Part shown: positions 1-64,000 of the stretch, piece by piece
Layout: each line of letters opens with the position of its first letter
Position numbering within the stretch: position 1 is the first letter of the stretch
Assembly (NCBI GenBank): GCA_026197075.1
Contig: JAPHQV010000004.1
Span: 1-64,000, forward strand
Direction: 5' to 3'
Length of the DNA: 64,000 bases
Source: Gammaproteobacteria bacterium
GTDB lineage: Bacteria > Pseudomonadota > Gammaproteobacteria > DSM-19610
Translations under genes and position numbers: made by a program
The notes under the pieces: generated by a model
Databases searched by the model: none
Told to the model about the DNA's origin: nothing
Seen by the model: only the letters and a program-made list of their open reading frames with translations

Positions 1-58
1 CTCGCTGTGAATACATCCCTGTACGCTCGACGGCCGCGTCCATGCGGCCGACGGTCCC
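1..58. repeat. Dispersed palindromic intergenic repeat, copy 1 (cut by window edge)
   Basis: Positions 4-52 match, in the same orientation, the core of the copy at 41106-41155. The core has a region reading GAATACATCCCTGTACG and a hairpin CGGCCGC/GCGGCCG (about 32-51). It ends in GGTCCCG as at 41156. The left flank lies outside the window, so the inverted arms seen in the other copies cannot be tested here. Confidence 0.8.
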
Positions 59-121
59 GTGTGCCCGCACCGGACATCCGGCTTTGCCAACCTGACAATT
101 CGCCACTATGAAAACACCTCC

Positions 122-1471
122 ATGAAAAACTCCGATCTCATCCAACGCGACCTCTCCGTGCTCTGGCATCCCTGCACCCAGATGAAGGACCATGAATGGC
201 TGCCCATGGTCCCCATTCGCCGTGGCGACGGGGTGTGGCTGGAGGATTTCGAAGGCAAGCGCTACCTGGATGCCATCAGTTCCTGGTGGGTAAACCTGTT
301 CGGTCATAACAACCCGCGCATCAATGCCGCCCTGCGCGAACAGCTGGATACGCTGGAGCATGTCATCCTCGCGGGCTTCACACACGAGGCCGTCGTCGAG
401 CTGTCCGAACGCCTGGTCGCGTTGGCACCGCCCGGACTCGCGCGCTGCTTCTATGCGGACAACGGGTCCTCGGCCATCGAAGTGGCCCTGAAGATGAGCT
501 TCCACTACTGGCGCAACCGGGGTGAAGCACGCCGCACCCGCTTCATCACCCTGGAAAACAGCTACCATGGCGAAACCCTGGGCGCCTTGTCCCTGGGCAA
601 CGTCCCCCTGTACCGCGAGACCTATGGTCCGTTGCTGCTGGAGACCATCCCCGTGGCCGCGCCGGACTGTTCGCAACGAGAGCCGGGCGAGACCTGCGCC
701 GAATACAGCGAACGCCTGTTTGCCCCCATGGAAGCGGCCCTGGTCAAGCACGCTCACGAAGTCTGCGCCGTCATCATCGAGCCCCTGGTACAATGCGCCG
801 GCGGTATGCGCATGCATGACCCGGTGTATCTCAAGCTCCTGCGCGAGGCCTGCGATCGCCACCAGGTTCACTTGATCGCGGACGAGATCGCCGTGGGTTT
901 CGGCCGCACCGGTACGCTGTTCGCATGCGAACAGGCCGACATCACACCGGATTTCCTGTGCCTTTCCAAGGGGCTGACGGGTGGATATCTGCCCTTGTCC
1001 GTCACCCTCACTCGCGAGGAGATCTACGCGGCTTTCTACGATGACTATGCAAGTCTGAAGGCCTTCCTGCATTCCCACAGCTACACCGGAAATGCCCTGT
1101 GCTGCCGCGCGGCACTGGCCACCCTCGATATCTTCGAACAGGATCGCGTGGTCGAACACAACCGCGAACTGGCCCGCCACCTGGCCCGCGTCACCGAACC
1201 CTTTACCGAACATCCTCATGTCGGCGAGGTACGCCAACAGGGCATGATCGTCGCCATGGAGATGGTCAAGGACCGCAAGAAGCGCACCCCCTATCCCTGG
1301 GAGGAACGCCGTGGTCTGCGCGTCTACCAGCACGCACTGCAGCAGGGCGCCCTGCTGCGCCCGCTGGGGAACGTAGTGTATTTCATGCCGCCCTATGTCA
1401 TCGACGAGGAACAGATCGAGTTCCTGGCCCGGACTGCCTGGGATGGCATCGACATCGCCACCCGGGACTGA
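122..1471 (+). CDS. bioA: Adenosylmethionine-8-amino-7-oxononanoate aminotransferase (BioA)
   Basis: PLP-dependent class III aminotransferase of biotin synthesis, converting KAPA to DAPA with S-adenosylmethionine as amino donor in the cytoplasm. The protein starts MKNSDLIQRDLSVLWHPCTQ, typical of BioA. It has the SSWWVNLFGH substrate motif, a DNGSSAIEVALKM cofactor-phosphate region, LIADEIAVGFGRTG (PLP aspartate) and the lysine motif LCLSKGLTGGYLPLS. The length of 449 residues is near the family norm of about 430. An in-frame GTG at 59 would add 21 residues read through the upstream repeat, so the ATG at 122 is preferred, although its ribosome binding site is weak. The gene rsmE begins 4 nt after the stop, so the two are probably co-transcribed. 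Confidence 0.95.
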   Translation: MKNSDLIQRDLSVLWHPCTQMKDHEWLPMVPIRRGDGVWLEDFEGKRYLDAISSWWVNLFGHNNPRINAALREQLDTLEHVILAGFTHEAVVELSERLVALAPPGLARCFYADNGSSAIEVALKMSFHYWRNRGEARRTRFITLENSYHGETLGALSLGNVPLYRETYGPLLLETIPVAAPDCSQREPGETCAEYSERLFAPMEAALVKHAHEVCAVIIEPLVQCAGGMRMHDPVYLKLLREACDRHQVHLIADEIAVGFGRTGTLFACEQADITPDFLCLSKGLTGGYLPLSVTLTREEIYAAFYDDYASLKAFLHSHSYTGNALCCRAALATLDIFEQDRVVEHNRELARHLARVTEPFTEHPHVGEVRQQGMIVAMEMVKDRKKRTPYPWEERRGLRVYQHALQQGALLRPLGNVVYFMPPYVIDEEQIEFLARTAWDGIDIATRD

Positions 1472-1475
1472 AACC

Positions 1476-2210
1476 ATGCGCAGCACCCGCCTCTACCTGG
1501 ACACCCGGCTGGTTCCCGACACGGAAGTGGAACTGGACGAACGCGGCGCCCACCACGTGGCGCGCGTATTGCGCATGAAACCTGGCGCCCGCCTGCAATT
1601 GTTCGATGGCCGCGGGAACGAGGCCGACGCATGCCTGGCGAGCGTGGAAAAGCGCCGTGTGAGCGCGCGCATCGAAACCCTGTTGGACCGGAAGGTGGAG
1701 TCCCCCCTGCGGCTGGTGCTGGGCCAGGGTATCTCCCGCGGTGAGCGCATGGATTTCACCCTGCAGAAATCCGTGGAACTGGGTGTGACCCGCATCGTAC
1801 CCCTGTGGACCGGGCACAGCCAGGTTCAGCTCGACGGCAGCCGCCTGGAAAAACGCATGGAACACTGGCGCGGTGTGATCATCAGCGCCTGCGAGCAAAG
1901 CGGGCGCAATATGCTGCCGGAGCTGGCCGCGCCGGTCAGTCTGACGGAGTGGGTGGCGGAACTGGACGGTGATGAGTTGGGGTTGTTACTGGATCCACTG
2001 CAGTCCGCCAGCCTGGCGGAACTGTCCGCGCCCGTTGGGGTGGTGCGGCTGCTCATCGGGCCGGAAGGCGGCCTGAGCGACAGCGAAGTGCACTGCGCGC
2101 GGGAGGCCGGCTTTGTGGGCATAAGACTGGGACCGCGGATCCTGCGCACCGAAACCGCCGCCCTGGCCACGCTGGCGGCACTGCAGGCCCTGTGGGGTGA
2201 TTTCCGCTGA
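1476..2210 (+). CDS. rsmE: 16S rRNA (uracil-1498-N3)-methyltransferase RsmE
   Basis: SPOUT-class methyltransferase that modifies U1498 of 16S rRNA in the assembled 30S subunit. It has the N-terminal PUA-like region (GAHHVARVLRMKPGARL, residues about 22-38) and the SPOUT knot motifs LIGPEGGLSDSE and LGPRILRTETAAL near the C-terminus. At 244 residues it matches the usual length. The start at 1476 gives the canonical MRSTRLYLD beginning; a longer reading to 1395 would run inside bioA. The bioA/rsmE adjacency is also known in Pseudomonas. It ends 134 nt before the convergent chpC stop, with a palindromic repeat between them. Confidence 0.95.
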   Translation: MRSTRLYLDTRLVPDTEVELDERGAHHVARVLRMKPGARLQLFDGRGNEADACLASVEKRRVSARIETLLDRKVESPLRLVLGQGISRGERMDFTLQKSVELGVTRIVPLWTGHSQVQLDGSRLEKRMEHWRGVIISACEQSGRNMLPELAAPVSLTEWVAELDGDELGLLLDPLQSASLAELSAPVGVVRLLIGPEGGLSDSEVHCAREAGFVGIRLGPRILRTETAALATLAALQALWGDFR

Positions 2211-2223
2211 GACTGCTGACTTG

Positions 2224-2333
2224 GCCGGGCGTTACCCCTGCCTATCGGCGGGTGTCGGCCGCAGGGATGCGGCCGTCAAGCCTACATGGATGTATTTACG
2301 GCGTCCCGCAGATAGGCAGGGGTAACGCCCGGC
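2224..2333. repeat. Dispersed palindromic repeat, copy 2, with 23-nt perfect inverted arms
   Basis: The core at about 2252-2303 is the reverse complement of the core at 41106-41155, with about 43 of 50 bases identical. It contains the hairpin CGGCCGCA-GGGA-TGCGGCCG. The core lies between perfect 23-nt inverted arms at 2224-2246 and 2311-2333 (starting GCCGGGCGTTACCCCTG) whose sequence is unrelated to the arms of the other copies. It sits between the convergent genes rsmE and chpC. There is no clear T-tract, so a simple rho-independent terminator is not obvious. Confidence 0.85.
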
Positions 2334-2343
2334 TTTGCGGAAG

Positions 2344-2826
2344 CTATCTGTCGCCCTGCAGCTCCCACCACGCCTGCTCCACCTCACGGTGTACACGCGC
2401 CAAGTCGGGCAGGTCCGCCTGCTCGCTGCCGATGCGCACGGCGGCAAGGGTGTGATCGCTGGCGAACTCGTCGCTTCCCAGGACATCGTCCAGGCCTTCC
2501 TCGTCGGCCAGGAACAGGCGTGGTATGCCCGAGGTCACCATGGCAATAAAGGGAAGACGCGTATCCGCCTGGGTGGTATTCAATACCAGGATGCGGGCAC
2601 GGTCGGCGGATTCCGGCGCATCCTGCTTGCAGAAGATCTCGTAGGAAACCAGGGGAATGCGCTGGTCACGCCAGTTGAGCACTCCCAGCAGCCAGTCGGG
2701 ACCGGCCTCCACTGTCTCGGGCTCCCGGTACGGGACGACTTCCGCCACCGCAACATTGGGGAGTAACAGGTTCATACCCCGCAGGGGAATCCACAGACTG
2801 CGCACCTTGTCGATTACCGCACTCAT
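2344..2826 (-). CDS. chpC: CheW-like adaptor of the Pil-Chp system (ChpC)
   Basis: A CheW-domain scaffold of 160 residues that would couple the PilJ receptor to the ChpA kinase. The fold is visible in WIPLRGMNLLLPNVAVAEVV (about 11-30), WLLGVLNWRDQRIPLVSYE (about 45-63) and ILVLNTTQ. The start at 2826 (MSAVIDKVRSLWIPL) was chosen because the upstream in-frame ATG at 2895 would overlap chpB and add residues not typical of CheW. It is the last gene of the pilG-to-chpC operon, 38 nt after chpB. The position matches chpC of Pseudomonas aeruginosa, but chpD and chpE are absent here. A second CheW protein, PilI, is encoded upstream in the same operon. Confidence 0.85.
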   Translation of the reverse strand: MSAVIDKVRSLWIPLRGMNLLLPNVAVAEVVPYREPETVEAGPDWLLGVLNWRDQRIPLVSYEIFCKQDAPESADRARILVLNTTQADTRLPFIAMVTSGIPRLFLADEEGLDDVLGSDEFASDHTLAAVRIGSEQADLPDLARVHREVEQAWWELQGDR

Positions 2827-2864
2827 TGCATCACTCTCCAGGCGGATATTCCATTCATCCGCAT

Positions 2865-3878
2865 CTATGCTCCATTCGCCACACGCTGCACGCATGAATC
2901 CAGCAAATGCTGCGCCAATTCACCCGGCGGGCCACTGAAGTCGACCACACCGGTACGGCGCGCGGAATCAGGAATGCTGCTGATCACGCAACTGTCTTCA
3001 TCCTGGGCCCAGACGTAACCGCCGGCCTCGTGGATGGCAAGCGCGCCCATGGCACCGTCATTGCCCATGCCAGAGAACAGGATGGCGCCGGCATACGCGC
3101 CGTAGTACCTGGCCACCGCCACCATCACATCATTGATGGTGGGATTATAGGGCCCGCTCCAGGGTTCTTCCGTGAGCAGGATCCGTCCGTGTTCATCCAG
3201 CTCCAGACGGCCACCCGTGGGTACCACCAGCACCTCACCAGGCCGGGGCGTATCCCCTTGGGTGGCCATGCGTACACACAGACCGGTAACACGATTCAGT
3301 TGTGTGGCCAGGCGATGATCGAAGCCATGGCCGATATGCTGTGCCAGCAGGAAGGCCATCGGCAGCTCCGCGGGCAGAGCCGCCAGGAACTTCTTCACGG
3401 CTTCCGGTCCGCCGATGGATGCGCCCAGCACGCACAGGGAAACGGCACCCTGTGTGTCCGTGCTGGTTTCACTCACCACCTTGAGAGCTGGCCGTGACAT
3501 ACCCGGCTCGGCCGTCGTCTGCATGGATCCTGCCGGCTCCTCGACCCGGTCACGAACGGCCAGGGTCCGCAGCTTGTGAACCAGTTTCTCGCCCCAGGTA
3601 CGTCCGGTGGCCATGCTGCTTTCGCTGAACAGTATGGGCGCGGGTGCCGATTCGATCAGATTCTCCAGATTCAGCACATCCGGTTCCTCGATGAGATCGA
3701 TCAGAATCACATCGAGTGCGTACTTGTCCAAACCACATTTCCCAAGTTCGGACAAGGAAGTTTCGCATACCGGCTCCATGCCATGGCGTCGCAGCAGGTC
3801 GCGCAAGCGATCACGCTGTACGCCCTCCTCGGCCACCAGCAGCACCTGCAGGCCGACTTGTCCGGCCTGTTCAACCAT
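2865..3878 (-). CDS. chpB: CheB-type protein-glutamate methylesterase ChpB
   Basis: Methylesterase expected to demethylate the PilJ receptor and so adapt the Pil-Chp pathway. Residues 1-120 resemble a diverged receiver domain with the phosphoacceptor-like Asp in DVILIDL. The C-terminal CheB domain holds the catalytic triad motifs: Ser in CVLGASIGGPEAV, His in LAQHIGHGFD and Asp in FSGMGNDGAMG. Length is 337 residues, typical for CheB. The start codon overlaps the end of chpA by 8 nt, implying translational coupling. A long non-conserved linker (about 120-150) joins the two domains. Confidence 0.92.
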   Translation of the reverse strand: MVEQAGQVGLQVLLVAEEGVQRDRLRDLLRRHGMEPVCETSLSELGKCGLDKYALDVILIDLIEEPDVLNLENLIESAPAPILFSESSMATGRTWGEKLVHKLRTLAVRDRVEEPAGSMQTTAEPGMSRPALKVVSETSTDTQGAVSLCVLGASIGGPEAVKKFLAALPAELPMAFLLAQHIGHGFDHRLATQLNRVTGLCVRMATQGDTPRPGEVLVVPTGGRLELDEHGRILLTEEPWSGPYNPTINDVMVAVARYYGAYAGAILFSGMGNDGAMGALAIHEAGGYVWAQDEDSCVISSIPDSARRTGVVDFSGPPGELAQHLLDSCVQRVANGA

Positions 3879-6800
3879 GCTGCCTGGTTTCCGCCAGCAG
3901 GCTGCCGATGTTTTCCAGCAGCTCGGCTTCCACGAAAGGCTTGCCCAGGTAACGGTTCACACCGATCTCCATGGCACGATTGCGGTGTTTTTCACCGGTA
4001 CGTGAAGTAATCATAATGATCGGAATATTGCGCAGGCGGCTGTCATTACGTATGTGGGTGGCAAGCTCGAAACCATCCATGCGCGGCATCTCGATATCCA
4101 GCAACATGACGTCGGGCACCAATTCCTGCAATTTGGCCAGCGCATCGACTCCGTCCTTGGCGGAGACCACCTCCATATCGTTTCGTTCCAGCAAGCGGGT
4201 AGTGACCTTGCGCACGGTAATGGAGTCATCCACCACCATGACCGTGACACCTTTATCGTTCGCGGCGACCGCCTCCGCGGGAGCCGCCGGCACCAACTGG
4301 GCGAGACTGCCGAGACGTACCAGCGGCGCCAGATCCAGGATGAGGACCACGCTGCCATCGCCAAGGATGGTGGCGCCGGACACACCGGCCACGGTGCTGA
4401 TCTGGCGACCCACGGATTTCACCACGATTTCCCGGCTGCCAAGCAGGTGATCCACATGCAAGGCCACGCAGTGCTCGCCCGAACGGGCAAGCAGTAGCGG
4501 TACCCGTGCAGGCAGCGCTTCCAGATTGGGCGCACTTTCTCCGAGCAGACTGCCAAGGTGCTGAACCTCGTAACGATAGCCGGCGTACTCGTATCTTGCC
4601 TCGGGATCATTGTAATGCCGTATCAGATCCTCGCGGCGCATGCGTACGATACCCCCGATGCTGGACAGGGGAATGGCATAGCTTTCCTCGCCCACCTGGA
4701 CCAGAAGTGCATGGTTGATGGCCAGGGTGAAGGGCAGGCGTATGGTGAAACATGTACCCTTGCCCGGGGTGGAATCGATGTGCAGCGAGCCGCCCAACTG
4801 CTTGACTTCGCTGTTCACCACATCCATGCCGACACCGCGCCCGGATACCTGGGTAACCTCCTGGGCCGTACTGAAGCCGGTCTCGAGAATGAACTGCAGG
4901 ATTTCATTATCGGTGAGTGGCAGGTCTTCGCGCATCAGGCCACGCTCGATGGCCTTGGCGCGAACCCGGGCGATATCGATGCCACGACCATCGTCATCGA
5001 TACGGATAACGACCTCGGAAGCCTCGCGGGACAGACTCACACGGATAGCGCCGTCTGCCGCCTTGCCCGCTGCGATGCGCTCTTCCGGCGCCTCGATGCC
5101 GTGGGCCAGGGCATTACGCAGCATATGCTCGATGGGCGCGATGATACGGTCGATGACCGTACGATCCATTTCGCCTTCGGCACCTTCGAGCTTCAACTCC
5201 GCCTGCCGGTTCAATTCCTGGCAGGTCTGGCGAACGATGCGTCGCATGCGCGGCGCAAGCCCAAGGAAGGGCACCATACGCGTGCGCATGAGGCCTTCCT
5301 GCAACTCGGTGTTGACCCGGGACTGCTGTAGCAGCAGGGTTTCCGACTCACGAGTAACGTTGTCGAGCAGCGCCTGGATACTGCTAAGGTCACCGACTGA
5401 TTCCGCCAGTGAGCGGGAAAGTTGTTGCAGGGTGGAATAGCGGTCCATTTCCAGCGGGTCAAAATCGGCGCCGTACTGGTCCATCTCGTCCTGGTAGCCG
5501 GACAGAATCTGGGCCTCGGTCTCGATTTCCAACTGGCGCAACTGCTGGCGCAAGCGCACGATGGTCTGGTCCATTTCCGCCAGGTTGAAGCGGTAGGATC
5601 CCACCTGCTGTTCCAGACGGGCGCGATAGATGCTGATCTCGCCCGCGTAGTTCACCAGGTTGTCGAGCAGGTCGGCGCGCACGCGCACCAGCTCCTGGGC
5701 AGTGCGGTTGGCGGTACGGCGATCATCCACCGGCAGCGAATCGCTGCTGGCCACGTCCCGCTCCAGGCTGGTTTCCGCCACTACCTGGGATGCGGCCCCG
5801 GGAATGAGGGCGATCAGCTCGCGAATCAGGCCGTTGGCGGCCTCGATGGGCTTGCGCTCACGCACATGCTGCAACATGGAAACCAGGCGATCCTGGGCCA
5901 CATGCAGGGCACTGAACGCCTGCCGGGGCGGAATCTTCTTGGTATCCGCATACCCGGTCACCAATGCCTCGACCCCGTGGGCCAGGTCACCGATGAGATT
6001 GATACCGGCCATGCGCGCGCCACCCTTGAGGGTGTGCAGCTCACGCTGGAACTGGGCCATGAGATCGAAATTCTCCGGGGCTTCCGACCAGCGGTGCAAG
6101 GTCGCTTCGCTGGCCTGCAGGATTTCCTCACCTTCTTCCAGGAAGATCCCCAGCAGCTCGGCGTCCGCCTCGGCGTAGATATCACGGGTGACGGCTTCCG
6201 GCTCGGCTTCTGCTTCAGCCGCCGATCCAGCTGGCTCCGACTCCTCTGCCTCGGTCTGCAAGTGCACATGCTGCAGGCCTTCATCCTCGGCCGTGTCATG
6301 CAGCAGGGACTCCAGTTCGGCGATTAGGCCCATGGCGGACTTCAGGGGCCTGTGGTCGCGGACCTGTTCGACCATTCCGTTCAGGCGATCCTGGGCCAAT
6401 TGCAGCAGGTCGAACATGCGCTTACCCACGGGCGCCTGTCCTTCCACCACCGCGGTCAACATGGTCTCCAGTCCATGACTGAGATCACCGATGGCACTGA
6501 TATCCGCCATGCGCGCGCCACCCTTGAGGGTATGCAGGTGGCGTTGATACTGGGCCATGAGCTCACCGTCCTCGGGGCGCTCCAGCCATTCCTGCAAGGT
6601 GATCTCGCAGCTGTGCAGGATCTCGTCGGCCTCTTCCAGAAAGATGTCCAACAGTTCGGGATCCACGTCCGCATAGGGATCGTCGGCGCTACCCGCAGCC
6701 TGTGACAGGGGTTCCGGGATTGGTTCCTGCGCCGTTTCCTGTTCTTCCTCCCGTACCGGTTCCGGCTCCTGCACGGGCGCGGTCACCACGAGCGCTTCTT

Positions 6801-9800
6801 CCAGATCCGACCCGGCCAGATCCTCCTCGACCTCTACCACCGGCAATTCTTCCATCGTCTCGACGGATGCGCCCGACAGCTCCGCGGCAGGCAATTCGCC
6901 GCGGGCGAGCGCCTCGGCCCGCTCCTGCAGGCGTGCCATTTCCGGCGCACTCACGGTTTCATGGAGATAACGGGGCAGATCCGGGAGCTGCTCGAGGACA
7001 TCCTGCAGAAGATCGAGAAGGTGCTCATCCGCTGCGGCCGTTCCCTCGATCACCCGGTTGAGCAGGTTTTCGAGCGCCCAGGAAAACTCTCCAATGACCT
7101 GCGCTCCCACTAGTCGGCCACTACCCTTGAGGGTGTGGAAGGAACGTCGTGCGGTCGTCAGCGCCTCCTGGTCCTCCTGGTTGCGCAACCAGCGTGGCAG
7201 GTGTTCCTGCAGGGTTTGCAATTCCTCCTGGACCTCTTCCGCAAAGACCTCGAGGATTTCCGGATCCACGGCCGACTCTGTCGTCGCTTGTGCTGCACGA
7301 TCCATTCCTTCGGAAGACTCGCGCGTCTGCACCTCTTCGTCCGAGGGGTGAAAGCCAAGCCCCATCTCGACCAGGGCGGGGAAAGGCGGTGCGGCGTCCC
7401 TCTCGTGCATGGATGATTCGGACAGTTCCGCCACACGCGCCAGGAAGCTTGTCGTATCGGGCACCGAAGGATCGGCTTCCTTGAACAGCGCGAGCATCCG
7501 GGACACCAGTTCGACGCCTTCCTCCAGTGCGGCGATACCCTGCTCCGGCATCGGTCTCTGCTCGGCCATCATGATCTTGGCGTAACGCTCCAGTCCACTG
7601 GCAATCGCCGCGATACTGCCCGCCTCGGCCATGCGCGCGCTACCATGCAGGGTATGCAGGGCGCGTACCAGTGCCTCGCTGACCTGGCATGCCTGTGTCT
7701 CGCCATGGCAGTCTGTGATGAAGTCGCGGATGGTGGCAAGGTGAGTTTCCGTCTCGCTGTAGAAAATCTCGTAGAGCACCGGATCCATGATGGAAGCCGC
7801 GACAGGCTCGACATCATCATTGGTCTGGGTTGCAATGACGACATCCTCGGCGGGCAAGGCGGTGTCTACCGGCGTGGGTTCCTCATATACCGGCGACTCC
7901 TCCAACTCGGGAAGCTTCAGGTCATCCAGGGAGCCGGTACGCGCCAAGGCATCGGCCTGCGCCTGTAGCAGGGCGATATCCAGGCTCGGCGCAGGACCAC
8001 CCTTGACCTGTTCAACCAGCTGCGGAAGCGCCTGCAAGCATGTTTCGAAGGCCGCGATCATATCGGCATTGAGCTCGCGGGTACCATCGATCAGCCGGTT
8101 GAGCAGGTTCTCGAAAGCCCAGGAAAACTCACCGATCAGCAGTGCACCCACGAGCCGCCCGCTACCTTTGAGGGTATGAAAGGAGCGACGTACCGTAATC
8201 AGGGCCTCCTGATCCTCGGCATTCGCCAGCCAGCGTGGCAGTAATTCACCAATGGTTGCGACTTCCTCTTCCGCCTCTTCGATGAAGATCTCCATGATCT
8301 CTTCATCGATATCCTCGTTTACCACGGGTACGGACTGGGCAGCGGACGTTATGGTTGCCTGGGGTGTGGCTGCCTTGATGAAACGATCGGAGACCACCAC
8401 GTTGCCGGGCAACGCATCTTCTTCCGTCACGGCACCCAGGTCGATCTCCTCGACCTCGAGACCAAGCTCGGACTCAGCGTCCTCGCTGAAACTCAGCTCC
8501 TCCAGCTCGACGCTTTCATATTCAGCGCTATCCGGGCCTTGCCCGGCATCCATCGACGCATCTCCAGGCGGGGGCATTATCGGTGCGACGGGCTGATCCG
8601 CTTCCGGCGCACCTTCCAGCAATTCTCCGGGCAGCGGGTAGCCGAGACGGGCCACGGCCTGGACCGCCACATCGATCACACTGGCACCGAACAGGCGTTT
8701 TTCCTTTTGCCCTTCCAGGTAGTACTCGACACCACAGATGGCATCGGCCAGTGCGTCCAGGGTATCGGTATCGGGTTCCTGCCGTCGCTCGATCAGGTCG
8801 CGGGCGACATAACGCCCCACCGCATCCACGAGTGCCGCGGCCTTCTCCCGACCCAGCAGCAGCAATCCGCCCTTCACCTGGTTGAACAGTTGCGGGACTT
8901 CCTTGAGCAGCCCGACATCCTGCTCATCCATGAAACCGGTAATGGCATCCTTCGCGCGCGCCATGTCACTGATGGCTTCCTGCAGAACCACAACCATGAC
9001 CTGGTCGAACTCCGCATCCTCGGCGCTGGCGGCATCGACACGCCGTCCACCACTGACTCCGTCGAGGGAATTCTCCACGAACAGTAGCGCAGAGGCGATA
9101 TCCATCAGGGTGGATTCATTAGCCTCGTACTTGCCTGCGATGATGTCGCGGGTAAGTTCCGCCTTTTCCATGATGGCCTTGCGCGGTGCACCCAGGCCAA
9201 GCATACCCAGGGTATCGCCCAGCGATTTGAGGGTATCCGCGACAGGCTGCAAGGACGTGAGCTGCTCACAGCCACTACGTTGGAACAGGTCCAGGCCATC
9301 CTTGACCCGCGCAAGGTTCTCCTTGACCGCCACCGCGACCGTCTGCAACAGATCGAGGTTATGGCCGGACATGCTGTCCTGTGCCTCCGTCACCTCATCA
9401 TGGTCGGGCAGCAGGCTTTTCAGCTGATAGGTTTTCTGGATCGCCTCGATGCCCGGTCCCGGGCCTTCGGCGTGGGCAATATAAAACAACAGGTTTTTCT
9501 GCAGATCGGTGGGCAGCTGCTTTTCGAAATCCTGCTCGCCGCTATCGATGAGCTTCTTGAGCTGACGGTCGATCTGCCCCATGAGCAGCTTGGTGGAGAG
9601 ACTTACCTCCAGGGCACCATCACGCATCGCCTCCACGAGGCCGCCGGCCAGCCACCAGAGGCGGGCGGTGGCGTCGCTTCCACTGGCTCGCTGCAGGCGC
9701 TGCAATACCGCGCCGATTTTCTGCAGTGCTTCGCTGGTGTTCTGCTCCCGATACCAGGCCAGGAGGCCCACCTGGTATTGATGACGCAGGGATTTCGCCA

Positions 9801-10284
9801 ACTGCCGCACATCCTCGCCTGTGTAATCCCGCACATCATCCGGGACAGGTCGCGACAGATCCGGCGAGAACATGGCATTCTCGGACAGCAGGTTCTCGCC
9901 GCGCACGGCGCGCAAATCGTTCAGCAACGGCAGCAACACCAACGGGATATCGCGCCCACCCCGCATGAGCCGCTCGAGGTAATCCGGAAGTTGCAGCATG
10001 GAACGCATGAGCACGTCATAGGCATCTTCCGGCTGGCGGATACCGCCTTCGAGCAAGGCCTTGGCCACTTGCTCCATTTCTTCCGCAAGCAGAGAAGCGC
10101 CATAGAGCTCTACCATCTGCAGGGTACCGAATACCTGGTGCAGGTGTGCGGCACAGAAACTCATTTGCGCCTGGTCATCCGGATTCTGGACATAGGCCTC
10201 CAGGGCCTGTCGCGCCTGGTTCAGGGTGTCATCCAGCTCCTGCTTGACCCAGCGCAGCGTGCTGTAATCAATCGCCTCGTTCAT
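3871..10284 (-). CDS. chpA: Hybrid chemotaxis histidine kinase ChpA with five HPt domains and a receiver
   Basis: Very large CheA-type kinase of type IV pilus twitching control (2137 residues; P. aeruginosa ChpA is of similar architecture). The N-terminal about 600 residues hold degenerate HPt-like helices (HLHQVFGTLQM near residue 47). Five recognisable HPt domains follow, with phosphoacceptor histidines at 703 (HTLKGSGRLVG), 877 (HTLHGSARM), 1050 (HTLKGSGRLVG), 1251 and 1417 (HTLKGGARM). The CheA dimerisation and ATPase region has an N-box Asn near 1724 (HMLRNALAHG) and G-box motifs DDDGRGID and GRGVGMDVV. A CheW-like P5 domain (about 1860-1990) and a C-terminal receiver with Asp2063 (LLDIEMPRMDG) and the Lys in GKPF complete it. 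Acidic linkers separate the HPt domains. It overlaps pilK by 4 nt and chpB by 8 nt. Confidence 0.97.
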   Translation of the reverse strand: MNEAIDYSTLRWVKQELDDTLNQARQALEAYVQNPDDQAQMSFCAAHLHQVFGTLQMVELYGASLLAEEMEQVAKALLEGGIRQPEDAYDVLMRSMLQLPDYLERLMRGGRDIPLVLLPLLNDLRAVRGENLLSENAMFSPDLSRPVPDDVRDYTGEDVRQLAKSLRHQYQVGLLAWYREQNTSEALQKIGAVLQRLQRASGSDATARLWWLAGGLVEAMRDGALEVSLSTKLLMGQIDRQLKKLIDSGEQDFEKQLPTDLQKNLLFYIAHAEGPGPGIEAIQKTYQLKSLLPDHDEVTEAQDSMSGHNLDLLQTVAVAVKENLARVKDGLDLFQRSGCEQLTSLQPVADTLKSLGDTLGMLGLGAPRKAIMEKAELTRDIIAGKYEANESTLMDIASALLFVENSLDGVSGGRRVDAASAEDAEFDQVMVVVLQEAISDMARAKDAITGFMDEQDVGLLKEVPQLFNQVKGGLLLLGREKAAALVDAVGRYVARDLIERRQEPDTDTLDALADAICGVEYYLEGQKEKRLFGASVIDVAVQAVARLGYPLPGELLEGAPEADQPVAPIMPPPGDASMDAGQGPDSAEYESVELEELSFSEDAESELGLEVEEIDLGAVTEEDALPGNVVVSDRFIKAATPQATITSAAQSVPVVNEDIDEEIMEIFIEEAEEEVATIGELLPRWLANAEDQEALITVRRSFHTLKGSGRLVGALLIGEFSWAFENLLNRLIDGTRELNADMIAAFETCLQALPQLVEQVKGGPAPSLDIALLQAQADALARTGSLDDLKLPELEESPVYEEPTPVDTALPAEDVVIATQTNDDVEPVAASIMDPVLYEIFYSETETHLATIRDFITDCHGETQACQVSEALVRALHTLHGSARMAEAGSIAAIASGLERYAKIMMAEQRPMPEQGIAALEEGVELVSRMLALFKEADPSVPDTTSFLARVAELSESSMHERDAAPPFPALVEMGLGFHPSDEEVQTRESSEGMDRAAQATTESAVDPEILEVFAEEVQEELQTLQEHLPRWLRNQEDQEALTTARRSFHTLKGSGRLVGAQVIGEFSWALENLLNRVIEGTAAADEHLLDLLQDVLEQLPDLPRYLHETVSAPEMARLQERAEALARGELPAAELSGASVETMEELPVVEVEEDLAGSDLEEALVVTAPVQEPEPVREEEQETAQEPIPEPLSQAAGSADDPYADVDPELLDIFLEEADEILHSCEITLQEWLERPEDGELMAQYQRHLHTLKGGARMADISAIGDLSHGLETMLTAVVEGQAPVGKRMFDLLQLAQDRLNGMVEQVRDHRPLKSAMGLIAELESLLHDTAEDEGLQHVHLQTEAEESEPAGSAAEAEAEPEAVTRDIYAEADAELLGIFLEEGEEILQASEATLHRWSEAPENFDLMAQFQRELHTLKGGARMAGINLIGDLAHGVEALVTGYADTKKIPPRQAFSALHVAQDRLVSMLQHVRERKPIEAANGLIRELIALIPGAASQVVAETSLERDVASSDSLPVDDRRTANRTAQELVRVRADLLDNLVNYAGEISIYRARLEQQVGSYRFNLAEMDQTIVRLRQQLRQLEIETEAQILSGYQDEMDQYGADFDPLEMDRYSTLQQLSRSLAESVGDLSSIQALLDNVTRESETLLLQQSRVNTELQEGLMRTRMVPFLGLAPRMRRIVRQTCQELNRQAELKLEGAEGEMDRTVIDRIIAPIEHMLRNALAHGIEAPEERIAAGKAADGAIRVSLSREASEVVIRIDDDGRGIDIARVRAKAIERGLMREDLPLTDNEILQFILETGFSTAQEVTQVSGRGVGMDVVNSEVKQLGGSLHIDSTPGKGTCFTIRLPFTLAINHALLVQVGEESYAIPLSSIGGIVRMRREDLIRHYNDPEARYEYAGYRYEVQHLGSLLGESAPNLEALPARVPLLLARSGEHCVALHVDHLLGSREIVVKSVGRQISTVAGVSGATILGDGSVVLILDLAPLVRLGSLAQLVPAAPAEAVAANDKGVTVMVVDDSITVRKVTTRLLERNDMEVVSAKDGVDALAKLQELVPDVMLLDIEMPRMDGFELATHIRNDSRLRNIPIIMITSRTGEKHRNRAMEIGVNRYLGKPFVEAELLENIGSLLAETRQHG

Positions 10285-11186
10285 GATGCTTCCTTTGCCT
10301 GCGCCGCCGCCAGCCGGCGGTACGCGAGTGTGTCTGGATGACGCACACGTTCCAGTTGAGGGTGCTGCCAGCCCACCAATTCACCGGGACCGAGCACCAG
10401 GACTCCGCCAGGACGCAGCTGTTCCGCCAACTGGCGTGCAATGTGTTCGCGCCGCTCCCGCTCGAAATAGATCAGCAGGTTCTGGCAGAAAATCAGGTCC
10501 ATTTTTGCGTAGGGTGCCGCGCCGGCCAGCAACGCATTCAGTTGGGTGAAGCACACCCGATTACGAAGTTCCGGGTGAACCTGGAAACGATCGCTATCCA
10601 GCTCGACGCAGTAGCTCGCCTGCAGATCCAGAGGAATATCCGCCAGGCGTCGCCGGGCATAGATTCCATTCCGGGCTTTTTCCAATGCCGGTCGACTGAT
10701 ATCGGTACCCGTGATGCCGAAGAAATACCGGCCACCCAGGGCACGGAAATGCGCATCGATGAGCATGGCAAGACTGTATGCTTCCTCGCCCGTGGCACAA
10801 CCCACGCTCCAGGCCTGCAGGGTATGGGCATCGTCACCGGCCGCGGGAGCGGCCGGCAGCACCTGCTCGCTGACCAGGCGCAGTGATGGTTTGTGGCGAA
10901 AGAACCGTGTCTCGTGCACCGTAAGCCGATCCACCAGCATGGACCATTCCTGGGCCCCGCTGCTGTGGCGCATACGCTGGTAGTACTCCTGGTAATCGGC
11001 ACAGCCGATCTCCTGCATGCGCAGCTTCAATCCCGTGACCAGGAATGACTTGCGTTCCACCGGCACCACCACACCAACCCGTTCTTCGAGCAGTGTGGCC
11101 CACTGGGTGAACTGCTGGTCATCCAGGTCCGGCAAGGTCAGGACCCAGTTCGGCACATCATTGCTATGCATTTGCGGATTCAGCAC
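10281..11186 (-). CDS. pilK: CheR-type protein-glutamate O-methyltransferase PilK
   Basis: S-adenosylmethionine-dependent methyltransferase expected to methylate glutamates of PilJ. The N-terminal CheR helical domain (about 20-100) includes VERKSFLVTGLKLRM and LTVHETRFFRH. The Rossmann methyltransferase domain follows, with the SAM-binding motif WSVGCATGEEAYSLAM (about 145-160), TDISRPALEKARNG and the late motif LIFCQNLLIYF. Length is 301 residues, slightly longer than enteric CheR. The stop overlaps the chpA start by 4 nt (ATGA) and the gene starts 24 nt after pilJ. ChpB is the opposing methylesterase. Confidence 0.93.
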   Translation of the reverse strand: MLNPQMHSNDVPNWVLTLPDLDDQQFTQWATLLEERVGVVVPVERKSFLVTGLKLRMQEIGCADYQEYYQRMRHSSGAQEWSMLVDRLTVHETRFFRHKPSLRLVSEQVLPAAPAAGDDAHTLQAWSVGCATGEEAYSLAMLIDAHFRALGGRYFFGITGTDISRPALEKARNGIYARRRLADIPLDLQASYCVELDSDRFQVHPELRNRVCFTQLNALLAGAAPYAKMDLIFCQNLLIYFERERREHIARQLAEQLRPGGVLVLGPGELVGWQHPQLERVRHPDTLAYRRLAAAQAKEAS

Positions 11187-11210
11187 CTTCTCGCCTCACC
11201 TGTTTCCGAC

Positions 11211-13229
11211 TCAGCCCGGCAGCTTGAACCCGGCCACGGAGCGGGACAGATCCTGGGCCAGCTCAGCGAGATTACCGATGGAAGCGGCTGTCTCACTGGT
11301 GCCGGCGGAGGTCTGGGTGGTGATTTCCTGGATTACGTGCATAACCTGCGAAACGTTGCTGGCCGCCGCGGACTGCTGCTGCGCCAGGCTGGAGATATTG
11401 GAAACGCGGTCGGCCAGTTTTTCCGTTTCCGACACGATTTCCTCCAGTGACGAGCCGGCATCCTCGGCAAGATGCGCACCGTTCACCACCCCGGAGGTAC
11501 TTTGCTCCATGGAAATGACCGCCTCGTTGGTATCGGTCTGGATGGTCTTGACCAGGGCCTCGATCTGCTTGGTGGCACTGGACGAACGTTCCGCGAGTCG
11601 CTGAACTTCGTCGGCAACCACTGCGAAGCCGCGCCCGGCCTCGCCGGCCATGGCGGCCTGGATGGCGGCGTTGAGGGCGAGGATGTTGGTCTGCTCGGCA
11701 ATGTCGTCGATCAGCTCCACGATGTCGCCGATTTCCTGGGAGGACTCGCCCAGGCGCTTGATGCGCTTGGAGGTCTCCTGGATGGTTTCACGGATACTAT
11801 CCATGCCTTCGATGGTGCGACGTACCGCCACGCCACCTTTCTTGGCGATTTCCACAGAACGGGACGCCATTTCCGCCGATTCCTTGGAGTTACTGGATAC
11901 CTCGTTGATGGAAACGGCCATTTCGTTGATGGCGGTACTTACCGAGGTAATCTCCTGTGCCTGCCGTTCGGACGCCTCGGCCAGGTGACGCGCGGTATCC
12001 TGGGACTGCTGCGCGGAGGAGGAAACCTGCGACGAAGTTTCGTTGATGGTCGTTACCAGGTCACGAATAGCGTCAATGGTGAAATTCACGGAGTCCGCGA
12101 TGGCGCCTGTGAAATCCTCGGTTACCGTGGTGTAGTTGGTGAGGTCACCGTCGGCGAGGTTGGCCATTTCGTCCAGCAGTCGCAGGATGGCTTCCTGGTT
12201 CTGCTCGTTCTGGTGTTCGGCGGCCTGTACACGGCGCCGCTGGTCGGAAAACACCTGTACGCCAAGCCAGGCCAGGATCAGCAGTGCCACGGCGCCGAAG
12301 GCGTAAGCCATCTGCGGCTGTACGAGACGTTCTTCCGCGGCCCGCGCATAGCCGTTTTGCAGCTGCAAGGCAGCGGCAAACAGGGCATCGGAATCAGCAC
12401 CGGCGCTGCGGGCGGTAGCCTGCAAGGCCAGCAATTCTTCGGAAATATCCAGCAGCTCAGCCACGTGGTCGGCCACCGAACTGAACAGCATGGCCACTTC
12501 GCGTAACTTGGCCAACGCCTCCTCGTCGCCCACGGCGCGGATACCATCACCCCCGCGGATCATGCCTTCCAGGACGCTGCCGAATTCCTCGGTATCGAGG
12601 GCAAAGGCCTCGGCCGCGGCTTCGGCATCGTCACCTGCCAGCACCTTGTTGACGTTGTTGACGATACGCTGGGACAACATGAGCTGGCGGCTGGCGATGC
12701 GGACCTGTTCCTGTGTTGCACGGTTTTCCACCAGGATCCGTACCACATCATCGGAGTATTCCAGCAGTTGAGGCATGAACTCGTTGATGACTTCACCGGC
12801 CTCATTCACTGCCTGGATGATTTCCTCGCCTTCCAGCACACGGGTCACACCCGCGCTGAAGCCTTCCCACTTCCGCTCCAACTCGCTCAGCTCCTTATTG
12901 AGGCTGTCCGGGGTCGGTGGCAGTCCGGTGGCCACGTTGCCGTTGCGCTGTAATTTCAGGGTCTGCTGGAAACGGTCACGCGTACGCTGCAACTGGGAGA
13001 AGGCCGGACCACTTCCGGCGGAAGCCTCCAGGGCATGCTTCGCGATACGCTGCGAGAGCACCTGCTGCTCGCTGGTATAGCCTATGTATTCCTTGTCGAA
13101 CTCGGCCTGCACTCCCACGTACCAGAACACCACCACCATGATTGCCAGTGACAGCAACAGGGCCGTGATGAGGTACATGATGCGCTTGTGGGAACCAAGC
13201 TTCGCCAGAGAGTCTGTGGTTGCTTTCAT
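11211..13229 (-). CDS. pilJ: Methyl-accepting chemotaxis receptor PilJ
   Basis: Inner-membrane receptor of the Pil-Chp system. A first membrane segment (about 18-39, [21 protein letters not shown]) is followed by a periplasmic region of about 270 residues, with repeated helical modules typical of PilJ. A second membrane segment (about 308-326) precedes a HAMP-like stretch and the cytoplasmic signalling domain. The highly conserved hairpin tip reads [20 protein letters not shown] and [16 protein letters not shown]. Length of 672 residues agrees with PilJ. The ribosome binding site AGGAGA lies 8 nt before the ATG. A 126-nt gap to pilI is the largest in the operon and could hold an internal promoter. 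Confidence 0.95.
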
Positions 13230-13355
13230 GCTCTGTCTCCTGACCAGAATCGAATCTGTCCTTTGGGGTTGATATGCATTCGTTATAATTCAGTCGTCGA
13301 AATCCGTCTCATGAGTCCGCTATTCCATGCCATGCCCCTCCGGGCGCCGCGCCAC

Positions 13356-13901
13356 CTAGATGGCGGCCTGTAAAAACTGGGGAGACTCCGCTAGCGAATG
13401 CATACTGAACACCCCCCAGTGTTCATCCTTGCGTCGAAAGCCATGGCGCAGATATTCGGCAATGGCGCCGTCCTGTACCGGTGGTTCCGCCACCTGCTCC
13501 TCGTTGAGGAAGTGCCTGAGGCCCAGGACCTCGTCCACCACCAACCCCGAAAAGACGCCGTTATGATTCACCACCAGCACCCGGGTGGTACGGGTCATGG
13601 TGGTGGCACGGCCCTCCAGGTAACCCCGCAGATCCATGACGGGCAGAAGATTGCCGCGCACGTTGGCGATACCGCGCACCCAGGAGCGGGTACGCGGGAC
13701 CCGGGACAGGCCGGGATAGGTCAGCACCTCGACCACTTCCCCCAGGGGCGCCAGCAGGCGCACATCCCCGAGACGAAACCCGATTCCGCTCCATTCCTCG
13801 GCGAGCTCGACCTGCTGAGGCAGCTCGCGTGCATGGGTCATGCAACTGCGCTCGATCTCGCGCAGTATTTCCAGCGGTCCCTGTGCGGTTCCCTGCGCCA
13901 T
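13356..13901 (-). CDS. pilI: CheW-like adaptor PilI
   Basis: CheW-domain protein of 181 residues that would link PilJ to ChpA. The domain shows GFRLGDVRLLAPLGEVVEVL (about 42-61), VRGIANVRGNLLPVMDLRGY and a late GLVVDEVLGLRHF segment. The start at 13901 (MAQGTAQGPLEILREIE) is supported by the upstream GGGGAGG ribosome binding site; the in-frame extension to 14006 would read through pilH. It begins 11 nt after the pilH stop. Residues near EIERSCMTHARELPQQ, ahead of the CheW fold, are typical of PilI rather than ordinary CheW. Confidence 0.9.
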   Translation of the reverse strand: MAQGTAQGPLEILREIERSCMTHARELPQQVELAEEWSGIGFRLGDVRLLAPLGEVVEVLTYPGLSRVPRTRSWVRGIANVRGNLLPVMDLRGYLEGRATTMTRTTRVLVVNHNGVFSGLVVDEVLGLRHFLNEEQVAEPPVQDGAIAEYLRHGFRRKDEHWGVFSMHSLAESPQFLQAAI

Positions 13902-13912
13902 GAATCCTCCCC

Positions 13913-14278
13913 TCAGCCAGCCATCACGCTGTTGATCTTGGCCAGCAGGTCTGCCTCCGAAACGGGCTTGGTGATGTAGTCCTTCGCGCCCTGGCGCATC
14001 CCCCACACCCGGTCGGTCTCCTGATCCTTGGTGGTGACGATGATGACCGGGATACTGGACGTCGCCGCGTCCCGTGTCAGCTGCCGGGTGGCCTGAAAAC
14101 CGTTCAAGCCCGGCATGACCACATCCATCAGGATGACATCGGGCTTCAGTTCCTTAGCCCGCTCGATCCCCTCCGTGCCGTTTTCCGCCGTGAAGGTCTG
14201 ATGTCCATTCTTTTCCAGCATTCCCTTCAGTACATGAGCCTCGGTGGGGGAATCGTCCACAATCAGGATCTGTGCCAT
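13913..14278 (-). CDS. pilH: Response regulator PilH
   Basis: Single-domain CheY-like receiver of 121 residues, the usual PilH length. Acidic pocket DDSPTE, phosphoacceptor Asp in DVILMDVVMPGLNG, Thr in VIIVTTKD and Lys in YITKPVSE are all present. Two in-frame ATGs lie close together (14284 and 14278); the GAGG motif is better spaced for the second, giving MAQILIVDD. In the Pil-Chp model PilH dampens or counteracts PilG signalling and favours pilus retraction. It lies 64 nt after pilG. Confidence 0.93.
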   Translation of the reverse strand: MAQILIVDDSPTEAHVLKGMLEKNGHQTFTAENGTEGIERAKELKPDVILMDVVMPGLNGFQATRQLTRDAATSSIPVIIVTTKDQETDRVWGMRQGAKDYITKPVSEADLLAKINSVMAG

Positions 14279-14342
14279 ATTCATATCCTCTGTATTACTC
14301 GATATTGTTTCCGTACGGTTACTTGCGGGGCGGTCCCCGGTG

Positions 14343-14732
14343 TCAGGCATTCACGGTCACGTGGTCCTTGATCGCGCCCAACAGCTCCTCTTTAGTAAAG
14401 GGTTTGGTCAGGTACTGGTCCGAACCCACGATACGTCCCCGGGCGCGGTCGAACAGGCCGTCCTTGCTGGACAACATGATGACGGGGGTCTCCCGGAATA
14501 CCTGGTTGTGCTTGATGAGTGCGCAGGTCTGGTAGCCATCCAGGCGCGGCATCATGATGTCGACGAAGATGATATCGGGGTGGGTATCCGCGATCTTGGC
14601 CAGGGCCTCGAAGCCGTCGGTGGCCGTGATGACCTCGCAGCCTTCCTTTTTCAGCAAGGTCTCCGCCGTACGGCGGATGGTCTTGCTGTCATCGATGACC
14701 ATGACCTTCAGTCCAGATAATCCTGTATCCAT
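14343..14732 (-). CDS. pilG: Response regulator PilG
   Basis: First gene of the Pil-Chp operon, a CheY-like receiver of 129 residues. It has the acidic pair in MVIDDSKTIRR, the phosphoacceptor in IIFVDIMMPRLDG, the Ser/Thr position in VIMLSSKDG and the Lys in YLTKPFTKEE. The start at 14732 (MDTGLSGLKVMVIDD) was chosen because AGGAAG lies 8 nt upstream; in-frame ATGs at 14777 and 14804 lack a good ribosome binding site. PilG is expected to promote pilus extension and to feed into cAMP synthesis, as in P. aeruginosa. The divergent neighbour is gshB, as in Pseudomonas. Confidence 0.93.
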   Translation of the reverse strand: MDTGLSGLKVMVIDDSKTIRRTAETLLKKEGCEVITATDGFEALAKIADTHPDIIFVDIMMPRLDGYQTCALIKHNQVFRETPVIMLSSKDGLFDRARGRIVGSDQYLTKPFTKEELLGAIKDHVTVNA

Positions 14733-15046
14733 AGAAGTAGCTTCCTGCTTCCCGCCATCCCGACCGGAGTCGGACATGGTCGTTGTATCGTTATGATTTT
14801 GCATTGGACATGCCGCCTGCTTTCCTAACACATTCAATAAAATAATTCCATAAATCGCCCCGGTACCGACTCCCTGGCAGGCCTGGATCCCCCTGCGGCC
14901 GGCGCGACAGGCGCCTGGCCGGCTTACCCCCATGGCGGAATTCCATTACCATGTCCGGGAGCTACCCCTGTCTATCGTCCGCCCGCCCGCAAACTTTATG
15001 GCCCGCGGATACTTGCAAACCAGACCACACACAGGAACCGAGCCCC
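14733..15046. other. Divergent intergenic region between pilG and gshB
   Basis: A 314-nt region between two divergent operons with no supported gene. An AT-rich island at about 14826-14858 (around AATAAAATAATTCCAT) stands out from the GC-rich surroundings and is the likely promoter area of the pilG operon. I could not assign clear -35/-10 pairs. AGGAACC upstream of 15047 is the ribosome binding site of gshB. Confidence 0.5.
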
Positions 15047-16006
15047 ATGAGCACACGCCTTGGCGTGGTGATGGACCCCATAGGCACTATCAAGCCCTAC
15101 AAGGACAGTACCTTCGCCATGTTGCTGGCCGCCCAGGCCCGCGGCTGGGAACTCTTCTATATGGAACAGCAGGACCTGTTCCTGCGCGACGGTGTCAGCC
15201 ACGGGCGCATGCGTCCCCTGCGGGTCATCGACCAGGACCGGGACTGGTTTACCTGGGAGGACACCGCCAGGGAAATGCCCCTCCATGCGCTGCATGCAAT
15301 TTTGATGCGCAAGGACCCCCCCCTGGACCTGGAGCTCCTCTACAGCACCTACCTGCTGGAACAGGCCGAGGCACAGGGCACCCTGATCGTGAACCGCTGC
15401 GCCAGCCTGCGCGATGCCAACGAAAAGCTCTTCACCGCCTGGTTCCCCCAGTGCTGCGCGCCCACCCTGGTAAGCCGCGAGGCGGCGCGTTTCCGGGCCT
15501 TCCTGGCCGAACAGCGGGATATCATCCTCAAGCCCCTGGATGGCATGGGTGGCGCCTCCATATTCCGGGTACGGCAGGACGACCCCAATATCGCCGTGAT
15601 CCTCGAGACCCTCACCGATCATGGCCGGCGCATGGCCATGGCCCAGCGCTTCATCCCCGAGATCCGCGCCGGCGACAAGCGGATCCTGCTCATCGATGGC
15701 GAGCCCGTGCCGTACGCCCTGGCGCGCATCCCCGCCGCCGGGGAGACCCGAGGCAACCTGGCCGCCGGCGGTCGTGGCGAGGGGGTGGCCCTGACGGAGC
15801 GGGACTATTGGATCTGCGCGCAAGTGGCGCCGGTGCTGCGTGAGAAAGGCCTGCTATTCGTGGGCCTGGACGTGATCGGTGACTACCTTACCGAGATCAA
15901 TGTCACCAGCCCCACCTGCATCCGCGAGCTGGACAAGCAGTACGGCCTGGACATCGCCGGCCAGCTCATGGACACCATCGCGACCCGGCTCCCGGCCCGG
16001 CCATGA
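15047..16006 (+). CDS. gshB: Glutathione synthetase
   Basis: ATP-grasp ligase that joins gamma-glutamylcysteine and glycine to make glutathione in the cytoplasm. The N-terminus MSTRLGVVMDPIGTIKPYKD is diagnostic. ATP-grasp features include ILKPLDGMGGASIFR, RFIPEIRAGDKRILLIDGEP and the C-terminal metal/ATP motif FVGLDVIGDYLTEINVTSPT. At 319 residues it matches the family. The start at 15047 has AGGAACC about 7 nt upstream; an in-frame ATG at 14951 is less likely. The stop overlaps the apbE start by 4 nt (ATGA). Confidence 0.97.
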   Translation: MSTRLGVVMDPIGTIKPYKDSTFAMLLAAQARGWELFYMEQQDLFLRDGVSHGRMRPLRVIDQDRDWFTWEDTAREMPLHALHAILMRKDPPLDLELLYSTYLLEQAEAQGTLIVNRCASLRDANEKLFTAWFPQCCAPTLVSREAARFRAFLAEQRDIILKPLDGMGGASIFRVRQDDPNIAVILETLTDHGRRMAMAQRFIPEIRAGDKRILLIDGEPVPYALARIPAAGETRGNLAAGGRGEGVALTERDYWICAQVAPVLREKGLLFVGLDVIGDYLTEINVTSPTCIRELDKQYGLDIAGQLMDTIATRLPARP

Positions 16007-17040
16007 CCCGCGCACTGCTGGCCGGCCTGCTGCTGCTCGCCCTGGCGGGCTGTGAGCGCGCGCCAGAGGTCCACCAGCACGCCTTCTTCGCCCTCGGCAC
16101 CCTGGTCGAGGTGTCCGTGGCAGACCCCGACCCGCAGCGGGCGTCGCGGGCTGCGGAGGCGGTGGAAGGGATCTTTCGCGAGGATCACCAGCTTTGGCAC
16201 GCCTGGCATCCCGGTCCCTTGCTGGACCTGAATCGCGCCCTCGCGGCGGGGCGAGGCGCCCGACCCCATCCCTCCATCCACTACCTGCTGGAACGGGCCG
16301 CCCCGCTGGCCGAGCGCAGCGGCTACCGCTTCGATCCCGCCGTCGGCGGGCTGGTGCGCCTGTGGGGCTTCCATGCGGACACCCCGCCCGAAGGCCCGCC
16401 ACCGGGTGCGGCTGCCCTGCGGGATTGGCGCGAACACAAGCCCTCCCTCGCCGACCTGTACTGGGACGAGGATCAGGTCTTCAGCCGCAACCCCGCCCTG
16501 CAACTGGATTTCGGCGCCTTCGCCAAAGGCTATGCCGTGGACCAGGCCATCGCCCGCTTGCGTGCCCTGGGTATCGAAAACGCCATCGTCAATGCCGGCG
16601 GTGACCTGCGCGCCATCGGCCGGCGTGCCGACCGGCCCTGGCGCATCGGCATCCGCCATCCTCGCGCTCCGGAGGTGCTCGCCTCCATCGCCATCGAGGG
16701 CGACGAGAGCCTGTTCACCTCCGGCGACTACGAACGCTATTTCGAGCACGAAGGCCGGCGTTATCACCATATACTGGATCCCTTCAGCGGCCAGCCCGCG
16801 ACAGGGACCACCTCGGTCACCGTCCTGCATACGGATGCCACCACCGCCGACGCCGCCGCCACGGCCCTGTTCGTGGCCGGACCGGAGCACTGGCAAGAGG
16901 TGGCCCGGTCCATGGGCTTGCGCCATGTCCTGCTCATCGATGCCGCCGGTGTCGCCCACCTGAGCCCGGCCATGGCCGAGCGCATCCACTTCGAAACAGA
17001 CCCTCCGCCGCCACTGCGGCTCAGCGAGCCCCTGCCATGA
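16003..17040 (+). CDS. apbE: FAD:protein FMN transferase (ApbE), lipoprotein
   Basis: Mg-dependent flavin transferase that attaches FMN covalently to Thr/Ser of extracytoplasmic redox proteins. The N-terminus MTRALLAGLLLLALAGC is a lipoprotein signal peptide with the lipobox LAGC, so the enzyme should be anchored on the periplasmic side. Family motifs are present: FFALGTLVEVSV, YRFDPAVGGLVRLWGF, DFGAFAKGYAVDQA, NAGGDLRAIG, and the late HTDATTADAAATALFV metal site. At 345 residues it is of usual size. It overlaps gshB and the next gene by 4 nt each. No obvious flavinylation target (SGAT-type motif) is seen in the next proteins, so its substrate is probably encoded elsewhere. Confidence 0.93.
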   Translation: MTRALLAGLLLLALAGCERAPEVHQHAFFALGTLVEVSVADPDPQRASRAAEAVEGIFREDHQLWHAWHPGPLLDLNRALAAGRGARPHPSIHYLLERAAPLAERSGYRFDPAVGGLVRLWGFHADTPPEGPPPGAAALRDWREHKPSLADLYWDEDQVFSRNPALQLDFGAFAKGYAVDQAIARLRALGIENAIVNAGGDLRAIGRRADRPWRIGIRHPRAPEVLASIAIEGDESLFTSGDYERYFEHEGRRYHHILDPFSGQPATGTTSVTVLHTDATTADAAATALFVAGPEHWQEVARSMGLRHVLLIDAAGVAHLSPAMAERIHFETDPPPPLRLSEPLP

Positions 17041-17393
17041 CGCGCGCCGACTGGGTCCTGCTGCTTGCCCTGCTGGTCGGCTTGCCCTGGCTGTACCTTC
17101 AGGTCTGGAGCAGCGCACCCGGCCAGCAGCTGGCCATCCTCACGGCGGAAGGCCCGCCGCGCATCCTGCCCCTGTATCCGGACCAGGAGGTACGCATCGC
17201 GGGCGCGCTGGGCGACAGTGTCATCCGCATCGAACAGGGACGGGCACGCTTCATCGCCTCCGCCTGCAGCAACAAGGTATGCATCCAGCGCGGCTGGATC
17301 GACGCCAGCGGGGAGAGCAGCGCCTGTCTGCCCAACCGGGTGAGCATCCAGGTGCTGGGGCGCGATGCCCGCTATGACGCGGTGAATTTCTGA
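17037..17393 (+). CDS. NusG domain II-containing membrane-anchored protein
   Basis: Small protein of 118 residues with one N-terminal membrane segment (about 6-24, WVLLLALLVGLPWLYLQVW) and a periplasmic NusG_II-type beta domain. The family's paired-cysteine motif ACSNKVCIQRGWID is present (about 78-91), with a third Cys in SSACLPNRV. Such proteins are often encoded beside ApbE and Gx-transporter genes. The function is unknown; a role in an extracytoplasmic redox chain is inferred from the company it keeps. It overlaps apbE by 4 nt, and the next gene begins 2 nt after its stop. Confidence 0.8.
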   Translation: MTRADWVLLLALLVGLPWLYLQVWSSAPGQQLAILTAEGPPRILPLYPDQEVRIAGALGDSVIRIEQGRARFIASACSNKVCIQRGWIDASGESSACLPNRVSIQVLGRDARYDAVNF

Positions 17394-17395
17394 AC

Positions 17396-17908
17396 ATGCA
17401 GATCCAGACCACCCGGGAAGACCATCGCATCGCCTGGCTGGCCGCCCTGGCCATCGCCATCCACGTGCTGGAGGCCGCCCTGCCCAGCCCCCTGCCGGGG
17501 GTCAAGCCGGGGCTCGCCAATGTCATCACCATCGTAGTGCTGGTGCAGTTCGGCTGGCGCATGGCGGCCTGGGTCAGCCTGCTGCGGGTACTGTGCGGCA
17601 GCCTGCTGCTGGGCACCCTGCTGTCGCCCACCTTCTTCCTCAGCCTGGGTGGCGCCCTCGCCAGCCTGGCGGTGCTGGCACTGGCCGCGCGCCTGCCCGG
17701 GCGGGGCTTCGGGCCGGTCGGCTACAGCCTGCTCGCCGCCCAGGCCCACATGCTGGGCCAGTTCCTCATCGCCTGGCAGCTGTTCATCCCCCACCCGGGA
17801 CTCTGGACCCTGTTGCCGCTGTTGCTGACGGCGGCCCTGTTGTTCGGCCTGCTCAGCGGTATAATCGCCCGCATGATGCTCCAGGGAGTTACACGGGAAC
17901 CCGCATGA
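17396..17908 (+). CDS. Gx transporter family membrane protein
   Basis: Polytopic membrane protein of 170 residues with about five hydrophobic segments. The motif LPSPLPGVKPGLANVITIV near residues 30-48 is typical of the Gx-transporter family, formerly annotated as heptaprenyl diphosphate synthase component I. The family resembles ECF-type substrate-binding membrane components; its substrate is unknown. It is coupled upstream to the NusG_II gene (2-nt gap) and downstream to tonB by a 4-nt ATGA overlap. The apbE-NusG_II-Gx trio suggests joint action, possibly flavin or quinone-related, which is inference. Confidence 0.78.
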   Translation: MQIQTTREDHRIAWLAALAIAIHVLEAALPSPLPGVKPGLANVITIVVLVQFGWRMAAWVSLLRVLCGSLLLGTLLSPTFFLSLGGALASLAVLALAARLPGRGFGPVGYSLLAAQAHMLGQFLIAWQLFIPHPGLWTLLPLLLTAALLFGLLSGIIARMMLQGVTREPA

Positions 17909-18750
17909 CGGACGCGGCATTGGCGCCAGCACCTCACGCCGGTCCGGACCGGCTGGTGGTGACCCTGTTCATCGCCGCGGCCCTGCATGCCGTGCTGATC
18001 CTGGGCCTGGGCTTCAGCCTCGAGGAGCGCGACCGCAAGGACGACCTGCCGACCCTGGAGATCACCGTGGTACAGCGCCCCAGCAAGCCGGTCGAGGAAG
18101 CCGACTACCTGGCCGCCGCCAGCCAGGAGGGGGCGGGCAATATCGAGGAACGGGTACGTCCCCGCGAAGAAAGCCGGGAATCGGCCCCGCCGCCGCCCAC
18201 CGCCGCCGAACCCGAGCCGGAACAGGCGCAGCTGATCACCACCCGGGAGGCCACCCGGCCCACACCGCAACCGGTCGAGAAGACACCCCCCGAGCCAAAA
18301 CCCCTCAGTGCCGCGGAACTGGTGGACCGCAGCCTGGAAATGCTCAGCCTCAACCGCGAAATCACCCAATTGTCCCAGGCCTATTCCCAGCGCCCGCGGG
18401 AGACCTTCATCTCCGCCCGCACCGCCGAATACAAGTACGCCAACTACATGCGCGAGTGGGTGAACAAGGTGGAACGGGTGGGGGACCTGAACTACCCCGA
18501 CGAGGCACGCCGCAGCGGCATCTCCGGCACCCTGCGCGTGCAGGTGACCCTGAATGCCGATGGCACCGTGCGCGACGCCATCATCACCCGCCCCTCGGGC
18601 CACCGGGTGCTGGACGAGGCCGCCCTGCGCATCGTGCGCCTGGCCGCCCCCTACGCGCCCTTCCCGAAGGAGATCCGCCAGGACGTCGACATCATGCACA
18701 TCACCCGCACCTGGGAATTCACCAGCGGCAACCGGTTGAATACGCAGTAA
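17905..18750 (+). CDS. tonB: TonB-family energy transducer
   Basis: Protein of 281 residues with an N-terminal membrane anchor (about 17-38, LVVTLFIAAALHAVLILGLGF), a long Pro/Glu-rich periplasmic spacer (about 60-130) and a C-terminal TonB domain. The domain contains NYPDEARRSGISGTLRVQV, DGTVRDAIITRPSGHRVLDE and APYAPFPKEI. It would transmit proton-motive force from ExbB/ExbD to outer-membrane transporters or a related process; no exbBD lies nearby. The start at 17905 overlaps the preceding stop (ATGA). In Pseudomonas a TonB-like gene occupies the same place between gshB and yqgE, and has been linked to twitching motility. Confidence 0.9.
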   Translation: MTDAALAPAPHAGPDRLVVTLFIAAALHAVLILGLGFSLEERDRKDDLPTLEITVVQRPSKPVEEADYLAAASQEGAGNIEERVRPREESRESAPPPPTAAEPEPEQAQLITTREATRPTPQPVEKTPPEPKPLSAAELVDRSLEMLSLNREITQLSQAYSQRPRETFISARTAEYKYANYMREWVNKVERVGDLNYPDEARRSGISGTLRVQVTLNADGTVRDAIITRPSGHRVLDEAALRIVRLAAPYAPFPKEIRQDVDIMHITRTWEFTSGNRLNTQ

Positions 18751-18810
18751 CAGGCCCGGCACCCCCTTGCGCCCCTTGAGCCCCGCCGCCCGGTACCCGA
18801 TACTAGCCTC

Positions 18811-19374
18811 ATGCACGACACGGATTTTCTCGGCAATCACTTCCTCATCGCCATGCCCAAGCTGGCGGATCCGAACTTCTTTCACACCGTCACCTACCTG
18901 TGTGAGCACAACCCCGAGGGCGCACTGGGCATCGTCATCAACCGGCCACTGCACCTCACCCTGCGCGAGATCCTCCAGCACATGGACCTGGAACCGGTCA
19001 CCGAGGCCATCGGAGACCAGCCCATCTACCTGGGCGGTCCGGTGCAGCAGGAGCGCGGCTTCGTCCTGCACCGCCCTCTCGGCGACTGGGAGGCCACCCT
19101 GCCCGTGTCCGAGGAGATCGGCGTCACCTCCTCGCGGGACATCCTCACAGCCATTGCCGCGGGCCAGGGGCCGGATCAGTGCCTCATCGCCCTCGGGTAT
19201 GCCGGCTGGGGCGCCGGTCAGCTGGAGCAGGAACTCGTCGCCAATGCCTGGCTGTCCGGCCCCGCGGACCAGCGCATCATCTTCGACCTGCCCCATGAAC
19301 AGCGCTGGGAGGCCGCCGCCGCCCGGCTCGGCGTGGACCTGAACCTGCTCAGCGGCGAGGCGGGACACGGCTGA
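18811..19374 (+). CDS. YqgE/AlgH family protein
   Basis: UPF0301 protein of 187 residues. It has the typical start with FLGNHFLIAMPKLADPNF, CEHNPEGALGIVINRP, YLGGPVQQERGFVLH and LGYAGWGAGQLEQEL. Biochemical function is unknown; in Pseudomonas the homologue AlgH affects alginate regulation. It sits in the widely conserved yqgE-ruvX pair, 60 nt after tonB and 8 nt before ruvX. Confidence 0.93.
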   Translation: MHDTDFLGNHFLIAMPKLADPNFFHTVTYLCEHNPEGALGIVINRPLHLTLREILQHMDLEPVTEAIGDQPIYLGGPVQQERGFVLHRPLGDWEATLPVSEEIGVTSSRDILTAIAAGQGPDQCLIALGYAGWGAGQLEQELVANAWLSGPADQRIIFDLPHEQRWEAAAARLGVDLNLLSGEAGHG

Positions 19375-19382
19375 GCCTGCCC

Positions 19383-19796
19383 GTGACCAGCCAGGTACTG
19401 CTCGGCTTCGACTACGGCCAGCGCCGTATCGGGGTGGCCGTGGGCCAGACCATCACCGCCACCGCCACCGCCCTGGCCACCCTGGCGGCCCGGGATGGCC
19501 AGCCCGACTGGGCGGAGGTGACGGCCCTCATCGAGCAGTGGCGACCCGACGCCCTGGTGGTGGGCCTGCCCCTGCGGCTGGATGGCACCGAAAGTGAACT
19601 CAGCCGCGCGGCACAACGCTTTGCGCGCCGGCTGGAAGGACGGTATAAACGCCCCGTCCATTTGATGGACGAACGGCTCAGCTCGCGGACCGCGGAACAG
19701 ACCCGCACCCGAGGCGGCGCCCGGCAGGGCCTGGATGCGCTGGCGGCGCAGGTCATCCTGCAGGACTGGTTCGAACTTTTCGGAGAAACCCCATGA
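19383..19796 (+). CDS. ruvX: RuvX/YqgF Holliday-junction resolvase-like nuclease
   Basis: RNase H-fold nuclease of 137 residues involved in 16S rRNA 5'-end maturation and structurally a Holliday-junction resolvase. The catalytic Asp lies in LGFDYGQRRIGVAVG, with VVGLPLRLDGTES, HLMDERLSSRTAEQ (acidic residue) and DALAAQVILQDW. It starts with GTG at 19383. The stop overlaps the pyrR start by 4 nt (ATGA). Confidence 0.93.
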   Translation: MTSQVLLGFDYGQRRIGVAVGQTITATATALATLAARDGQPDWAEVTALIEQWRPDALVVGLPLRLDGTESELSRAAQRFARRLEGRYKRPVHLMDERLSSRTAEQTRTRGGARQGLDALAAQVILQDWFELFGETP

Positions 19797-20299
19797 CGGG
19801 TACGATCGAGGTTGAAACACTGCTGGATGGCATGGTGCGGGAACTGCGCACGCTGCTGCAGCAACGCGGTATCACGGATGCCGCCATGGTCGGCATCCAC
19901 ACCGGCGGGGTCTGGGTGGCGCGCGAACTGCACCGGCGCATGGAGATCGCGGAGGAGCTGGGCAGCCTGGACATCTCCTTCTACCGCGACGACTTCACCC
20001 GCATCGGCATGAACCCCCAGGTACGGCCCTCGGACCTGCCCTTCAACGTGGACGACCGCCACATCATCCTGGTGGACGATGTGCTCCACACCGGGCGCAC
20101 CATCCGCGCCGCCCTCAATGAACTGTTTGACTATGGTCGCCCGGCGTCCATAATCCTCGCCGCCCTGGTGGAACGCGGCGGACGCGAGCTGCCCATCGAG
20201 GCCAACGTGGTGGGCCAGTCCATGGACCTGCGCGAGAATGAGCATGTGAAACTCACCGGGCCCGACCCGCTGACCCTGGAGATCCAGCAACTGGCATGA
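19793..20299 (+). CDS. pyrR: PyrR bifunctional pyrimidine regulator / uracil phosphoribosyltransferase
   Basis: PRTase-fold protein of 168 residues. The PRPP loop [18 protein letters not shown] is intact, and [11 protein letters not shown] matches PyrR. In Bacillus PyrR binds pyr mRNA to attenuate transcription; in proteobacteria the gene commonly precedes pyrB, and its regulatory part is less certain. It overlaps ruvX and pyrB by 4 nt each. I saw no attenuator upstream. Confidence 0.95.
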
Positions 20300-21279
20300 G
20301 CGGCGCGAACCTGCAAGTCGGTGAGGATGGGCGCCTGCGCCACTTCCTCAGCATCGAGGGCCTCAACCGGGGCCTGCTCACCGAAATCCTCGATACCGCG
20401 GAATCCTTTGCCGGGGTCACCGCGCAGACGGTGAAGAAGGTGCCGTTGCTGCGCGGCAAGACCATCGTCAACCTGTTCTTCGAGGCCAGCACCCGCACCC
20501 GCACCACCTTCGAACTGGCCGCCAAGCGCCTGTCCGCCGACGTGCTCAACATCAATGTCGATGCCTCCAGCGCCACCAAGGGCGAGACCCTGCTCGACAC
20601 CCTGCGCAACCTGGAGGCCATGCACGTGGACATGTTCGTGGTGCGTCACGCGGAAAGCGGTGCCGCCCACTTCATCGCCCGCAACGTGGAACCCCACGTG
20701 AGCGTAATCAACGCCGGCGATGGCCGTCATGCCCATCCCACCCAGGCCATGCTGGACATGTTCACCATCCGCCGCGTCAAGGGACCGGACTTCGGCCGGC
20801 TGCGGGTGGCCATCGTCGGTGACATCCTGCATTCGCGGGTGGCGCGCTCGCAGATCCACGCCCTCAACCTGCTCAATACCGGCGAGGTGCGGGTGGTGGC
20901 GCCCAAGACCCTCACCCCGATCCACGTGGAGGCACTGGGGGTGCGACCCTATCACGATTTGTGCGAGGGAATCCGCGACTGTGACGTGGTGATCATGCTA
21001 CGCCTGCAGCGCGAGCGCATGCAGGGCGCCCTGCTGCCCAGCGAACATGAATACTACCGCCTGTTTGGCCTCACCGAAGACCGGCTGTCGGTGGCCAAGC
21101 CCGATGTCACGGTCATGCACCCAGGCCCCATCAACCGCGGCGTGGAAATGGATTCCCGGGTGGCCGACGGCCCCCATTCCGTCATCCTCGAACAGGTCAC
21201 CCATGGCATCGCCGTGCGCATGGCGGTCATGTCCATGGCCATGCGCCAGCAGGACCGCACGGTGGAGGATGGCGCATGA
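20296..21279 (+). CDS. pyrB: Aspartate carbamoyltransferase catalytic subunit
   Basis: Catalyses the first committed step of pyrimidine synthesis, carbamoyl phosphate plus aspartate to carbamoyl aspartate. The carbamoyl-phosphate motif [19 protein letters not shown] (about 58-76), the mobile loop with [12 protein letters not shown], and the aspartate-binding motif [12 protein letters not shown] are present. With 327 residues it is in the class that forms a dodecamer with an inactive PyrC' partner, as in Pseudomonas. It overlaps pyrR and pyrC' by ATGA junctions. No regulatory subunit pyrI is seen. Confidence 0.97.
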
Positions 21280-22583
21280 ACCCCTGCAGCGAGTCCCCGC
21301 CCCGCATCCGCATCAAGGGGGGTCGACTGGTCGACCCGGCCAATGGGGTCGATGGCGAGCAGGACCTGTATCTCGCCGACCGCAAGGTAGTGGGGATCGG
21401 CACGGCACCGGATGGTTTCCAGGTGGAACAGGAGATCAACGCCCGTGGCCAGATCGTCTGCCCGGGCCTGATCGATCTTGCCGTGCGCCTGCGCGAGCCG
21501 GGCCAAGAGCACAAGGCCACTATCGATTCCGAATGCCGCGCCGCCGCCAGTGCCGGCATCACCACCCTGTGTTGCCCACCGGACACCGCCCCGGTGATCG
21601 ACACCCCGGCCGTGGTGGAACTGATTCACCACCGCGCGCGCCAGACCAACACTACCCGGGTGCTCACCCTGGGCGCACTCACCCGCAACCTGGACGGCCA
21701 GCTGCTGAGCGAGATGCGCGCCCTGCAACTGGCCGGTTGCGTGGGTGTCACCAACATTCTGCGCCCCCTGGCCAACTCCCTGGTGGAACGCCGTGCCTTC
21801 GAATATGCCGCCACCTTCGACCTGACGGTACACCTGCACGCCAACGACGAGTCCCTGTCCAACGGCGGCTGCGCCCACGAGGGCGCGGTCGCCACCCGGC
21901 TGGGATTACCCGGCATTCCCGCCGCCACCGAGACCGCCAGCGTGGCGCGCCTGCTGGCACTGATCGAACAGACCGGGGTACGCGCCCACTTCTGCCGCAT
22001 CACCAGCGGCCGGGCCCTGGGCATGATCGGTCGCGCCCGCCACGATGGCCTGCCCGTCAGTGCGGACGTGGCCGTGCCCTACCTGTTTCTCACCGAAGTG
22101 GATATCGCCGAGTTCGACAGCCAGTGCCATGTGCTGCCACCCCTGCGCGCCCAGGAGGACCGCGATGCCCTGCGTGCCGGCCTGGCCAGGGGCAGCCTCA
22201 CCGCCCTGTGCTCCGACCATCAGCCCCACGAGGACGACGCCAAGCGCGCGCCCTTTCCCAGCACGGCGCCGGGCATCTCCGGTCTCGACACCCTGCTGCC
22301 CATGGCCCTGCGGCTGGTGGAACAGCGCGTCATGGCGCTTGGCGATGTACTGCACCGGCTCACCGCCGGTCCGGCCGCCATCCTCGGCCTGGAACAGGGA
22401 CAGCTCGCCATTGGGGCGCCTGCCGATGTCTGCATCTTCGACCCGGAACACACCTGGATACTGAATGACCGCAGCATGGAGAGCGAGGGCCACAACAGCC
22501 CCTTCCGGGACTGGGAGATGAAGGGCCGCGCCAGCCATACCCTGCTGAACGGTCGGGTGGTGTATTCACGCGAGTCGCTGTAG
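21276..22583 (+). CDS. pyrC': Dihydroorotase-like protein PyrC' lacking the metal-binding HxH motif (probably non-catalytic)
   Basis: Amidohydrolase-fold protein of 435 residues fused by overlap to pyrB. Active dihydroorotases read D-x-H-V-H-L-R-E-P-G after the conserved CPGLID; here the sequence is [20 protein letters not shown], so both zinc-binding histidines are replaced. The rest of the fold is kept ([45 protein letters not shown]). This is the pattern of Pseudomonas PyrC', a structural partner needed for PyrB assembly rather than an enzyme. A separate active dihydroorotase would then be encoded elsewhere. Confidence 0.9.
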
Positions 22584-22587
22584 ACAC

Positions 22588-22635
22588 TAGGCCCGCCTTC
22601 CCGTAGGCCCGCCTTCCCGTAGACCCGCCTTCCCG
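22588..22635 (+). repeat. Three tandem 16-bp repeats
   Basis: Three head-to-tail copies of TAGGCCCGCCTTCCCG at 22588-22603, 22604-22619 and 22620-22635 (the last has one change, TAGACC). They begin 4 nt after the pyrC' stop and run directly into the palindromic repeat that follows. Confidence 0.9.
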
Positions 22636-22637
22636 AT

Positions 22638-22722
22638 GGTTGTCCCCGGCGGGTGTCGGCCGCAGGGATGCGGCCGTCAAGCCTACAGGGATGTATTCAC
22701 GGCGACCCGCCGGAGGCAACCG
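22638..22722. repeat. Dispersed palindromic repeat, copy 3
   Basis: The core TGTCGGCCGCAGGGATGCGG and the segment CAGGGATGTATTCACGGCG match copy 2 closely. It is flanked by shorter, imperfect inverted arms (GGTTGTCCCCGGCGGGT at 22638-22654; complementary ACCCGCCGGAGGCAACC at 22705-22721, two mismatches). It lies between pyrC' and the PyrK-like gene, which run in the same direction. Confidence 0.85.
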
Positions 22723-22775
22723 GGTAGGCAGCCCCAACCGCGACGCCACACACCTGCCACGCTACAATAGCCGCC

Positions 22776-23660
22776 ATGACGAACCCAGCCACCAAGCCCC
22801 ATCGCGGCACCATCCACCTGGAAGAGGCCGCGATCCTCACCCACCAGGCCTACCCCGGCGACCAGTACGTGCTGCGCGTGCAGGCCCCCGCCTGTGCCGC
22901 GAAGGCCCTGCCCGGCAGCTTTGCCCACCTGCAGTGCGATCCCCTGCTGGCCATGCGCCGGCCGCTGTCCATCATGCGCGTGGATCCACAACAGGGCTGG
23001 GTGGAATTCCTCTACAAGGCCGTGGGCGAAGGCACGCGACTGCTGGCCCGCCGTCAGCCGGGCGAGACCCTGAGCCTGCTCGGCCCCATCGGCGTGCCCT
23101 TCCAGGTCCATCCGGAACGGCCGCGGCCCCTGCTGCTGGGTGGCGGCGTGGGCATCCCGCCCATGGTTTTCCTGGCGGACAGCCTGCGCGCTGACACTGC
23201 CTGGCAACCCTTCGTGGTGATGGGTTCGGAAGTACCCTTCCCCTTCCAGGCCCGCCCCTCGCAGTTCCTGGTCCCCGGTCTGCCCGAGGGGGTGATCGCC
23301 GCCATGCCACTGCTGGAGGACTGGGGCATCCCCAGTCGCCTGGCGAGCCTGCAGGGCTATCCCGGCGTGTTCGAGGGCTATGTCACCGACCTGGCGCGCG
23401 CCTGGCTGCAGGGGCTGACGGACGCGGAACGCACCGAGGTGGAGGTGTTCTCCTGCGGCCCGCACCCCATGCTGGAAGCGGTCGCACACCTGGCACGGGA
23501 GTTCGATCTGCCCTGCCAGGTGTCCCTGGAGGAATTCATGGCCTGTGCCGTGGGGGGGTGCGCCGGCTGCACGGTGGAGATCCAGACCCCGGATGGCCCC
23601 GCCATGAAGCGGGTCTGTGTCGACGGTCCCGTGTTCGATGCGCAACAGGTGTTCCGCTAG
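22776..23660 (+). CDS. Dihydroorotate dehydrogenase electron-transfer subunit-like flavoprotein (PyrK family)
   Basis: Protein of 294 residues of the ferredoxin-NADP reductase superfamily. The FAD-binding motif MRRPLSIMRV (about 66-75), the glycine-rich nucleotide motif LLLGGGVGIPPMVFLAD (about 118-134), FSCGPHPMLEAV and a C-terminal [2Fe-2S] site with four cysteines (C-x4-C-x2-C in ACAVGGCAGC, then MKRVCVDGPVF) are all visible. In class 1B systems PyrK passes electrons from dihydroorotate to NAD. It follows pyrB-pyrC' by 192 nt, but no class 1B pyrD is next to it. It could serve a PyrD elsewhere or another redox partner. It converges with the next gene. Confidence 0.85.
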   Translation: MTNPATKPHRGTIHLEEAAILTHQAYPGDQYVLRVQAPACAAKALPGSFAHLQCDPLLAMRRPLSIMRVDPQQGWVEFLYKAVGEGTRLLARRQPGETLSLLGPIGVPFQVHPERPRPLLLGGGVGIPPMVFLADSLRADTAWQPFVVMGSEVPFPFQARPSQFLVPGLPEGVIAAMPLLEDWGIPSRLASLQGYPGVFEGYVTDLARAWLQGLTDAERTEVEVFSCGPHPMLEAVAHLAREFDLPCQVSLEEFMACAVGGCAGCTVEIQTPDGPAMKRVCVDGPVFDAQQVFR

Positions 23661-24478
23661 GGGTCATCCGCCGCAAACAGTTCCGCCGCGTTGTCGTGGG
23701 CCAGGCGCCGCGCCAGATCCGGCGGCAGCTGCGCCAGCCAGGCGCGCATCGTCTCCACCACCCCGTCGAAGCGTTCCCAGCGCTTCACACTGAAGGTATC
23801 CACCCCCACCAGAAAGCGCCTGGGAAAGTCCAGGAACAGCAGGCGCCACTCCTCCGCCAGCACCCCCTCAGGCGCGATGCGCCCGTCGCGCACCGACAGG
23901 TCCACCCGCAGGGCCGGGTAGCGACGCAGGTAGTCGGCGAGCAGTGCCGGGCAGGGATAGGCACCGGCATGGGCCCAGATGACCGGTTGTTGCGGGGCGA
24001 TGTCGTAGAGGGTGTCGATCACCGCCGGGTCGCCATGCACCTGCAGCGGCAGCCCCTCCCGCGCGGCGATCTCCACGATGCGGCGGAACACCGGGCTGTG
24101 GCGCTGTCCGGCGAAGATGTGCAACTCGCCGATCCCGCGCCAGATACCCTGCTCCAGCGCGGCCTCCACGCGGGCCGGCAGGGTCTCGTCCCCGGGCCAG
24201 GAAAGCTTGTCGTCATGGTCACGGTACAGGCCCAGGAAGGGCACGATGCGCTCCTGTGCGTGGCGGTACAGGGCCTCGGTGTGGACGTTCGGGGTACCGG
24301 AGACCAGCGCCCGGCGGATGCCGTTGCGGTCCAGGATGGTGAGGATGTCGGCGGGCGCATAACGTGCCGCGTCCTCCACACTGTAGTGGAGATGGGCATC
24401 GAACAGGGGTTGCGCAAGCAACTCTGCAGGAAGCAGCCCCACCGCCGCACATAGGAGTGATCGGATTATTCTCCCCAT
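23657..24478 (-). CDS. Secreted amidohydrolase-family protein
   Basis: TIM-barrel amidohydrolase-like protein of 273 residues with an N-terminal signal peptide (about 1-22, ending ELLAQP). The metal motif FDAHLHYS follows at once, with LQVHGDPA, VIWAHAGAYPCP and a late LVGVDTFSV as probable further metal and catalytic sites. The substrate is not known. Its stop codon overlaps that of the convergent PyrK-like gene within a shared CTAG (23657-23660). Confidence 0.75.
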   Translation of the reverse strand: MGRIIRSLLCAAVGLLPAELLAQPLFDAHLHYSVEDAARYAPADILTILDRNGIRRALVSGTPNVHTEALYRHAQERIVPFLGLYRDHDDKLSWPGDETLPARVEAALEQGIWRGIGELHIFAGQRHSPVFRRIVEIAAREGLPLQVHGDPAVIDTLYDIAPQQPVIWAHAGAYPCPALLADYLRRYPALRVDLSVRDGRIAPEGVLAEEWRLLFLDFPRRFLVGVDTFSVKRWERFDGVVETMRAWLAQLPPDLARRLAHDNAAELFAADDP

Positions 24479-24533
24479 GGATTCAAAGATAGCAGCCTCT
24501 GCGGATCATCGGAAAGGGAACCATGAGGTTGAT

Positions 24534-24551
24534 CTGTCACACAGCCTTCAC
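24534..24551 (+). promoter_or_regulatory. Possible Pho box upstream of the PhoX-like gene
   Basis: CTGTCAC at 24534-24540 followed, after the 4-nt spacer ACAG, by CCTTCAC (two differences from CTGTCAC). This matches the layout of a PhoB box (two 7-nt direct repeats spaced by 4). It lies 74 nt ahead of a PhoX-like gene. The second half-site is imperfect, so this is tentative. Confidence 0.4.
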
Positions 24552-24624
24552 GCCCCCGTCATGATCCACCGGTAACCTCCTCACTGCCAATTCGGCGATT
24601 CAGAATGTTTAGAGGAGCACCCCC

Positions 24625-26169
24625 ATGAATTTCCCGCAAGCCAATAAACTGGCGCTGGCCGTCGGCCTCGCCCTAGCCAGCGGAACCGGCCTGGTACAGG
24701 CCGATGACGATACCCCCCGTGACTTCGGCATGATGGTGCAGGACCTGCTGCATGCCCAGTCCGATCGTCTGTTCGGTTTCAAGAAGCCGCTGGAACAGTC
24801 CGCCACTGAATATGACTACGTGCCGCGCGAGCTGGCCAGCGCCCACCAGCGTATCCTGCTGGCCAAGGGCCTGAAGGCCGAGTTCATCACCCGTAGCCTC
24901 GGCACCTCCGGTGACTTCATCGCCTTCTGGCCCAGCGCCGAGCAGTACAGCCACCTGATCGTCTGCATCGAGCAGGGCCGCGCCGCCGATGGCCGCAATG
25001 CCGGCGTGCAGCGTGTCGACGTAGCCACCGGCGCCGTGGAGACCATCGTCTACGGCATGAGCCGCTGCGACGGCATCCGCACCACCGACTGGGGCACCGT
25101 GCTGGCCACCGAGGAAACCACCGACGGCCGCGCCTACGAGATCATCGACCCGCTCAACACCACCGGCCACTGGATCGCCGACCGCAGCACGGGCGACGTG
25201 CGCGATGCCATCGACTCCCTGAATCCGAGCCAGAACATCGTCCAGCGCCAGGCCCTGCCGACCATGTCCTGGGAAGGCCTGATCGTGCTGCCCAGCGGCG
25301 TGGTGATCGCCGGCGACGAGCTGCGTCCCGGTTCCTACGACAATGACTTCGGCACTCGCGACACCGATGGCGGCGCCATCTTCAAGTTCGTGCCGGCCAT
25401 GCCGCGAATGGACGACAGCATGATCAATCACCTGGACGATTCCCCGCTGGCCTCCGGCGCCACCTATGCCATGCAGGTCTCCTGCCGCGACAACCGCCAG
25501 CAGTTCGGCCAGGGCTGCGAAATCGGCAATGCCGCCTGGGTGGGCGTGAATGCCCTGGATGCGCGCATGGATGCCAACCGCAACGGCGCCACCGGCTACT
25601 ACCGCCCCGAGGACCTGGAAATGGATCCGCTCTTCCATGACGAGGAAAACCCCGCCGCCATCCGCTTCTGCGTGGCGAACACCGGCAATGAAGGCGCGAA
25701 GAACTATGCCGAGGTCCTGTGCGGAGTGGACAGCGATCCGCTGCTGGCCGACAACGACATCCGCTCGGTGGTGGTAAACCGCTTCGTGGAAGGCGACATG
25801 GAGTTCAACAGCTTCGACAACCTGGGCTTCCAGCCCATGACCGGCAACCTGTACGTGATCGAGGACCATAAGTACGGCGACATCATCGGCTGCCTGTCTG
25901 ATGGTGAAGACCGCGATATCAAGAGCGACGGCTGTGTGCGCATGGCTTCCGTGACGGACCCGGCGGCAGAACCCACCGGCTTCATCTTTGACGCCACGGG
26001 CGAAACGGCCTACGTGATCGTGCAGCACGGCGAACAGCCGGCCGAACTGCTGGATTACGCATCGAACCCGGTCAATGGTCGTACCGACGACCTCATCAAG
26101 GTCACCGGCTTCAAGGTGAAGGGACAGAAGCACGAGAAGCGCAGCAAGCACGACAAGCACGACAAATAA
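24625..26169 (+). CDS. PhoX-like (DUF839) secreted protein
   Basis: Exported protein of 514 residues. A Sec-type signal peptide (about 1-26, LALAVGLALASGTGLVQA) is seen; the twin-arginine motif usual for PhoX phosphatases is absent. PhoX-type features include WEGLIVLPSGVVIAGDE, DTDGGAIFKFVP, RPEDLEMDP and FDNLGFQPMTGNLYVIED, consistent with a calcium/iron-binding beta-propeller phosphatase or phosphatase-like protein. The C-terminus is an odd Lys/His/Asp tail (KHEKRSKHDKHDK). A possible Pho box lies upstream and a strong terminator follows. Phosphatase activity is inference. Confidence 0.75.
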   Translation: MNFPQANKLALAVGLALASGTGLVQADDDTPRDFGMMVQDLLHAQSDRLFGFKKPLEQSATEYDYVPRELASAHQRILLAKGLKAEFITRSLGTSGDFIAFWPSAEQYSHLIVCIEQGRAADGRNAGVQRVDVATGAVETIVYGMSRCDGIRTTDWGTVLATEETTDGRAYEIIDPLNTTGHWIADRSTGDVRDAIDSLNPSQNIVQRQALPTMSWEGLIVLPSGVVIAGDELRPGSYDNDFGTRDTDGGAIFKFVPAMPRMDDSMINHLDDSPLASGATYAMQVSCRDNRQQFGQGCEIGNAAWVGVNALDARMDANRNGATGYYRPEDLEMDPLFHDEENPAAIRFCVANTGNEGAKNYAEVLCGVDSDPLLADNDIRSVVVNRFVEGDMEFNSFDNLGFQPMTGNLYVIEDHKYGDIIGCLSDGEDRDIKSDGCVRMASVTDPAAEPTGFIFDATGETAYVIVQHGEQPAELLDYASNPVNGRTDDLIKVTGFKVKGQKHEKRSKHDKHDK

Positions 26170-26208
26170 GTCTGCTACAGGACCGGAACAGGGCCAGGGA
26201 GGCCCGGC

Positions 26209-26242
26209 GACGCCCCGCCCCGCGCGGGGCGTCGTCATTTTT
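26209..26242 (+). terminator. Rho-independent terminator after the PhoX-like gene
   Basis: Stem GACGCCCCG (26209-26217) pairs with CGGGGCGTC (26225-26233), followed shortly by a run of five T. It lies 40 nt after the stop at 26169. The T-run abuts the stop codon of the convergent DUF2459 gene. Confidence 0.85.
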
Positions 26243-26831
26243 AGCGCGCGGTTTCCACCCGCCAACCCGCCCGCACGGGCCGGCGCGACACCTCACAGCC
26301 AAGCTCGACCAGCCAGTCGGCCAGCAGCTGGTTGGAATTGTGACCCAGATGGTAACCAGTGGGGTAGGGAATGAATGTCAGGTCGACCTCGGGCGTTTTC
26401 AGGTGGTGCTCCGCCTCGGCAATCCGGGCATCCAGCCGCCTGCGCAGCCTCTCCACCCGCTCCCGTTCGACGTTCAGGCTGTGCAGCTCGACGATCACCA
26501 CCCGTACCTGGGAGCGCACCGCCTCCGCCGTGGCGGGCCCAGGCAGGACCCGATAACCCAGCGCACCTTGCGTGGACCAGAGCAAGGCCGCCAGACCGCT
26601 GGCGGTACTGGTATCCCGCTCGGCGTAGTAGCGCCAATCGCCATAGGCATAGCGGCGCAGACTGCCGTCCGGCGCCGGCAGCACCAGGCTGGTATGACGG
26701 CCGTGATCGAGCACGAACACCGCTACCGGGTCCCGCGGATCCGGCGGCGGCACGATCCGCGTGGTGCCGCAGCCGGTCAGCAACAGTAACAGCAGTGTCG
26801 CGACGCAAGCCCTGCGGATCACCCTGAACAT
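26241..26831 (-). CDS. DUF2459-like lipoprotein
   Basis: Predicted lipoprotein of 196 residues with signal peptide and lipobox LLLLLLTGC (Cys at about 21). The motif VFVLDHGRHTSLVLP (about 39-53), YAYGDWRYYAE and the C-terminal YHLGHNSNQLLADWL are typical of the DUF2459 family. Function is unknown; the conserved His and Asn residues suggest a hydrolase-like fold, which is inference. It starts 4 nt after the xfp stop and is the last gene of an ackA-xfp operon. Confidence 0.75.
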   Translation of the reverse strand: MFRVIRRACVATLLLLLLTGCGTTRIVPPPDPRDPVAVFVLDHGRHTSLVLPAPDGSLRRYAYGDWRYYAERDTSTASGLAALLWSTQGALGYRVLPGPATAEAVRSQVRVVIVELHSLNVERERVERLRRRLDARIAEAEHHLKTPEVDLTFIPYPTGYHLGHNSNQLLADWLVELGCEVSRRPVRAGWRVETAR

Positions 26832-26835
26832 GCCT

Positions 26836-29217
26836 TCACGGAGCGGACCAGCGCCAGTCCCGGATCTCCGGCTTGTCGATACCGTGTTCGTAGGCGTAGC
26901 GCCGGCAGTCGATCTGCCGGTCGCGCATCTCCTGCTTCACATGGGCACCGGCCACCAGCAGGCCGGGCACTCGATTGATGACATCGATGACCAGGCTGAA
27001 GCGGTCGATCTCGTTTTCCATGGCCAGGTCCAGCGGCGTGTTGATATTGCCCTTCTCCTTGTAGCCGCGCACATGCAGGTGGTTGTGGTTGGTGCGCCGG
27101 TAGGCGAGGCGGTGGATCAGCCAGGGGTAGCCGTGGAAGTTGAAAATGATCGGTTTGTCGAGGGTGAACAGGCTGTCGAAATCCCGATCGGGGAGTCCAT
27201 GGGGATGCTCGCCGGCACCGGCCAGGGTGAACAGGTCCACCACATTGATGAAGCGGATTTTCAGCTCCGGGAAATACCCGCGCAGCAGTTGCACGGCAGC
27301 CAGCGCCTCCTGGGTGGGAATATCTCCGCAAGAGGCCATCACCACATCGGGCTCGCTGCCCTGGTCGTTGCTGGCCCAGTCCCAGATGCCCAGCCCCTTG
27401 GTGCAGTGACGGATGGCCGCATCCATGTCCAGGTACTGCAGATGCTGCTGCTTGTCGGCCACGATGACATTGATGTCGTTGCGGCTGCGCAGGCAGTGAT
27501 CGGCGACGCTGAGCAGGCAGTTGGCATCGGGCGGCAGGTAGATGCGGGTAACAGCGGGATCCTTGTTCACCACCAGGTCCAGGAAGCCGGGGTCCTGGTG
27601 GGTGAAACCATTGTGATCCTGGCGCCATACGGTGGAGGTGATGAGCAGGTTCAGCGAAGACACCGGCGCCCGCCAGGGGATGTCCTCGCAGATGGCAAGC
27701 CACTTGGCATGCTGGTTGAACATGGAGTCGATCACATGCACGAAGGCCTCGTAGGTGGAGAAGAAGCCGTGCCGACCGGTCAGCAGGTAGCCCTCCAGCC
27801 AGCCCTCCAGGGTGTGCTCCGACAACACCTCCATGACCCGGCCGTCCGGTGACAGTTCACCGCCATCGGCGTCCTGGGGCAGATACTCGGCCATCCAGGT
27901 CTTCTTGCTGGCCTCGTACACGGCCTGCAGCTTGTTGGAGCTGGTCTCGTCGGGACCGAACACCCGGAAGTTATCCGGGTTGGCGCGCAGGATGTCGCGC
28001 AGCATCTCGCCGAGGGGGAAGGTGTTGCCGGCCAGGCCGGCACCGGGGCGTTCCACCGTCACGGCATAGTCGTGAAAGTCCGGCATGCGCAGGGTCTTGC
28101 GCAGCACACCGCCGTTGGTGTGAGGGTTGGCGCCCATGCGCCGCGGACCCTGCGGCGCCAGGGCGCGCAGCTCGGGAACCAGTCGCCCGCGTTCGTCGAA
28201 AAGCTCCTCGGGGCGGTAACCGCGCAGCCAGCTTTCCAGCGCCTGGCGCTGACGCTCATCGTCGCGCGCCTTGGGCAGCGGCACCTGGTGGGCGCGCCAG
28301 CTGCCTTCGATGGCGTGGCCGTCTATTTCCTCCGGTCCGGTCCAGCCCTTGGGACTGCGCAGCACGATCATGGGCCAGCGCGGGCGCACGGTCTCCTGGC
28401 CACCGCGCGCACGTGCCTGGATCGCGTGGATCTCCTGCATGCATTGGTCCAGGGTCGCGGCCATGGCCTGGTGCATGTGGTCCGGGTCGTCGCCCTCCAC
28501 GAAGTAGGGCGTCCAGCCATAGCCCCGGAACAGGGCCTCCAGTTCCTCGTGCGGGATGCGCGCCAGCACGGTGGGATTGTTGATCTTGTAGCCGTTGAGG
28601 TGCAGCACCGGCAGCACGGCACCGTCACGCGCGGGGTTGAGGAACTTGTTGCCATGCCAGGCGGTGGCCAGCGGACCGGTCTCCGCCTCACCGTCCCCCA
28701 CCATGACGGTCACCAGCAGGTCGGGATTGTCGAAGGCGGCGCCGAAGGCATGGGACAGGCTGTAGCCCAGCTCACCACCCTCGTGGATGGAACCGGGCGT
28801 CTCCGGGGTGCAATGACTGCCGATGCCGCCGGGGAAGGAAAACTCGCGGAAGAAACGCCGCAGGCCGTCCTCGTCCTCGGCCTTGTTGGGATAGACCTCG
28901 GAGTAGGCCCCCTCCAGGTAGACCGGCGCCAACACGCCGGGCGCGCCGTGGCCCGGCCCGGCGAGGAAGATGGCGTCCAGGTCATGCTTCCGGATCAGGC
29001 GGTTGAGGTGCACATAGAGAAAGCTCAGCCCCGGGCTGGAGCCCCAGTGGCCCAGCAGGCGCTCCTTGATGTGCTCCGGCCGCAGGGGTTCACGCAGCAG
29101 CGGATTGTCACGCAGATAGATCATGCCCGCGGCCAGGTAGTTGCAGGCACGCCAGAAGGCATGAAGCTGTTGAAGCTCCCGGGAATTCAGGGGGGTGACA
29201 CTGGTTGTACTCTTCAT
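26836..29217 (-). CDS. xfp: Phosphoketolase (xylulose 5-phosphate / fructose 6-phosphate)
   Basis: Thiamine-diphosphate enzyme of 793 residues that cleaves xylulose 5-P or fructose 6-P with phosphate to give acetyl phosphate. Diagnostic motifs: [20 protein letters not shown] near the N-terminus, [30 protein letters not shown], the TPP motif [20 protein letters not shown], and late [15 protein letters not shown] and [14 protein letters not shown]. It starts 3 nt after the ackA stop, so acetyl phosphate is passed directly to acetate kinase for ATP. In autotrophic or methylotrophic bacteria such a pair taps the pentose-phosphate pool. Confidence 0.97.
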
Positions 29218-29220
29218 TGC

Positions 29221-30327
29221 TTACTCCCCAAGCGCGAGGGCTTGTTGTGCCATGATGGCGGCCTCGTCCACGGGCAATACCCACACGGACACCGGGCTGG
29301 CGCTGGCGCTGATACAGCCGGGCTGGCCGATGGCGGTGTCATTGGCCGCCGGGTCGAGATGAATGCCCGCCCAGTGCAGGTTTTCCAGGATACGGGCGCG
29401 GATCACGGGTGCATGCTCGCCGACACCACCACCGAAGACGATCGCCTCCGCGCCGCCGAGCACCGTGAGATAGGCGCCGATGTACTTGGCCGCCCGATAA
29501 CAGTATAGACCGATGGCCTGGGCCGCCGTCGGGCTGTCGCTGGCCAGCAGCTCCCGCATGTCGCCGCTCGACCCCGACAGGCCCAGCAGGCCGCTGCGGT
29601 GGTTGAGTATCTCCTCGAGTTGCCGCGCATCGAGACCCGCATGCTGCTGCAGGTACAACAGCAAACCCGGATCCAGATCGCCGCTGCGGGTGGCCATGAC
29701 CAGGCCTTCCAGGGGTGTGAAACCCATGGAGGTATCCAGCGGTCGCCCGTCACGAATGGCACTGATGGAGCAGCCGGAGCCCAGCTGCAGGCTGATGATG
29801 CGCGCAGATTGCGCTGCCGGTGCCTGGCGATCCCGCCAGGATTGCCACAGGGCCTGGTGAGCCAGGCCATGAAAGCCATAGCGGCGCAGCCCGTGGCGGG
29901 CAGCCAGCTCCGCGGGCAGGGCATAGCGGCTGGCCAGGGCGGGCAGATCGTGGAAAAAGGCGGTGTCGAATACCGCGACCTGGAACGAGTCCTGGCCCAG
30001 CAGGGCACGGCAGGCCCGGATCAGCTCCAGGGCGGCGGGGTTATGCAGGGGGGCCAGGGTCGCCAGCCGCTCGATACCCGCCTCCACGGCGGCATCGATG
30101 CGACAGGGCGCCACGAAGGCATCCCCGCCATGCACCACCCGGTGGACCACCCGGTCCGGTACAGCTAACCCGTGTTCCTGAAGGAAACCCTGGAGCAGGT
30201 CACGCGGCTCGCCCTCGTCGCGCGTATGGTGGCGGGAGGCAATACGGCGCAGGCGGTCGGGCCCGGCCTCGAAGGCCGCGAGGCGGAGGGAGGAACTGCC
30301 GGCATTGATCGTGAGGATCATCGGCAT
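29221..30327 (-). CDS. ackA: Acetate kinase
   Basis: ASKHA-fold kinase interconverting acetyl phosphate plus ADP with acetate plus ATP. Motifs include ILTINAGSSSLRLAAF (start), VVHRVVHGGDAFV, VFDTAFFHDLP, LRRYGFHGLAHQA, LGSGCSISAIRDG with DTSMGFTPLEGLVMATRSGD, and VFGGGVGEHAPVIR. At 368 residues it is shorter than the usual 400 but keeps these motifs. It lies directly upstream of xfp on the same strand and begins 41 nt after the pilU stop. Confidence 0.95.
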   Translation of the reverse strand: MPMILTINAGSSSLRLAAFEAGPDRLRRIASRHHTRDEGEPRDLLQGFLQEHGLAVPDRVVHRVVHGGDAFVAPCRIDAAVEAGIERLATLAPLHNPAALELIRACRALLGQDSFQVAVFDTAFFHDLPALASRYALPAELAARHGLRRYGFHGLAHQALWQSWRDRQAPAAQSARIISLQLGSGCSISAIRDGRPLDTSMGFTPLEGLVMATRSGDLDPGLLLYLQQHAGLDARQLEEILNHRSGLLGLSGSSGDMRELLASDSPTAAQAIGLYCYRAAKYIGAYLTVLGGAEAIVFGGGVGEHAPVIRARILENLHWAGIHLDPAANDTAIGQPGCISASASPVSVWVLPVDEAAIMAQQALALGE

Positions 30328-30368
30328 GGTTCCGGATCATACCGGAACCCGCCGGGGAGGGCGACGCC

Positions 30369-31484
30369 TTACTCGGTGTCCACCAGTGATATGCCGCTGA
30401 GGGCGGTATCCGCGTCCACCTCGCCATCCTTGAGCTTGACCATGAGGCGCACTTCGTTGGCGGAATCGGCGTGATGCAGGGCATCGTCATAGGTGATCTC
30501 ACCGGCCTTGTACAGCTCGTAGAGGGCCTGGTCGAAGGTCTTCATACCCTGCTGGCCGGACTTCTTCATCAGTTGCTTCAGCTCGTGGATCTCGCCCTTG
30601 CGGATCAGGTCGGAGGCCAGCGGGGTATTGATCAGCACTTCCACGGCGCAGCGCCGACCCTTGCCGTCGGGGGTGGGGATCAACTGCTGGGCCAGCAGTG
30701 CCTTGAGGTTCAGGGACAGGTCCATGAGCAGCTGGTCGCGGCGGTCTTCCGGGAAGAAGTTGATGATACGGTCCAGCGCCTGGTTGGCGTTGTTGGCATG
30801 CAGGGTCGCCAGGCACAGGTGGCCGGTTTCGGCAAAGGCGACGGCATAGTCCATGGTTTCACGGGTACGGATCTCGCCGATCAGGATCACATCGGGGGCC
30901 TGGCGCAGGGTGTTCTTGAGGGCGGTTTCAAAGGATTCGGTATCCACGCCCACCTCGCGCTGGGTGACGATGCAGCCCGAATGCTGGTGTACGAATTCGA
31001 TGGGATCCTCGATGGTGATGATATGGCCGGTGCTGTTCTGGTTACGGTAGCCGATCATGGCGGCCAGCGAAGTGGATTTACCGGTGCCGGTGCCGCCCAC
31101 GAAGATGATCAGGCCGCGCTTGGTCATGGCCAGGGTCTTGATGATGGGCGGCAGCTTCAGCTCGTCGACACTGGGGATATGTGTCTCGATACGGCGCAGC
31201 ACCATGCCCACATGGTTGCGCTGGTAGAAGGCGCTGACACGGAAACGGCCTACACCGGTGGCACTGATGGCGAAGTTGCATTCGTGTTGCTGTTCGAATT
31301 CCTCGCGCTGCTGCGGCGTCATGACGCTGAGCACCACCTCGCGCGCCTGGTCCGGGGTAAGACTACTCTGGGTCACGGGTGCGATCTTGCCGTTCACCTT
31401 CATACTCGGCGGCATGCCGGTGGTGATGAACAGGTCGGAGCCGCCCTTGTGCACCATGAGTTTGAGCAGCTGATTAAAGTCCAT
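30369..31484 (-). CDS. pilU: Type IV pilus retraction ATPase PilU
   Basis: PilT-like secretion ATPase of 371 residues that assists PilT in pilus retraction. Walker A IFVGGTGTGKSTSLAAM (about 127-143), Asp box ITIEDPIEFVHQH, Walker B DVILIGEIRTRETM and His box GHLCLATLHANNANQALD are present. The PilT-specific AIRNLIRE motif is replaced by TPLASDLIRKGEI, and the C-terminal tail is longer, both features of PilU. It lies 97 nt after pilT on the same strand. Confidence 0.95.
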   Translation of the reverse strand: MDFNQLLKLMVHKGGSDLFITTGMPPSMKVNGKIAPVTQSSLTPDQAREVVLSVMTPQQREEFEQQHECNFAISATGVGRFRVSAFYQRNHVGMVLRRIETHIPSVDELKLPPIIKTLAMTKRGLIIFVGGTGTGKSTSLAAMIGYRNQNSTGHIITIEDPIEFVHQHSGCIVTQREVGVDTESFETALKNTLRQAPDVILIGEIRTRETMDYAVAFAETGHLCLATLHANNANQALDRIINFFPEDRRDQLLMDLSLNLKALLAQQLIPTPDGKGRRCAVEVLINTPLASDLIRKGEIHELKQLMKKSGQQGMKTFDQALYELYKAGEITYDDALHHADSANEVRLMVKLKDGEVDADTALSGISLVDTE

Positions 31485-31581
31485 GTCGTACTCCTGTTAA
31501 GGATTGCATCCCAATCTTCCTTGCCCGCCCTTCAACCTGCCTGCCAGGAACCCGCACCCTCATCCGCCCCGCGGCATTCAA

Positions 31582-32619
31582 TCAACGGAACGTCTCTTTG
31601 TTGGATGCCTTGCTGCGGGCATCCAGGCGGCTGACCAGGCCCTTCTGCACCAGCTCCTGCAGGTTCTGGTCCAGGGTCTGCATGCCCACGGACTGACCGG
31701 TCTGGATGGCAGAGTACATCTGCGCCACCTTGTCCTCGCGGATCAGGTTGCGGATGGCCGGGGTGCCGATCATGATTTCGTGGGCCGCGATGCGCCCACC
31801 GCCGGTCTTCTTGAGCAGGGTCTGGGAAATGACCGCGCGCAGGGATTCCGACAGCATGGAACGTACCATGGTCTTCTCCGCCGCCGGGAACACGTCGATG
31901 ATACGGTCGATGGTCTTGGCCGCGGAGCTGGTATGCAGGGTGCCGAACACCAGGTGCCCGGTCTCGGCCGCCGTCAGTGCCAGCCGAATGGTTTCCAGGT
32001 CACGCATTTCCCCCACCAGGACGATGTCCGGGTCCTCGCGCAGGGCCGAGCGCAGGGCCTCGTTGAAACCGAGGGTGTCGCGATGCACCTCGCGCTGGTT
32101 GATCAGGCACTTCTTGCTTTCGTGCACGAACTCGATGGGGTCTTCCACCGTCAGGATGTGCTCGAAGCGGCTGTTGTTCACGTGGTCGATCATGGCCGCC
32201 AGGGTGGTGGACTTGCCGGAGCCCGTGGGCCCGGTCACCAGCACGATGCCGCGTGGCTGGTCGGCGATATCCTTGAAACTGGCCGGCGCGCCCAGTTCCT
32301 CCAGGCTCAGGATCTGGGAGGGGATGGTACGGAATACCGCTCCGGCGCCCCGGTTGTGGTTGAAGGCGTTGACACGGAAACGTGCCAGGTTGGGGATTTC
32401 GAAGGAAAAGTCCGTCTCCAGGAATTCCTCGTAATCCTTGCGCTGCTTGTCGTTCATGATGTCGTAGGTGAGCTGGTGCACGGTCTTGTGATCCAGCGCC
32501 GGGACATTGATACGACGGATGTCCCCGTCCACCCGGATCATGGGAGGCAGGCCGGCGGACAGATGAAGGTCGGAGGCATTGTTCTTGACGCCAAAGGCGA
32601 GTAGTTCAGCGATATCCAT
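31582..32619 (-). CDS. pilT: Type IV pilus retraction ATPase PilT
   Basis: Hexameric motor of pilus retraction, 345 residues. It starts MDIAELLAFGVKNNASDLHL and has Walker A VTGPTGSGKSTTLAAM (about 130-145), Asp box LTVEDPIEFVHES, Walker B DIVLVGEMRDLETI, His box TGHLVFGTLHTSSAAKTID and the PilT signature TPAIRNLIREDK. Together with PilU and the Pil-Chp operon it supports twitching motility and surface sensing. It is divergent from yggS, with 115 nt between. Confidence 0.97.
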   Translation of the reverse strand: MDIAELLAFGVKNNASDLHLSAGLPPMIRVDGDIRRINVPALDHKTVHQLTYDIMNDKQRKDYEEFLETDFSFEIPNLARFRVNAFNHNRGAGAVFRTIPSQILSLEELGAPASFKDIADQPRGIVLVTGPTGSGKSTTLAAMIDHVNNSRFEHILTVEDPIEFVHESKKCLINQREVHRDTLGFNEALRSALREDPDIVLVGEMRDLETIRLALTAAETGHLVFGTLHTSSAAKTIDRIIDVFPAAEKTMVRSMLSESLRAVISQTLLKKTGGGRIAAHEIMIGTPAIRNLIREDKVAQMYSAIQTGQSVGMQTLDQNLQELVQKGLVSRLDARSKASNKETFR

Positions 32620-32734
32620 GCTATTCCCTGACTTGATGAAGCTCTGGACTCCAGTATCGACAGCAGCAACAATTCCTTGATAGTGTCGATCCCGCGTGAA
32701 AGCGCATTATTAAAAGATTATCCCGGGAAGTATA

Positions 32735-33445
32735 GTGTCCGCCGCCAAGATCACTTCAACCCATGCCGAGCGCCTGACGCAGGTGCGGGAACGTATCGCC
32801 AGGGCGTGCCGGGACAGCGGCCGGGACCCCGATGCGGTACGGCTGCTGGCGGTAAGCAAGGGCCAGCCCCTCGAGGCCCTGCGCGCGCTGGCCGCCGCCG
32901 GCCAGCGCCGCTTCGGGGAATCCTACGTCCAGGAGGCCATGGTCAAGATCCGGGCGCTGGACTGTCCCGACTGTGAATGGCATTTCATCGGTCCCCTGCA
33001 GTCCAATAAAGCAGCCCTGGTGGCGGAAAACTTCGACTGGGTTCACAGTATCGACCGCGTCAAGATCGCCATGGCACTGTCCCGCCACCGCACCCCGGAT
33101 GCCCCGCCTCTGCAGGTCTGCCTGCAGGTGAACATCAGCGGCGAGACCAGCAAGTCCGGTGTGGAGGTGGCGGACCTGCCGGTCCTTGCCGAGCAGGTGG
33201 CCACCCTGCCCGGCCTGCGCCTGCGCGGCCTGATGACCATCCCCCGCCCCACCGACAACAACGCCGCCCAGCGGGACGCCTTCCGCCGGCTGCGCGTCGC
33301 CAGCGAGGAGCTGCGCCGGCTCGGTCACGACCTCGACACCCTGTCCATGGGCATGTCCGACGACTTGGAGGCCGCCATCGCCGAGGGCAGTACCCTGGTG
33401 CGGGTCGGCACGGCGCTCTTCGGCCCGCGGCAACTGGCGGGCTGA
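32735..33445 (+). CDS. yggS: YggS-family pyridoxal phosphate homeostasis protein
   Basis: PLP-binding TIM-barrel protein of 236 residues that buffers PLP and affects amino-acid metabolism. The PLP lysine lies in LLAVSKGQPLEALRAL; FGESYVQEAM, WHFIGPLQSNKAA, VNISGETSKSGV, LMTIPRPTDN and LSMGMSDDLEAAIAEGSTLVRVGTALFG (given in parts: LSMGMSDDLEAA and VRVGTALFG) are typical. The start is GTG at 32735, preceded by GGGAAG. It is the first gene of a yggS-proC-yggT run, a gene order conserved beside pilT. Confidence 0.95.
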   Translation: MSAAKITSTHAERLTQVRERIARACRDSGRDPDAVRLLAVSKGQPLEALRALAAAGQRRFGESYVQEAMVKIRALDCPDCEWHFIGPLQSNKAALVAENFDWVHSIDRVKIAMALSRHRTPDAPPLQVCLQVNISGETSKSGVEVADLPVLAEQVATLPGLRLRGLMTIPRPTDNNAAQRDAFRRLRVASEELRRLGHDLDTLSMGMSDDLEAAIAEGSTLVRVGTALFGPRQLAG

Positions 33446-33501
33446 AACCCGACACATAACCCAGGCTTGTTTCACCCGTGGTGCGTGGTATCGTGCCGGA
33501 C

Positions 33502-34329
33502 ATGAAGACCCGCAAGCTCTCTTTCATCGGCGCCGGCAACATGACGCGCAGCCTGGTTGGCGGCCTGATCGCCGACGGTTGCGATCCGTCCCTGATCCGC
33601 CTGTCCGATCCCGAGGCCGATCGCCTCCAGGACCTGGCCCATCGCCTCGGGGTGCAAATCCTCCAGGACAATCGCAGTGTGATCGAGGACGCTGACCTGG
33701 TGGTGCTGGCCGTGAAACCCCAGGTGCTGCCCGCGGTGGCCCGGGAGATCGCCGACCGGGTGCAGGAGCAGCAACCGCTGGTGATCTCCATCGCCGCCGG
33801 CATCCGCACCCCCGACCTGGCCCGCTGGCTGGGCGCGGACACCGCCATCGTGCGCGCCATGCCCAACACCCCGGCCCTGGTGCAGAGCGGCGCCACCGGC
33901 CTGTTCGCCAATGCCCATGTACGCGACGAGCAGCGCGACCTGGCCGAAACCATCCTGCGCGCCGTGGGCCTGACCCTGTGGGTGGAGCAGGAAGACCAGC
34001 TGGACCTGGTCACCGCCCTGTCCGGCAGCGGTCCGGCGTATTTCTTCCTGGTCATGGAGGCCCTGCAGGAGGCCGCCGCCAAGCTCGGCCTGCCCGCCGA
34101 AACGGCGCGCCTGCTGGCCCTGCAGACGGCCTTCGGCGCCAGTCGCATGGCACTGGAAAGCGACGAGGACGCCGCCGCCCTGCGCCAGCGCGTCACCTCC
34201 CCCGGCGGCACCACGGAGCAGGCCCTGCGGGTGCTGGAGGAAGGCGGATTGCGGAACCTCATGGAGCAGGCCCTGACCGCGGCGGCACGCCGTTCGCGTG
34301 AGCTGGCGGATCAATTCGGAGCACAATGA
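33502..34329 (+). CDS. proC: Pyrroline-5-carboxylate reductase
   Basis: Last enzyme of proline synthesis, reducing P5C with NAD(P)H. N-terminal Rossmann motif SFIGAGNMTRSLVGGL, VVLAVKPQVLPAV, RAMPNTPALVQSGATG, and the dimer-domain motifs ALSGSGPAYFFLVMEAL and VTSPGGTTEQALRVLEEGG are present. The length is 275 residues from the ATG at 33502; a GTG at 33478 would add eight non-conserved residues. The stop overlaps the yggT start by 4 nt. Confidence 0.97.
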   Translation: MKTRKLSFIGAGNMTRSLVGGLIADGCDPSLIRLSDPEADRLQDLAHRLGVQILQDNRSVIEDADLVVLAVKPQVLPAVAREIADRVQEQQPLVISIAAGIRTPDLARWLGADTAIVRAMPNTPALVQSGATGLFANAHVRDEQRDLAETILRAVGLTLWVEQEDQLDLVTALSGSGPAYFFLVMEALQEAAAKLGLPAETARLLALQTAFGASRMALESDEDAAALRQRVTSPGGTTEQALRVLEEGGLRNLMEQALTAAARRSRELADQFGAQ

Positions 34330-34898
34330 TGGGCAGCAGCTATTTCACCAATCCCGTCGAATTCCTCATCAACACCCTGTTCGGCCTCTACGTGCTGGCC
34401 ATCATGCTGCGCACCCTGCTGGCCGCGGTGCGGGCGGATTTCTACAACCCCCTGAGCCAGTTCCTGGTACGCATCACCAACCCGCCGCTCATTCCGCTGC
34501 GCCGCCTGGTACCCAGCATCGGCCGCATCGACACCAGCGCCATCCTGCTCATGCTGGTGGTGCAGATGCTGGCCATCCTGCTGATCCTGCTGCTGCGCGG
34601 CGGCGGCATCCCCTTCGGTTCCCTGCTGCTGCTGTCCGTCGCCGAACTGATCAACCTGCTGTTCAACATCTACATCATCGCCATTATCGTGCTGGCCATC
34701 CTGAGCTGGGTGAACCCGGGTCTGCACAACCCCGTCACCGGCCTGCTGCACAGCCTGACCGCGCCGGTCCTGGCACCCTTCCGCCGCCTGCTGCCACCCA
34801 TGTCCGGAATGGACCTGTCCCCACTGGCGGCACTGCTGGCCCTGTACATCGGCAAGATGCTGGTCATGCCCCCGCTCTACCACCTGGTGCGAATCTGA
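34326..34898 (+). CDS. yggT: YggT family membrane protein
   Basis: Integral membrane protein of 190 residues made of two repeats of the YGGT domain. Each has hydrophobic helices followed by a motif of the type NPLSQFLVRITNPPLIPLRR (about 40-59) and NPVTGLLHSLTAPVLAPFRR (about 134-153). Homologues act in osmotic tolerance or in the positioning of cell-division and envelope proteins; the precise role is unknown. It is translationally coupled to proC (ATGA). Confidence 0.92.
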   Translation: MMGSSYFTNPVEFLINTLFGLYVLAIMLRTLLAAVRADFYNPLSQFLVRITNPPLIPLRRLVPSIGRIDTSAILLMLVVQMLAILLILLLRGGGIPFGSLLLLSVAELINLLFNIYIIAIIVLAILSWVNPGLHNPVTGLLHSLTAPVLAPFRRLLPPMSGMDLSPLAALLALYIGKMLVMPPLYHLVRI

Positions 34899-34949
34899 AG
34901 CTTTTGTAAAACAACCGGTTACCGCAGATCCTCCCCGCGGGCAGAGGAT

Positions 34950-34963
34950 GTGACGGCCGTCAC
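34950..34963. promoter_or_regulatory. Perfect 14-bp palindrome, possible operator
   Basis: GTGACGGCCGTCAC is a perfect dyad in the 205-nt gap between yggT and the dynamin-like GTPase gene. A weaker hairpin (ATCCTC...GAGGAT, about 34928-34949) stands just ahead of it. The dyad form suggests a binding site for a dimeric regulator; no regulator is identified. Confidence 0.35.
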
Positions 34964-35103
34964 GCCCGGCCTGGCACTGGGCAGCTATGCTGCGGATTGA
35001 CCGGCGATTCCCCTGTCACACCCTTTTCTCAAGGCTTTCAGGATACTGGCCGCTATAAGGCTGGTATGCCACAGAACCACCCAACTGCCGCAAGGGGAAG
35101 GCA

Positions 35104-37077
35104 ATGAAGCAAGACGATTTCGGGCAGCGCATGCAGGCCTATGAGATCTGGAAGCAGGAACTGATCCAGACGATCCAGGATTTCCAGGGCTGGCTGACGA
35201 GCCATGACATGATCTCGCCGGAAAACGATCTCCGGGTATACGAGACCGTCGATGCCCTGCGCAAGGACCGCCTCACCGTGGCTTTCGTGGCGGAATTCTC
35301 CCGTGGCAAGACCGAACTCATCAACGCCCTGTTCTTTGCCGAGTACGGGCGCCGCCTGCTGCCCTCCGAGGCCGGCCGCACCACCATGTGCCCGACGGAA
35401 CTGTTCTACGATCACCATGAAGGCAGCGCCTACATCCGCCTGCTACCCATCGAAAGCCGCAGCCATGAGCGCAGCATCGGTGATTTCAAGCTCGACCCCA
35501 TCCACTGGACCCATATCCCGCTGGATACAAAGAACCCCGACCAGATCGCCGGCGCCCTGCACGAAGTGGTAAAGACCAAGCTGGTGCCGCTGGAAAAGGC
35601 CGCCGAACTGGGCCTCTACCATCCCGACCACGACAACTACCAGAAGCGCCATGGCAAGCCGCCGGAGCAGGTGGAGATCCCCGTCTGGCGTCACGCCATG
35701 ATCAGCTTTCCCCACCCGCTGCTCAAGGAAGGCCTGGTGGTACTGGATACCCCCGGTCTCAACGCCCTGGGTAACGAACCGGAGCTGACCATCAGCATGC
35801 TGCCCGCCGCCCAGGCGGTGCTGTTCCTGCTGGGTGCCGATACCGGCGTGACCCGCAGCGACCTGGACATGTGGCAGCACCATGTCAGCGGCGTGCGCTC
35901 CAAGGGGGGCAAGGGCCTGGTGGTGGTGCTGAACAAGATCGACACCCTGTGGGACGACCTCAAGGATGTCGCCACCATCGATACCACCATCGAAAGCCAG
36001 CGCCGCGCCAGCGCCGAACAGTTGCACGTACCCATCGAACAGGTATTTCCCCTGTCCGCCCAGAAGGCCTTGCTCGCCAAGGTGCGCAACGACCCGGAAT
36101 TGCTGGAGCGCAGCCGCCTGCCCGTGCTGGAACAGTTCCTGGCGACGGAGATTCTGCCGCAAAAACAGAACATCGTGCGTGACAGTATCCTGCAGGAGAT
36201 CGGTGGCCTGCTGGATGAAAACCGCAGCATCCTGGAAGCGAAGCGCAAGGGCGCCGACAAGCAGTGTACCGAGCTGCGTTCCCTGCGCGGCAAGAATGCC
36301 GACGTCATCATGCACCTGATGAGCAAGTCCCGCGAGGAACAGGCCGCCTATCTCAAGAACGTGGAAAGCTTCCAGTCCAGCCGCCGCCTGCTGCAAAACC
36401 AGGCGAAGGTCATGCTCGATACCCTGAGCCTGGAACGCCTGGACCAGCTCATCGGCAGGACCCGCAAGGACATGACCGGCAGCTGGACGACCAATGGCAT
36501 GAAACGCGGCATGAAGACCTTCTTCGACGGAGCGCGCGAGGTCATGGATCAGGTCAGCGCCCAGGCGGAGCAGACGCGCATGCTGATCCGCGCCACCTAC
36601 CGGAAATTCCACGAGGAACACGGTCTCCCGGCGCTGACACCGAAGGTCTTCTCGGTCGGCTCCTATTCAGCAGAGCTGGATCGTCTCTACGAAGAGGCCG
36701 AGACCTTCCGCAAGAGCCCGGTCACCACCATGACGGAGCAGACCTTCGTCATCAAGAAGTTCTTCGTGTCCCTGGTCAGTCATGCCCGCAATCTCTTCTT
36801 CAAGGCCAACCAGGAAGCGGACGCCTGGCTCAAGGAGGTCATGAACCCGCTGGTGAAGCAGATCAAGGACCACAAGGTGGCCATGGAAAAACGTCTGGAG
36901 ACCCTGCGCCGCATCAGCGAGTCCCGCGACACCCTGGAGGCCCGGATCAAGGAACTGGAAAAACAGCTTCAGGACATCGATGCCCAGCTGAAGACCCTGG
37001 GTGCCATGCGCGAGACGCTGCATCGGCCATTGCCCGGCACGGGTAGCACACCCCAGGCAACCGCCGCCCAGGGCTGA
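35104..37077 (+). CDS. Dynamin-like large GTPase
   Basis: Protein of 657 residues with an N-terminal GTPase domain and long helical C-terminal half. The P-loop lies in AFVAEFSRGKTELINALF (about 59-76), which keeps GKT but lacks the first glycine of GxxxxGK. G3 is VLDTPGLNAL (near 214), and G4 is VVLNKIDTLWDD (near 278). Residues after about 360 are strongly helical with coiled-coil character, ending in RIKELEKQLQDIDAQLK. The layout resembles bacterial dynamin-like proteins that remodel membranes, but no clear membrane segment is seen. In Pseudomonas, metX/metW lie at this point between yggT and the DUF4426 gene. Exact role unknown. Confidence 0.85.
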   Translation: MKQDDFGQRMQAYEIWKQELIQTIQDFQGWLTSHDMISPENDLRVYETVDALRKDRLTVAFVAEFSRGKTELINALFFAEYGRRLLPSEAGRTTMCPTELFYDHHEGSAYIRLLPIESRSHERSIGDFKLDPIHWTHIPLDTKNPDQIAGALHEVVKTKLVPLEKAAELGLYHPDHDNYQKRHGKPPEQVEIPVWRHAMISFPHPLLKEGLVVLDTPGLNALGNEPELTISMLPAAQAVLFLLGADTGVTRSDLDMWQHHVSGVRSKGGKGLVVVLNKIDTLWDDLKDVATIDTTIESQRRASAEQLHVPIEQVFPLSAQKALLAKVRNDPELLERSRLPVLEQFLATEILPQKQNIVRDSILQEIGGLLDENRSILEAKRKGADKQCTELRSLRGKNADVIMHLMSKSREEQAAYLKNVESFQSSRRLLQNQAKVMLDTLSLERLDQLIGRTRKDMTGSWTTNGMKRGMKTFFDGAREVMDQVSAQAEQTRMLIRATYRKFHEEHGLPALTPKVFSVGSYSAELDRLYEEAETFRKSPVTTMTEQTFVIKKFFVSLVSHARNLFFKANQEADAWLKEVMNPLVKQIKDHKVAMEKRLETLRRISESRDTLEARIKELEKQLQDIDAQLKTLGAMRETLHRPLPGTGSTPQATAAQG

Positions 37078-37193
37078 ATCCCTATTCTTCGCGGCTGCCG
37101 CGAGCCCCACCTTCGGTCGGGCCCCGCGCTCCCCACAGGCCCCGATCCTGGACTATAGTTGTGGTATCGGCATAGCCAATAAGGAGAATCGCC

Positions 37194-37643
37194 ATGGGTT
37201 CGAAAACGCTGTTCGCGGCCATTCTGGCCGGTCTCTCCCTTCTGCTCAGCCTGCCCGCACAGGCAGAAAACTCCCAGGATTTCGGTGACCACGTGGTGCA
37301 CTTCAACGCCCTGACCACGGACAATCTGCCGCCGACCGTCACCCGGGAATACGGTATCACCCGCAGCAAGAATCGCGCCCTGCTCAATGTGGCGATCCTG
37401 AGAAAGGTCCTCGGCACCACCAACCAACCGGTCGCCGCCAGGATCAGTGCCACCGTCACCAACCTTACCGGGCAACAGCGTGAGATCGAACTGCGCGAGA
37501 TCCGTGAGGGCAGCGCCATTTACTACATCGGCGAATTCGGCGTGAACCACGAGGAAAACCTGGACTTCAGCATCGTGGCCAACCCCGAGGACCATGACCG
37601 TCCCTTGCGGGTACAGTTCCAGCAGCGTTTCTTCACCCGCTGA
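37194..37643 (+). CDS. DUF4426 periplasmic protein
   Basis: Exported protein of 149 residues with signal peptide (about 1-24, ending LPAQAEN). The mature part contains GDHVVHFNALTTDNLPP and YGITRSKNRALLNVAIL, typical of DUF4426, and ends in RVQFQQRFFTR. Function is unknown. A -10-like TATAGT lies at 37154-37159 and AAGGAG precedes the ATG. Related genes lie near proC-yggT in other gammaproteobacteria. Its last 11 nt overlap the convergent TauE-like gene. Confidence 0.82.
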   Translation: MGSKTLFAAILAGLSLLLSLPAQAENSQDFGDHVVHFNALTTDNLPPTVTREYGITRSKNRALLNVAILRKVLGTTNQPVAARISATVTNLTGQQREIELREIREGSAIYYIGEFGVNHEENLDFSIVANPEDHDRPLRVQFQQRFFTR

Positions 37644-38310
37644 GCAGCGGATACAGGGTCCACAGCCCGAAACCCATCACCAGCATGCCGGCCACGCGCC
37701 GCACCCAGATGTGCCGCACGAAGGCACTCAGGCGCGTGGCCGCCATCCCCATCAACAACAGCGTGGGCAGGGTGCCAAGACCGAAGCTCAACATCAGCAT
37801 GCCCCCCTCGATGGCGTCACCCCGGCTGATGGACCAGACCAGCACGCTGTAGACCAGCCCACAGGGCAGCCAACCCCACAGCAGTCCCAGCAGAAAGGCC
37901 TGTGCCGGCGTGCGCACGGGCAGGAAGCGTCGCCCCAGGGGTTCGATCCGCTGCCATACCCGGCCGCCGACCCGCTCCAGCCGGGCCAGGCCCAACCACC
38001 AGCCGGCCAGATACAGGCCCAGGGCGATCATGAACAGGGCCGCCAGCACCTGCAGCCCCAGCTGGGCGTGGCGCAGGCCACTCCAATGGGCCGCCAGGTA
38101 ACCCACGCCGCCCAGCAGGGCACCGGCCAGGGTATAGCTGGCGATACGCGCCAGGTTGTAGGCCAGCAGATAGGGCAGCATGCGCGCCGAATCGCGCACC
38201 TCCCGCGGCAGGCCCAGCGCCAGGGCACCGACGATACCGCCGCACATGCCCACGCAGTGCACACCGCCGAGCAGGCCGACCAGGAAAGCGGCCAGGTAGG
38301 ACACGTCCAT
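37633..38310 (-). CDS. TauE/SafE-like (UreH-domain) membrane protein
   Basis: Polytopic membrane protein of 225 residues with about six hydrophobic segments. It starts MDVSYLAAFLVGLLGGVHCV and carries the HCVGMCGG motif (about 18-25), which is typical of the UreH-like sulfite-exporter family found near cytochrome-oxidase and metal-handling genes. A second motif, LLWGWLPCGLVYSVL, is at about 145-159. The paired Cys/His suggest metal or thiol chemistry, but the substrate is unknown. It starts 8 nt after the end of the ampG-like gene and converges with the DUF4426 gene. Confidence 0.82.
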   Translation of the reverse strand: MDVSYLAAFLVGLLGGVHCVGMCGGIVGALALGLPREVRDSARMLPYLLAYNLARIASYTLAGALLGGVGYLAAHWSGLRHAQLGLQVLAALFMIALGLYLAGWWLGLARLERVGGRVWQRIEPLGRRFLPVRTPAQAFLLGLLWGWLPCGLVYSVLVWSISRGDAIEGGMLMLSFGLGTLPTLLLMGMAATRLSAFVRHIWVRRVAGMLVMGFGLWTLYPLLSG

Positions 38311-38318
38311 CGGCACGG

Positions 38319-39554
38319 CTATTTCACCTCCAGCCAGGTACGGAAACGCAGCAGCATGAGCAAGCCCGGCAAGGCGATCAGGGCGCAGAAGGAAAAGAAG
38401 CCCACCCAGCCCATGGCGTCCGCCATGTAGCCGGTGGGTGCGGCAATGAACACCCGCGGGATGCCCATCAGGCTGGTGAGCAGGGCGTACTGGGTGGCGG
38501 TGAAGCGCTTGTCGGTCAGGCTGGCCATGAAGCCGATGAAGGCCGCCGTACCCATCCCGGCGCTGAGGTTCTCGAAGGCCACCACGGCAGCCAGCATGGG
38601 CAACTGGTCGCCGACCATGGCCAGCAGAGCGAAACCGGCGGTGGAAGCGGCCTGCAGGATGCCGAAACTCCACAACGCGTGGTAGATACCCAGGCGCAGG
38701 ATCAACACCCCGCCCAGCAGGCCGCCGGCAATGGTGGCCCAGAAGCCGAACAACTTCACCACCGCGCCGATCTCGGTCAGGCTGAAACCGATATCGAGGT
38801 AGAGGGGTGTGGTCATGTGCGCGGCCATGATGTCCCCCACCTTGTACAACAGGATGAACAGCAGGATCCCCCAGGCACCATTGCGCTGGAAGTATTCGCG
38901 GAAGGGTTCCACCACGGCAGCCCGCAGGGTACCCGGCACGCCACCGGGGGTATCCGGTTCCGGCGCCAGCAGGGTGGTCAGCACCCCCACCAGCATGAAA
39001 CCCGCCATCAGCAGGTAGACGGTGGAAAAGGCCATGATGTCGGCCAGTATCAAACCGCCACCGGAGGCCAGCAGCATGCCGAAACGATAGCCGTTCACAT
39101 ACAGCGCCGCGCCCAGCCCCTGCTCGTCCTCGGCCAGGGCCTCGCGCCGGTAGGCATCGATGACGATATCCTGGCTGGCGGAAAAGAAGGTCACCAGCAG
39201 GGCCGCCAGGGCCACCACCAACGGGGCCTGCGCGGGCTGGGTAAGCCCGAGGCCCGCGATGGCCAGCATCAATAACAGTTGAATGATCAGTAGCCAGCCG
39301 CGGCGGCGGCCCAGCATGGCCGGGGTATAACGGTCCACCAGCGGCGCCCAGACGAACTTGAGGGTGTAGGGCAATCCCACCAGGGCGAACAGGCCGATGG
39401 TACCGAGGTCCACCCCCTCTTTCGTCATCCAGGCCTGCAGCACCGAACCGGTGAGCAGCAACGGCAGGCCGGAAACGAAGCCCATCAACAGTGCCACCAG
39501 CATGCGCCCCGAGAACACCGTCCACAGCAGTTCGGCTGTGCCGCGTTTTACCAT
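38319..39554 (-). CDS. ampG: AmpG-like MFS permease (muropeptide transporter)
   Basis: Major-facilitator permease of 411 residues with about twelve membrane segments. Signature features of AmpG are GFVSGLPLLLTGSVLQAWM near the start, GLPYTLKFVWAPLVDRY, RRRGWLLIIQ and FFSASQDIVIDAYRREAL. It would import anhydro-muropeptides for cell-wall recycling. A downstream membrane-protein gene is 8 nt away on the same strand, so they may be co-transcribed. Confidence 0.88.
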   Translation of the reverse strand: MVKRGTAELLWTVFSGRMLVALLMGFVSGLPLLLTGSVLQAWMTKEGVDLGTIGLFALVGLPYTLKFVWAPLVDRYTPAMLGRRRGWLLIIQLLLMLAIAGLGLTQPAQAPLVVALAALLVTFFSASQDIVIDAYRREALAEDEQGLGAALYVNGYRFGMLLASGGGLILADIMAFSTVYLLMAGFMLVGVLTTLLAPEPDTPGGVPGTLRAAVVEPFREYFQRNGAWGILLFILLYKVGDIMAAHMTTPLYLDIGFSLTEIGAVVKLFGFWATIAGGLLGGVLILRLGIYHALWSFGILQAASTAGFALLAMVGDQLPMLAAVVAFENLSAGMGTAAFIGFMASLTDKRFTATQYALLTSLMGIPRVFIAAPTGYMADAMGWVGFFSFCALIALPGLLMLLRFRTWLEVK

Positions 39555-39582
39555 GCCTGTATCCTGTCCTTGTGCGGCTGCA

Positions 39583-40356
39583 TCAGAGTGTATAGTCGTA
39601 ATCCATGATCAGGGGCGCGTGATCGGAGAAGCGCTGTTCCTTGTAGATGTACGCCGCCCGCGCCAGCTGGCCGATACGCGGCGTGGTCACCTGGTAGTCG
39701 ATGCGCCAGCCCACGTTCTTCGCCCAGGCCTGGCCGCGGTTGGACCACCAGGTGTACTGGTCCGGGCGCGGATCGACCGCGCGAAAGGCATCCACGTAGC
39801 CCACGCGGGTGAACAACTCCTCCATCCAGGCACGCTCCTCGGGCAGGAAGCCGGAGTTCTTCTGGTTGCCGCGCCAGTTCTTCAGGTCGATCTCCTTGTG
39901 GGCGATGTTCCAGTCACCGCAGAGGATGTATTCGCGGCGCCGCCGGCGCATGCGTTGTAACAGCGGCAGGAAACGCTCCATCATGGAGAACTTGCACTGC
40001 TGGCGTGCCTCGCTGGAAGAGCCGGAGTGCAGGTACAGGGACACGATGCTGAGCGAGCCGAAGCGCACCTCCAGGTAGCGCCCCTCGGCATCCACGTCGG
40101 GCCAGCCCAGCCCCGCGATCACCCGGTCCGGCTTGTGACGGCTGTAGATGGCCACGCCACTGTAGCCCTTCTTCTCGGCATCGTGAAAGAAGGCGTGGTA
40201 ACCACGCGGGTGGAACAGGGGATCCTCCAGCTGGCGGGCCTGCGCCTTGGTCTCCTGGATGCAGACCACATCGGCCTTCTGGCGCAGCATCCAGGGAAAA
40301 AAGCCCTTGCGGGCGGCGGAGCGGATGCCGTTGAGGTTGGCCGTGATGATGCGCAT
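39583..40356 (-). CDS. xth: Exodeoxyribonuclease III (AP endonuclease)
   Basis: Mg-dependent endonuclease/exonuclease/phosphatase-fold enzyme of 257 residues acting in base-excision repair. Motifs: MRIITANLNGIRSAARKGF, VVCIQETKA (catalytic Glu), GDWNIAHKEIDL, TWWSNRGQAWAKNVGWRIDY and the C-terminal FSDHAPLIMDYDY with the catalytic Asp-His. The start at 40356 gives the canonical N-terminus; a longer reading to 40422 would overlap pyrE. It is divergent from pyrE, as in several gammaproteobacteria. Confidence 0.95.
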   Translation of the reverse strand: MRIITANLNGIRSAARKGFFPWMLRQKADVVCIQETKAQARQLEDPLFHPRGYHAFFHDAEKKGYSGVAIYSRHKPDRVIAGLGWPDVDAEGRYLEVRFGSLSIVSLYLHSGSSSEARQQCKFSMMERFLPLLQRMRRRRREYILCGDWNIAHKEIDLKNWRGNQKNSGFLPEERAWMEELFTRVGYVDAFRAVDPRPDQYTWWSNRGQAWAKNVGWRIDYQVTTPRIGQLARAAYIYKEQRFSDHAPLIMDYDYTL

Positions 40357-40420
40357 GCTTTCTCCATGACGGGGGAAGCGGGTATCATACCGGCCTTTCC
40401 CACTCCAGGCAGTCATTCCC

Positions 40421-41062
40421 ATGCAGGATTACCAGCAGGCCTTTCTGGAATTCGCCATCGACGCCGGCGTGCTGCGCTTCGGCGAGTTCACCCTGAAATC
40501 CGGGCGCGTCAGCCCCTATTTCTTCAACGCCGGCCTGTTCAACACCGGCCGCCACCTGGCGCGGCTGGGCCGCTTCTACGCCCAGGCCATCGTCGATTCC
40601 GGCCGTGACTTCGACGTGCTGTTCGGCCCCGCCTACAAGGGCATCCCACTGGCCGCCGCCACCGGCATCGCCCTGGCCGACCACCACGAGCGCGACCTGC
40701 CCTGGTGCTTCAACCGCAAGGAGGCCAAAGACCACGGCGAGGGCGGCAACCTGGTGGGCGCGCCGCTAGAGGGTCGGGTATTGATCGTCGACGATGTCAT
40801 CACCGCCGGCACCGCCATTCGCGAGTCCGTGGACATCATCCAGGCCGCCGGCGCGACCCCCGCCGGCGTGGTGATCGCACTGGACCGCCAGGAACGCGGC
40901 CGCGGCGAGCGCTCGGCCATCCAGGAAGTGGAACAGGACCTGGGCCTGCCGGTCACCAGCATCGTCACCCTCGCCGACCTGCAGGCCTGGCTGGAAGGCG
41001 GCGCCGGCACCACCGACACCCTGGAACGCATCCGCGCCTACCGGGCGGAATACGGCGTTTAG
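40421..41062 (+). CDS. pyrE: Orotate phosphoribosyltransferase
   Basis: Converts orotate and PRPP to OMP, the fifth step of pyrimidine synthesis. It has [50 protein letters not shown] and the PRPP motif [17 protein letters not shown]. Length is 213 residues, the norm. It is separate from the pyrR-pyrB-pyrC' block some 19 kb away. It converges with a TSUP permease gene, with a palindromic repeat between the two. Confidence 0.97.
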
Positions 41063-41075
41063 GCACCTGTGGTTC

Positions 41076-41185
41076 ACGTGCCAACCGGTGTCCTGTTGCG
41101 GGACCCGCTGTGAATACATCCCTGTACGCTCGACGGCCGCGTCCATGCGGCCGACGGTCCCGCAACAGGACACCGGCTGGCACGT
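41076..41185. repeat. Dispersed palindromic repeat, copy 4, with 30-nt inverted arms
   Basis: The core at 41106-41155 is nearly identical to copy 1 (positions 4-52) and matches copies 2 and 3 on the other strand. Arms at 41076-41105 and 41156-41185 are inverted copies of each other, with 29 of 30 bases complementary. Their outer sequence (ACGTGCCAACCGGTGTCC) is unrelated to the arms of copies 2 and 3; only the inner GCGGG/CCCGC is shared. It lies between the convergent genes pyrE and the TSUP permease. Confidence 0.9.
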
Positions 41186-41206
41186 CTTCCGGCTGTCGAG
41201 CAGGCT

Positions 41207-41962
41207 TTATCCCAGGATCAGCTTCAACCCCACCGCCAGGGTGATGACCTCGTAGACCCGCTTGATCCAGCGGTTGCCCTTGACGATGGCCAGGTGAGCG
41301 CCCAGGTAGCCGCCCAGCAGGGAGCCCAGCAGCAGGGCCGGTAGCCAGCTCCAGCGGATCTCGCTCAGCACCCCCAGCACCAGCGCGCCGGCGCCGTTCC
41401 AGAACAGACCCACCAGGATCAGGGTGTAGGCCACGGCGCGGCGGTAGTCGAGCCCGAACCAGCGCACCAGCCAGAGGGTGACGAACAGCCCGGTGCCCGA
41501 GGTCAGGGAGCCGTTCAGCACCCCGATCCCGAACAGCACCAGGCCGCCCACCCCGTAGCCCCAGCGGTCGCGGTGCAACACCGCCTGCACCTGGCCCAGC
41601 CCCGGCCGCAGCACAGAGTAGACGCCCAGCCCGGCCGTCAGCAGGCCCAGGGCGATTTCCGCCGCCCGGTCCGGCACGTGGATGATGAGATGGGCCCCGA
41701 GCATCACCCCGGGCAGGCCCGTGGCCAGCAGGTACAGGGCGAAGCGACGCTCCAGCGGCTCCTCCCTCAAGTGGCGCAGGGTGGCGCCGATACCCAGTGC
41801 AACACTGGCGACTTTGTGCGTCGCCAGGGCAACGGCAAAGGGCAGGCCCAGGAAGATCAGCGCCGGCAGCTGGATCAGGCCGGCGCCACCCCCGGCAAAG
41901 GCCGAGAACAGGTTCGCCACCAGGGAAATCAGGAACAGCAGCAGTTGTTCGAGCGAATTCAT
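41207..41962 (-). CDS. TSUP (TauE/SafE) family permease
   Basis: Membrane protein of 251 residues with about eight hydrophobic segments. N-terminal motif ANLFSAFAGGGAGLIQLPAL (about 16-35) and the repeat-half motif GVLNGSLTSGTGLFVTLWL (about 148-166) are typical of the TSUP family, which exports sulfite or organosulfonate-derived anions. The substrate is not deducible here; in a sulfur-oxidising cell sulfite export is plausible. It is divergent from the DUF4124 gene. Confidence 0.88.
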   Translation of the reverse strand: MNSLEQLLLFLISLVANLFSAFAGGGAGLIQLPALIFLGLPFAVALATHKVASVALGIGATLRHLREEPLERRFALYLLATGLPGVMLGAHLIIHVPDRAAEIALGLLTAGLGVYSVLRPGLGQVQAVLHRDRWGYGVGGLVLFGIGVLNGSLTSGTGLFVTLWLVRWFGLDYRRAVAYTLILVGLFWNGAGALVLGVLSEIRWSWLPALLLGSLLGGYLGAHLAIVKGNRWIKRVYEVITLAVGLKLILG

Positions 41963-42034
41963 CGCATTCCGGTTCGCGTTACAATGTCAGTACCCAGTCG
42001 GGTCATTCATCCAGCATCAAGGAAACGCCACAGC

Positions 42035-42694
42035 ATGAAGTTACCAGCCAGTCTCACCGCCACCCTGCTGCTCGCCACCACCCTGGGCGCCGGCCTGTCC
42101 GGCGCGGCACAGGCCGGGCTGTACAAGTGGACGGATGAACAGGGCAATGTACATTATGGTGATCGGATCCCGCCCCAGTATGCCGAGAAGGAGCAACGGC
42201 GACTGAACGAGCAGGGCATCACCGTGGAGGTGAAGGAACGCGCCAAGACCCCCGAGGAGCTGGCCGAGGAGCAGCGCCTGGCGAAGATCGAAGCGGAACA
42301 GGCCGAGCTGCGTCGCCAGCAACGGGAACGGGACCGCATCCTGCTCGACACCTTCAGTAATGAAGACGAAATCATCATGACCCGCGACGGCAAGGTGAGC
42401 GCCATCGACGCCATCATCCGCGTCACCCAGGGGCGCATCGAGAACCTGCGCGGCCGGCTGGCGGAGCTGACCACCCGGGCCGCCAACCTGGAGCGCAGCG
42501 GCAAGGCCGTGCCCGCGAACCTGCATGAGGACATCCGTTCCGCACGCCAGCAGATCACGAACAACGAATCCTACATCATCCAGAAGGAACAGGAGCAGCA
42601 GGACACCCGCGCCAAGTACGAGGCGGACATCCAGCGCTTCCGCGAACTGATGCGCCTGCGGGAAGAGGAGCGTCAGAAGGCCGAAGCGCGCTAG
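42035..42694 (+). CDS. DUF4124 periplasmic protein with coiled coil
   Basis: Exported protein of 219 residues. Signal peptide (about 1-27, ending GAAQAG) is followed by the DUF4124 motif LYKWTDEQGNVHYGDRIPP (about 28-46), then a long charged, helical region (about 65-219) rich in Glu, Arg and Gln, likely a coiled coil. Function is unknown. AAGGAAA about 10 nt before the ATG supports this start. The stop codon TAG lies inside a CTAG that appears to be the target duplication of a MITE-like element, so the present C-terminus may have been created by that insertion. Confidence 0.85.
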   Translation: MKLPASLTATLLLATTLGAGLSGAAQAGLYKWTDEQGNVHYGDRIPPQYAEKEQRRLNEQGITVEVKERAKTPEELAEEQRLAKIEAEQAELRRQQRERDRILLDTFSNEDEIIMTRDGKVSAIDAIIRVTQGRIENLRGRLAELTTRAANLERSGKAVPANLHEDIRSARQQITNNESYIIQKEQEQQDTRAKYEADIQRFRELMRLREEERQKAEAR

Positions 42695-42804
42695 GGAATC
42701 TCTGATTAATGTCCTGTCCGTCATTCCCGCGAAGGCGGGAATCCAGGTATTTCAAAAACATGGATTCCCGCCTTCGCGGGAATGACGAATAAATCAGGGC
42801 TTCC
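42695..42804. mobile_element. MITE-like element with nested dRS3-type palindrome and CTAG target duplications
   Basis: 110 bp flanked by CTAG at 42691-42694 and 42805-42808. The termini are imperfect inverted repeats (GGAATCTCTGATTAAT on the left; GGAAGCCCTGATTTAT on the other strand at the right). Inside is a perfect 27-nt inverted repeat, 42719-42745 and 42761-42787, containing TCATTCCCGCGAAGGCGGGA, a sequence type widespread in proteobacteria and similar to neisserial dRS3. No coding capacity. A CTAG duplication is compatible with mobilisation by an IS5-type transposase, which is inference. Confidence 0.75.
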
Positions 42805-42838
42805 CTAGTCACTAACCGATAAACATCGATCCTGCCGA

Positions 42839-43934
<1,096 letters not shown>

Positions 43935-43953
43935 AAGGGCTCCGGTAGCCGGA

Positions 43954-46488
43954 CTAGAACGGCAGCTGCAACTCCGGCTGCACCTGTAACATCGCCCGGC
44001 GGAAGTCCTCCTGGATACGACGCAAGGCGTCCTCGTCATCGGCCTCGAAACGCAGCACCAGTACCGGCGTGGTATTGGATGCCCGCACCAGTCCCCAGCC
44101 ATCGCTGAATTCCACCCGCATGCCATCGATGGTATGTACGTGGGCATTCTCGAAATGGGCGCTGGCCAGCAGGCGGTCCATGAAGGGGTGAGGCTCGCCC
44201 TCCGCCATGGGCACCTGCAGCTCCGGGGTGTTGACGCTGTCCGGCAGCATGGCGAACACGCTGCTGGAGGTGCGGTGGTCGTTGGCCAGGATTTCCAGCA
44301 GGCGGGCGGCGGCATAGAGCGCATCATCGAAGCCGTACCAGCGTTCCTGGAAGAAGATGTGGCCGCTCATCTCGCCCGCCAGCAGGGCACCGGTCTCCTT
44401 CATGCGTGCCTTGATCAGGGAATGGCCGGTCTGTGACATCACGGGATCGCCGCCGAAGTCGCGGATGATGCGCGCCAGGTTACGCGAGCATTTCACGTCG
44501 TAGAGGATGAGGCCGCCGGGATTGCGGTTCAGCAGGTCCATGCTGTAGAGCATCATGAGCCGATCCGGCCAGATGATCTCGCCGCCGGAGGCCACCAGCC
44601 CGATGCGGTCGCCGTCGCCGTCGAAGGCAAAACCCAGGTCGGCGCCATGCTCGCCCACGGCGCGGATCAGGGCGCCGAGATTCTCGGCCCGGCTGGGATC
44701 GGGATGGTGATTGGGGAAGGTGCCATCCACGTCGCAATAGAGCTCGATGACCTCGCAGCCCAGCTCCCGCAGCAGGCGCGGCGCGGCCACGCCGGCCACA
44801 CCATTGCCGCAATCCACCACCACCTTCAGGGGGCGCGGCAGGATCACGTCGGCCTTGATGCGCTCGAGATAATCGGGCAGCACGTCCACCGGCTCCACGG
44901 ACCCGTCACCGCTCAACAGGTCGCCGTCCTGGATGCGCCGCCGCAGATCCTGGATGGCGTTGCCGGACAGGGTCTCGCCCGCCAGTACGATCTTGAAGCC
45001 GTTGTAGTCGGGGGGATTGTGGCTGCCGGTGACCATCACCCCCGACAGGGTATCGAGGTAGTGGGCCGCGAAATACAGCACCGGCGTGGGCACCATGCCC
45101 AGGTCCTTTACATCGCGCCCGGTGGCCACCAGGCCGCGGATCAGGGCATCGGTGAGTTCCGGCCCCGAAAGACGGCCATCGCGGGCCACGGCCACCGTCT
45201 GCTGGCCCCGCTCGAAGGCCTCGCTGCCGATGGCGCGGCCGATTTCGTACACCGCTTCCGGTGTCAGGGACTGCCCCACGATGCCGCGAATGTCATAGGC
45301 ACGGAAGATGGCCGGATCGACGCTGACGTCATCGACCCCGATCTGGGAAATGTCCAGGACATCGTGGTCGAAGAGCAATTCGGGCTCGGCCGGTTCCGGG
45401 CTGGTGGCCTCGGCGGCGGCCGGCTTGCTGCGGGCGGCCCCGGCGGATGCACGGGCGGCCCCGGCACCGGCGGTACGGGCCATGATGCCAAGGGCATCGC
45501 GCAACTCCAGCAGCCGGGCCTGGCGACCGGGCTGTGCGCGGCCGTCGCGCATGTCCTTCACCAGGTTGATCAGGCTTACCTGGTCGGTACGCAGTGCCTG
45601 CAACAGGCGCCGGAAACCCAGGAACAGGACCAGGGCCAGCAGCAGTGCGGCCACGGCGCTCGCCACCAGGCCCGTGAGGGCCAGTTGACGCGCCGCGCTG
45701 GCGGCCTGGTCGCCGGGCCACAGGGCCAGGGACCAGCGGCTGCCGGCAATGGCGACCGAGGCGACCGCCGGGCCTTGGCGCAGCTCGGCCTCACCGCGCC
45801 GGGCCAGTGTCAGGGGGGCGCCCTGGGCGGTCTGCTGCAGCTCCACGTACCCCGGCACGCCGGGGCCGGCGAGGATGGCCTGCAGTTCTTCCACCGCATA
45901 GCTCACCAGGATGTGGCCGACGATGCGTCGGCCACCGGGATCGAGCACCCGGCGCACCAGGTTGAGGTGTTGCTGGGGCGTGCCGGACATGTGCGCCTCC
46001 ATGCCCGGAGGGGTTTCGCGGGTTTCGGACTCGCGCAAGAGATCCAGTGCGGCATAACTCAGTGGCGGGGTGGCCTCCATGTCCACCTCCTGCACACCAG
46101 GCTCGATCAGGCGCACCCGCATGGCCTGCGGGAAGTACCGTTCCAGTTCCCCGGCACGGGCGGCCCAGGCCTCGCGATCACCGGAATCCAGCAGGCGTGC
46201 CAGATCCGCATCGGCAGCGAGTCGTTCCAGGGTGCGCGACTGACCCGCCACCCAGCCCGCCACCCGGTCTGCGAAATGCTCTGCCGCCAGACGTGTTTCG
46301 CGCTGGTCGGCCTGCTGCAGGGAGTGGGTGGCCGACCAATAGAGGGTCGCGACCGGCAACAACAACAGTGGCAACAGGACCAGGAACAGGCCGATGCCGA
46401 CACCCTTGACGCTGACCCCACCCCGGGGACCAGGCTCCGGGGCCGCGGCCCCGGTCTTTTTCTTGAAACTGGGAATGGAGAACTTCAT
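43954..46488 (-). CDS. algC: Phosphomannomutase/phosphoglucomutase, long membrane-anchored form (AlgC)
   Basis: Protein of 844 residues. The N-terminal half has a membrane segment (about 29-51), a periplasmic domain of about 220 residues and a second membrane segment (about 274-296), followed by a linker. The C-terminal half (from about 385, FRAYDIRGIVGQSL) is the alpha-D-phosphohexomutase, with phosphoserine motif MVTGSHNPPDYNGFK, metal loop FAFDGDGDRIG, sugar-binding GEMSGHIFF and phosphate-binding RASNTTPVLVLRFE. It supplies mannose-1-P and glucose-1-P for LPS and exopolysaccharide. The start at 46488 has GGGA 6 nt upstream. A membrane-bound long AlgC is also known in Pseudomonas. Confidence 0.93.
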   Translation of the reverse strand: MKFSIPSFKKKTGAAAPEPGPRGGVSVKGVGIGLFLVLLPLLLLPVATLYWSATHSLQQADQRETRLAAEHFADRVAGWVAGQSRTLERLAADADLARLLDSGDREAWAARAGELERYFPQAMRVRLIEPGVQEVDMEATPPLSYAALDLLRESETRETPPGMEAHMSGTPQQHLNLVRRVLDPGGRRIVGHILVSYAVEELQAILAGPGVPGYVELQQTAQGAPLTLARRGEAELRQGPAVASVAIAGSRWSLALWPGDQAASAARQLALTGLVASAVAALLLALVLFLGFRRLLQALRTDQVSLINLVKDMRDGRAQPGRQARLLELRDALGIMARTAGAGAARASAGAARSKPAAAEATSPEPAEPELLFDHDVLDISQIGVDDVSVDPAIFRAYDIRGIVGQSLTPEAVYEIGRAIGSEAFERGQQTVAVARDGRLSGPELTDALIRGLVATGRDVKDLGMVPTPVLYFAAHYLDTLSGVMVTGSHNPPDYNGFKIVLAGETLSGNAIQDLRRRIQDGDLLSGDGSVEPVDVLPDYLERIKADVILPRPLKVVVDCGNGVAGVAAPRLLRELGCEVIELYCDVDGTFPNHHPDPSRAENLGALIRAVGEHGADLGFAFDGDGDRIGLVASGGEIIWPDRLMMLYSMDLLNRNPGGLILYDVKCSRNLARIIRDFGGDPVMSQTGHSLIKARMKETGALLAGEMSGHIFFQERWYGFDDALYAAARLLEILANDHRTSSSVFAMLPDSVNTPELQVPMAEGEPHPFMDRLLASAHFENAHVHTIDGMRVEFSDGWGLVRASNTTPVLVLRFEADDEDALRRIQEDFRRAMLQVQPELQLPF

Positions 46489-46520
46489 GAAATCCCTGCC
46501 CTGCAAGTCCTGAACCGCGC

Positions 46521-46976
46521 TCAGCCGCGCCCCGTGTGTCCGAAGCCGCCGGTGCCCCGCTCGGTGGCCGTGAATTCATCCACCACATCGAAGTGGGCCT
46601 GCGCCACGGGCACCAGCACCATCTGGGCGATGCGTTCCCCCGGCTCGATGGTGAAGGGGGTAGTGCTGCGGTTCCAGCAGGACACGAACAGCTGCCCCTG
46701 GTAATCGGAATCGATCAGGCCGGTGAGGTTGCCCAATACGATGCCATGCTTGTGGCCCAGGCCCGAGCGCGGCAGCAGTACCGCGGCCAGCTCCGGGTCG
46801 CCGATGTGAATGGCGATGCCGGTGGGGATCAGTTCCGTGGCACCCGGCGCCAGTAACAAGGGTGCCGGCACGCAGGCGCGCAGGTCCATGCCCGCCGAAC
46901 CGGCGGTGGCGTATTCAGGCAGGGGGATATCGGTGCCGATCCGGGGATCGAGAATCTTAAGCTGAATCCTGTGCAT
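46521..46976 (-). CDS. dut: dUTP diphosphatase
   Basis: Trimeric dUTPase of 151 residues that keeps uracil out of DNA and provides dUMP. The five family motifs are visible: [53 protein letters not shown] and the C-terminal [10 protein letters not shown]. The start at 46976 gives [14 protein letters not shown], as in E. coli; it overlaps the end of coaBC by 20 nt. It is followed by algC. Confidence 0.97.
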
Positions 46977-48201
46977 GCAAATCCTGTGGTGTCCCTTGCG
47001 GATATTTTTCCTGGTACAGCCGCGCAATGATCCCGATGAGCTCGCGGGCCAGCCGGGTCTTCGGCGCCTCCGGCAGGCTCTCCTGCCCACCTTCCCAGAA
47101 CAGCTCCAGGGCATTGTCATCGCTGTCGAAACCCTGTCCGGGCGCGCCAACCCAGTTGGCGGCCACCAGGTCCAGACCCTTAGCCAGGCGCTTCTTCCGG
47201 GCATGGGCGACCAGGTTGTCGGTCTCGGCGGCAAAGCCCATGCAGAAGGGGGCGTTGGGCATGGCCGCCACGGCCGCCAGGATGTCCGGATTGCGCTCCA
47301 GCTCCAGGTTCAGGGTGGCGGCATCCTTCTTGAGCTTGGCCGTCGCCACCTGACGTGGGCGGTAATCGGCCACCGCCGCGGTGGCGATGAAGATATCGGC
47401 CTGACCCGCCCGTTCCTGTACCAGGGCGTGCATGGAGAGGGCGTCCTCGGCCCATACGCGGGTCACGCCGGGCGGGCAGTCCAGGGCCACCGGACCGCTC
47501 ACGAGGGTCACCAGGGCGCCGGCCTCCACGGCGGCCGCGGCCAGCGCATAGCCCATCTTGCCGGAGCTGCGGTTACTGAGGAAACGCACCGGGTCGATGG
47601 CCTCGCGGGTGGGTCCGGCGGTGATCAGCACCCGCCGCCCCGCCAGCGCACCGTCGGCAAACAGGCCATCGAGCCGATCCAGCAAGGCCTCCGGCTCCAA
47701 CAGGCGGCCCGGACCGGTCTCGCCGCAGGCCTGGGCGCCCTCCGCCGGTCCCCAGACCCGGACCCCGCGCCGCGCCAGCAGGGCCAGGTTGTCCCGGGTC
47801 GCGGGGTTGGTCCACATGGCCTGGTTCATGGCCGGAGCCACGGCCAGGGGGGCCCTGGTGGCCAGGCACAGGGTGGCGAGCAGGTCGTCGGCCCGGCCCT
47901 GGGCCAGGCGGGCAAGGAAATCCGCCGTGGCCGGTGCCACCAACACAGCGTCGGTCCAGCGCGCCAGCTCGATGTGCCCCATGGCGGCTTCGGCCTCCGG
48001 GTCGAGCAGGTCCGTATGCACGCGTTGGCCCGACAGGGCCTGCAGGGTCAGGGGGGTGATGAAGGCCTGAGCGGCCTGGGTCATGACCACGCGCACTTCG
48101 GCGCCCCGCTCGCGCAGGCGCCGCACCAGCTCGGCGGCCTTGTAGGCCGCGACGCCGCCGGTGATGCCCAGCAGGATGCGTTTGGAGGTCAGGCAGTTCA
48201 T
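46957..48201 (-). CDS. coaBC: Bifunctional phosphopantothenoylcysteine decarboxylase/synthetase
   Basis: Coenzyme A biosynthesis enzyme of 414 residues. The N-terminal CoaC flavoprotein domain has [20 protein letters not shown], with [14 protein letters not shown] as the active-site motif. The C-terminal CoaB domain has [38 protein letters not shown] and KLKKDA. It overlaps dut by 20 nt and is divergent from radC, as in many gammaproteobacteria. Confidence 0.97.
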
Positions 48202-48245
48202 CGCGGAAGTGTACCAAAAAGGCGGGGCGGATCATCGGGAAATTC

Positions 48246-48390
48246 CTCGCCGCAAGGACGCCAAGATTAACAGGGATGAAATCGTGTAATGGCGGATTGC
48301 CTTGCTTGATCACAGTGCGGCCGGCTGTGCCACATGATTGATATACATAACGATATCTTGGTGACCTTGGCGAACTTGGCGTCAGAAAGG
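48246..48390. repeat. Intergenic region with inverted GACGCCAAG-type repeats
   Basis: The 315-nt gap between coaBC and radC (48202-48516) holds no supported gene. CGCCGCAAGGACGCCAAG (48249-48266) and, inverted, CTTGGTGACCTTGGCGAACT (from 48358, continuing to GGCGTC at 48383) resemble the CGCAAAGGACGCCAAG-type repeats seen in many bacterial genomes. Between them is an AT-rich stretch (GATTGATATACATAACGATA) that may carry promoters for the two divergent genes. Confidence 0.45.
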
Positions 48391-48516
48391 TTTTCGGGGT
48401 TTTGAGGAGGCAAACCTCCAACCCCCTACAGGCCCCAGGCCGAATCACACCGCCGCTGGAATCCTGCACGCAGCTGGGCGACACTTGCCCCGTACCAGGA
48501 CAACAAGGAGGTTGTC

Positions 48517-49191
48517 ATGTCCATCCGTCACTGGCCGGAGGCCGAGCGGCCACGGGAAAAGCTGTTGGCGCGCGGCCCCCAGGCCCTGTCCGATGCCGAG
48601 CTGCTGGCCATTTTCCTGCGCACCGGGGTGGTCGGGTGCAGTGCCGTGGATCTGGCCCGCGACCTGCTGGGCCAGTTCGGCGGCCTGCGCGCCCTGCTCA
48701 ATGCCGATGCAAAGACCTTTTGTTCCGGCCATGGCCTGGGCCAGGCCAAGTACGCCCTCCTGCAGGCCTGCCTGGAGATGGCGCGGCGCCATTTGGGGGA
48801 ACAGCTCCAGCGCGCCGATCCCCTTACCAGCCCGGATACCACCCGCCGCTACCTGCATGCCCGGCTCCGGGATCTGCCCTACGAGGTGTTCAGTTGCCTG
48901 TTCCTGGACACCCGCCATCGGGTCATCGCCTGCGAGGAGCTGTTCCGGGGCACCCTGGACGGCGCCAGCGTGCACCCCCGCGAAGTGGTGAAACGCGCCC
49001 TGCAGCTCAACGCCGCGGCCCTGATCCTGGCCCATAACCATCCCTCCGGGGTGGCGGAGCCCAGCCAGGCCGACCAGCAGCTCACCCGCCGCCTCACCGA
49101 TGCCCTGCGTCTGGTGGACATCCGGGTGCTGGACCACCTGGTGGTCGGCGACGGGGAAACGGTCTCTTTCGCCGAGCGCGGTCTTTTATAG
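48517..49191 (+). CDS. radC: RadC/JAB domain DNA-repair-associated protein
   Basis: RadC-type protein of 224 residues. An N-terminal UPF0758 helical part ([34 protein letters not shown]) is followed by a JAMM/MPN metalloprotease-like domain with the HxH-x-D motif in [20 protein letters not shown]. The biochemical role is unresolved despite the old name. AAGGAGG 6 nt before the ATG is a near-perfect ribosome binding site. It precedes rpmB, as in E. coli and Pseudomonas. Confidence 0.95.
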
Positions 49192-49210
49192 GGATTCCGC
49201 GCGGCCGACC

Positions 49211-49239
49211 TTGCCCCGGGCCGCGGTCTCTGGTATAAA
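49211..49239 (+). promoter_or_regulatory. Sigma-70-type promoter of rpmB-rpmG
   Basis: TTGCCC at 49211-49216 and TATAAA at 49234-49239 are spaced by exactly 17 nt. This gives an expected transcription start near 49246, about 50 nt upstream of rpmB. Confidence 0.7.
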
Positions 49240-49294
49240 TTGCGGCCCTTGACCGTCCCTGTGGCGGTATTTTATTGATTTCGAGGATGGAACG

Positions 49295-49531
49295 ATGTCC
49301 AGAGTATGTCAGGTGACGGGGAAACGGCCGACCACCGGCAATAATGTCTCCCACGCCCACAACAAGACCCGGCGGCGGTTTCTGCCCAACCTGCACAGCC
49401 ACCGGTTCTGGGTGGAAAGCGAAAATCGCTGGGTGCGCCTGCGTCTGTCCTCCAAGGCCATGCGCATCATCGACAAGAAGGGCATCGACACCGTCCTGTC
49501 CGAAATGCGCGCCCGCGGCGAAAAGGTCTGA
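49295..49531 (+). CDS. rpmB: 50S ribosomal protein L28
   Basis: Protein of 78 residues, the standard size of bL28. It starts [20 protein letters not shown], with [18 protein letters not shown] and [17 protein letters not shown]. It begins a two-gene operon with rpmG, 11 nt downstream, under a good promoter at 49211-49239. Confidence 0.98.
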
Positions 49532-49542
49532 GGTAATCCATC

Positions 49543-49698
49543 ATGCGTGACAAGATCAAGCTCGTCTCCAGCGCCGGCACCGGTCATTTCTACACCACGA
49601 CCAAGAACAAGCGCACCATGCCCGACAAGCTCGAACTGAAGAAGTTCGACCCGGTGGTACGCAAGCACGTGATGTACAAGGAAGCCAAGATCAAGTAA
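49543..49698 (+). CDS. rpmG: 50S ribosomal protein L33
   Basis: Short protein of 51 residues: it starts [20 protein letters not shown], followed by [17 protein letters not shown], and ends MYKEAKIK. This is the usual bL33 of gammaproteobacteria, lacking the zinc-binding cysteines, the so-called C-minus form. GAGG lies upstream of the ATG. A strong terminator follows 19 nt after the stop. Confidence 0.98.
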
Positions 49699-49717
49699 TC
49701 CGGCTCCCGGCGGACAT

Positions 49718-49754
49718 CCACAAAAAAACCCGGCAGTGCCGGGTTTTTTTGTGG
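49718..49754 (+). terminator. Rho-independent terminator after rpmG
   Basis: Perfect 18-nt stem, 49718-49735 and 49737-49754, with A7 on the left and T7 on the right and GC-rich centre ACCCGGCA/TGCCGGGT. It can act in both directions, so it could also stop transcripts of the convergent desaturase gene. Confidence 0.95.
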
Positions 49755-49771
49755 ATGCGTCACCCGCCTTG

Positions 49772-49834
49772 TAGGAGCGGCCTCTGGCCGCGAACGGTGT
49801 GGCAAAGCCCGTTCGCGGCCAGAGGCCGCTCCTA
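49772..49834. repeat. REP-type palindrome (TAGGAGCGGC family), copy 2
   Basis: Perfect 25-nt inverted repeat, 49772-49796 and 49810-49834, starting TAGGAGCGGCCTCTGGCCGC. The arms match copy 1 at 43870-43934. It sits between the rpmG terminator and the stop of the convergent desaturase gene. Confidence 0.92.
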
Positions 49835-49846
49835 AGGAGTGAAGGA

Positions 49847-51082
49847 TCAAGCCGCTGCCGGCTGCAACCCATACCCGCGCAGGCGCCGGGCGAACTGTTC
49901 CAGGGCCTGGATACCGGTGGCCTCGGCCCGGGCACACCAGTCCTGCAGGGCGGCACGCAGCTGTTCGTGGCTGGCCACCTGGCGCTCCCACACGGCCTGC
50001 AGCTGCTGGCGAAACTGGTAGACGGTGCGCAGGCTGTGGCAGCAGGCCAGCAGCTGTTCCAACCGGCCGCGGGCCCGGGCATCCAGCAGACCGGGGTCGC
50101 GCACCAGCAGGCGGCGCGCCTGGCGCAGACCGAAGCGCCCGGCCAGGCGCGGCCGGCTTTCCTGGCGCAGCACCGGCCAGACCACGCGCCGGGCGTAGTC
50201 GGCCATCACCTGCAGACGGCCGAGCACCACCGCCCGCACCGTGTCCAGGTCGACCTGGTCCTTGCTCAGCAACACCGGCCGGGGCGCCAGCTTCTTCACC
50301 CGCGCCAGGCCCAGGACCTTCAGCAGGCGGATATAGCCCCAGCCCAGGTCCAGCTCCCACCAGCGGTTGGAAAAGCGCGCCGAACTGGCGAAGGCGTGAT
50401 GATTGTTGTGCAGTTCCTCACCGCCGATCAGCAGGCCCCAGGGGACGATGTTGCGCGAGGCATCACTGGTCTCGAAATTGCGGTAGCCGCCCCAATGGCC
50501 GACGCCGTTGATCACCCCGGCGGCCCAGAAGGGGATCCACAACATCTGCACGGCCCAGATGGCCAGGCCGGCAAAACCGAACAGCAGGAACTGGAGCACC
50601 AGCAGCAACGACACCCCCAGAACCGGATGGCGCCGGTACAGGTGGCGTTCGAGCCCGTCGTCGGGTGTGCCGTGGCTGTACTGGGCAATCAGCTCCGACT
50701 GCGCCGCGGCCACCTGGTACAGCTCCGCGCCCTGCCAGAGCACGGTGCCAATGCCTTTCACCTGTGGACTGTGAGGATCCTCCGGGGTCTCGCATTTGGC
50801 ATGGTGTTTGCGGTGCACCGCCACCCATTCGCGGGTGACCATGCCGGTGGTGAGCCAGAGCCAGAAGCGGAACAGATGCGCCACCACGGGGTGCAGTTCC
50901 AGGGCGCGATGGGCCTGGTAGCGATGCAGGTAGAGGGTGACGCTGACAATGGTGACATGGGTCAGGGCCAGCGCAACCAGGATATAGCCATACCAGGGCA
51001 GCGTAATCAGGCCGGTGAGCCAGGGAGTAGTGAGAAGGATATCGAACATGCGCGGAGGTCTCGGTACTGCGGGGACACTCAT
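49847..51082 (-). CDS. Acyl-CoA/fatty-acid desaturase (delta-9 type)
   Basis: Membrane di-iron desaturase of 411 residues that introduces a double bond into fatty acids. The three histidine boxes are HRYQAHR (about 53-59), HRKHH (about 90-94) and HNNHH (about 235-239), set among four hydrophobic segments. The last about 120 residues are a soluble extension (RTVYQFRQQLQAVWERQ, ALQDWCARAEATGIQALEQF) with resemblance to the C-terminal end of ISL3-type transposases, a feature I recall in Pseudomonas DesA-type proteins. Two starts are possible (51082 or 51049); neither has a clear ribosome binding site. Confidence 0.9.
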   Translation of the reverse strand: MSVPAVPRPPRMFDILLTTPWLTGLITLPWYGYILVALALTHVTIVSVTLYLHRYQAHRALELHPVVAHLFRFWLWLTTGMVTREWVAVHRKHHAKCETPEDPHSPQVKGIGTVLWQGAELYQVAAAQSELIAQYSHGTPDDGLERHLYRRHPVLGVSLLLVLQFLLFGFAGLAIWAVQMLWIPFWAAGVINGVGHWGGYRNFETSDASRNIVPWGLLIGGEELHNNHHAFASSARFSNRWWELDLGWGYIRLLKVLGLARVKKLAPRPVLLSKDQVDLDTVRAVVLGRLQVMADYARRVVWPVLRQESRPRLAGRFGLRQARRLLVRDPGLLDARARGRLEQLLACCHSLRTVYQFRQQLQAVWERQVASHEQLRAALQDWCARAEATGIQALEQFARRLRGYGLQPAAA

Positions 51083-51122
51083 TCTATCATAGCCGCTATT
51101 TACGCCCCTGCGACCCGTCCCG

Positions 51123-52187
51123 TCATTCCACCACGACGCAGTTGCGCCCGCTCTGCTTGGCCCGGTACATGGCGCGGTCGGCCCGGTCGATCAGGCCTTC
51201 CGGGGCATCCCCCGCCTCTGCCTCGGTCAGCCCCTGGCTGAGGGTCATGACCACCTCCGCGGCCTCAGCGCGCAACGGGCTATCGCCGACACGCCGGCGC
51301 ACGCGCTCGGCCACCTGGCGCGCGGTGTGCAGGGAGGTATTTTCCAGGACCAGCAGGAACTCCTCGCCACCGAAGCGGCCCACGAAATCGAATTCGCGCA
51401 CCGCCGCCTTGATACGCGACGCCACTCCGCGCAGCACCTCGTCTCCCACCAGGTGGCCGTGCCGGTCATTGACCGCCTTGAAGAAGTCCAGGTCGGCCAT
51501 GATGACGCACAGGGGCTGACCGGTACGGCGGGCGGCCTCCAGTGCTTGCTGCAACTGGGCCATGACCGTGGCGCGGTTCAGCACGCCGGTCAGGTGGTCG
51601 GTGCGCATGGCCTGGCGCAGCTCTTCGCGCTCCCCGCGCATGCGCTGTACCGATTTCTCCAGCGTGCTGACACCGGCGAGGTGATAGACCTCGGTGGCCA
51701 GGGCGATGTCCAGGGCGGTGATGCGCAGCACGAAGGCCGCCACCCGGCGGCCCTGGTCCGGGGTCAGCTCGGTACGCGAGACCCGCTCCAGGACCAGGGA
51801 TTGCAGCAGGCTGTAGGCGGTGAGATAGAGACTGAGGGGCACCCCCACGCGGGCATGGGCAATGCCCACCCGCAGGCGCTCCTCGAAATAGCCCTCACTG
51901 GCATAGTCCACCCCGAAGCTGTTGAGGTAATCCAGCTGGGTGTGGCGCAGGCGTTCCACATCGAAGCTGCTCAGCAGGCGCCGGGCCGGTTCGTGGCTCA
52001 GCAGGCGCTCGAAGAAGGCCGTGACCACCTGTTCCGCCACGCCCTCGGCCAGTACGCGGCCATGGAGCAGGTCGGCGCAGTCATCGGGGGATTCGGGCAG
52101 GCCCAGCAGTTCCAGCTGCTGTCGGCGCCACTGGGCATCGAAACCATACCGCTGACTGTAGGAAGGTTCGGCGGGCGTCGGGCCCAT
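51123..52187 (-). CDS. Globin-coupled diguanylate cyclase
   Basis: Protein of 354 residues. The N-terminal about 155 residues are a protoglobin-like haem sensor (YGFDAQWRRQQLELLGL, then HTQLDYLNSFGVDY and the likely proximal His in VGIAHARVGVPLSLYL). A short helical linker leads to a GGDEF domain from about 195 (RTDHLTGVLNRATVM). The active motif is GGEEF in RFGGEEFLLVLE, and an inhibitory-site RxxD (REFD) lies five residues before it. It would make c-di-GMP in response to oxygen or another gas, tying redox state to motility or biofilm. Confidence 0.88.
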   Translation of the reverse strand: MGPTPAEPSYSQRYGFDAQWRRQQLELLGLPESPDDCADLLHGRVLAEGVAEQVVTAFFERLLSHEPARRLLSSFDVERLRHTQLDYLNSFGVDYASEGYFEERLRVGIAHARVGVPLSLYLTAYSLLQSLVLERVSRTELTPDQGRRVAAFVLRITALDIALATEVYHLAGVSTLEKSVQRMRGEREELRQAMRTDHLTGVLNRATVMAQLQQALEAARRTGQPLCVIMADLDFFKAVNDRHGHLVGDEVLRGVASRIKAAVREFDFVGRFGGEEFLLVLENTSLHTARQVAERVRRRVGDSPLRAEAAEVVMTLSQGLTEAEAGDAPEGLIDRADRAMYRAKQSGRNCVVVE

Positions 52188-52280
52188 GGTATAGCCTGCT
52201 CCGGGAATGCGGGTTGATAAGCGCGTATCATGTCATTATAAACACGGACTGCCCGTCCGGTTGGGGGGATCATAAATCAG

Positions 52281-53218
<938 letters not shown>

Positions 53219-53222
<4 letters not shown>

Positions 53223-53974
53223 TGATTTTCACCATCGCCGCCCGCGAACTGCGCAGCCTGTTCCTCTCGCCGCTGGCCTGGTCGGTGCTGGCGGTGGTGC
53301 AGTTCATCCTCGCCTACCTGTTCCTGGCCCAGGTGGACAACTTCATGACCCTGCAGCCACAACTCGTCGGCCTGGAGGGCGCACCCGGCGTGACCGACCT
53401 CATCGCCGCCCCCCTGCTCGGCGACGCCGCCATCGTGCTGTTGCTGGTCACGCCACTCATTACCATGCGCATCCTCAGCGAGGAACGCCGCAACGGCACC
53501 TTGAGCCTGCTGTTCTCGGCCCCCGTTTCCATGACCGAGATCGTGCTGGGCAAGTATCTCGGTCTGCTCGGTTTCTTCTTCATCCTGCTGGCCATGCTGG
53601 TGGCCATGCCCGTGTCGCTGCTGGCCGGTACCCCTCTCGATCTGGGCAAGCTGACTGCCGGCGTGCTGGGCCTGGGCCTGCTGCTGGCCGCCTTCTGCGC
53701 GGCGGGGCTGTACATGTCTTCGCTCACGGAGCAACCCACCGTGGCCGCCATCAGTACCTTCGGCCTGCTGTTGCTGCTGTGGATCATCGACTGGGCGGGC
53801 AAGGGCGGCGACGAGGTCAGCGGCCTGCTGCACTACCTGTCGCTGCTGCGCCATTACGAACCCCTGCTGCGCGGCCTGGTACACAGCACCGATGTCCTCT
53901 ATTACCTGCTGTTCATCATCATCTTCCTGGGCCTGAGCATCCGCCGCCTGGATGCCGACCGGCTCTCGCACTAG
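53219..53974 (+). CDS. ABC transporter permease, GldF type
   Basis: Membrane protein of 251 residues with six hydrophobic segments. It begins MMIFTIAARELRSLFLSPLA, and RILSEERRNGTLSLLFSAPV is typical of ABC-2 permeases. The start overlaps the end of the ATPase gene by 4 nt. It is the channel component for the ATPase upstream; the exported substrate is not known. Confidence 0.88.
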
Positions 53975-53981
53975 GCTGACT

Positions 53982-55346
53982 ATGGAAATCACCCCCAAAT
54001 CCCGCTTCTGGTTGCGCGCCCAGGGCATTGCTTCCACCCTGTTGTTCCTGGCCGTGATCGGCACCCTGGCCTGGCTCAGCACTCGCTATGAGCACCAGTC
54101 CGACTGGACCGCCAGCGGCCGCAACACCCTCACCGAGGACAGCCGCAAGCTGCTCGCCGAGCTGAAGGAGCCGATACGCATCACTGCCTTCGTGCGCGAC
54201 AACAACCCCCTGCGCAAATCCATCTCTGAACTGGTGGCCCGTTACCAGCGTGTGAAGCCCGACATCCAGCTGGAGTTCGTCAACCCGGACACGAATCCGG
54301 AACAGGTGCGTGAACTGGGCATCGGCTTCGACGGCGAGCTGTTGCTACGCTACCAGGGCCGTAGTGAGAAGGTGCAACAGCTCAACGAACAACAGATCAG
54401 CAATGCCCTGCTGCGGCTGGCGGGGCAGGGCGAACGCTGGATCCTGTTCCTCGCCGGTCACGGCGAACGCGACCCCCTGGGCACGGCCAACCACGACCTG
54501 GGCCAGTTCGGCCAGGAGTTGCGTCGCATGGGCCTGCAGGTGCAGAGCCTCAACCTGACCCAGCAGGCCAGCATTCCCGATAACGCCCGCCTACTGGTGA
54601 TCGCCAGTCCACAGGTGGACTACCTGCCGGGCGAAGTGCGCCTGATCCGCGATCACGTACAGCATGGCGGCAACCTGCTCTGGCTGGCGGAGCCGGGTGG
54701 GCACATGGGTCTGGCACCCATTGCCGAAGACCTGGGCCTGGAATTCCTGCCCGGGCGCATCGTCGATGCCACCACCGCGTTGCTTGGCATCCAGAATCCG
54801 GAGTTCGTACTGATACCCGAATATCTCCCCCACCCGGTCACCCGTGAACTGCGCAGCATCACCCTGTTCCCGGGCAGCCTGGCCCTGGAGGCCCGCAGCG
54901 AAGCACCCTGGGTTGCCGATCCACTGCTCACCACCCTGGAGCGGGCCTGGACCGAGCTGGGTCCGCTGGAAGGTGACATCCAGTACGATGCCGACACCGA
55001 TGAGCGCCCCGGCCCCCTGGACATCGCCATGGCCTTCACCCGCGAGGACCGCATGGACGTCCAAGGCCAGGCACGTCAGCAGCGACTGGTGGTCATCGGT
55101 GACGGGGATTTTCTGTCCAACCAGTACCTGGGCAATGGCGCCAACCTCGACCTCGGCATCAACCTGATCCGCTGGTTGAGCCATGACGATGCCTTCATCG
55201 CCATCCGCCCGCGCAGCGCGCCCGATACCCAGTTGCAGCTCAGCCGCAACGCCCAGGCGGTGATCGCCTTCGGTTTCCTGTTCATCCTGCCGGGTCTGTT
55301 GCTGCTCAGCGGTCTGGTCATCTGGCTGCGCCGGCGCGGCCGCTGA
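53982..55346 (+). CDS. GldG-like ABC auxiliary membrane protein
   Basis: Protein of 454 residues with membrane segments at about 17-37 and 426-448. Between them is a large extracytoplasmic domain of the GldG/uncharacterised ABC type (TLTEDSRKLLAELKEPIRIT, ILFLAGHGERDPLG, LLVIASPQVDYLPGE, LLWLAEPGGHMGLAP, LVVIGDGDFLSNQYLGNG). The start at 53982, 7 nt after the permease stop, was preferred to an in-frame start inside the permease gene. It ends 2 nt before the DUF4340 gene. Confidence 0.87.
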   Translation: MEITPKSRFWLRAQGIASTLLFLAVIGTLAWLSTRYEHQSDWTASGRNTLTEDSRKLLAELKEPIRITAFVRDNNPLRKSISELVARYQRVKPDIQLEFVNPDTNPEQVRELGIGFDGELLLRYQGRSEKVQQLNEQQISNALLRLAGQGERWILFLAGHGERDPLGTANHDLGQFGQELRRMGLQVQSLNLTQQASIPDNARLLVIASPQVDYLPGEVRLIRDHVQHGGNLLWLAEPGGHMGLAPIAEDLGLEFLPGRIVDATTALLGIQNPEFVLIPEYLPHPVTRELRSITLFPGSLALEARSEAPWVADPLLTTLERAWTELGPLEGDIQYDADTDERPGPLDIAMAFTREDRMDVQGQARQQRLVVIGDGDFLSNQYLGNGANLDLGINLIRWLSHDDAFIAIRPRSAPDTQLQLSRNAQAVIAFGFLFILPGLLLLSGLVIWLRRRGR

Positions 55347-55348
55347 GC

Positions 55349-56215
55349 ATGGGCTCCCGCACGCTGCTCAATCTCGGCCTGCTGCTGGCACTGGCATTGC
55401 TGGTGCTGTTGGTGATCTTCGAACCGGGCCGGGAACCGGACACCGGGCCCAGCCCACTCACCGCACTGGGCATCGCCGACATCCACCGTATCCAACTGGC
55501 GCGGGGCGAAGAGACGCCACGGCTGCTGTACCGCGAAGGGGAACACTGGTACCTGGACGGCAATCCGCCGCTGGAGGCCGAAACCGCCCAGGTACGCCAG
55601 CTGTTGCGCCTGGCGCGGGAACCGGCGCAGCGCCGTTACGCGGCCACCAACCTGGACCTGGCACGCATCGGCCTGGGGCCGGATGCGCACCGGGTCATCT
55701 TCAATGATGAGGTGGAACTGCGCTTCGGCACCACCGACCCCCTGGACGGGCTGCGCTACGTACAGCGGGACGGAGAGATATCCCTGGTGCGCGATTTCTA
55801 CCAGCACCTGGTGGAGGCGAACGCGGAGCATTGGGTCAGCCGCCGCCTGCTGCCCGGGGGCCAGGCCATCGTGGCCCTGGAGCTGCCGGAGCTGAAACTG
55901 CACCGCGACGCCGAAGGCCGCTGGCAGCTGCAGCCGGAACAACCGGACATCGGCAGCGATGCCATCATCGCCCTGCTGGAGCGCTGGCGTCATGCCAATG
56001 CCCTGCGCGTGGAAAGAAGCGAGGTGCGGGAACCGGGGCTGTGGGTCCGCGTACGCCTGGAGGGCCAGGAGACCCCCGTGGAGTTCCAGCTGCGCCAGGT
56101 GGGGGACGACTGGCGTTTTCTGCGTACCGACCTCGGCCTCGAATACCGGGTCGCCGACCACACGACCCGGCAGCTGCTGCGGCTGTCGCCGGCAGTGAAC
56201 GAAACCACCCCGTAG
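55349..56215 (+). CDS. DUF4340 membrane-anchored protein
   Basis: Protein of 288 residues with one N-terminal membrane anchor (about 5-24) and a periplasmic part with repeated DUF4340-like units (IHRIQLARGEETPRLLYREG, HWYLDGNPPLEAETAQV, LKLHRDAEGRWQL, DDWRFLRTDLGLEYRV). Function is unknown; it is nearly always encoded directly after a GldG-like gene and probably acts with that ABC complex. Confidence 0.85.
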   Translation: MGSRTLLNLGLLLALALLVLLVIFEPGREPDTGPSPLTALGIADIHRIQLARGEETPRLLYREGEHWYLDGNPPLEAETAQVRQLLRLAREPAQRRYAATNLDLARIGLGPDAHRVIFNDEVELRFGTTDPLDGLRYVQRDGEISLVRDFYQHLVEANAEHWVSRRLLPGGQAIVALELPELKLHRDAEGRWQLQPEQPDIGSDAIIALLERWRHANALRVERSEVREPGLWVRVRLEGQETPVEFQLRQVGDDWRFLRTDLGLEYRVADHTTRQLLRLSPAVNETTP

Positions 56216-56247
56216 TAGTGGCTCTCGCCAGCCTATTGTGAGTCCTC

Positions 56248-57066
56248 ATGCCCGAACTTCCGGAAGTAGAAACCACCCGCCGCGGTATCGCGCCCCTGGT
56301 GGAGGGACAGCGCGTCACCGGCCTGCAGGTCCGCCACGCTGGCCTGCGCTGGCCGGTGCCGACCGCCGCCCTGCGCCACGAGCTGGTGGGTGAGGAAATC
56401 ACCGCGGTGGAACGACGCGCCAAGTACCTGCTGCTGCGCACACGCGCCGGCATCGCCATCCTGCACCTCGGCATGTCCGGCAGCCTGCGCCTGGTGCCCC
56501 TGGGCAGCCCCGCCGGAAAACACGATCACGTGGATATCGAGCTGGCCAACGGCTACTGCCTGCGCCTCACCGACCCGCGCCGTTTCGGCGCCCTGCTGTG
56601 GACGCGCGATGATCCGCTGCAGCACCCGTTATTGAAAGACCTGGGGCCGGAACCCCTGGGTGATGAATTCGATGGCGCCTACCTGTTCCGCCGTGCGCGC
56701 GGCAGGAAGGTGGCCGTGAAGTCCTTCCTGATGGACAGCCACACCGTCGCCGGGGTAGGCAACATCTACGCCAACGAGGCCCTGTTCCTAGCCGGCATTC
56801 ACCCGGCCCGTGCCGCCGGGCGCATCGGCCTGGCACGCTACGAACGACTGGCGAGCTGCGTGCGGCAGGTGCTGGAGGAGTCCCTCGCCCAGGGTGGCAC
56901 CACCCTGCGCGATTTCGTCAACGGCGATGGTGAGCCGGGATATTTCAGCCTCTACCTGCGGGTTTATGGCAAAGGGGGGCAAGCCTGCCCCCTGTGCAAG
57001 ACGACCCTCAAGGAAATCCGCCAGGGCCAGCGCGGCACGGTATACTGCCCCCGTTGCCAACGCTAA
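56248..57066 (+). CDS. mutM: Formamidopyrimidine-DNA glycosylase
   Basis: Bifunctional glycosylase/AP lyase of 272 residues that removes oxidised purines such as 8-oxoguanine. The N-terminal catalytic [13 protein letters not shown] is intact after the initiator Met. [10 protein letters not shown] (catalytic Lys), [27 protein letters not shown] and the C-terminal zinc finger (C-x2-C in CPLCK and CPRCQR) are present. It begins 32 nt after the DUF4340 stop. Confidence 0.97.
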
Positions 57067-57134
57067 GAACCTGTCGGCGGGAATCCACCGTCACGCACCG
57101 GCCCGCGGCCACGCCTCGCGCCAGGAACACTATA

Positions 57135-58733
57135 ATGAGAGTGCCCCTGGGGCCCACTTTCACTGATGGAGAGAGCGCAGCTGTGCATGCCGTGAACGAT
57201 CCCTCCAACGAAACCCTGCACAAGCTGCAAATCGCCTCCCAGCGACTCAGCGCACTGTTCCAGGCATCACCCGATGCCGTGTTCCTGCACCGTGAAGATC
57301 TCAGCATCGTCGATGTCAACCAGCGCGCCCTGGAGATGTTCGGCTATAGCCGCGAACAAATGGTAACACTATCCGTTCGCGACATTTCGGGGAAGGACTA
57401 TGTGGAAGAGGTTGCCCGCGTGGCCAGCAGCCAGATCCCGGTCGATCGCCCCATGGAGCTCGAATGGATCGCCAAACGCAGTGACGGCAGCGAGTTCCCC
57501 GTCGATGTCCGCCTGATACGGCTGCAAATGGATATCGGTGATGAAGTCACCCTGGTGGCCATCGTGCGCGATATCAGCGAGCGTCTGCAGATCAGCGCAG
57601 AACTGGCGAAATCACGACGCGAATGGAGCCATGCGATGGATTTTTTCGAGGACGCCATCTACCTGATGGACCTCGATGACCGCGTGGTGCACGCCAACCG
57701 CGCCTTCTACCTGCTCACCGGGCTACGGCCCGATCAGGTGATCGGCCACGACATCACGACCATCATGCATCCCAAGGGCGAGAGAATCCCCTGCCCGGTC
57801 TGCGCCGCCCGCAAGGCCCGTCGCGATACCCGCATCACCTTCGAGCAGGATGATCCCCGCAACCCGGTGCCTTTTCCCGTGGACATCATGGTGCGCATCA
57901 CGCGCGATGACGCCGGAGAACCCATTGGCGTGCTGATGGGCATCCACAATCTCAGCGCGCAGCGACGTATCGAGGCGGAGCTGCGCCAGCATCAGGACCA
58001 CCTGGAAGAACTGGTCCAGGAACGCACCCGGCAGTTGGAGGTCTCCAACCAGGAACTGGAATCCTTCAGCTATTCCGTCTCCCATGACCTGCGCGCACCG
58101 CTACGCAGCATCGACGGCTTCAGCCAACTGCTACTCGAGGAATGCCGCGACCAACTCGATACCACGGCACGCAAGTACCTGCAGCGGGTGCGCGCCAACA
58201 CCCAGCGCATGGGACACCTCATCGACGATCTCCTGCTACTGTCGCGCGTGACCCGGCGCAGCCTGTCCCGTGGCAAGGTCGATCTGTCCGGAATTGCCGC
58301 GGCGGTAGCGGCGGATTTACAGGAGAACGAACCGGAGCGCAGGGTGGAGTTCCACTGCCAGCACGGACTATGGATCCAGGGCGATGAAAAACTGCTGCGC
58401 GTCGTGCTGGAAAACCTGTTGGGCAACGCCTGGAAATACACCCGCAAGGAGGCGCACCCGGTGATCGAGTTCGGCGTCGAACGGCAGGACGGCGTGGACT
58501 GCCATTTTGTGCGCGACAATGGGGTCGGCTTCGACATGAACTACCATCACAAGCTGTTCGGCGCCTTTCAGCGCCTGCACAGCATGGAGGAGTTCCCCGG
58601 CACGGGTATCGGGCTGGCCACGGTGCAGCGCATCATTCACCGCCATGGCGGCCGGGTATGGGCGAAAGGCCGGCCCGACGCGGGCGCCACCTTCTACTTC
58701 ACCCTGCCCGCCTCCCACTGCCTCGCCGACTAG
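57135..58733 (+). CDS. Multi-PAS sensor histidine kinase
   Basis: Cytoplasmic kinase of 532 residues without membrane segments. Two PAS domains (about 30-145, starting FQASPDAVFLHREDLSIVDV; about 160-285, DFFEDAIYLMDLDDRVVHAN, with a CPVCAARKARR cysteine pair) precede a HisKA domain (FSYSVSHDLRAPLRSIDGFS, phospho-His) and a HATPase domain (N box VVLENLLGNAWKYTR, G boxes DNGVGFDM and GTGIGLATVQRI). The kinase core is of the phytochrome-like type, and no response regulator is adjacent. Start is uncertain: ATG at 57135 overlaps TATAAT (57131-57136), and an in-frame GTG at 57183 after GGAGAG is an alternative. Confidence 0.87.
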   Translation: MRVPLGPTFTDGESAAVHAVNDPSNETLHKLQIASQRLSALFQASPDAVFLHREDLSIVDVNQRALEMFGYSREQMVTLSVRDISGKDYVEEVARVASSQIPVDRPMELEWIAKRSDGSEFPVDVRLIRLQMDIGDEVTLVAIVRDISERLQISAELAKSRREWSHAMDFFEDAIYLMDLDDRVVHANRAFYLLTGLRPDQVIGHDITTIMHPKGERIPCPVCAARKARRDTRITFEQDDPRNPVPFPVDIMVRITRDDAGEPIGVLMGIHNLSAQRRIEAELRQHQDHLEELVQERTRQLEVSNQELESFSYSVSHDLRAPLRSIDGFSQLLLEECRDQLDTTARKYLQRVRANTQRMGHLIDDLLLLSRVTRRSLSRGKVDLSGIAAAVAADLQENEPERRVEFHCQHGLWIQGDEKLLRVVLENLLGNAWKYTRKEAHPVIEFGVERQDGVDCHFVRDNGVGFDMNYHHKLFGAFQRLHSMEEFPGTGIGLATVQRIIHRHGGRVWAKGRPDAGATFYFTLPASHCLAD

Positions 58734-60426
58734 CGCACCTCGGCCGCACCCAGCCCGCGCGGATCCGCGGCCGCCCGCACGCTCCCGTCGCGACGATCCC
58801 AGAGCACTGCCTGCATATTGCCGTAGGGCGAACCCACCGCTTTCAGGACATGCCCGCGGGCCTGCAAGACCTCGATCACGGACTGGGACAGGGCCTCGGC
58901 CTCATACTCCACGTGGTCCGGCAGAAACTGGTGATGAAAACGCGGCCGCGTCACCCAGGACTCGGGTGGCTCGCCACGGGCGAACTCCAGGATACCCAGC
59001 AGCACCATGGTGATGATACGGCTGCCGCCCGGCGTACCCAAGATGGCCACCCGGTCCGCCGTCTCCACGAAGGTGGGACTCATGCTCGACAACGGCCGCT
59101 TGCCCGGGGCAATGGCGTTGGCCTCCGCGCCCACCAGGCCATAGGCATTGGGCACACCGGGCTTGGCGGAGAAATCATCCATTTCATCGTTGAGCAGCAC
59201 ACCGGTGCCGGGTGCGATGAAGCCGGATCCGAAGGGATAGTTGACACTCAGGGTGGCCGCCACCCGGTTGCCTTCGCGGTCGAGGATGGAGAAGTGGGTG
59301 GTATGGTGGCCGCCACCGGTTTCAGCCGTGCCGGGCAGGTGGGCACTGGGTGTGGCGCGATCGGTGCGGATGCCGGCGCGCAGGCCGGCGGCGTAGTCGC
59401 GACTGGTGAGCCGGGCCAGGGGCATGTCCACGAAGTCCGGGTCTCCCAGGTATTCGGCGCGGTCGCGGTAGGCGCGGCGCATGGCCTCGAGGATCAGGTG
59501 GGTACGCGTTGCCGCGTCCAGGGCCGCGAGGTCATGGCCCTCCAGGATGTGCAGCATGGTGGCGAGCGCCACGCCGCCGGACGAGGGTGGCGAGGCCGTG
59601 GTCACCTGGAGACCGCGGTAGTGAAAGCGCACGGGTTCGCGTTCCACCACACGGTACTGTTGCAGGTCGTCCCGGGTCCAGATACCGCCGGCGGCGCGCA
59701 CCGCCTCCACCAGTCGTTGCGCCACCGGGCCGCGATAGAAACCTGCCGCGCCCTGTTCGGCCAGGGCCTCCAGGGTACGCGCCAGGTCCTCCTGTACGAT
59801 GGACACACCCACCTCCGGCACCGCGCCATGATCCAGGAGGATGGTGGCCGTCTCCGGATAACGCGCCATCACCTCCAGTCGGAATTCGGCCATGCGCCGG
59901 TAGTGCTCGTCCACCGCGAAGCCCTCGCGGGCAAAACGGATGGCCGGCGCCAGGGAACGGGCCAGGGGCAGCTTCCCGTAGTGACGGGCGAGGTGATCCA
60001 GGGCGGCCGGTTCGCCGGGGATGGCGGCGGACAGCGGACCGTTCATGGACCAGTCACGGACCACCTCACCCTGTTCGTCGAGGTACAGGTCCCGATGGGC
60101 CGCCAGCGGCGCGCGCTCGCGGCCATCCACCATGACCTCGAAGCCATCGGCGGCGCGGTGCAACAGCCAGAAACCGCCACCACCCAGGCCGGAGCTGTAG
60201 GGCTCCACCACCGCCAGGGCGGCACTCACCGCCACGGCGGCATCGAAGGCATTGCCACCGGCGTCGAGAATCTCCAGTCCCGCCGCCGTGGCCAGTGGAT
60301 GGGCGCTGGCGATGGCGGCGGCCCCGGGCTTCGCGCCAATGGCATCCGCTGCCGTGGCGGTGCCGACCCACAACAAAAAGGCCCCGATCAGGAGCCCTTT
60401 TGCGAGATTGCGACGCATGCCGTCCA

Positions 60427-60427
<1 letters not shown>
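58730..60427 (-). CDS. ggt: Gamma-glutamyltransferase
   Basis: Periplasmic N-terminal nucleophile hydrolase of 565 residues that cleaves glutathione. A signal peptide (about 1-29, ending VGTATAADA) is followed by AIASAHPLATAAGLEILDAG and SSGLGGGGFWLLH. The autoprocessing site and catalytic threonine lie in GGGHHTTHFSILDREGN; SVNYPFGSGF and GTPGGSRIITMVL follow. The start at 60427 overlaps the ferredoxin stop (TGATG); an ATG at 60418 is also possible. With gshB in the window it points to active glutathione turnover. Its stop overlaps that of the PAS kinase gene in a CTAG. Confidence 0.95.
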
Positions 60428-61381
<954 letters not shown>

Positions 61382-61846
61382 TCACTGCTGAGCAGCACCC
61401 GCCCCATGGCGGGTCAGGAACCGGTCCAGCTCATTGGCGAAGGCCTGCCGGTCGCCGTGATTGAGCGCCGGCGGCCCCCCGGTATGGATGCCGCTGCCAC
61501 GCATCGTGTCCATGAAATCGCGCATGGTAAGCCGCGCCCGGATGGTGTCCGTGGTGTACAACTCACCACGGGGATTGAGGGCATGCGCCCCCTTCTCGAT
61601 CACCTCCGCCGCCAGCGGGATGTCCTGGGTAACCACCAGGTCACCGGCCTCGACGCGCTTGACGATCTCGTTATCGGCCACATCGAAACCCGCCGCCACC
61701 TGCACGGATCGGATATTCGGCGCGGGCGGGGTACGCACGGGCTGGTTGGCCACCATCGTCAGCAGCACCCCGGTCCGCTGCGCCGCCCGGAACAGGATCT
61801 CCTTGATCACCAGCGGACAGGCATCCGCGTCCACCCATATCTTCAT
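61382..61846 (-). CDS. YaiI/YqxD (DUF188) family protein
   Basis: PIN-like fold protein of 154 residues. It starts [54 protein letters not shown] and [19 protein letters not shown] are diagnostic. Function is unknown, with nuclease-like acidic residues. The ATG at 61846 directly follows a T7 run at the base of a hairpin repeat, so no ribosome binding site is present in the usual position. An in-frame TTG at 61924 would read through the repeat. Confidence 0.88.
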
Positions 61847-61848
61847 AA

Positions 61849-61913
61849 AAAAACCCGGGTCAGAGACAAATTTCGCCAATAGTAGCAAAAATCGGTCTCT
61901 GACCCGGGTTTTT
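61849..61913. repeat. GGGTCAGAGAC-type hairpin repeat / terminator
   Basis: Perfect 19-nt inverted arms, 61849-61867 and 61895-61913 (AAAACCCGGGTCAGAGAC at the left), with a 27-nt loop. On the minus strand the stem is followed by seven T, so it can terminate the transcript of the cNMP/rhodanese gene. Hairpins with GGGTCAGAG cores occur as dispersed repeats in many proteobacteria and may be linked to REP-type transposases. It lies between the rhodanese stop and the DUF188 start codon. Confidence 0.82.
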
Positions 61914-61925
61914 CGGGTTTTCAAT

Positions 61926-63053
61926 TCAGGCGCTGGAGACCATCCGCGGCGCTTTCACAAGCTCCTCCTCCGCCCCCCGGTTCACGATTTCCTTTTCGTA
62001 GAGGCTCTGGGTCTCGAAGGGCCAGCTGCGGATGCCGCCTTCCAGGGACAGCACATCGAACTGATTCTGGGTGAGGGTCAGGGTGGCGATGGCACTGCGC
62101 GCGCCGCCGTGACAATAGACGATGTAGCGCTTGTCCTTGTCCAGTTCCTCCATGCGGTTACGCAATTCATGAAGAGGAATCAGGATGGAGCCGGGAATAT
62201 GGTGCTCATCGAACTCTTCGGAATAACGCACATCGATCAGCTCATAGCCTGTTTCCAGCATGGTCTTGGCCACGTTGGGATGCACGGTCTTGATCAACGA
62301 AGTGCTGATCAGTTCCTCGAATGCCTCCTTGTCCAGTGACAGCAGGGTACCATCGGAGGTCATGCGCACGGTCTCATTGCGGGTACTGCCCGAAATCAGG
62401 GCCTCGCAACCAAAGGCATCGCCTTCCCCGATATCCGCAACCTTGTGCTGCTTGTCGTCATAGACACCACGCTGATACACCTCCGCGGTACCGGAAGTGA
62501 TGATGTAATAGGCATCGCCCTGTTCTCCCTGGCGAATGACTTCCTCACCCTGCCGCGCCTCCAGGCATTTCATGCGCTTGAAAGCCAGCTCGACACTTTC
62601 CAGGGGCAGGCGACGGAACACCAGGGAATTGCGCACCTGGTCCATCAGGCGGTACATCTCCTCGTCCGTGTCTTCCATCATGTGCACGACTTCGTCCCAG
62701 GAGATCAGCTTGTCGAGCAGATCACGGTCGGCGTGACAGATGATGCAGTCCTCGCGCGCCACCAAGGTGCTGGTGCTGGGACTTGGCGGCAGCAACACAG
62801 GACGCTTGCGCGTGTCGTTGGGACCGGCGATCGATTTGATGGCGCCGGAATAAATGACCTCGAGCTGGCCCTCGACCACGAACAGGTAATCATGGCCCTC
62901 GCCCCCGGCGATCTGGAAGATCTCACCCTTGCGCATCTCCACGAAGCGCACGATATTCACCACCTCGGACAGGCGCTCGCGGGACAGGAGGGTAAAGGGC
63001 TGATAATGGCGCGACAGATTGTCGAGCACATGTTCAAGTTTAACGCTCATCAT
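61926..63053 (-). CDS. Double cNMP-binding domain protein fused to rhodanese
   Basis: Protein of 375 residues. Two Crp-like cyclic-nucleotide-binding domains (about 20-120, with [20 protein letters not shown]; about 150-255, with [20 protein letters not shown] and [15 protein letters not shown]) are followed by a rhodanese domain (about 265-350) with active-site Cys in [12 protein letters not shown]. No helix-turn-helix or membrane segment is seen, so it is not an ordinary Crp-type regulator. A likely role is sensing sulfane sulfur or a nucleotide signal; this is inference. Start at 63053 (or the next ATG, 63050) is preceded by GGGAG. The MBL-fold gene lies 46 nt upstream. Confidence 0.85.
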
Positions 63054-63099
63054 GGTATCGGGTCTCCCGGGAGAATCGTGTTGAATCCACAACCTCGGA

Positions 63100-63957
63100 C
63101 TAGAGATAGTTCAAGGGAATCTTCAGGTAACGGACTTCATTGTCCTCGGCGACAGGCAGCACGCCGGCATTGATGTTTACTTGCAAACTGGGAAACAGCA
63201 GGCGCGGAGCAGAAAGCTTTCTGTCGCGCTCATTGATGCGCGCAACGAATTCCTCTTCGGAAATCCCTTCCGGCAAGTCAATGTTGTCTCGTTTCGATTC
63301 GCCGATGGTGGTCATGCAGCGCAGGGCTCTACCCTTCGGATAGTCGTGTCCCACATAGACCCTGGTATCGTCCGGAAGACTGTATAGTCGCCGGGTGATC
63401 GAACGGTACAGGTCCCGTGCACTGCCGCGCGGGAAATCGCAGCGCGCAACCCCCACGTCCGGGATGAACAGCACATCGCCGGTGAAAACGGCATCACCGA
63501 TACGATAGGTACAGCAGGCCGGGGTGTGACCTGGTGTATGCATGACCTCGACCTGCAGAGTGCCGGCCTCGAGCCGGTCACCATCCTGGAGCAGGCGGTC
63601 GAACTGACGGCCGTCGGTGGGAAAATCCCCCGCCAGGTTGAAGGCGCCCTTGAATATCTCCTGGACCACCGCGATTTGGCTGCCGATGGCGGCCCTGGAA
63701 TCGAAACGATCCTTGAGGACATGGGCGCCCGACAGGTGATCGGCATGGACATGGGTGTCCAGCACCCAGTGGACCTTGAGTCGATGTTCCTCTACGAATT
63801 CGGCGACCCGCTCGATGGAATCGGTGAAGGTGCGCCATGGCGTGGTATCCAGGTCCAGCACCGGGTCGATGAGCACTGCATCGTGGCTGTCCTCGTCGTA
63901 GACCACATAGGTGAGAGTCCCGGTACGATCTTCGTCGTAAAACGCTTTGACCTTCAT
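63100..63957 (-). CDS. MBL-fold protein, persulfide dioxygenase (ETHE1/SDO)-like
   Basis: Metallo-beta-lactamase-fold protein of 285 residues. The metal motif WVLDTHVHADHLSGAHVL (about 64-81), VMHTPGHTPACCTYRIGD, TGDVLFIPDVG and VYVGHDYPKG match persulfide dioxygenases, which use iron to oxidise glutathione persulfide to sulfite. Such enzymes often work with rhodaneses; here a rhodanese-domain protein is encoded directly downstream. A longer C-terminal part (SEEEFVARINERDRKLSAP) is typical of the Blh/SDO type. AAGGAAG lies upstream of the ATG. Confidence 0.88.
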   Translation of the reverse strand: MKVKAFYDEDRTGTLTYVVYDEDSHDAVLIDPVLDLDTTPWRTFTDSIERVAEFVEEHRLKVHWVLDTHVHADHLSGAHVLKDRFDSRAAIGSQIAVVQEIFKGAFNLAGDFPTDGRQFDRLLQDGDRLEAGTLQVEVMHTPGHTPACCTYRIGDAVFTGDVLFIPDVGVARCDFPRGSARDLYRSITRRLYSLPDDTRVYVGHDYPKGRALRCMTTIGESKRDNIDLPEGISEEEFVARINERDRKLSAPRLLFPSLQVNINAGVLPVAEDNEVRYLKIPLNYL

Positions 63958-64000
63958 TTGTGCTTCCTTCTTTTACAGGCTTGGCGCGAAACCGACGCCA

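Follow-up and report, generated by a model that had tools for sequence, protein, structure and literature searches.

A dispersed MITE/REP-like repeat of Gammaproteobacteria with paired, copy-specific arms

The copy of a short repeat at positions 41076-41185 of a 64-kb stretch of gammaproteobacterial DNA (the window, analysed at its full length of 64,000 nucleotides) raises the question of how a conserved core comes to lie between two arms that pair with each other and seem to belong to that copy alone. The left arm (41076-41105, + strand) and the right arm (41156-41185, + strand) flank a 50-nt core and are complementary at 29 of 30 positions, as the first-pass annotation of this DNA had said. 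The sole unpaired position is A41084, opposite C41177, and its counterpart in the relative G001 (locus L090) is a G, which restores the pair. A scan with the same geometry finds at most 19 paired positions in shuffled windows (n = 5), whereas the real window reaches at least 24 at exactly two sites, 41076 (29, the maximum) and 2224, both of which are copies of the repeat. The RNA fold z-score of the 41076-41185 copy is -8.8 on the + strand and -10.7 on the - strand.

Anatomy of the head and the stem

The conserved head, or core (GTGAATACATCCCTGTACGCTCGACGGC-CGCGTCCATGCGGCC, 41110-41152, + strand), is about 94% identical among copies inside one subfamily and is made of two hairpins. P2 (TACA-TCCC-TGTA, 41115-41126, + strand), which is seen in RNA folds and pair counts, reads UACA-GGGA-UGUA on the - strand, and P3 (CGGCCGCG-TCCA-TGCGGCCG, 41134-41153, + strand) is likewise seen in the folds. 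The inner left stem and junction (GGGACCCGCT, 41100-41109, + strand) follow the family-B consensus. Across copies, P2 takes the form TACA-TCCN-TGTA, while P3 combines a variable stem with a TCCN loop, present in most of 157 hairpins. On the - strand the head reads CANGGAUG (P2) and GCANGGAYGC (P3), a pair of ANGGA hairpin loops in both of which the variable base is the one between A and GGA.

In some copies, one of the head loops, P3 or P2, contains extra hairpin modules. At L027, L036, L037 and L044 in the window's genome (G000) and at L105 and L114 in G001, the head is extended by a multi-hairpin module of about 95 nt in the P3 loop; those copies with both flanks present still show copy-specific arms. 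The P2 loop of L242, L250 and L268 holds a different module of about 50 nt (GTGCCCCAGGGCACCTTCTCGACCGC..), and a related module occurs in other lineages (L145, L158). Two copies in Methylotuvimicrobium buryatense 5G share a P3-tip module of about 150 nt where the orthologues in Methylomicrobium sp. wino1 have a plain hairpin (L174 versus L301), which suggests that the tip accepts insertions or swaps modules.

The 41076-41185 copy sits between convergent genes. Upstream, on the + strand at 40421-41062, is a phosphoribosyltransferase gene, presumably pyrE. Its product belongs to Pfam PF00156, and the downstream neighbour, on the - strand at 41207-41962, encodes a TauE/SafE-family protein (Pfam PF01925). 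The count of four cores in the window was also borne out, with matches on the + strand at 7 and 41110 and on the - strand at 22700 and 2299. At the contig edge, the left arm is absent and the head remains (7-49, + strand). Core match and arm pairing together define the two others, a complete copy with long paired arms (2224-2333, - strand) and a subfamily A copy whose stem has partly decayed (22624-22735, - strand). Assembly breaks inside the repeat, including the one at the first bases of the window, are found at the ends of eight G000 contigs (C1, C9, C27, C41, C45, C52, C54, C56).

A search of the whole genome with alignment of the flanks, which the first-pass annotation had suggested, gave 56 core matches with up to three mismatches, against none for a reversed-pattern control. 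Self-complementary flanks of 22-44 bp were present in 37/37 complete copies tested, where that annotation had allowed that most copies might lack them, and in 35 of the 37 the outer arm was best matched by its own partner, not by the arms of other copies. The copies fall into two subfamilies, A and B. They belong to a non-coding, many-copy element of about 110-260 bp, and nearly all are intergenic as judged with a simple gene caller.

The outer stem, P1, has a median length of 30 bp, with the middle half at 27-33 bp (152 copies). Arm pairing stays at 0.80-0.99 through position 35 and is 0.25-0.32, the chance level, further out. Identity among copies is 85-92% at positions 6-10 of the stem and 0.43-0.52 at positions 11-25, against 0.27-0.34 expected from composition, so that a family consensus is kept there. 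At positions 26-35 it is 0.30-0.38 against 0.28-0.29 expected, which is essentially copy-specific. In subfamily B, the stem consensus includes GGCCGG at a fixed distance. The earlier statement that the outer arms do not resemble those of other copies thus holds for positions 26-35 but not for positions 11-25. Fixed length and inner consensus indicate that the stem is a part of the element, drifting faster outward. The suggestion that the element makes its surroundings palindromic was mostly wrong, since pairing ends at one fixed length (median 30 bp); L095 is an exception.

Distribution and arrival of the element

Of 39 relatives, 13 carry close forms of the repeat, every one of them in the same family. 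A class-wide sample found it in 20 of 369 genomes, with up to 143 copies (G266, at one mismatch); carriers include Thioalkalivibrio, Sedimenticola, Methylotuvimicrobium, Marinobacter, Saccharospirillum and Microbulbifer. The repeat is a MITE/REP-like element with a patchy distribution across Gammaproteobacteria. A literature search, with subscription journals mostly outside its reach, found no account of it.

Bacterial MITEs such as Correia/NEMIS, ERIC and RUP are likewise short, non-coding, high-copy and intergenic, with long self-pairing. In Methylotuvimicrobium, a 23-bp terminal inverted repeat (TIR), TAGGAA..AAATAACTT, stands at both ends of 16 head-bearing copies, and the TIR-bounded copies, most commonly 186 bp long, are flanked by 3-bp TWA duplications (TTA or TAA), as in MITEs; in the G000/G001 lineage there is an apparent TA duplication. 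Several features are unlike MITEs: a second inner stem and a conserved double-hairpin head, arms that vary copy by copy and stay paired, and terminal repeats that differ between lineages around the same head. No autonomous element with the same ends was found, in that no TIR pair lies about 1-1.5 kb apart among the wino1 sites listed at one mismatch. Membership in the MITEs is established for the Methylotuvimicrobium copies, and the window copy at 41110 would presumably belong with them.

The repeat also resembles the REP/REPIN sequences associated with RAYT (Y1) transposases, including CGTC-tagged REPs (PMC3733652, PMC3116915), which are numerous intergenic palindromes of Gammaproteobacteria with paired hairpins. 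In REPs, however, the stems are constant within a family; in this repeat it is the loops that are conserved, and the stem is variable. The GTAG/CGTC end tag of REP/REPIN was not found: the repeat ends in TIRs or long stems, and CGTC occurs only inside the head. Mobilisation by a RAYT was rejected, as two Y1 genes in G000 have no copy of the head in the surrounding loci that were examined.

Comparison of the isolates M. buryatense 5G and Methylomicrobium sp. wino1 provides clean empty sites without a palindrome (L169/L298; L195/L297), the second pair having two adjacent insertions. The Methylotuvimicrobium copies share their arms, with 0.61 identity at positions 16-25, and within the genus of the window a G001 subfamily of five has its whole sequence in common, arms included, with ends TTACTAAGG..GGTTTAGTAA. 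The site of the G000 copy L045, with a likely TA target duplication, is cleanly empty in G001 (L255). No empty site was found for the 41110 copy, whose orthologous site in the relative (L090) is filled, and turnover in the majority of G000/G001 spacers has been too extensive to leave clean empty sites. Arms shared by young copies, together with clean empty sites that lack a palindrome, indicate that the palindrome arrives with the element.

These observations bear on the main idea of the first-pass annotation, that the head inserts alone and the native flank is then copied to its opposite side by inverted duplication. One locus looks like such a case. At L095 (G001 contig C18, 1246-1490), 97-bp arms that are identical at 96 of 97 positions extend past the element, the palindrome running from the head into native flank, and 190 nt of the opposite flank, present in G000, are missing; this resembles an inverted duplication made by fold-back at the element, a single exceptional case in a fragmented draft. 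Also in keeping with the idea are positions 26-35, where pairing is about 0.8 yet consensus is absent, and two half sites (L251, L256) that carry the left arm alone, readable as deletions or as native sequence copied later. A single fixed stem length, an inner consensus with GGCCGG at constant distance in subfamily B, arms common to young copies and the absence of either arm at clean empty sites all argue against it as a general rule, and as such it is very unlikely. The half sites themselves look like remnants, given the fixed stem length and the inner consensus, including GGCCGG in subfamily B. The pair L107/L251 was once considered as an empty site with inverted duplication of native flank, and this was dropped because the retained stretch holds the subfamily-B consensus GGCCGG; outgroups, moreover, hold an unrelated short spacer.

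It is less probable still, to the point of being hardly credible, that old terminators or other palindromes supplied the stem when their tips took the insertion. The loop of a GTAGGAGCGG-type repeat does hold one copy (L021/L093), and many outer stems have the terminator-like form AAGCC..GGCTT. The relative's repeat at L021/L093, however, is short-looped and has no second stem, and stem length is uniform. The clean empty sites contradict the idea directly, since they do not already contain a palindrome; the first-pass annotation had named empty sites with a pre-existing palindrome as damaging to its own account.

Orthologous spacers of G000 and G001 (L084-L104, L255-L269) hold different palindromic repeats in each species (GTAGGAGCGGCC.., GTCATTGCGAGCG.., TTTGCGCCTTTGCGGTGAAT..), which points to very fast repeat turnover. 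In two distant relatives, stems of unlike sequence have been placed independently in the same short spacer (L278 in G008, L107 in G001).

Concerted change of the arms and apparent inversion of the head

In 31 gap-free aligned copies with 30 stem pairs (930 stem cells), two-sided changes are found at 30/30 stem pairs. The entire structure has 399 two-sided cells, where shuffling leaves 121 +/- 9 and sliding at most 92, and one-sided wobble cells (G-U on the + strand) account for 5 of the 930 in the stem. At L005+L017/L095 the arms agree inside each species, yet several substitutions and a one-base indel separate the species. Homogenisation is not immediate, as uncompensated changes do occur (eight columns at L056/L268 and one each at L026/L090 and L106/L242).

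Among ten filled copies that are orthologous between G000 and G001, the head is inverted relative to the flanks in six (L106/L242, L052/L114, L012/L099, L013/L108, L005+L017/L095 and L030/L096) and not in four, G001 being a fragmented draft. Stem homology is clear at L106/L242 and L052/L114; it is less certain at L012/L099 and L030/L096, where separate insertions are possible, and at L013/L108 one arm is masked by N. G001 is 80% complete in 290 contigs, and G000 is in 59 contigs often broken within the repeat, so misassembly could account for some of these inversions and for the L095 fold-back. Finished genomes gave no confirmed case of head inversion: the lone Methylotuvimicrobium candidate, L195/L297, was rejected, since two elements had inserted there independently, about 200 bp from each other.

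Template switching between the arms of a hairpin yields both homogenisation and spacer inversion (PMC8604942), and it both creates and repairs hairpins (PMC8794818). L095, with an inverted copy of native flank next to its head, would be a more extreme event. The preferred explanation, to which we give a probability of about 0.64, is that a dispersed MITE/REP-like element carries its own stem of about 30 bp, the arms of which are homogenised, and the head flipped, by template switching. The non-coding element would consist of the head with its two hairpins (P2, P3) and the stem that bears it, with TIRs and a short target duplication added in young copies. It would be moved by a transposase acting in trans, and the stem would be delivered along with it at insertion. 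Later, replication across the hairpin may now and then switch template between the arms, and a mutation of one arm would thereby be copied into the other; the same switching would sometimes flip the head as a spacer inversion. The stem of each copy would drift in this way to a private sequence with its palindrome kept, while the head would stay constant, presumably because something recognises it. This account is weakest in its reliance on the draft assembly of G001 and in that no transposase with matching ends was found.

The first-pass annotation had offered selection or template switching as ways in which pairing could be kept, and this part of it is supported by pervasive double changes, few wobbles and the six tip inversions in ten. 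We infer that template switching, rather than selection alone, is the main cause of the pairing. As far as the aligned copies can tell, the double changes, the scarcity of wobble intermediates and the inversion of 6/10 tips fit template switching best, although selection for pairing could yield equal double changes. Quasipalindromes that undergo template switching (PMC8604942, PMC8794818, PMC7202029) are similar in their homogenisation, their multi-base compensatory changes and, if the inversions reported above are real, their spacer inversion. They have been described for individual loci or for other organisms, whereas here a whole repeat family would be affected in parallel.

Transcription, the GGA strand and what the repeat may record

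Selection on a transcribed RNA structure, be it a bidirectional terminator, a 3'-end protector or a protein-binding RNA, could also keep the arms paired, through compensatory mutations. It would account for the very strong fold, for covariation at all stem pairs, and for intergenic copies that lie more often in convergent than in divergent spacers (23 versus 10, p = 0.035). A.C mismatches exceed G.T (26 versus 10, p = 0.011), an excess that corresponds to wobble pairs on the GGA strand; it is not predicted by the symmetry of double-stranded DNA and hints at some strand-specific tolerance. Against this, few one-sided G-U intermediates are seen on the + strand, as counted above, and inversion of orthologous heads would be unexpected if one strand mattered. 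Nor is there a strand bias with respect to co-directional transcription, since the GGA strand is sense at 36 and antisense at 38 of 74 sites between co-directional genes; a strand-specific RNA function was rejected on this ground. No Rfam family matched the repeat at the gathering threshold. At a loose threshold, most matches were to miRNA precursors, whose models pick up any long hairpin; a small number of weak sRNA matches scored well under their cut-offs. Maintenance by RNA structure is considered unlikely.

A more specific possibility concerns the head. On the GGA strand, P2 of family B reads GUACAGGGAUGU, another ANGGA hairpin lies about 23 nt from it, and we take this P2 sequence to equal the in-vitro-selected CsrA consensus RUACARGGAUGU. 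One csrA gene (PF02599) is present in G000. CsrA motifs usually occur as paired GGA hairpins (PMC4333381), and both these and TwoAYGGAY (RF01731) resemble the two ANGGA-loop hairpins of the - strand with their variable base between A and GGA. The head may be a mobile double binding site of the CsrA/RsmA type, and its copies, scattered by transposition, would then serve together as a decoy or a regulatory network. In that event, wobble pairs would be tolerated on the GGA strand. Unlike those hairpins, however, the repeat has no RF01731 match, and its GGA strand is not preferentially the transcribed one. The lack of strand bias and a distribution like that of mobile DNA disfavour this proposal, which seems quite doubtful.

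If the template-switching explanation is right, the repeat would hold dozens of natural records, made in parallel in bacteria, of copying between arms and of flipped tips, and the rate of concerted hairpin change would become measurable independently of any one gene. In that case, massive compensatory covariation in a repeat, which is generally regarded as proving that an RNA is functional, can also stem from a process at the level of DNA.
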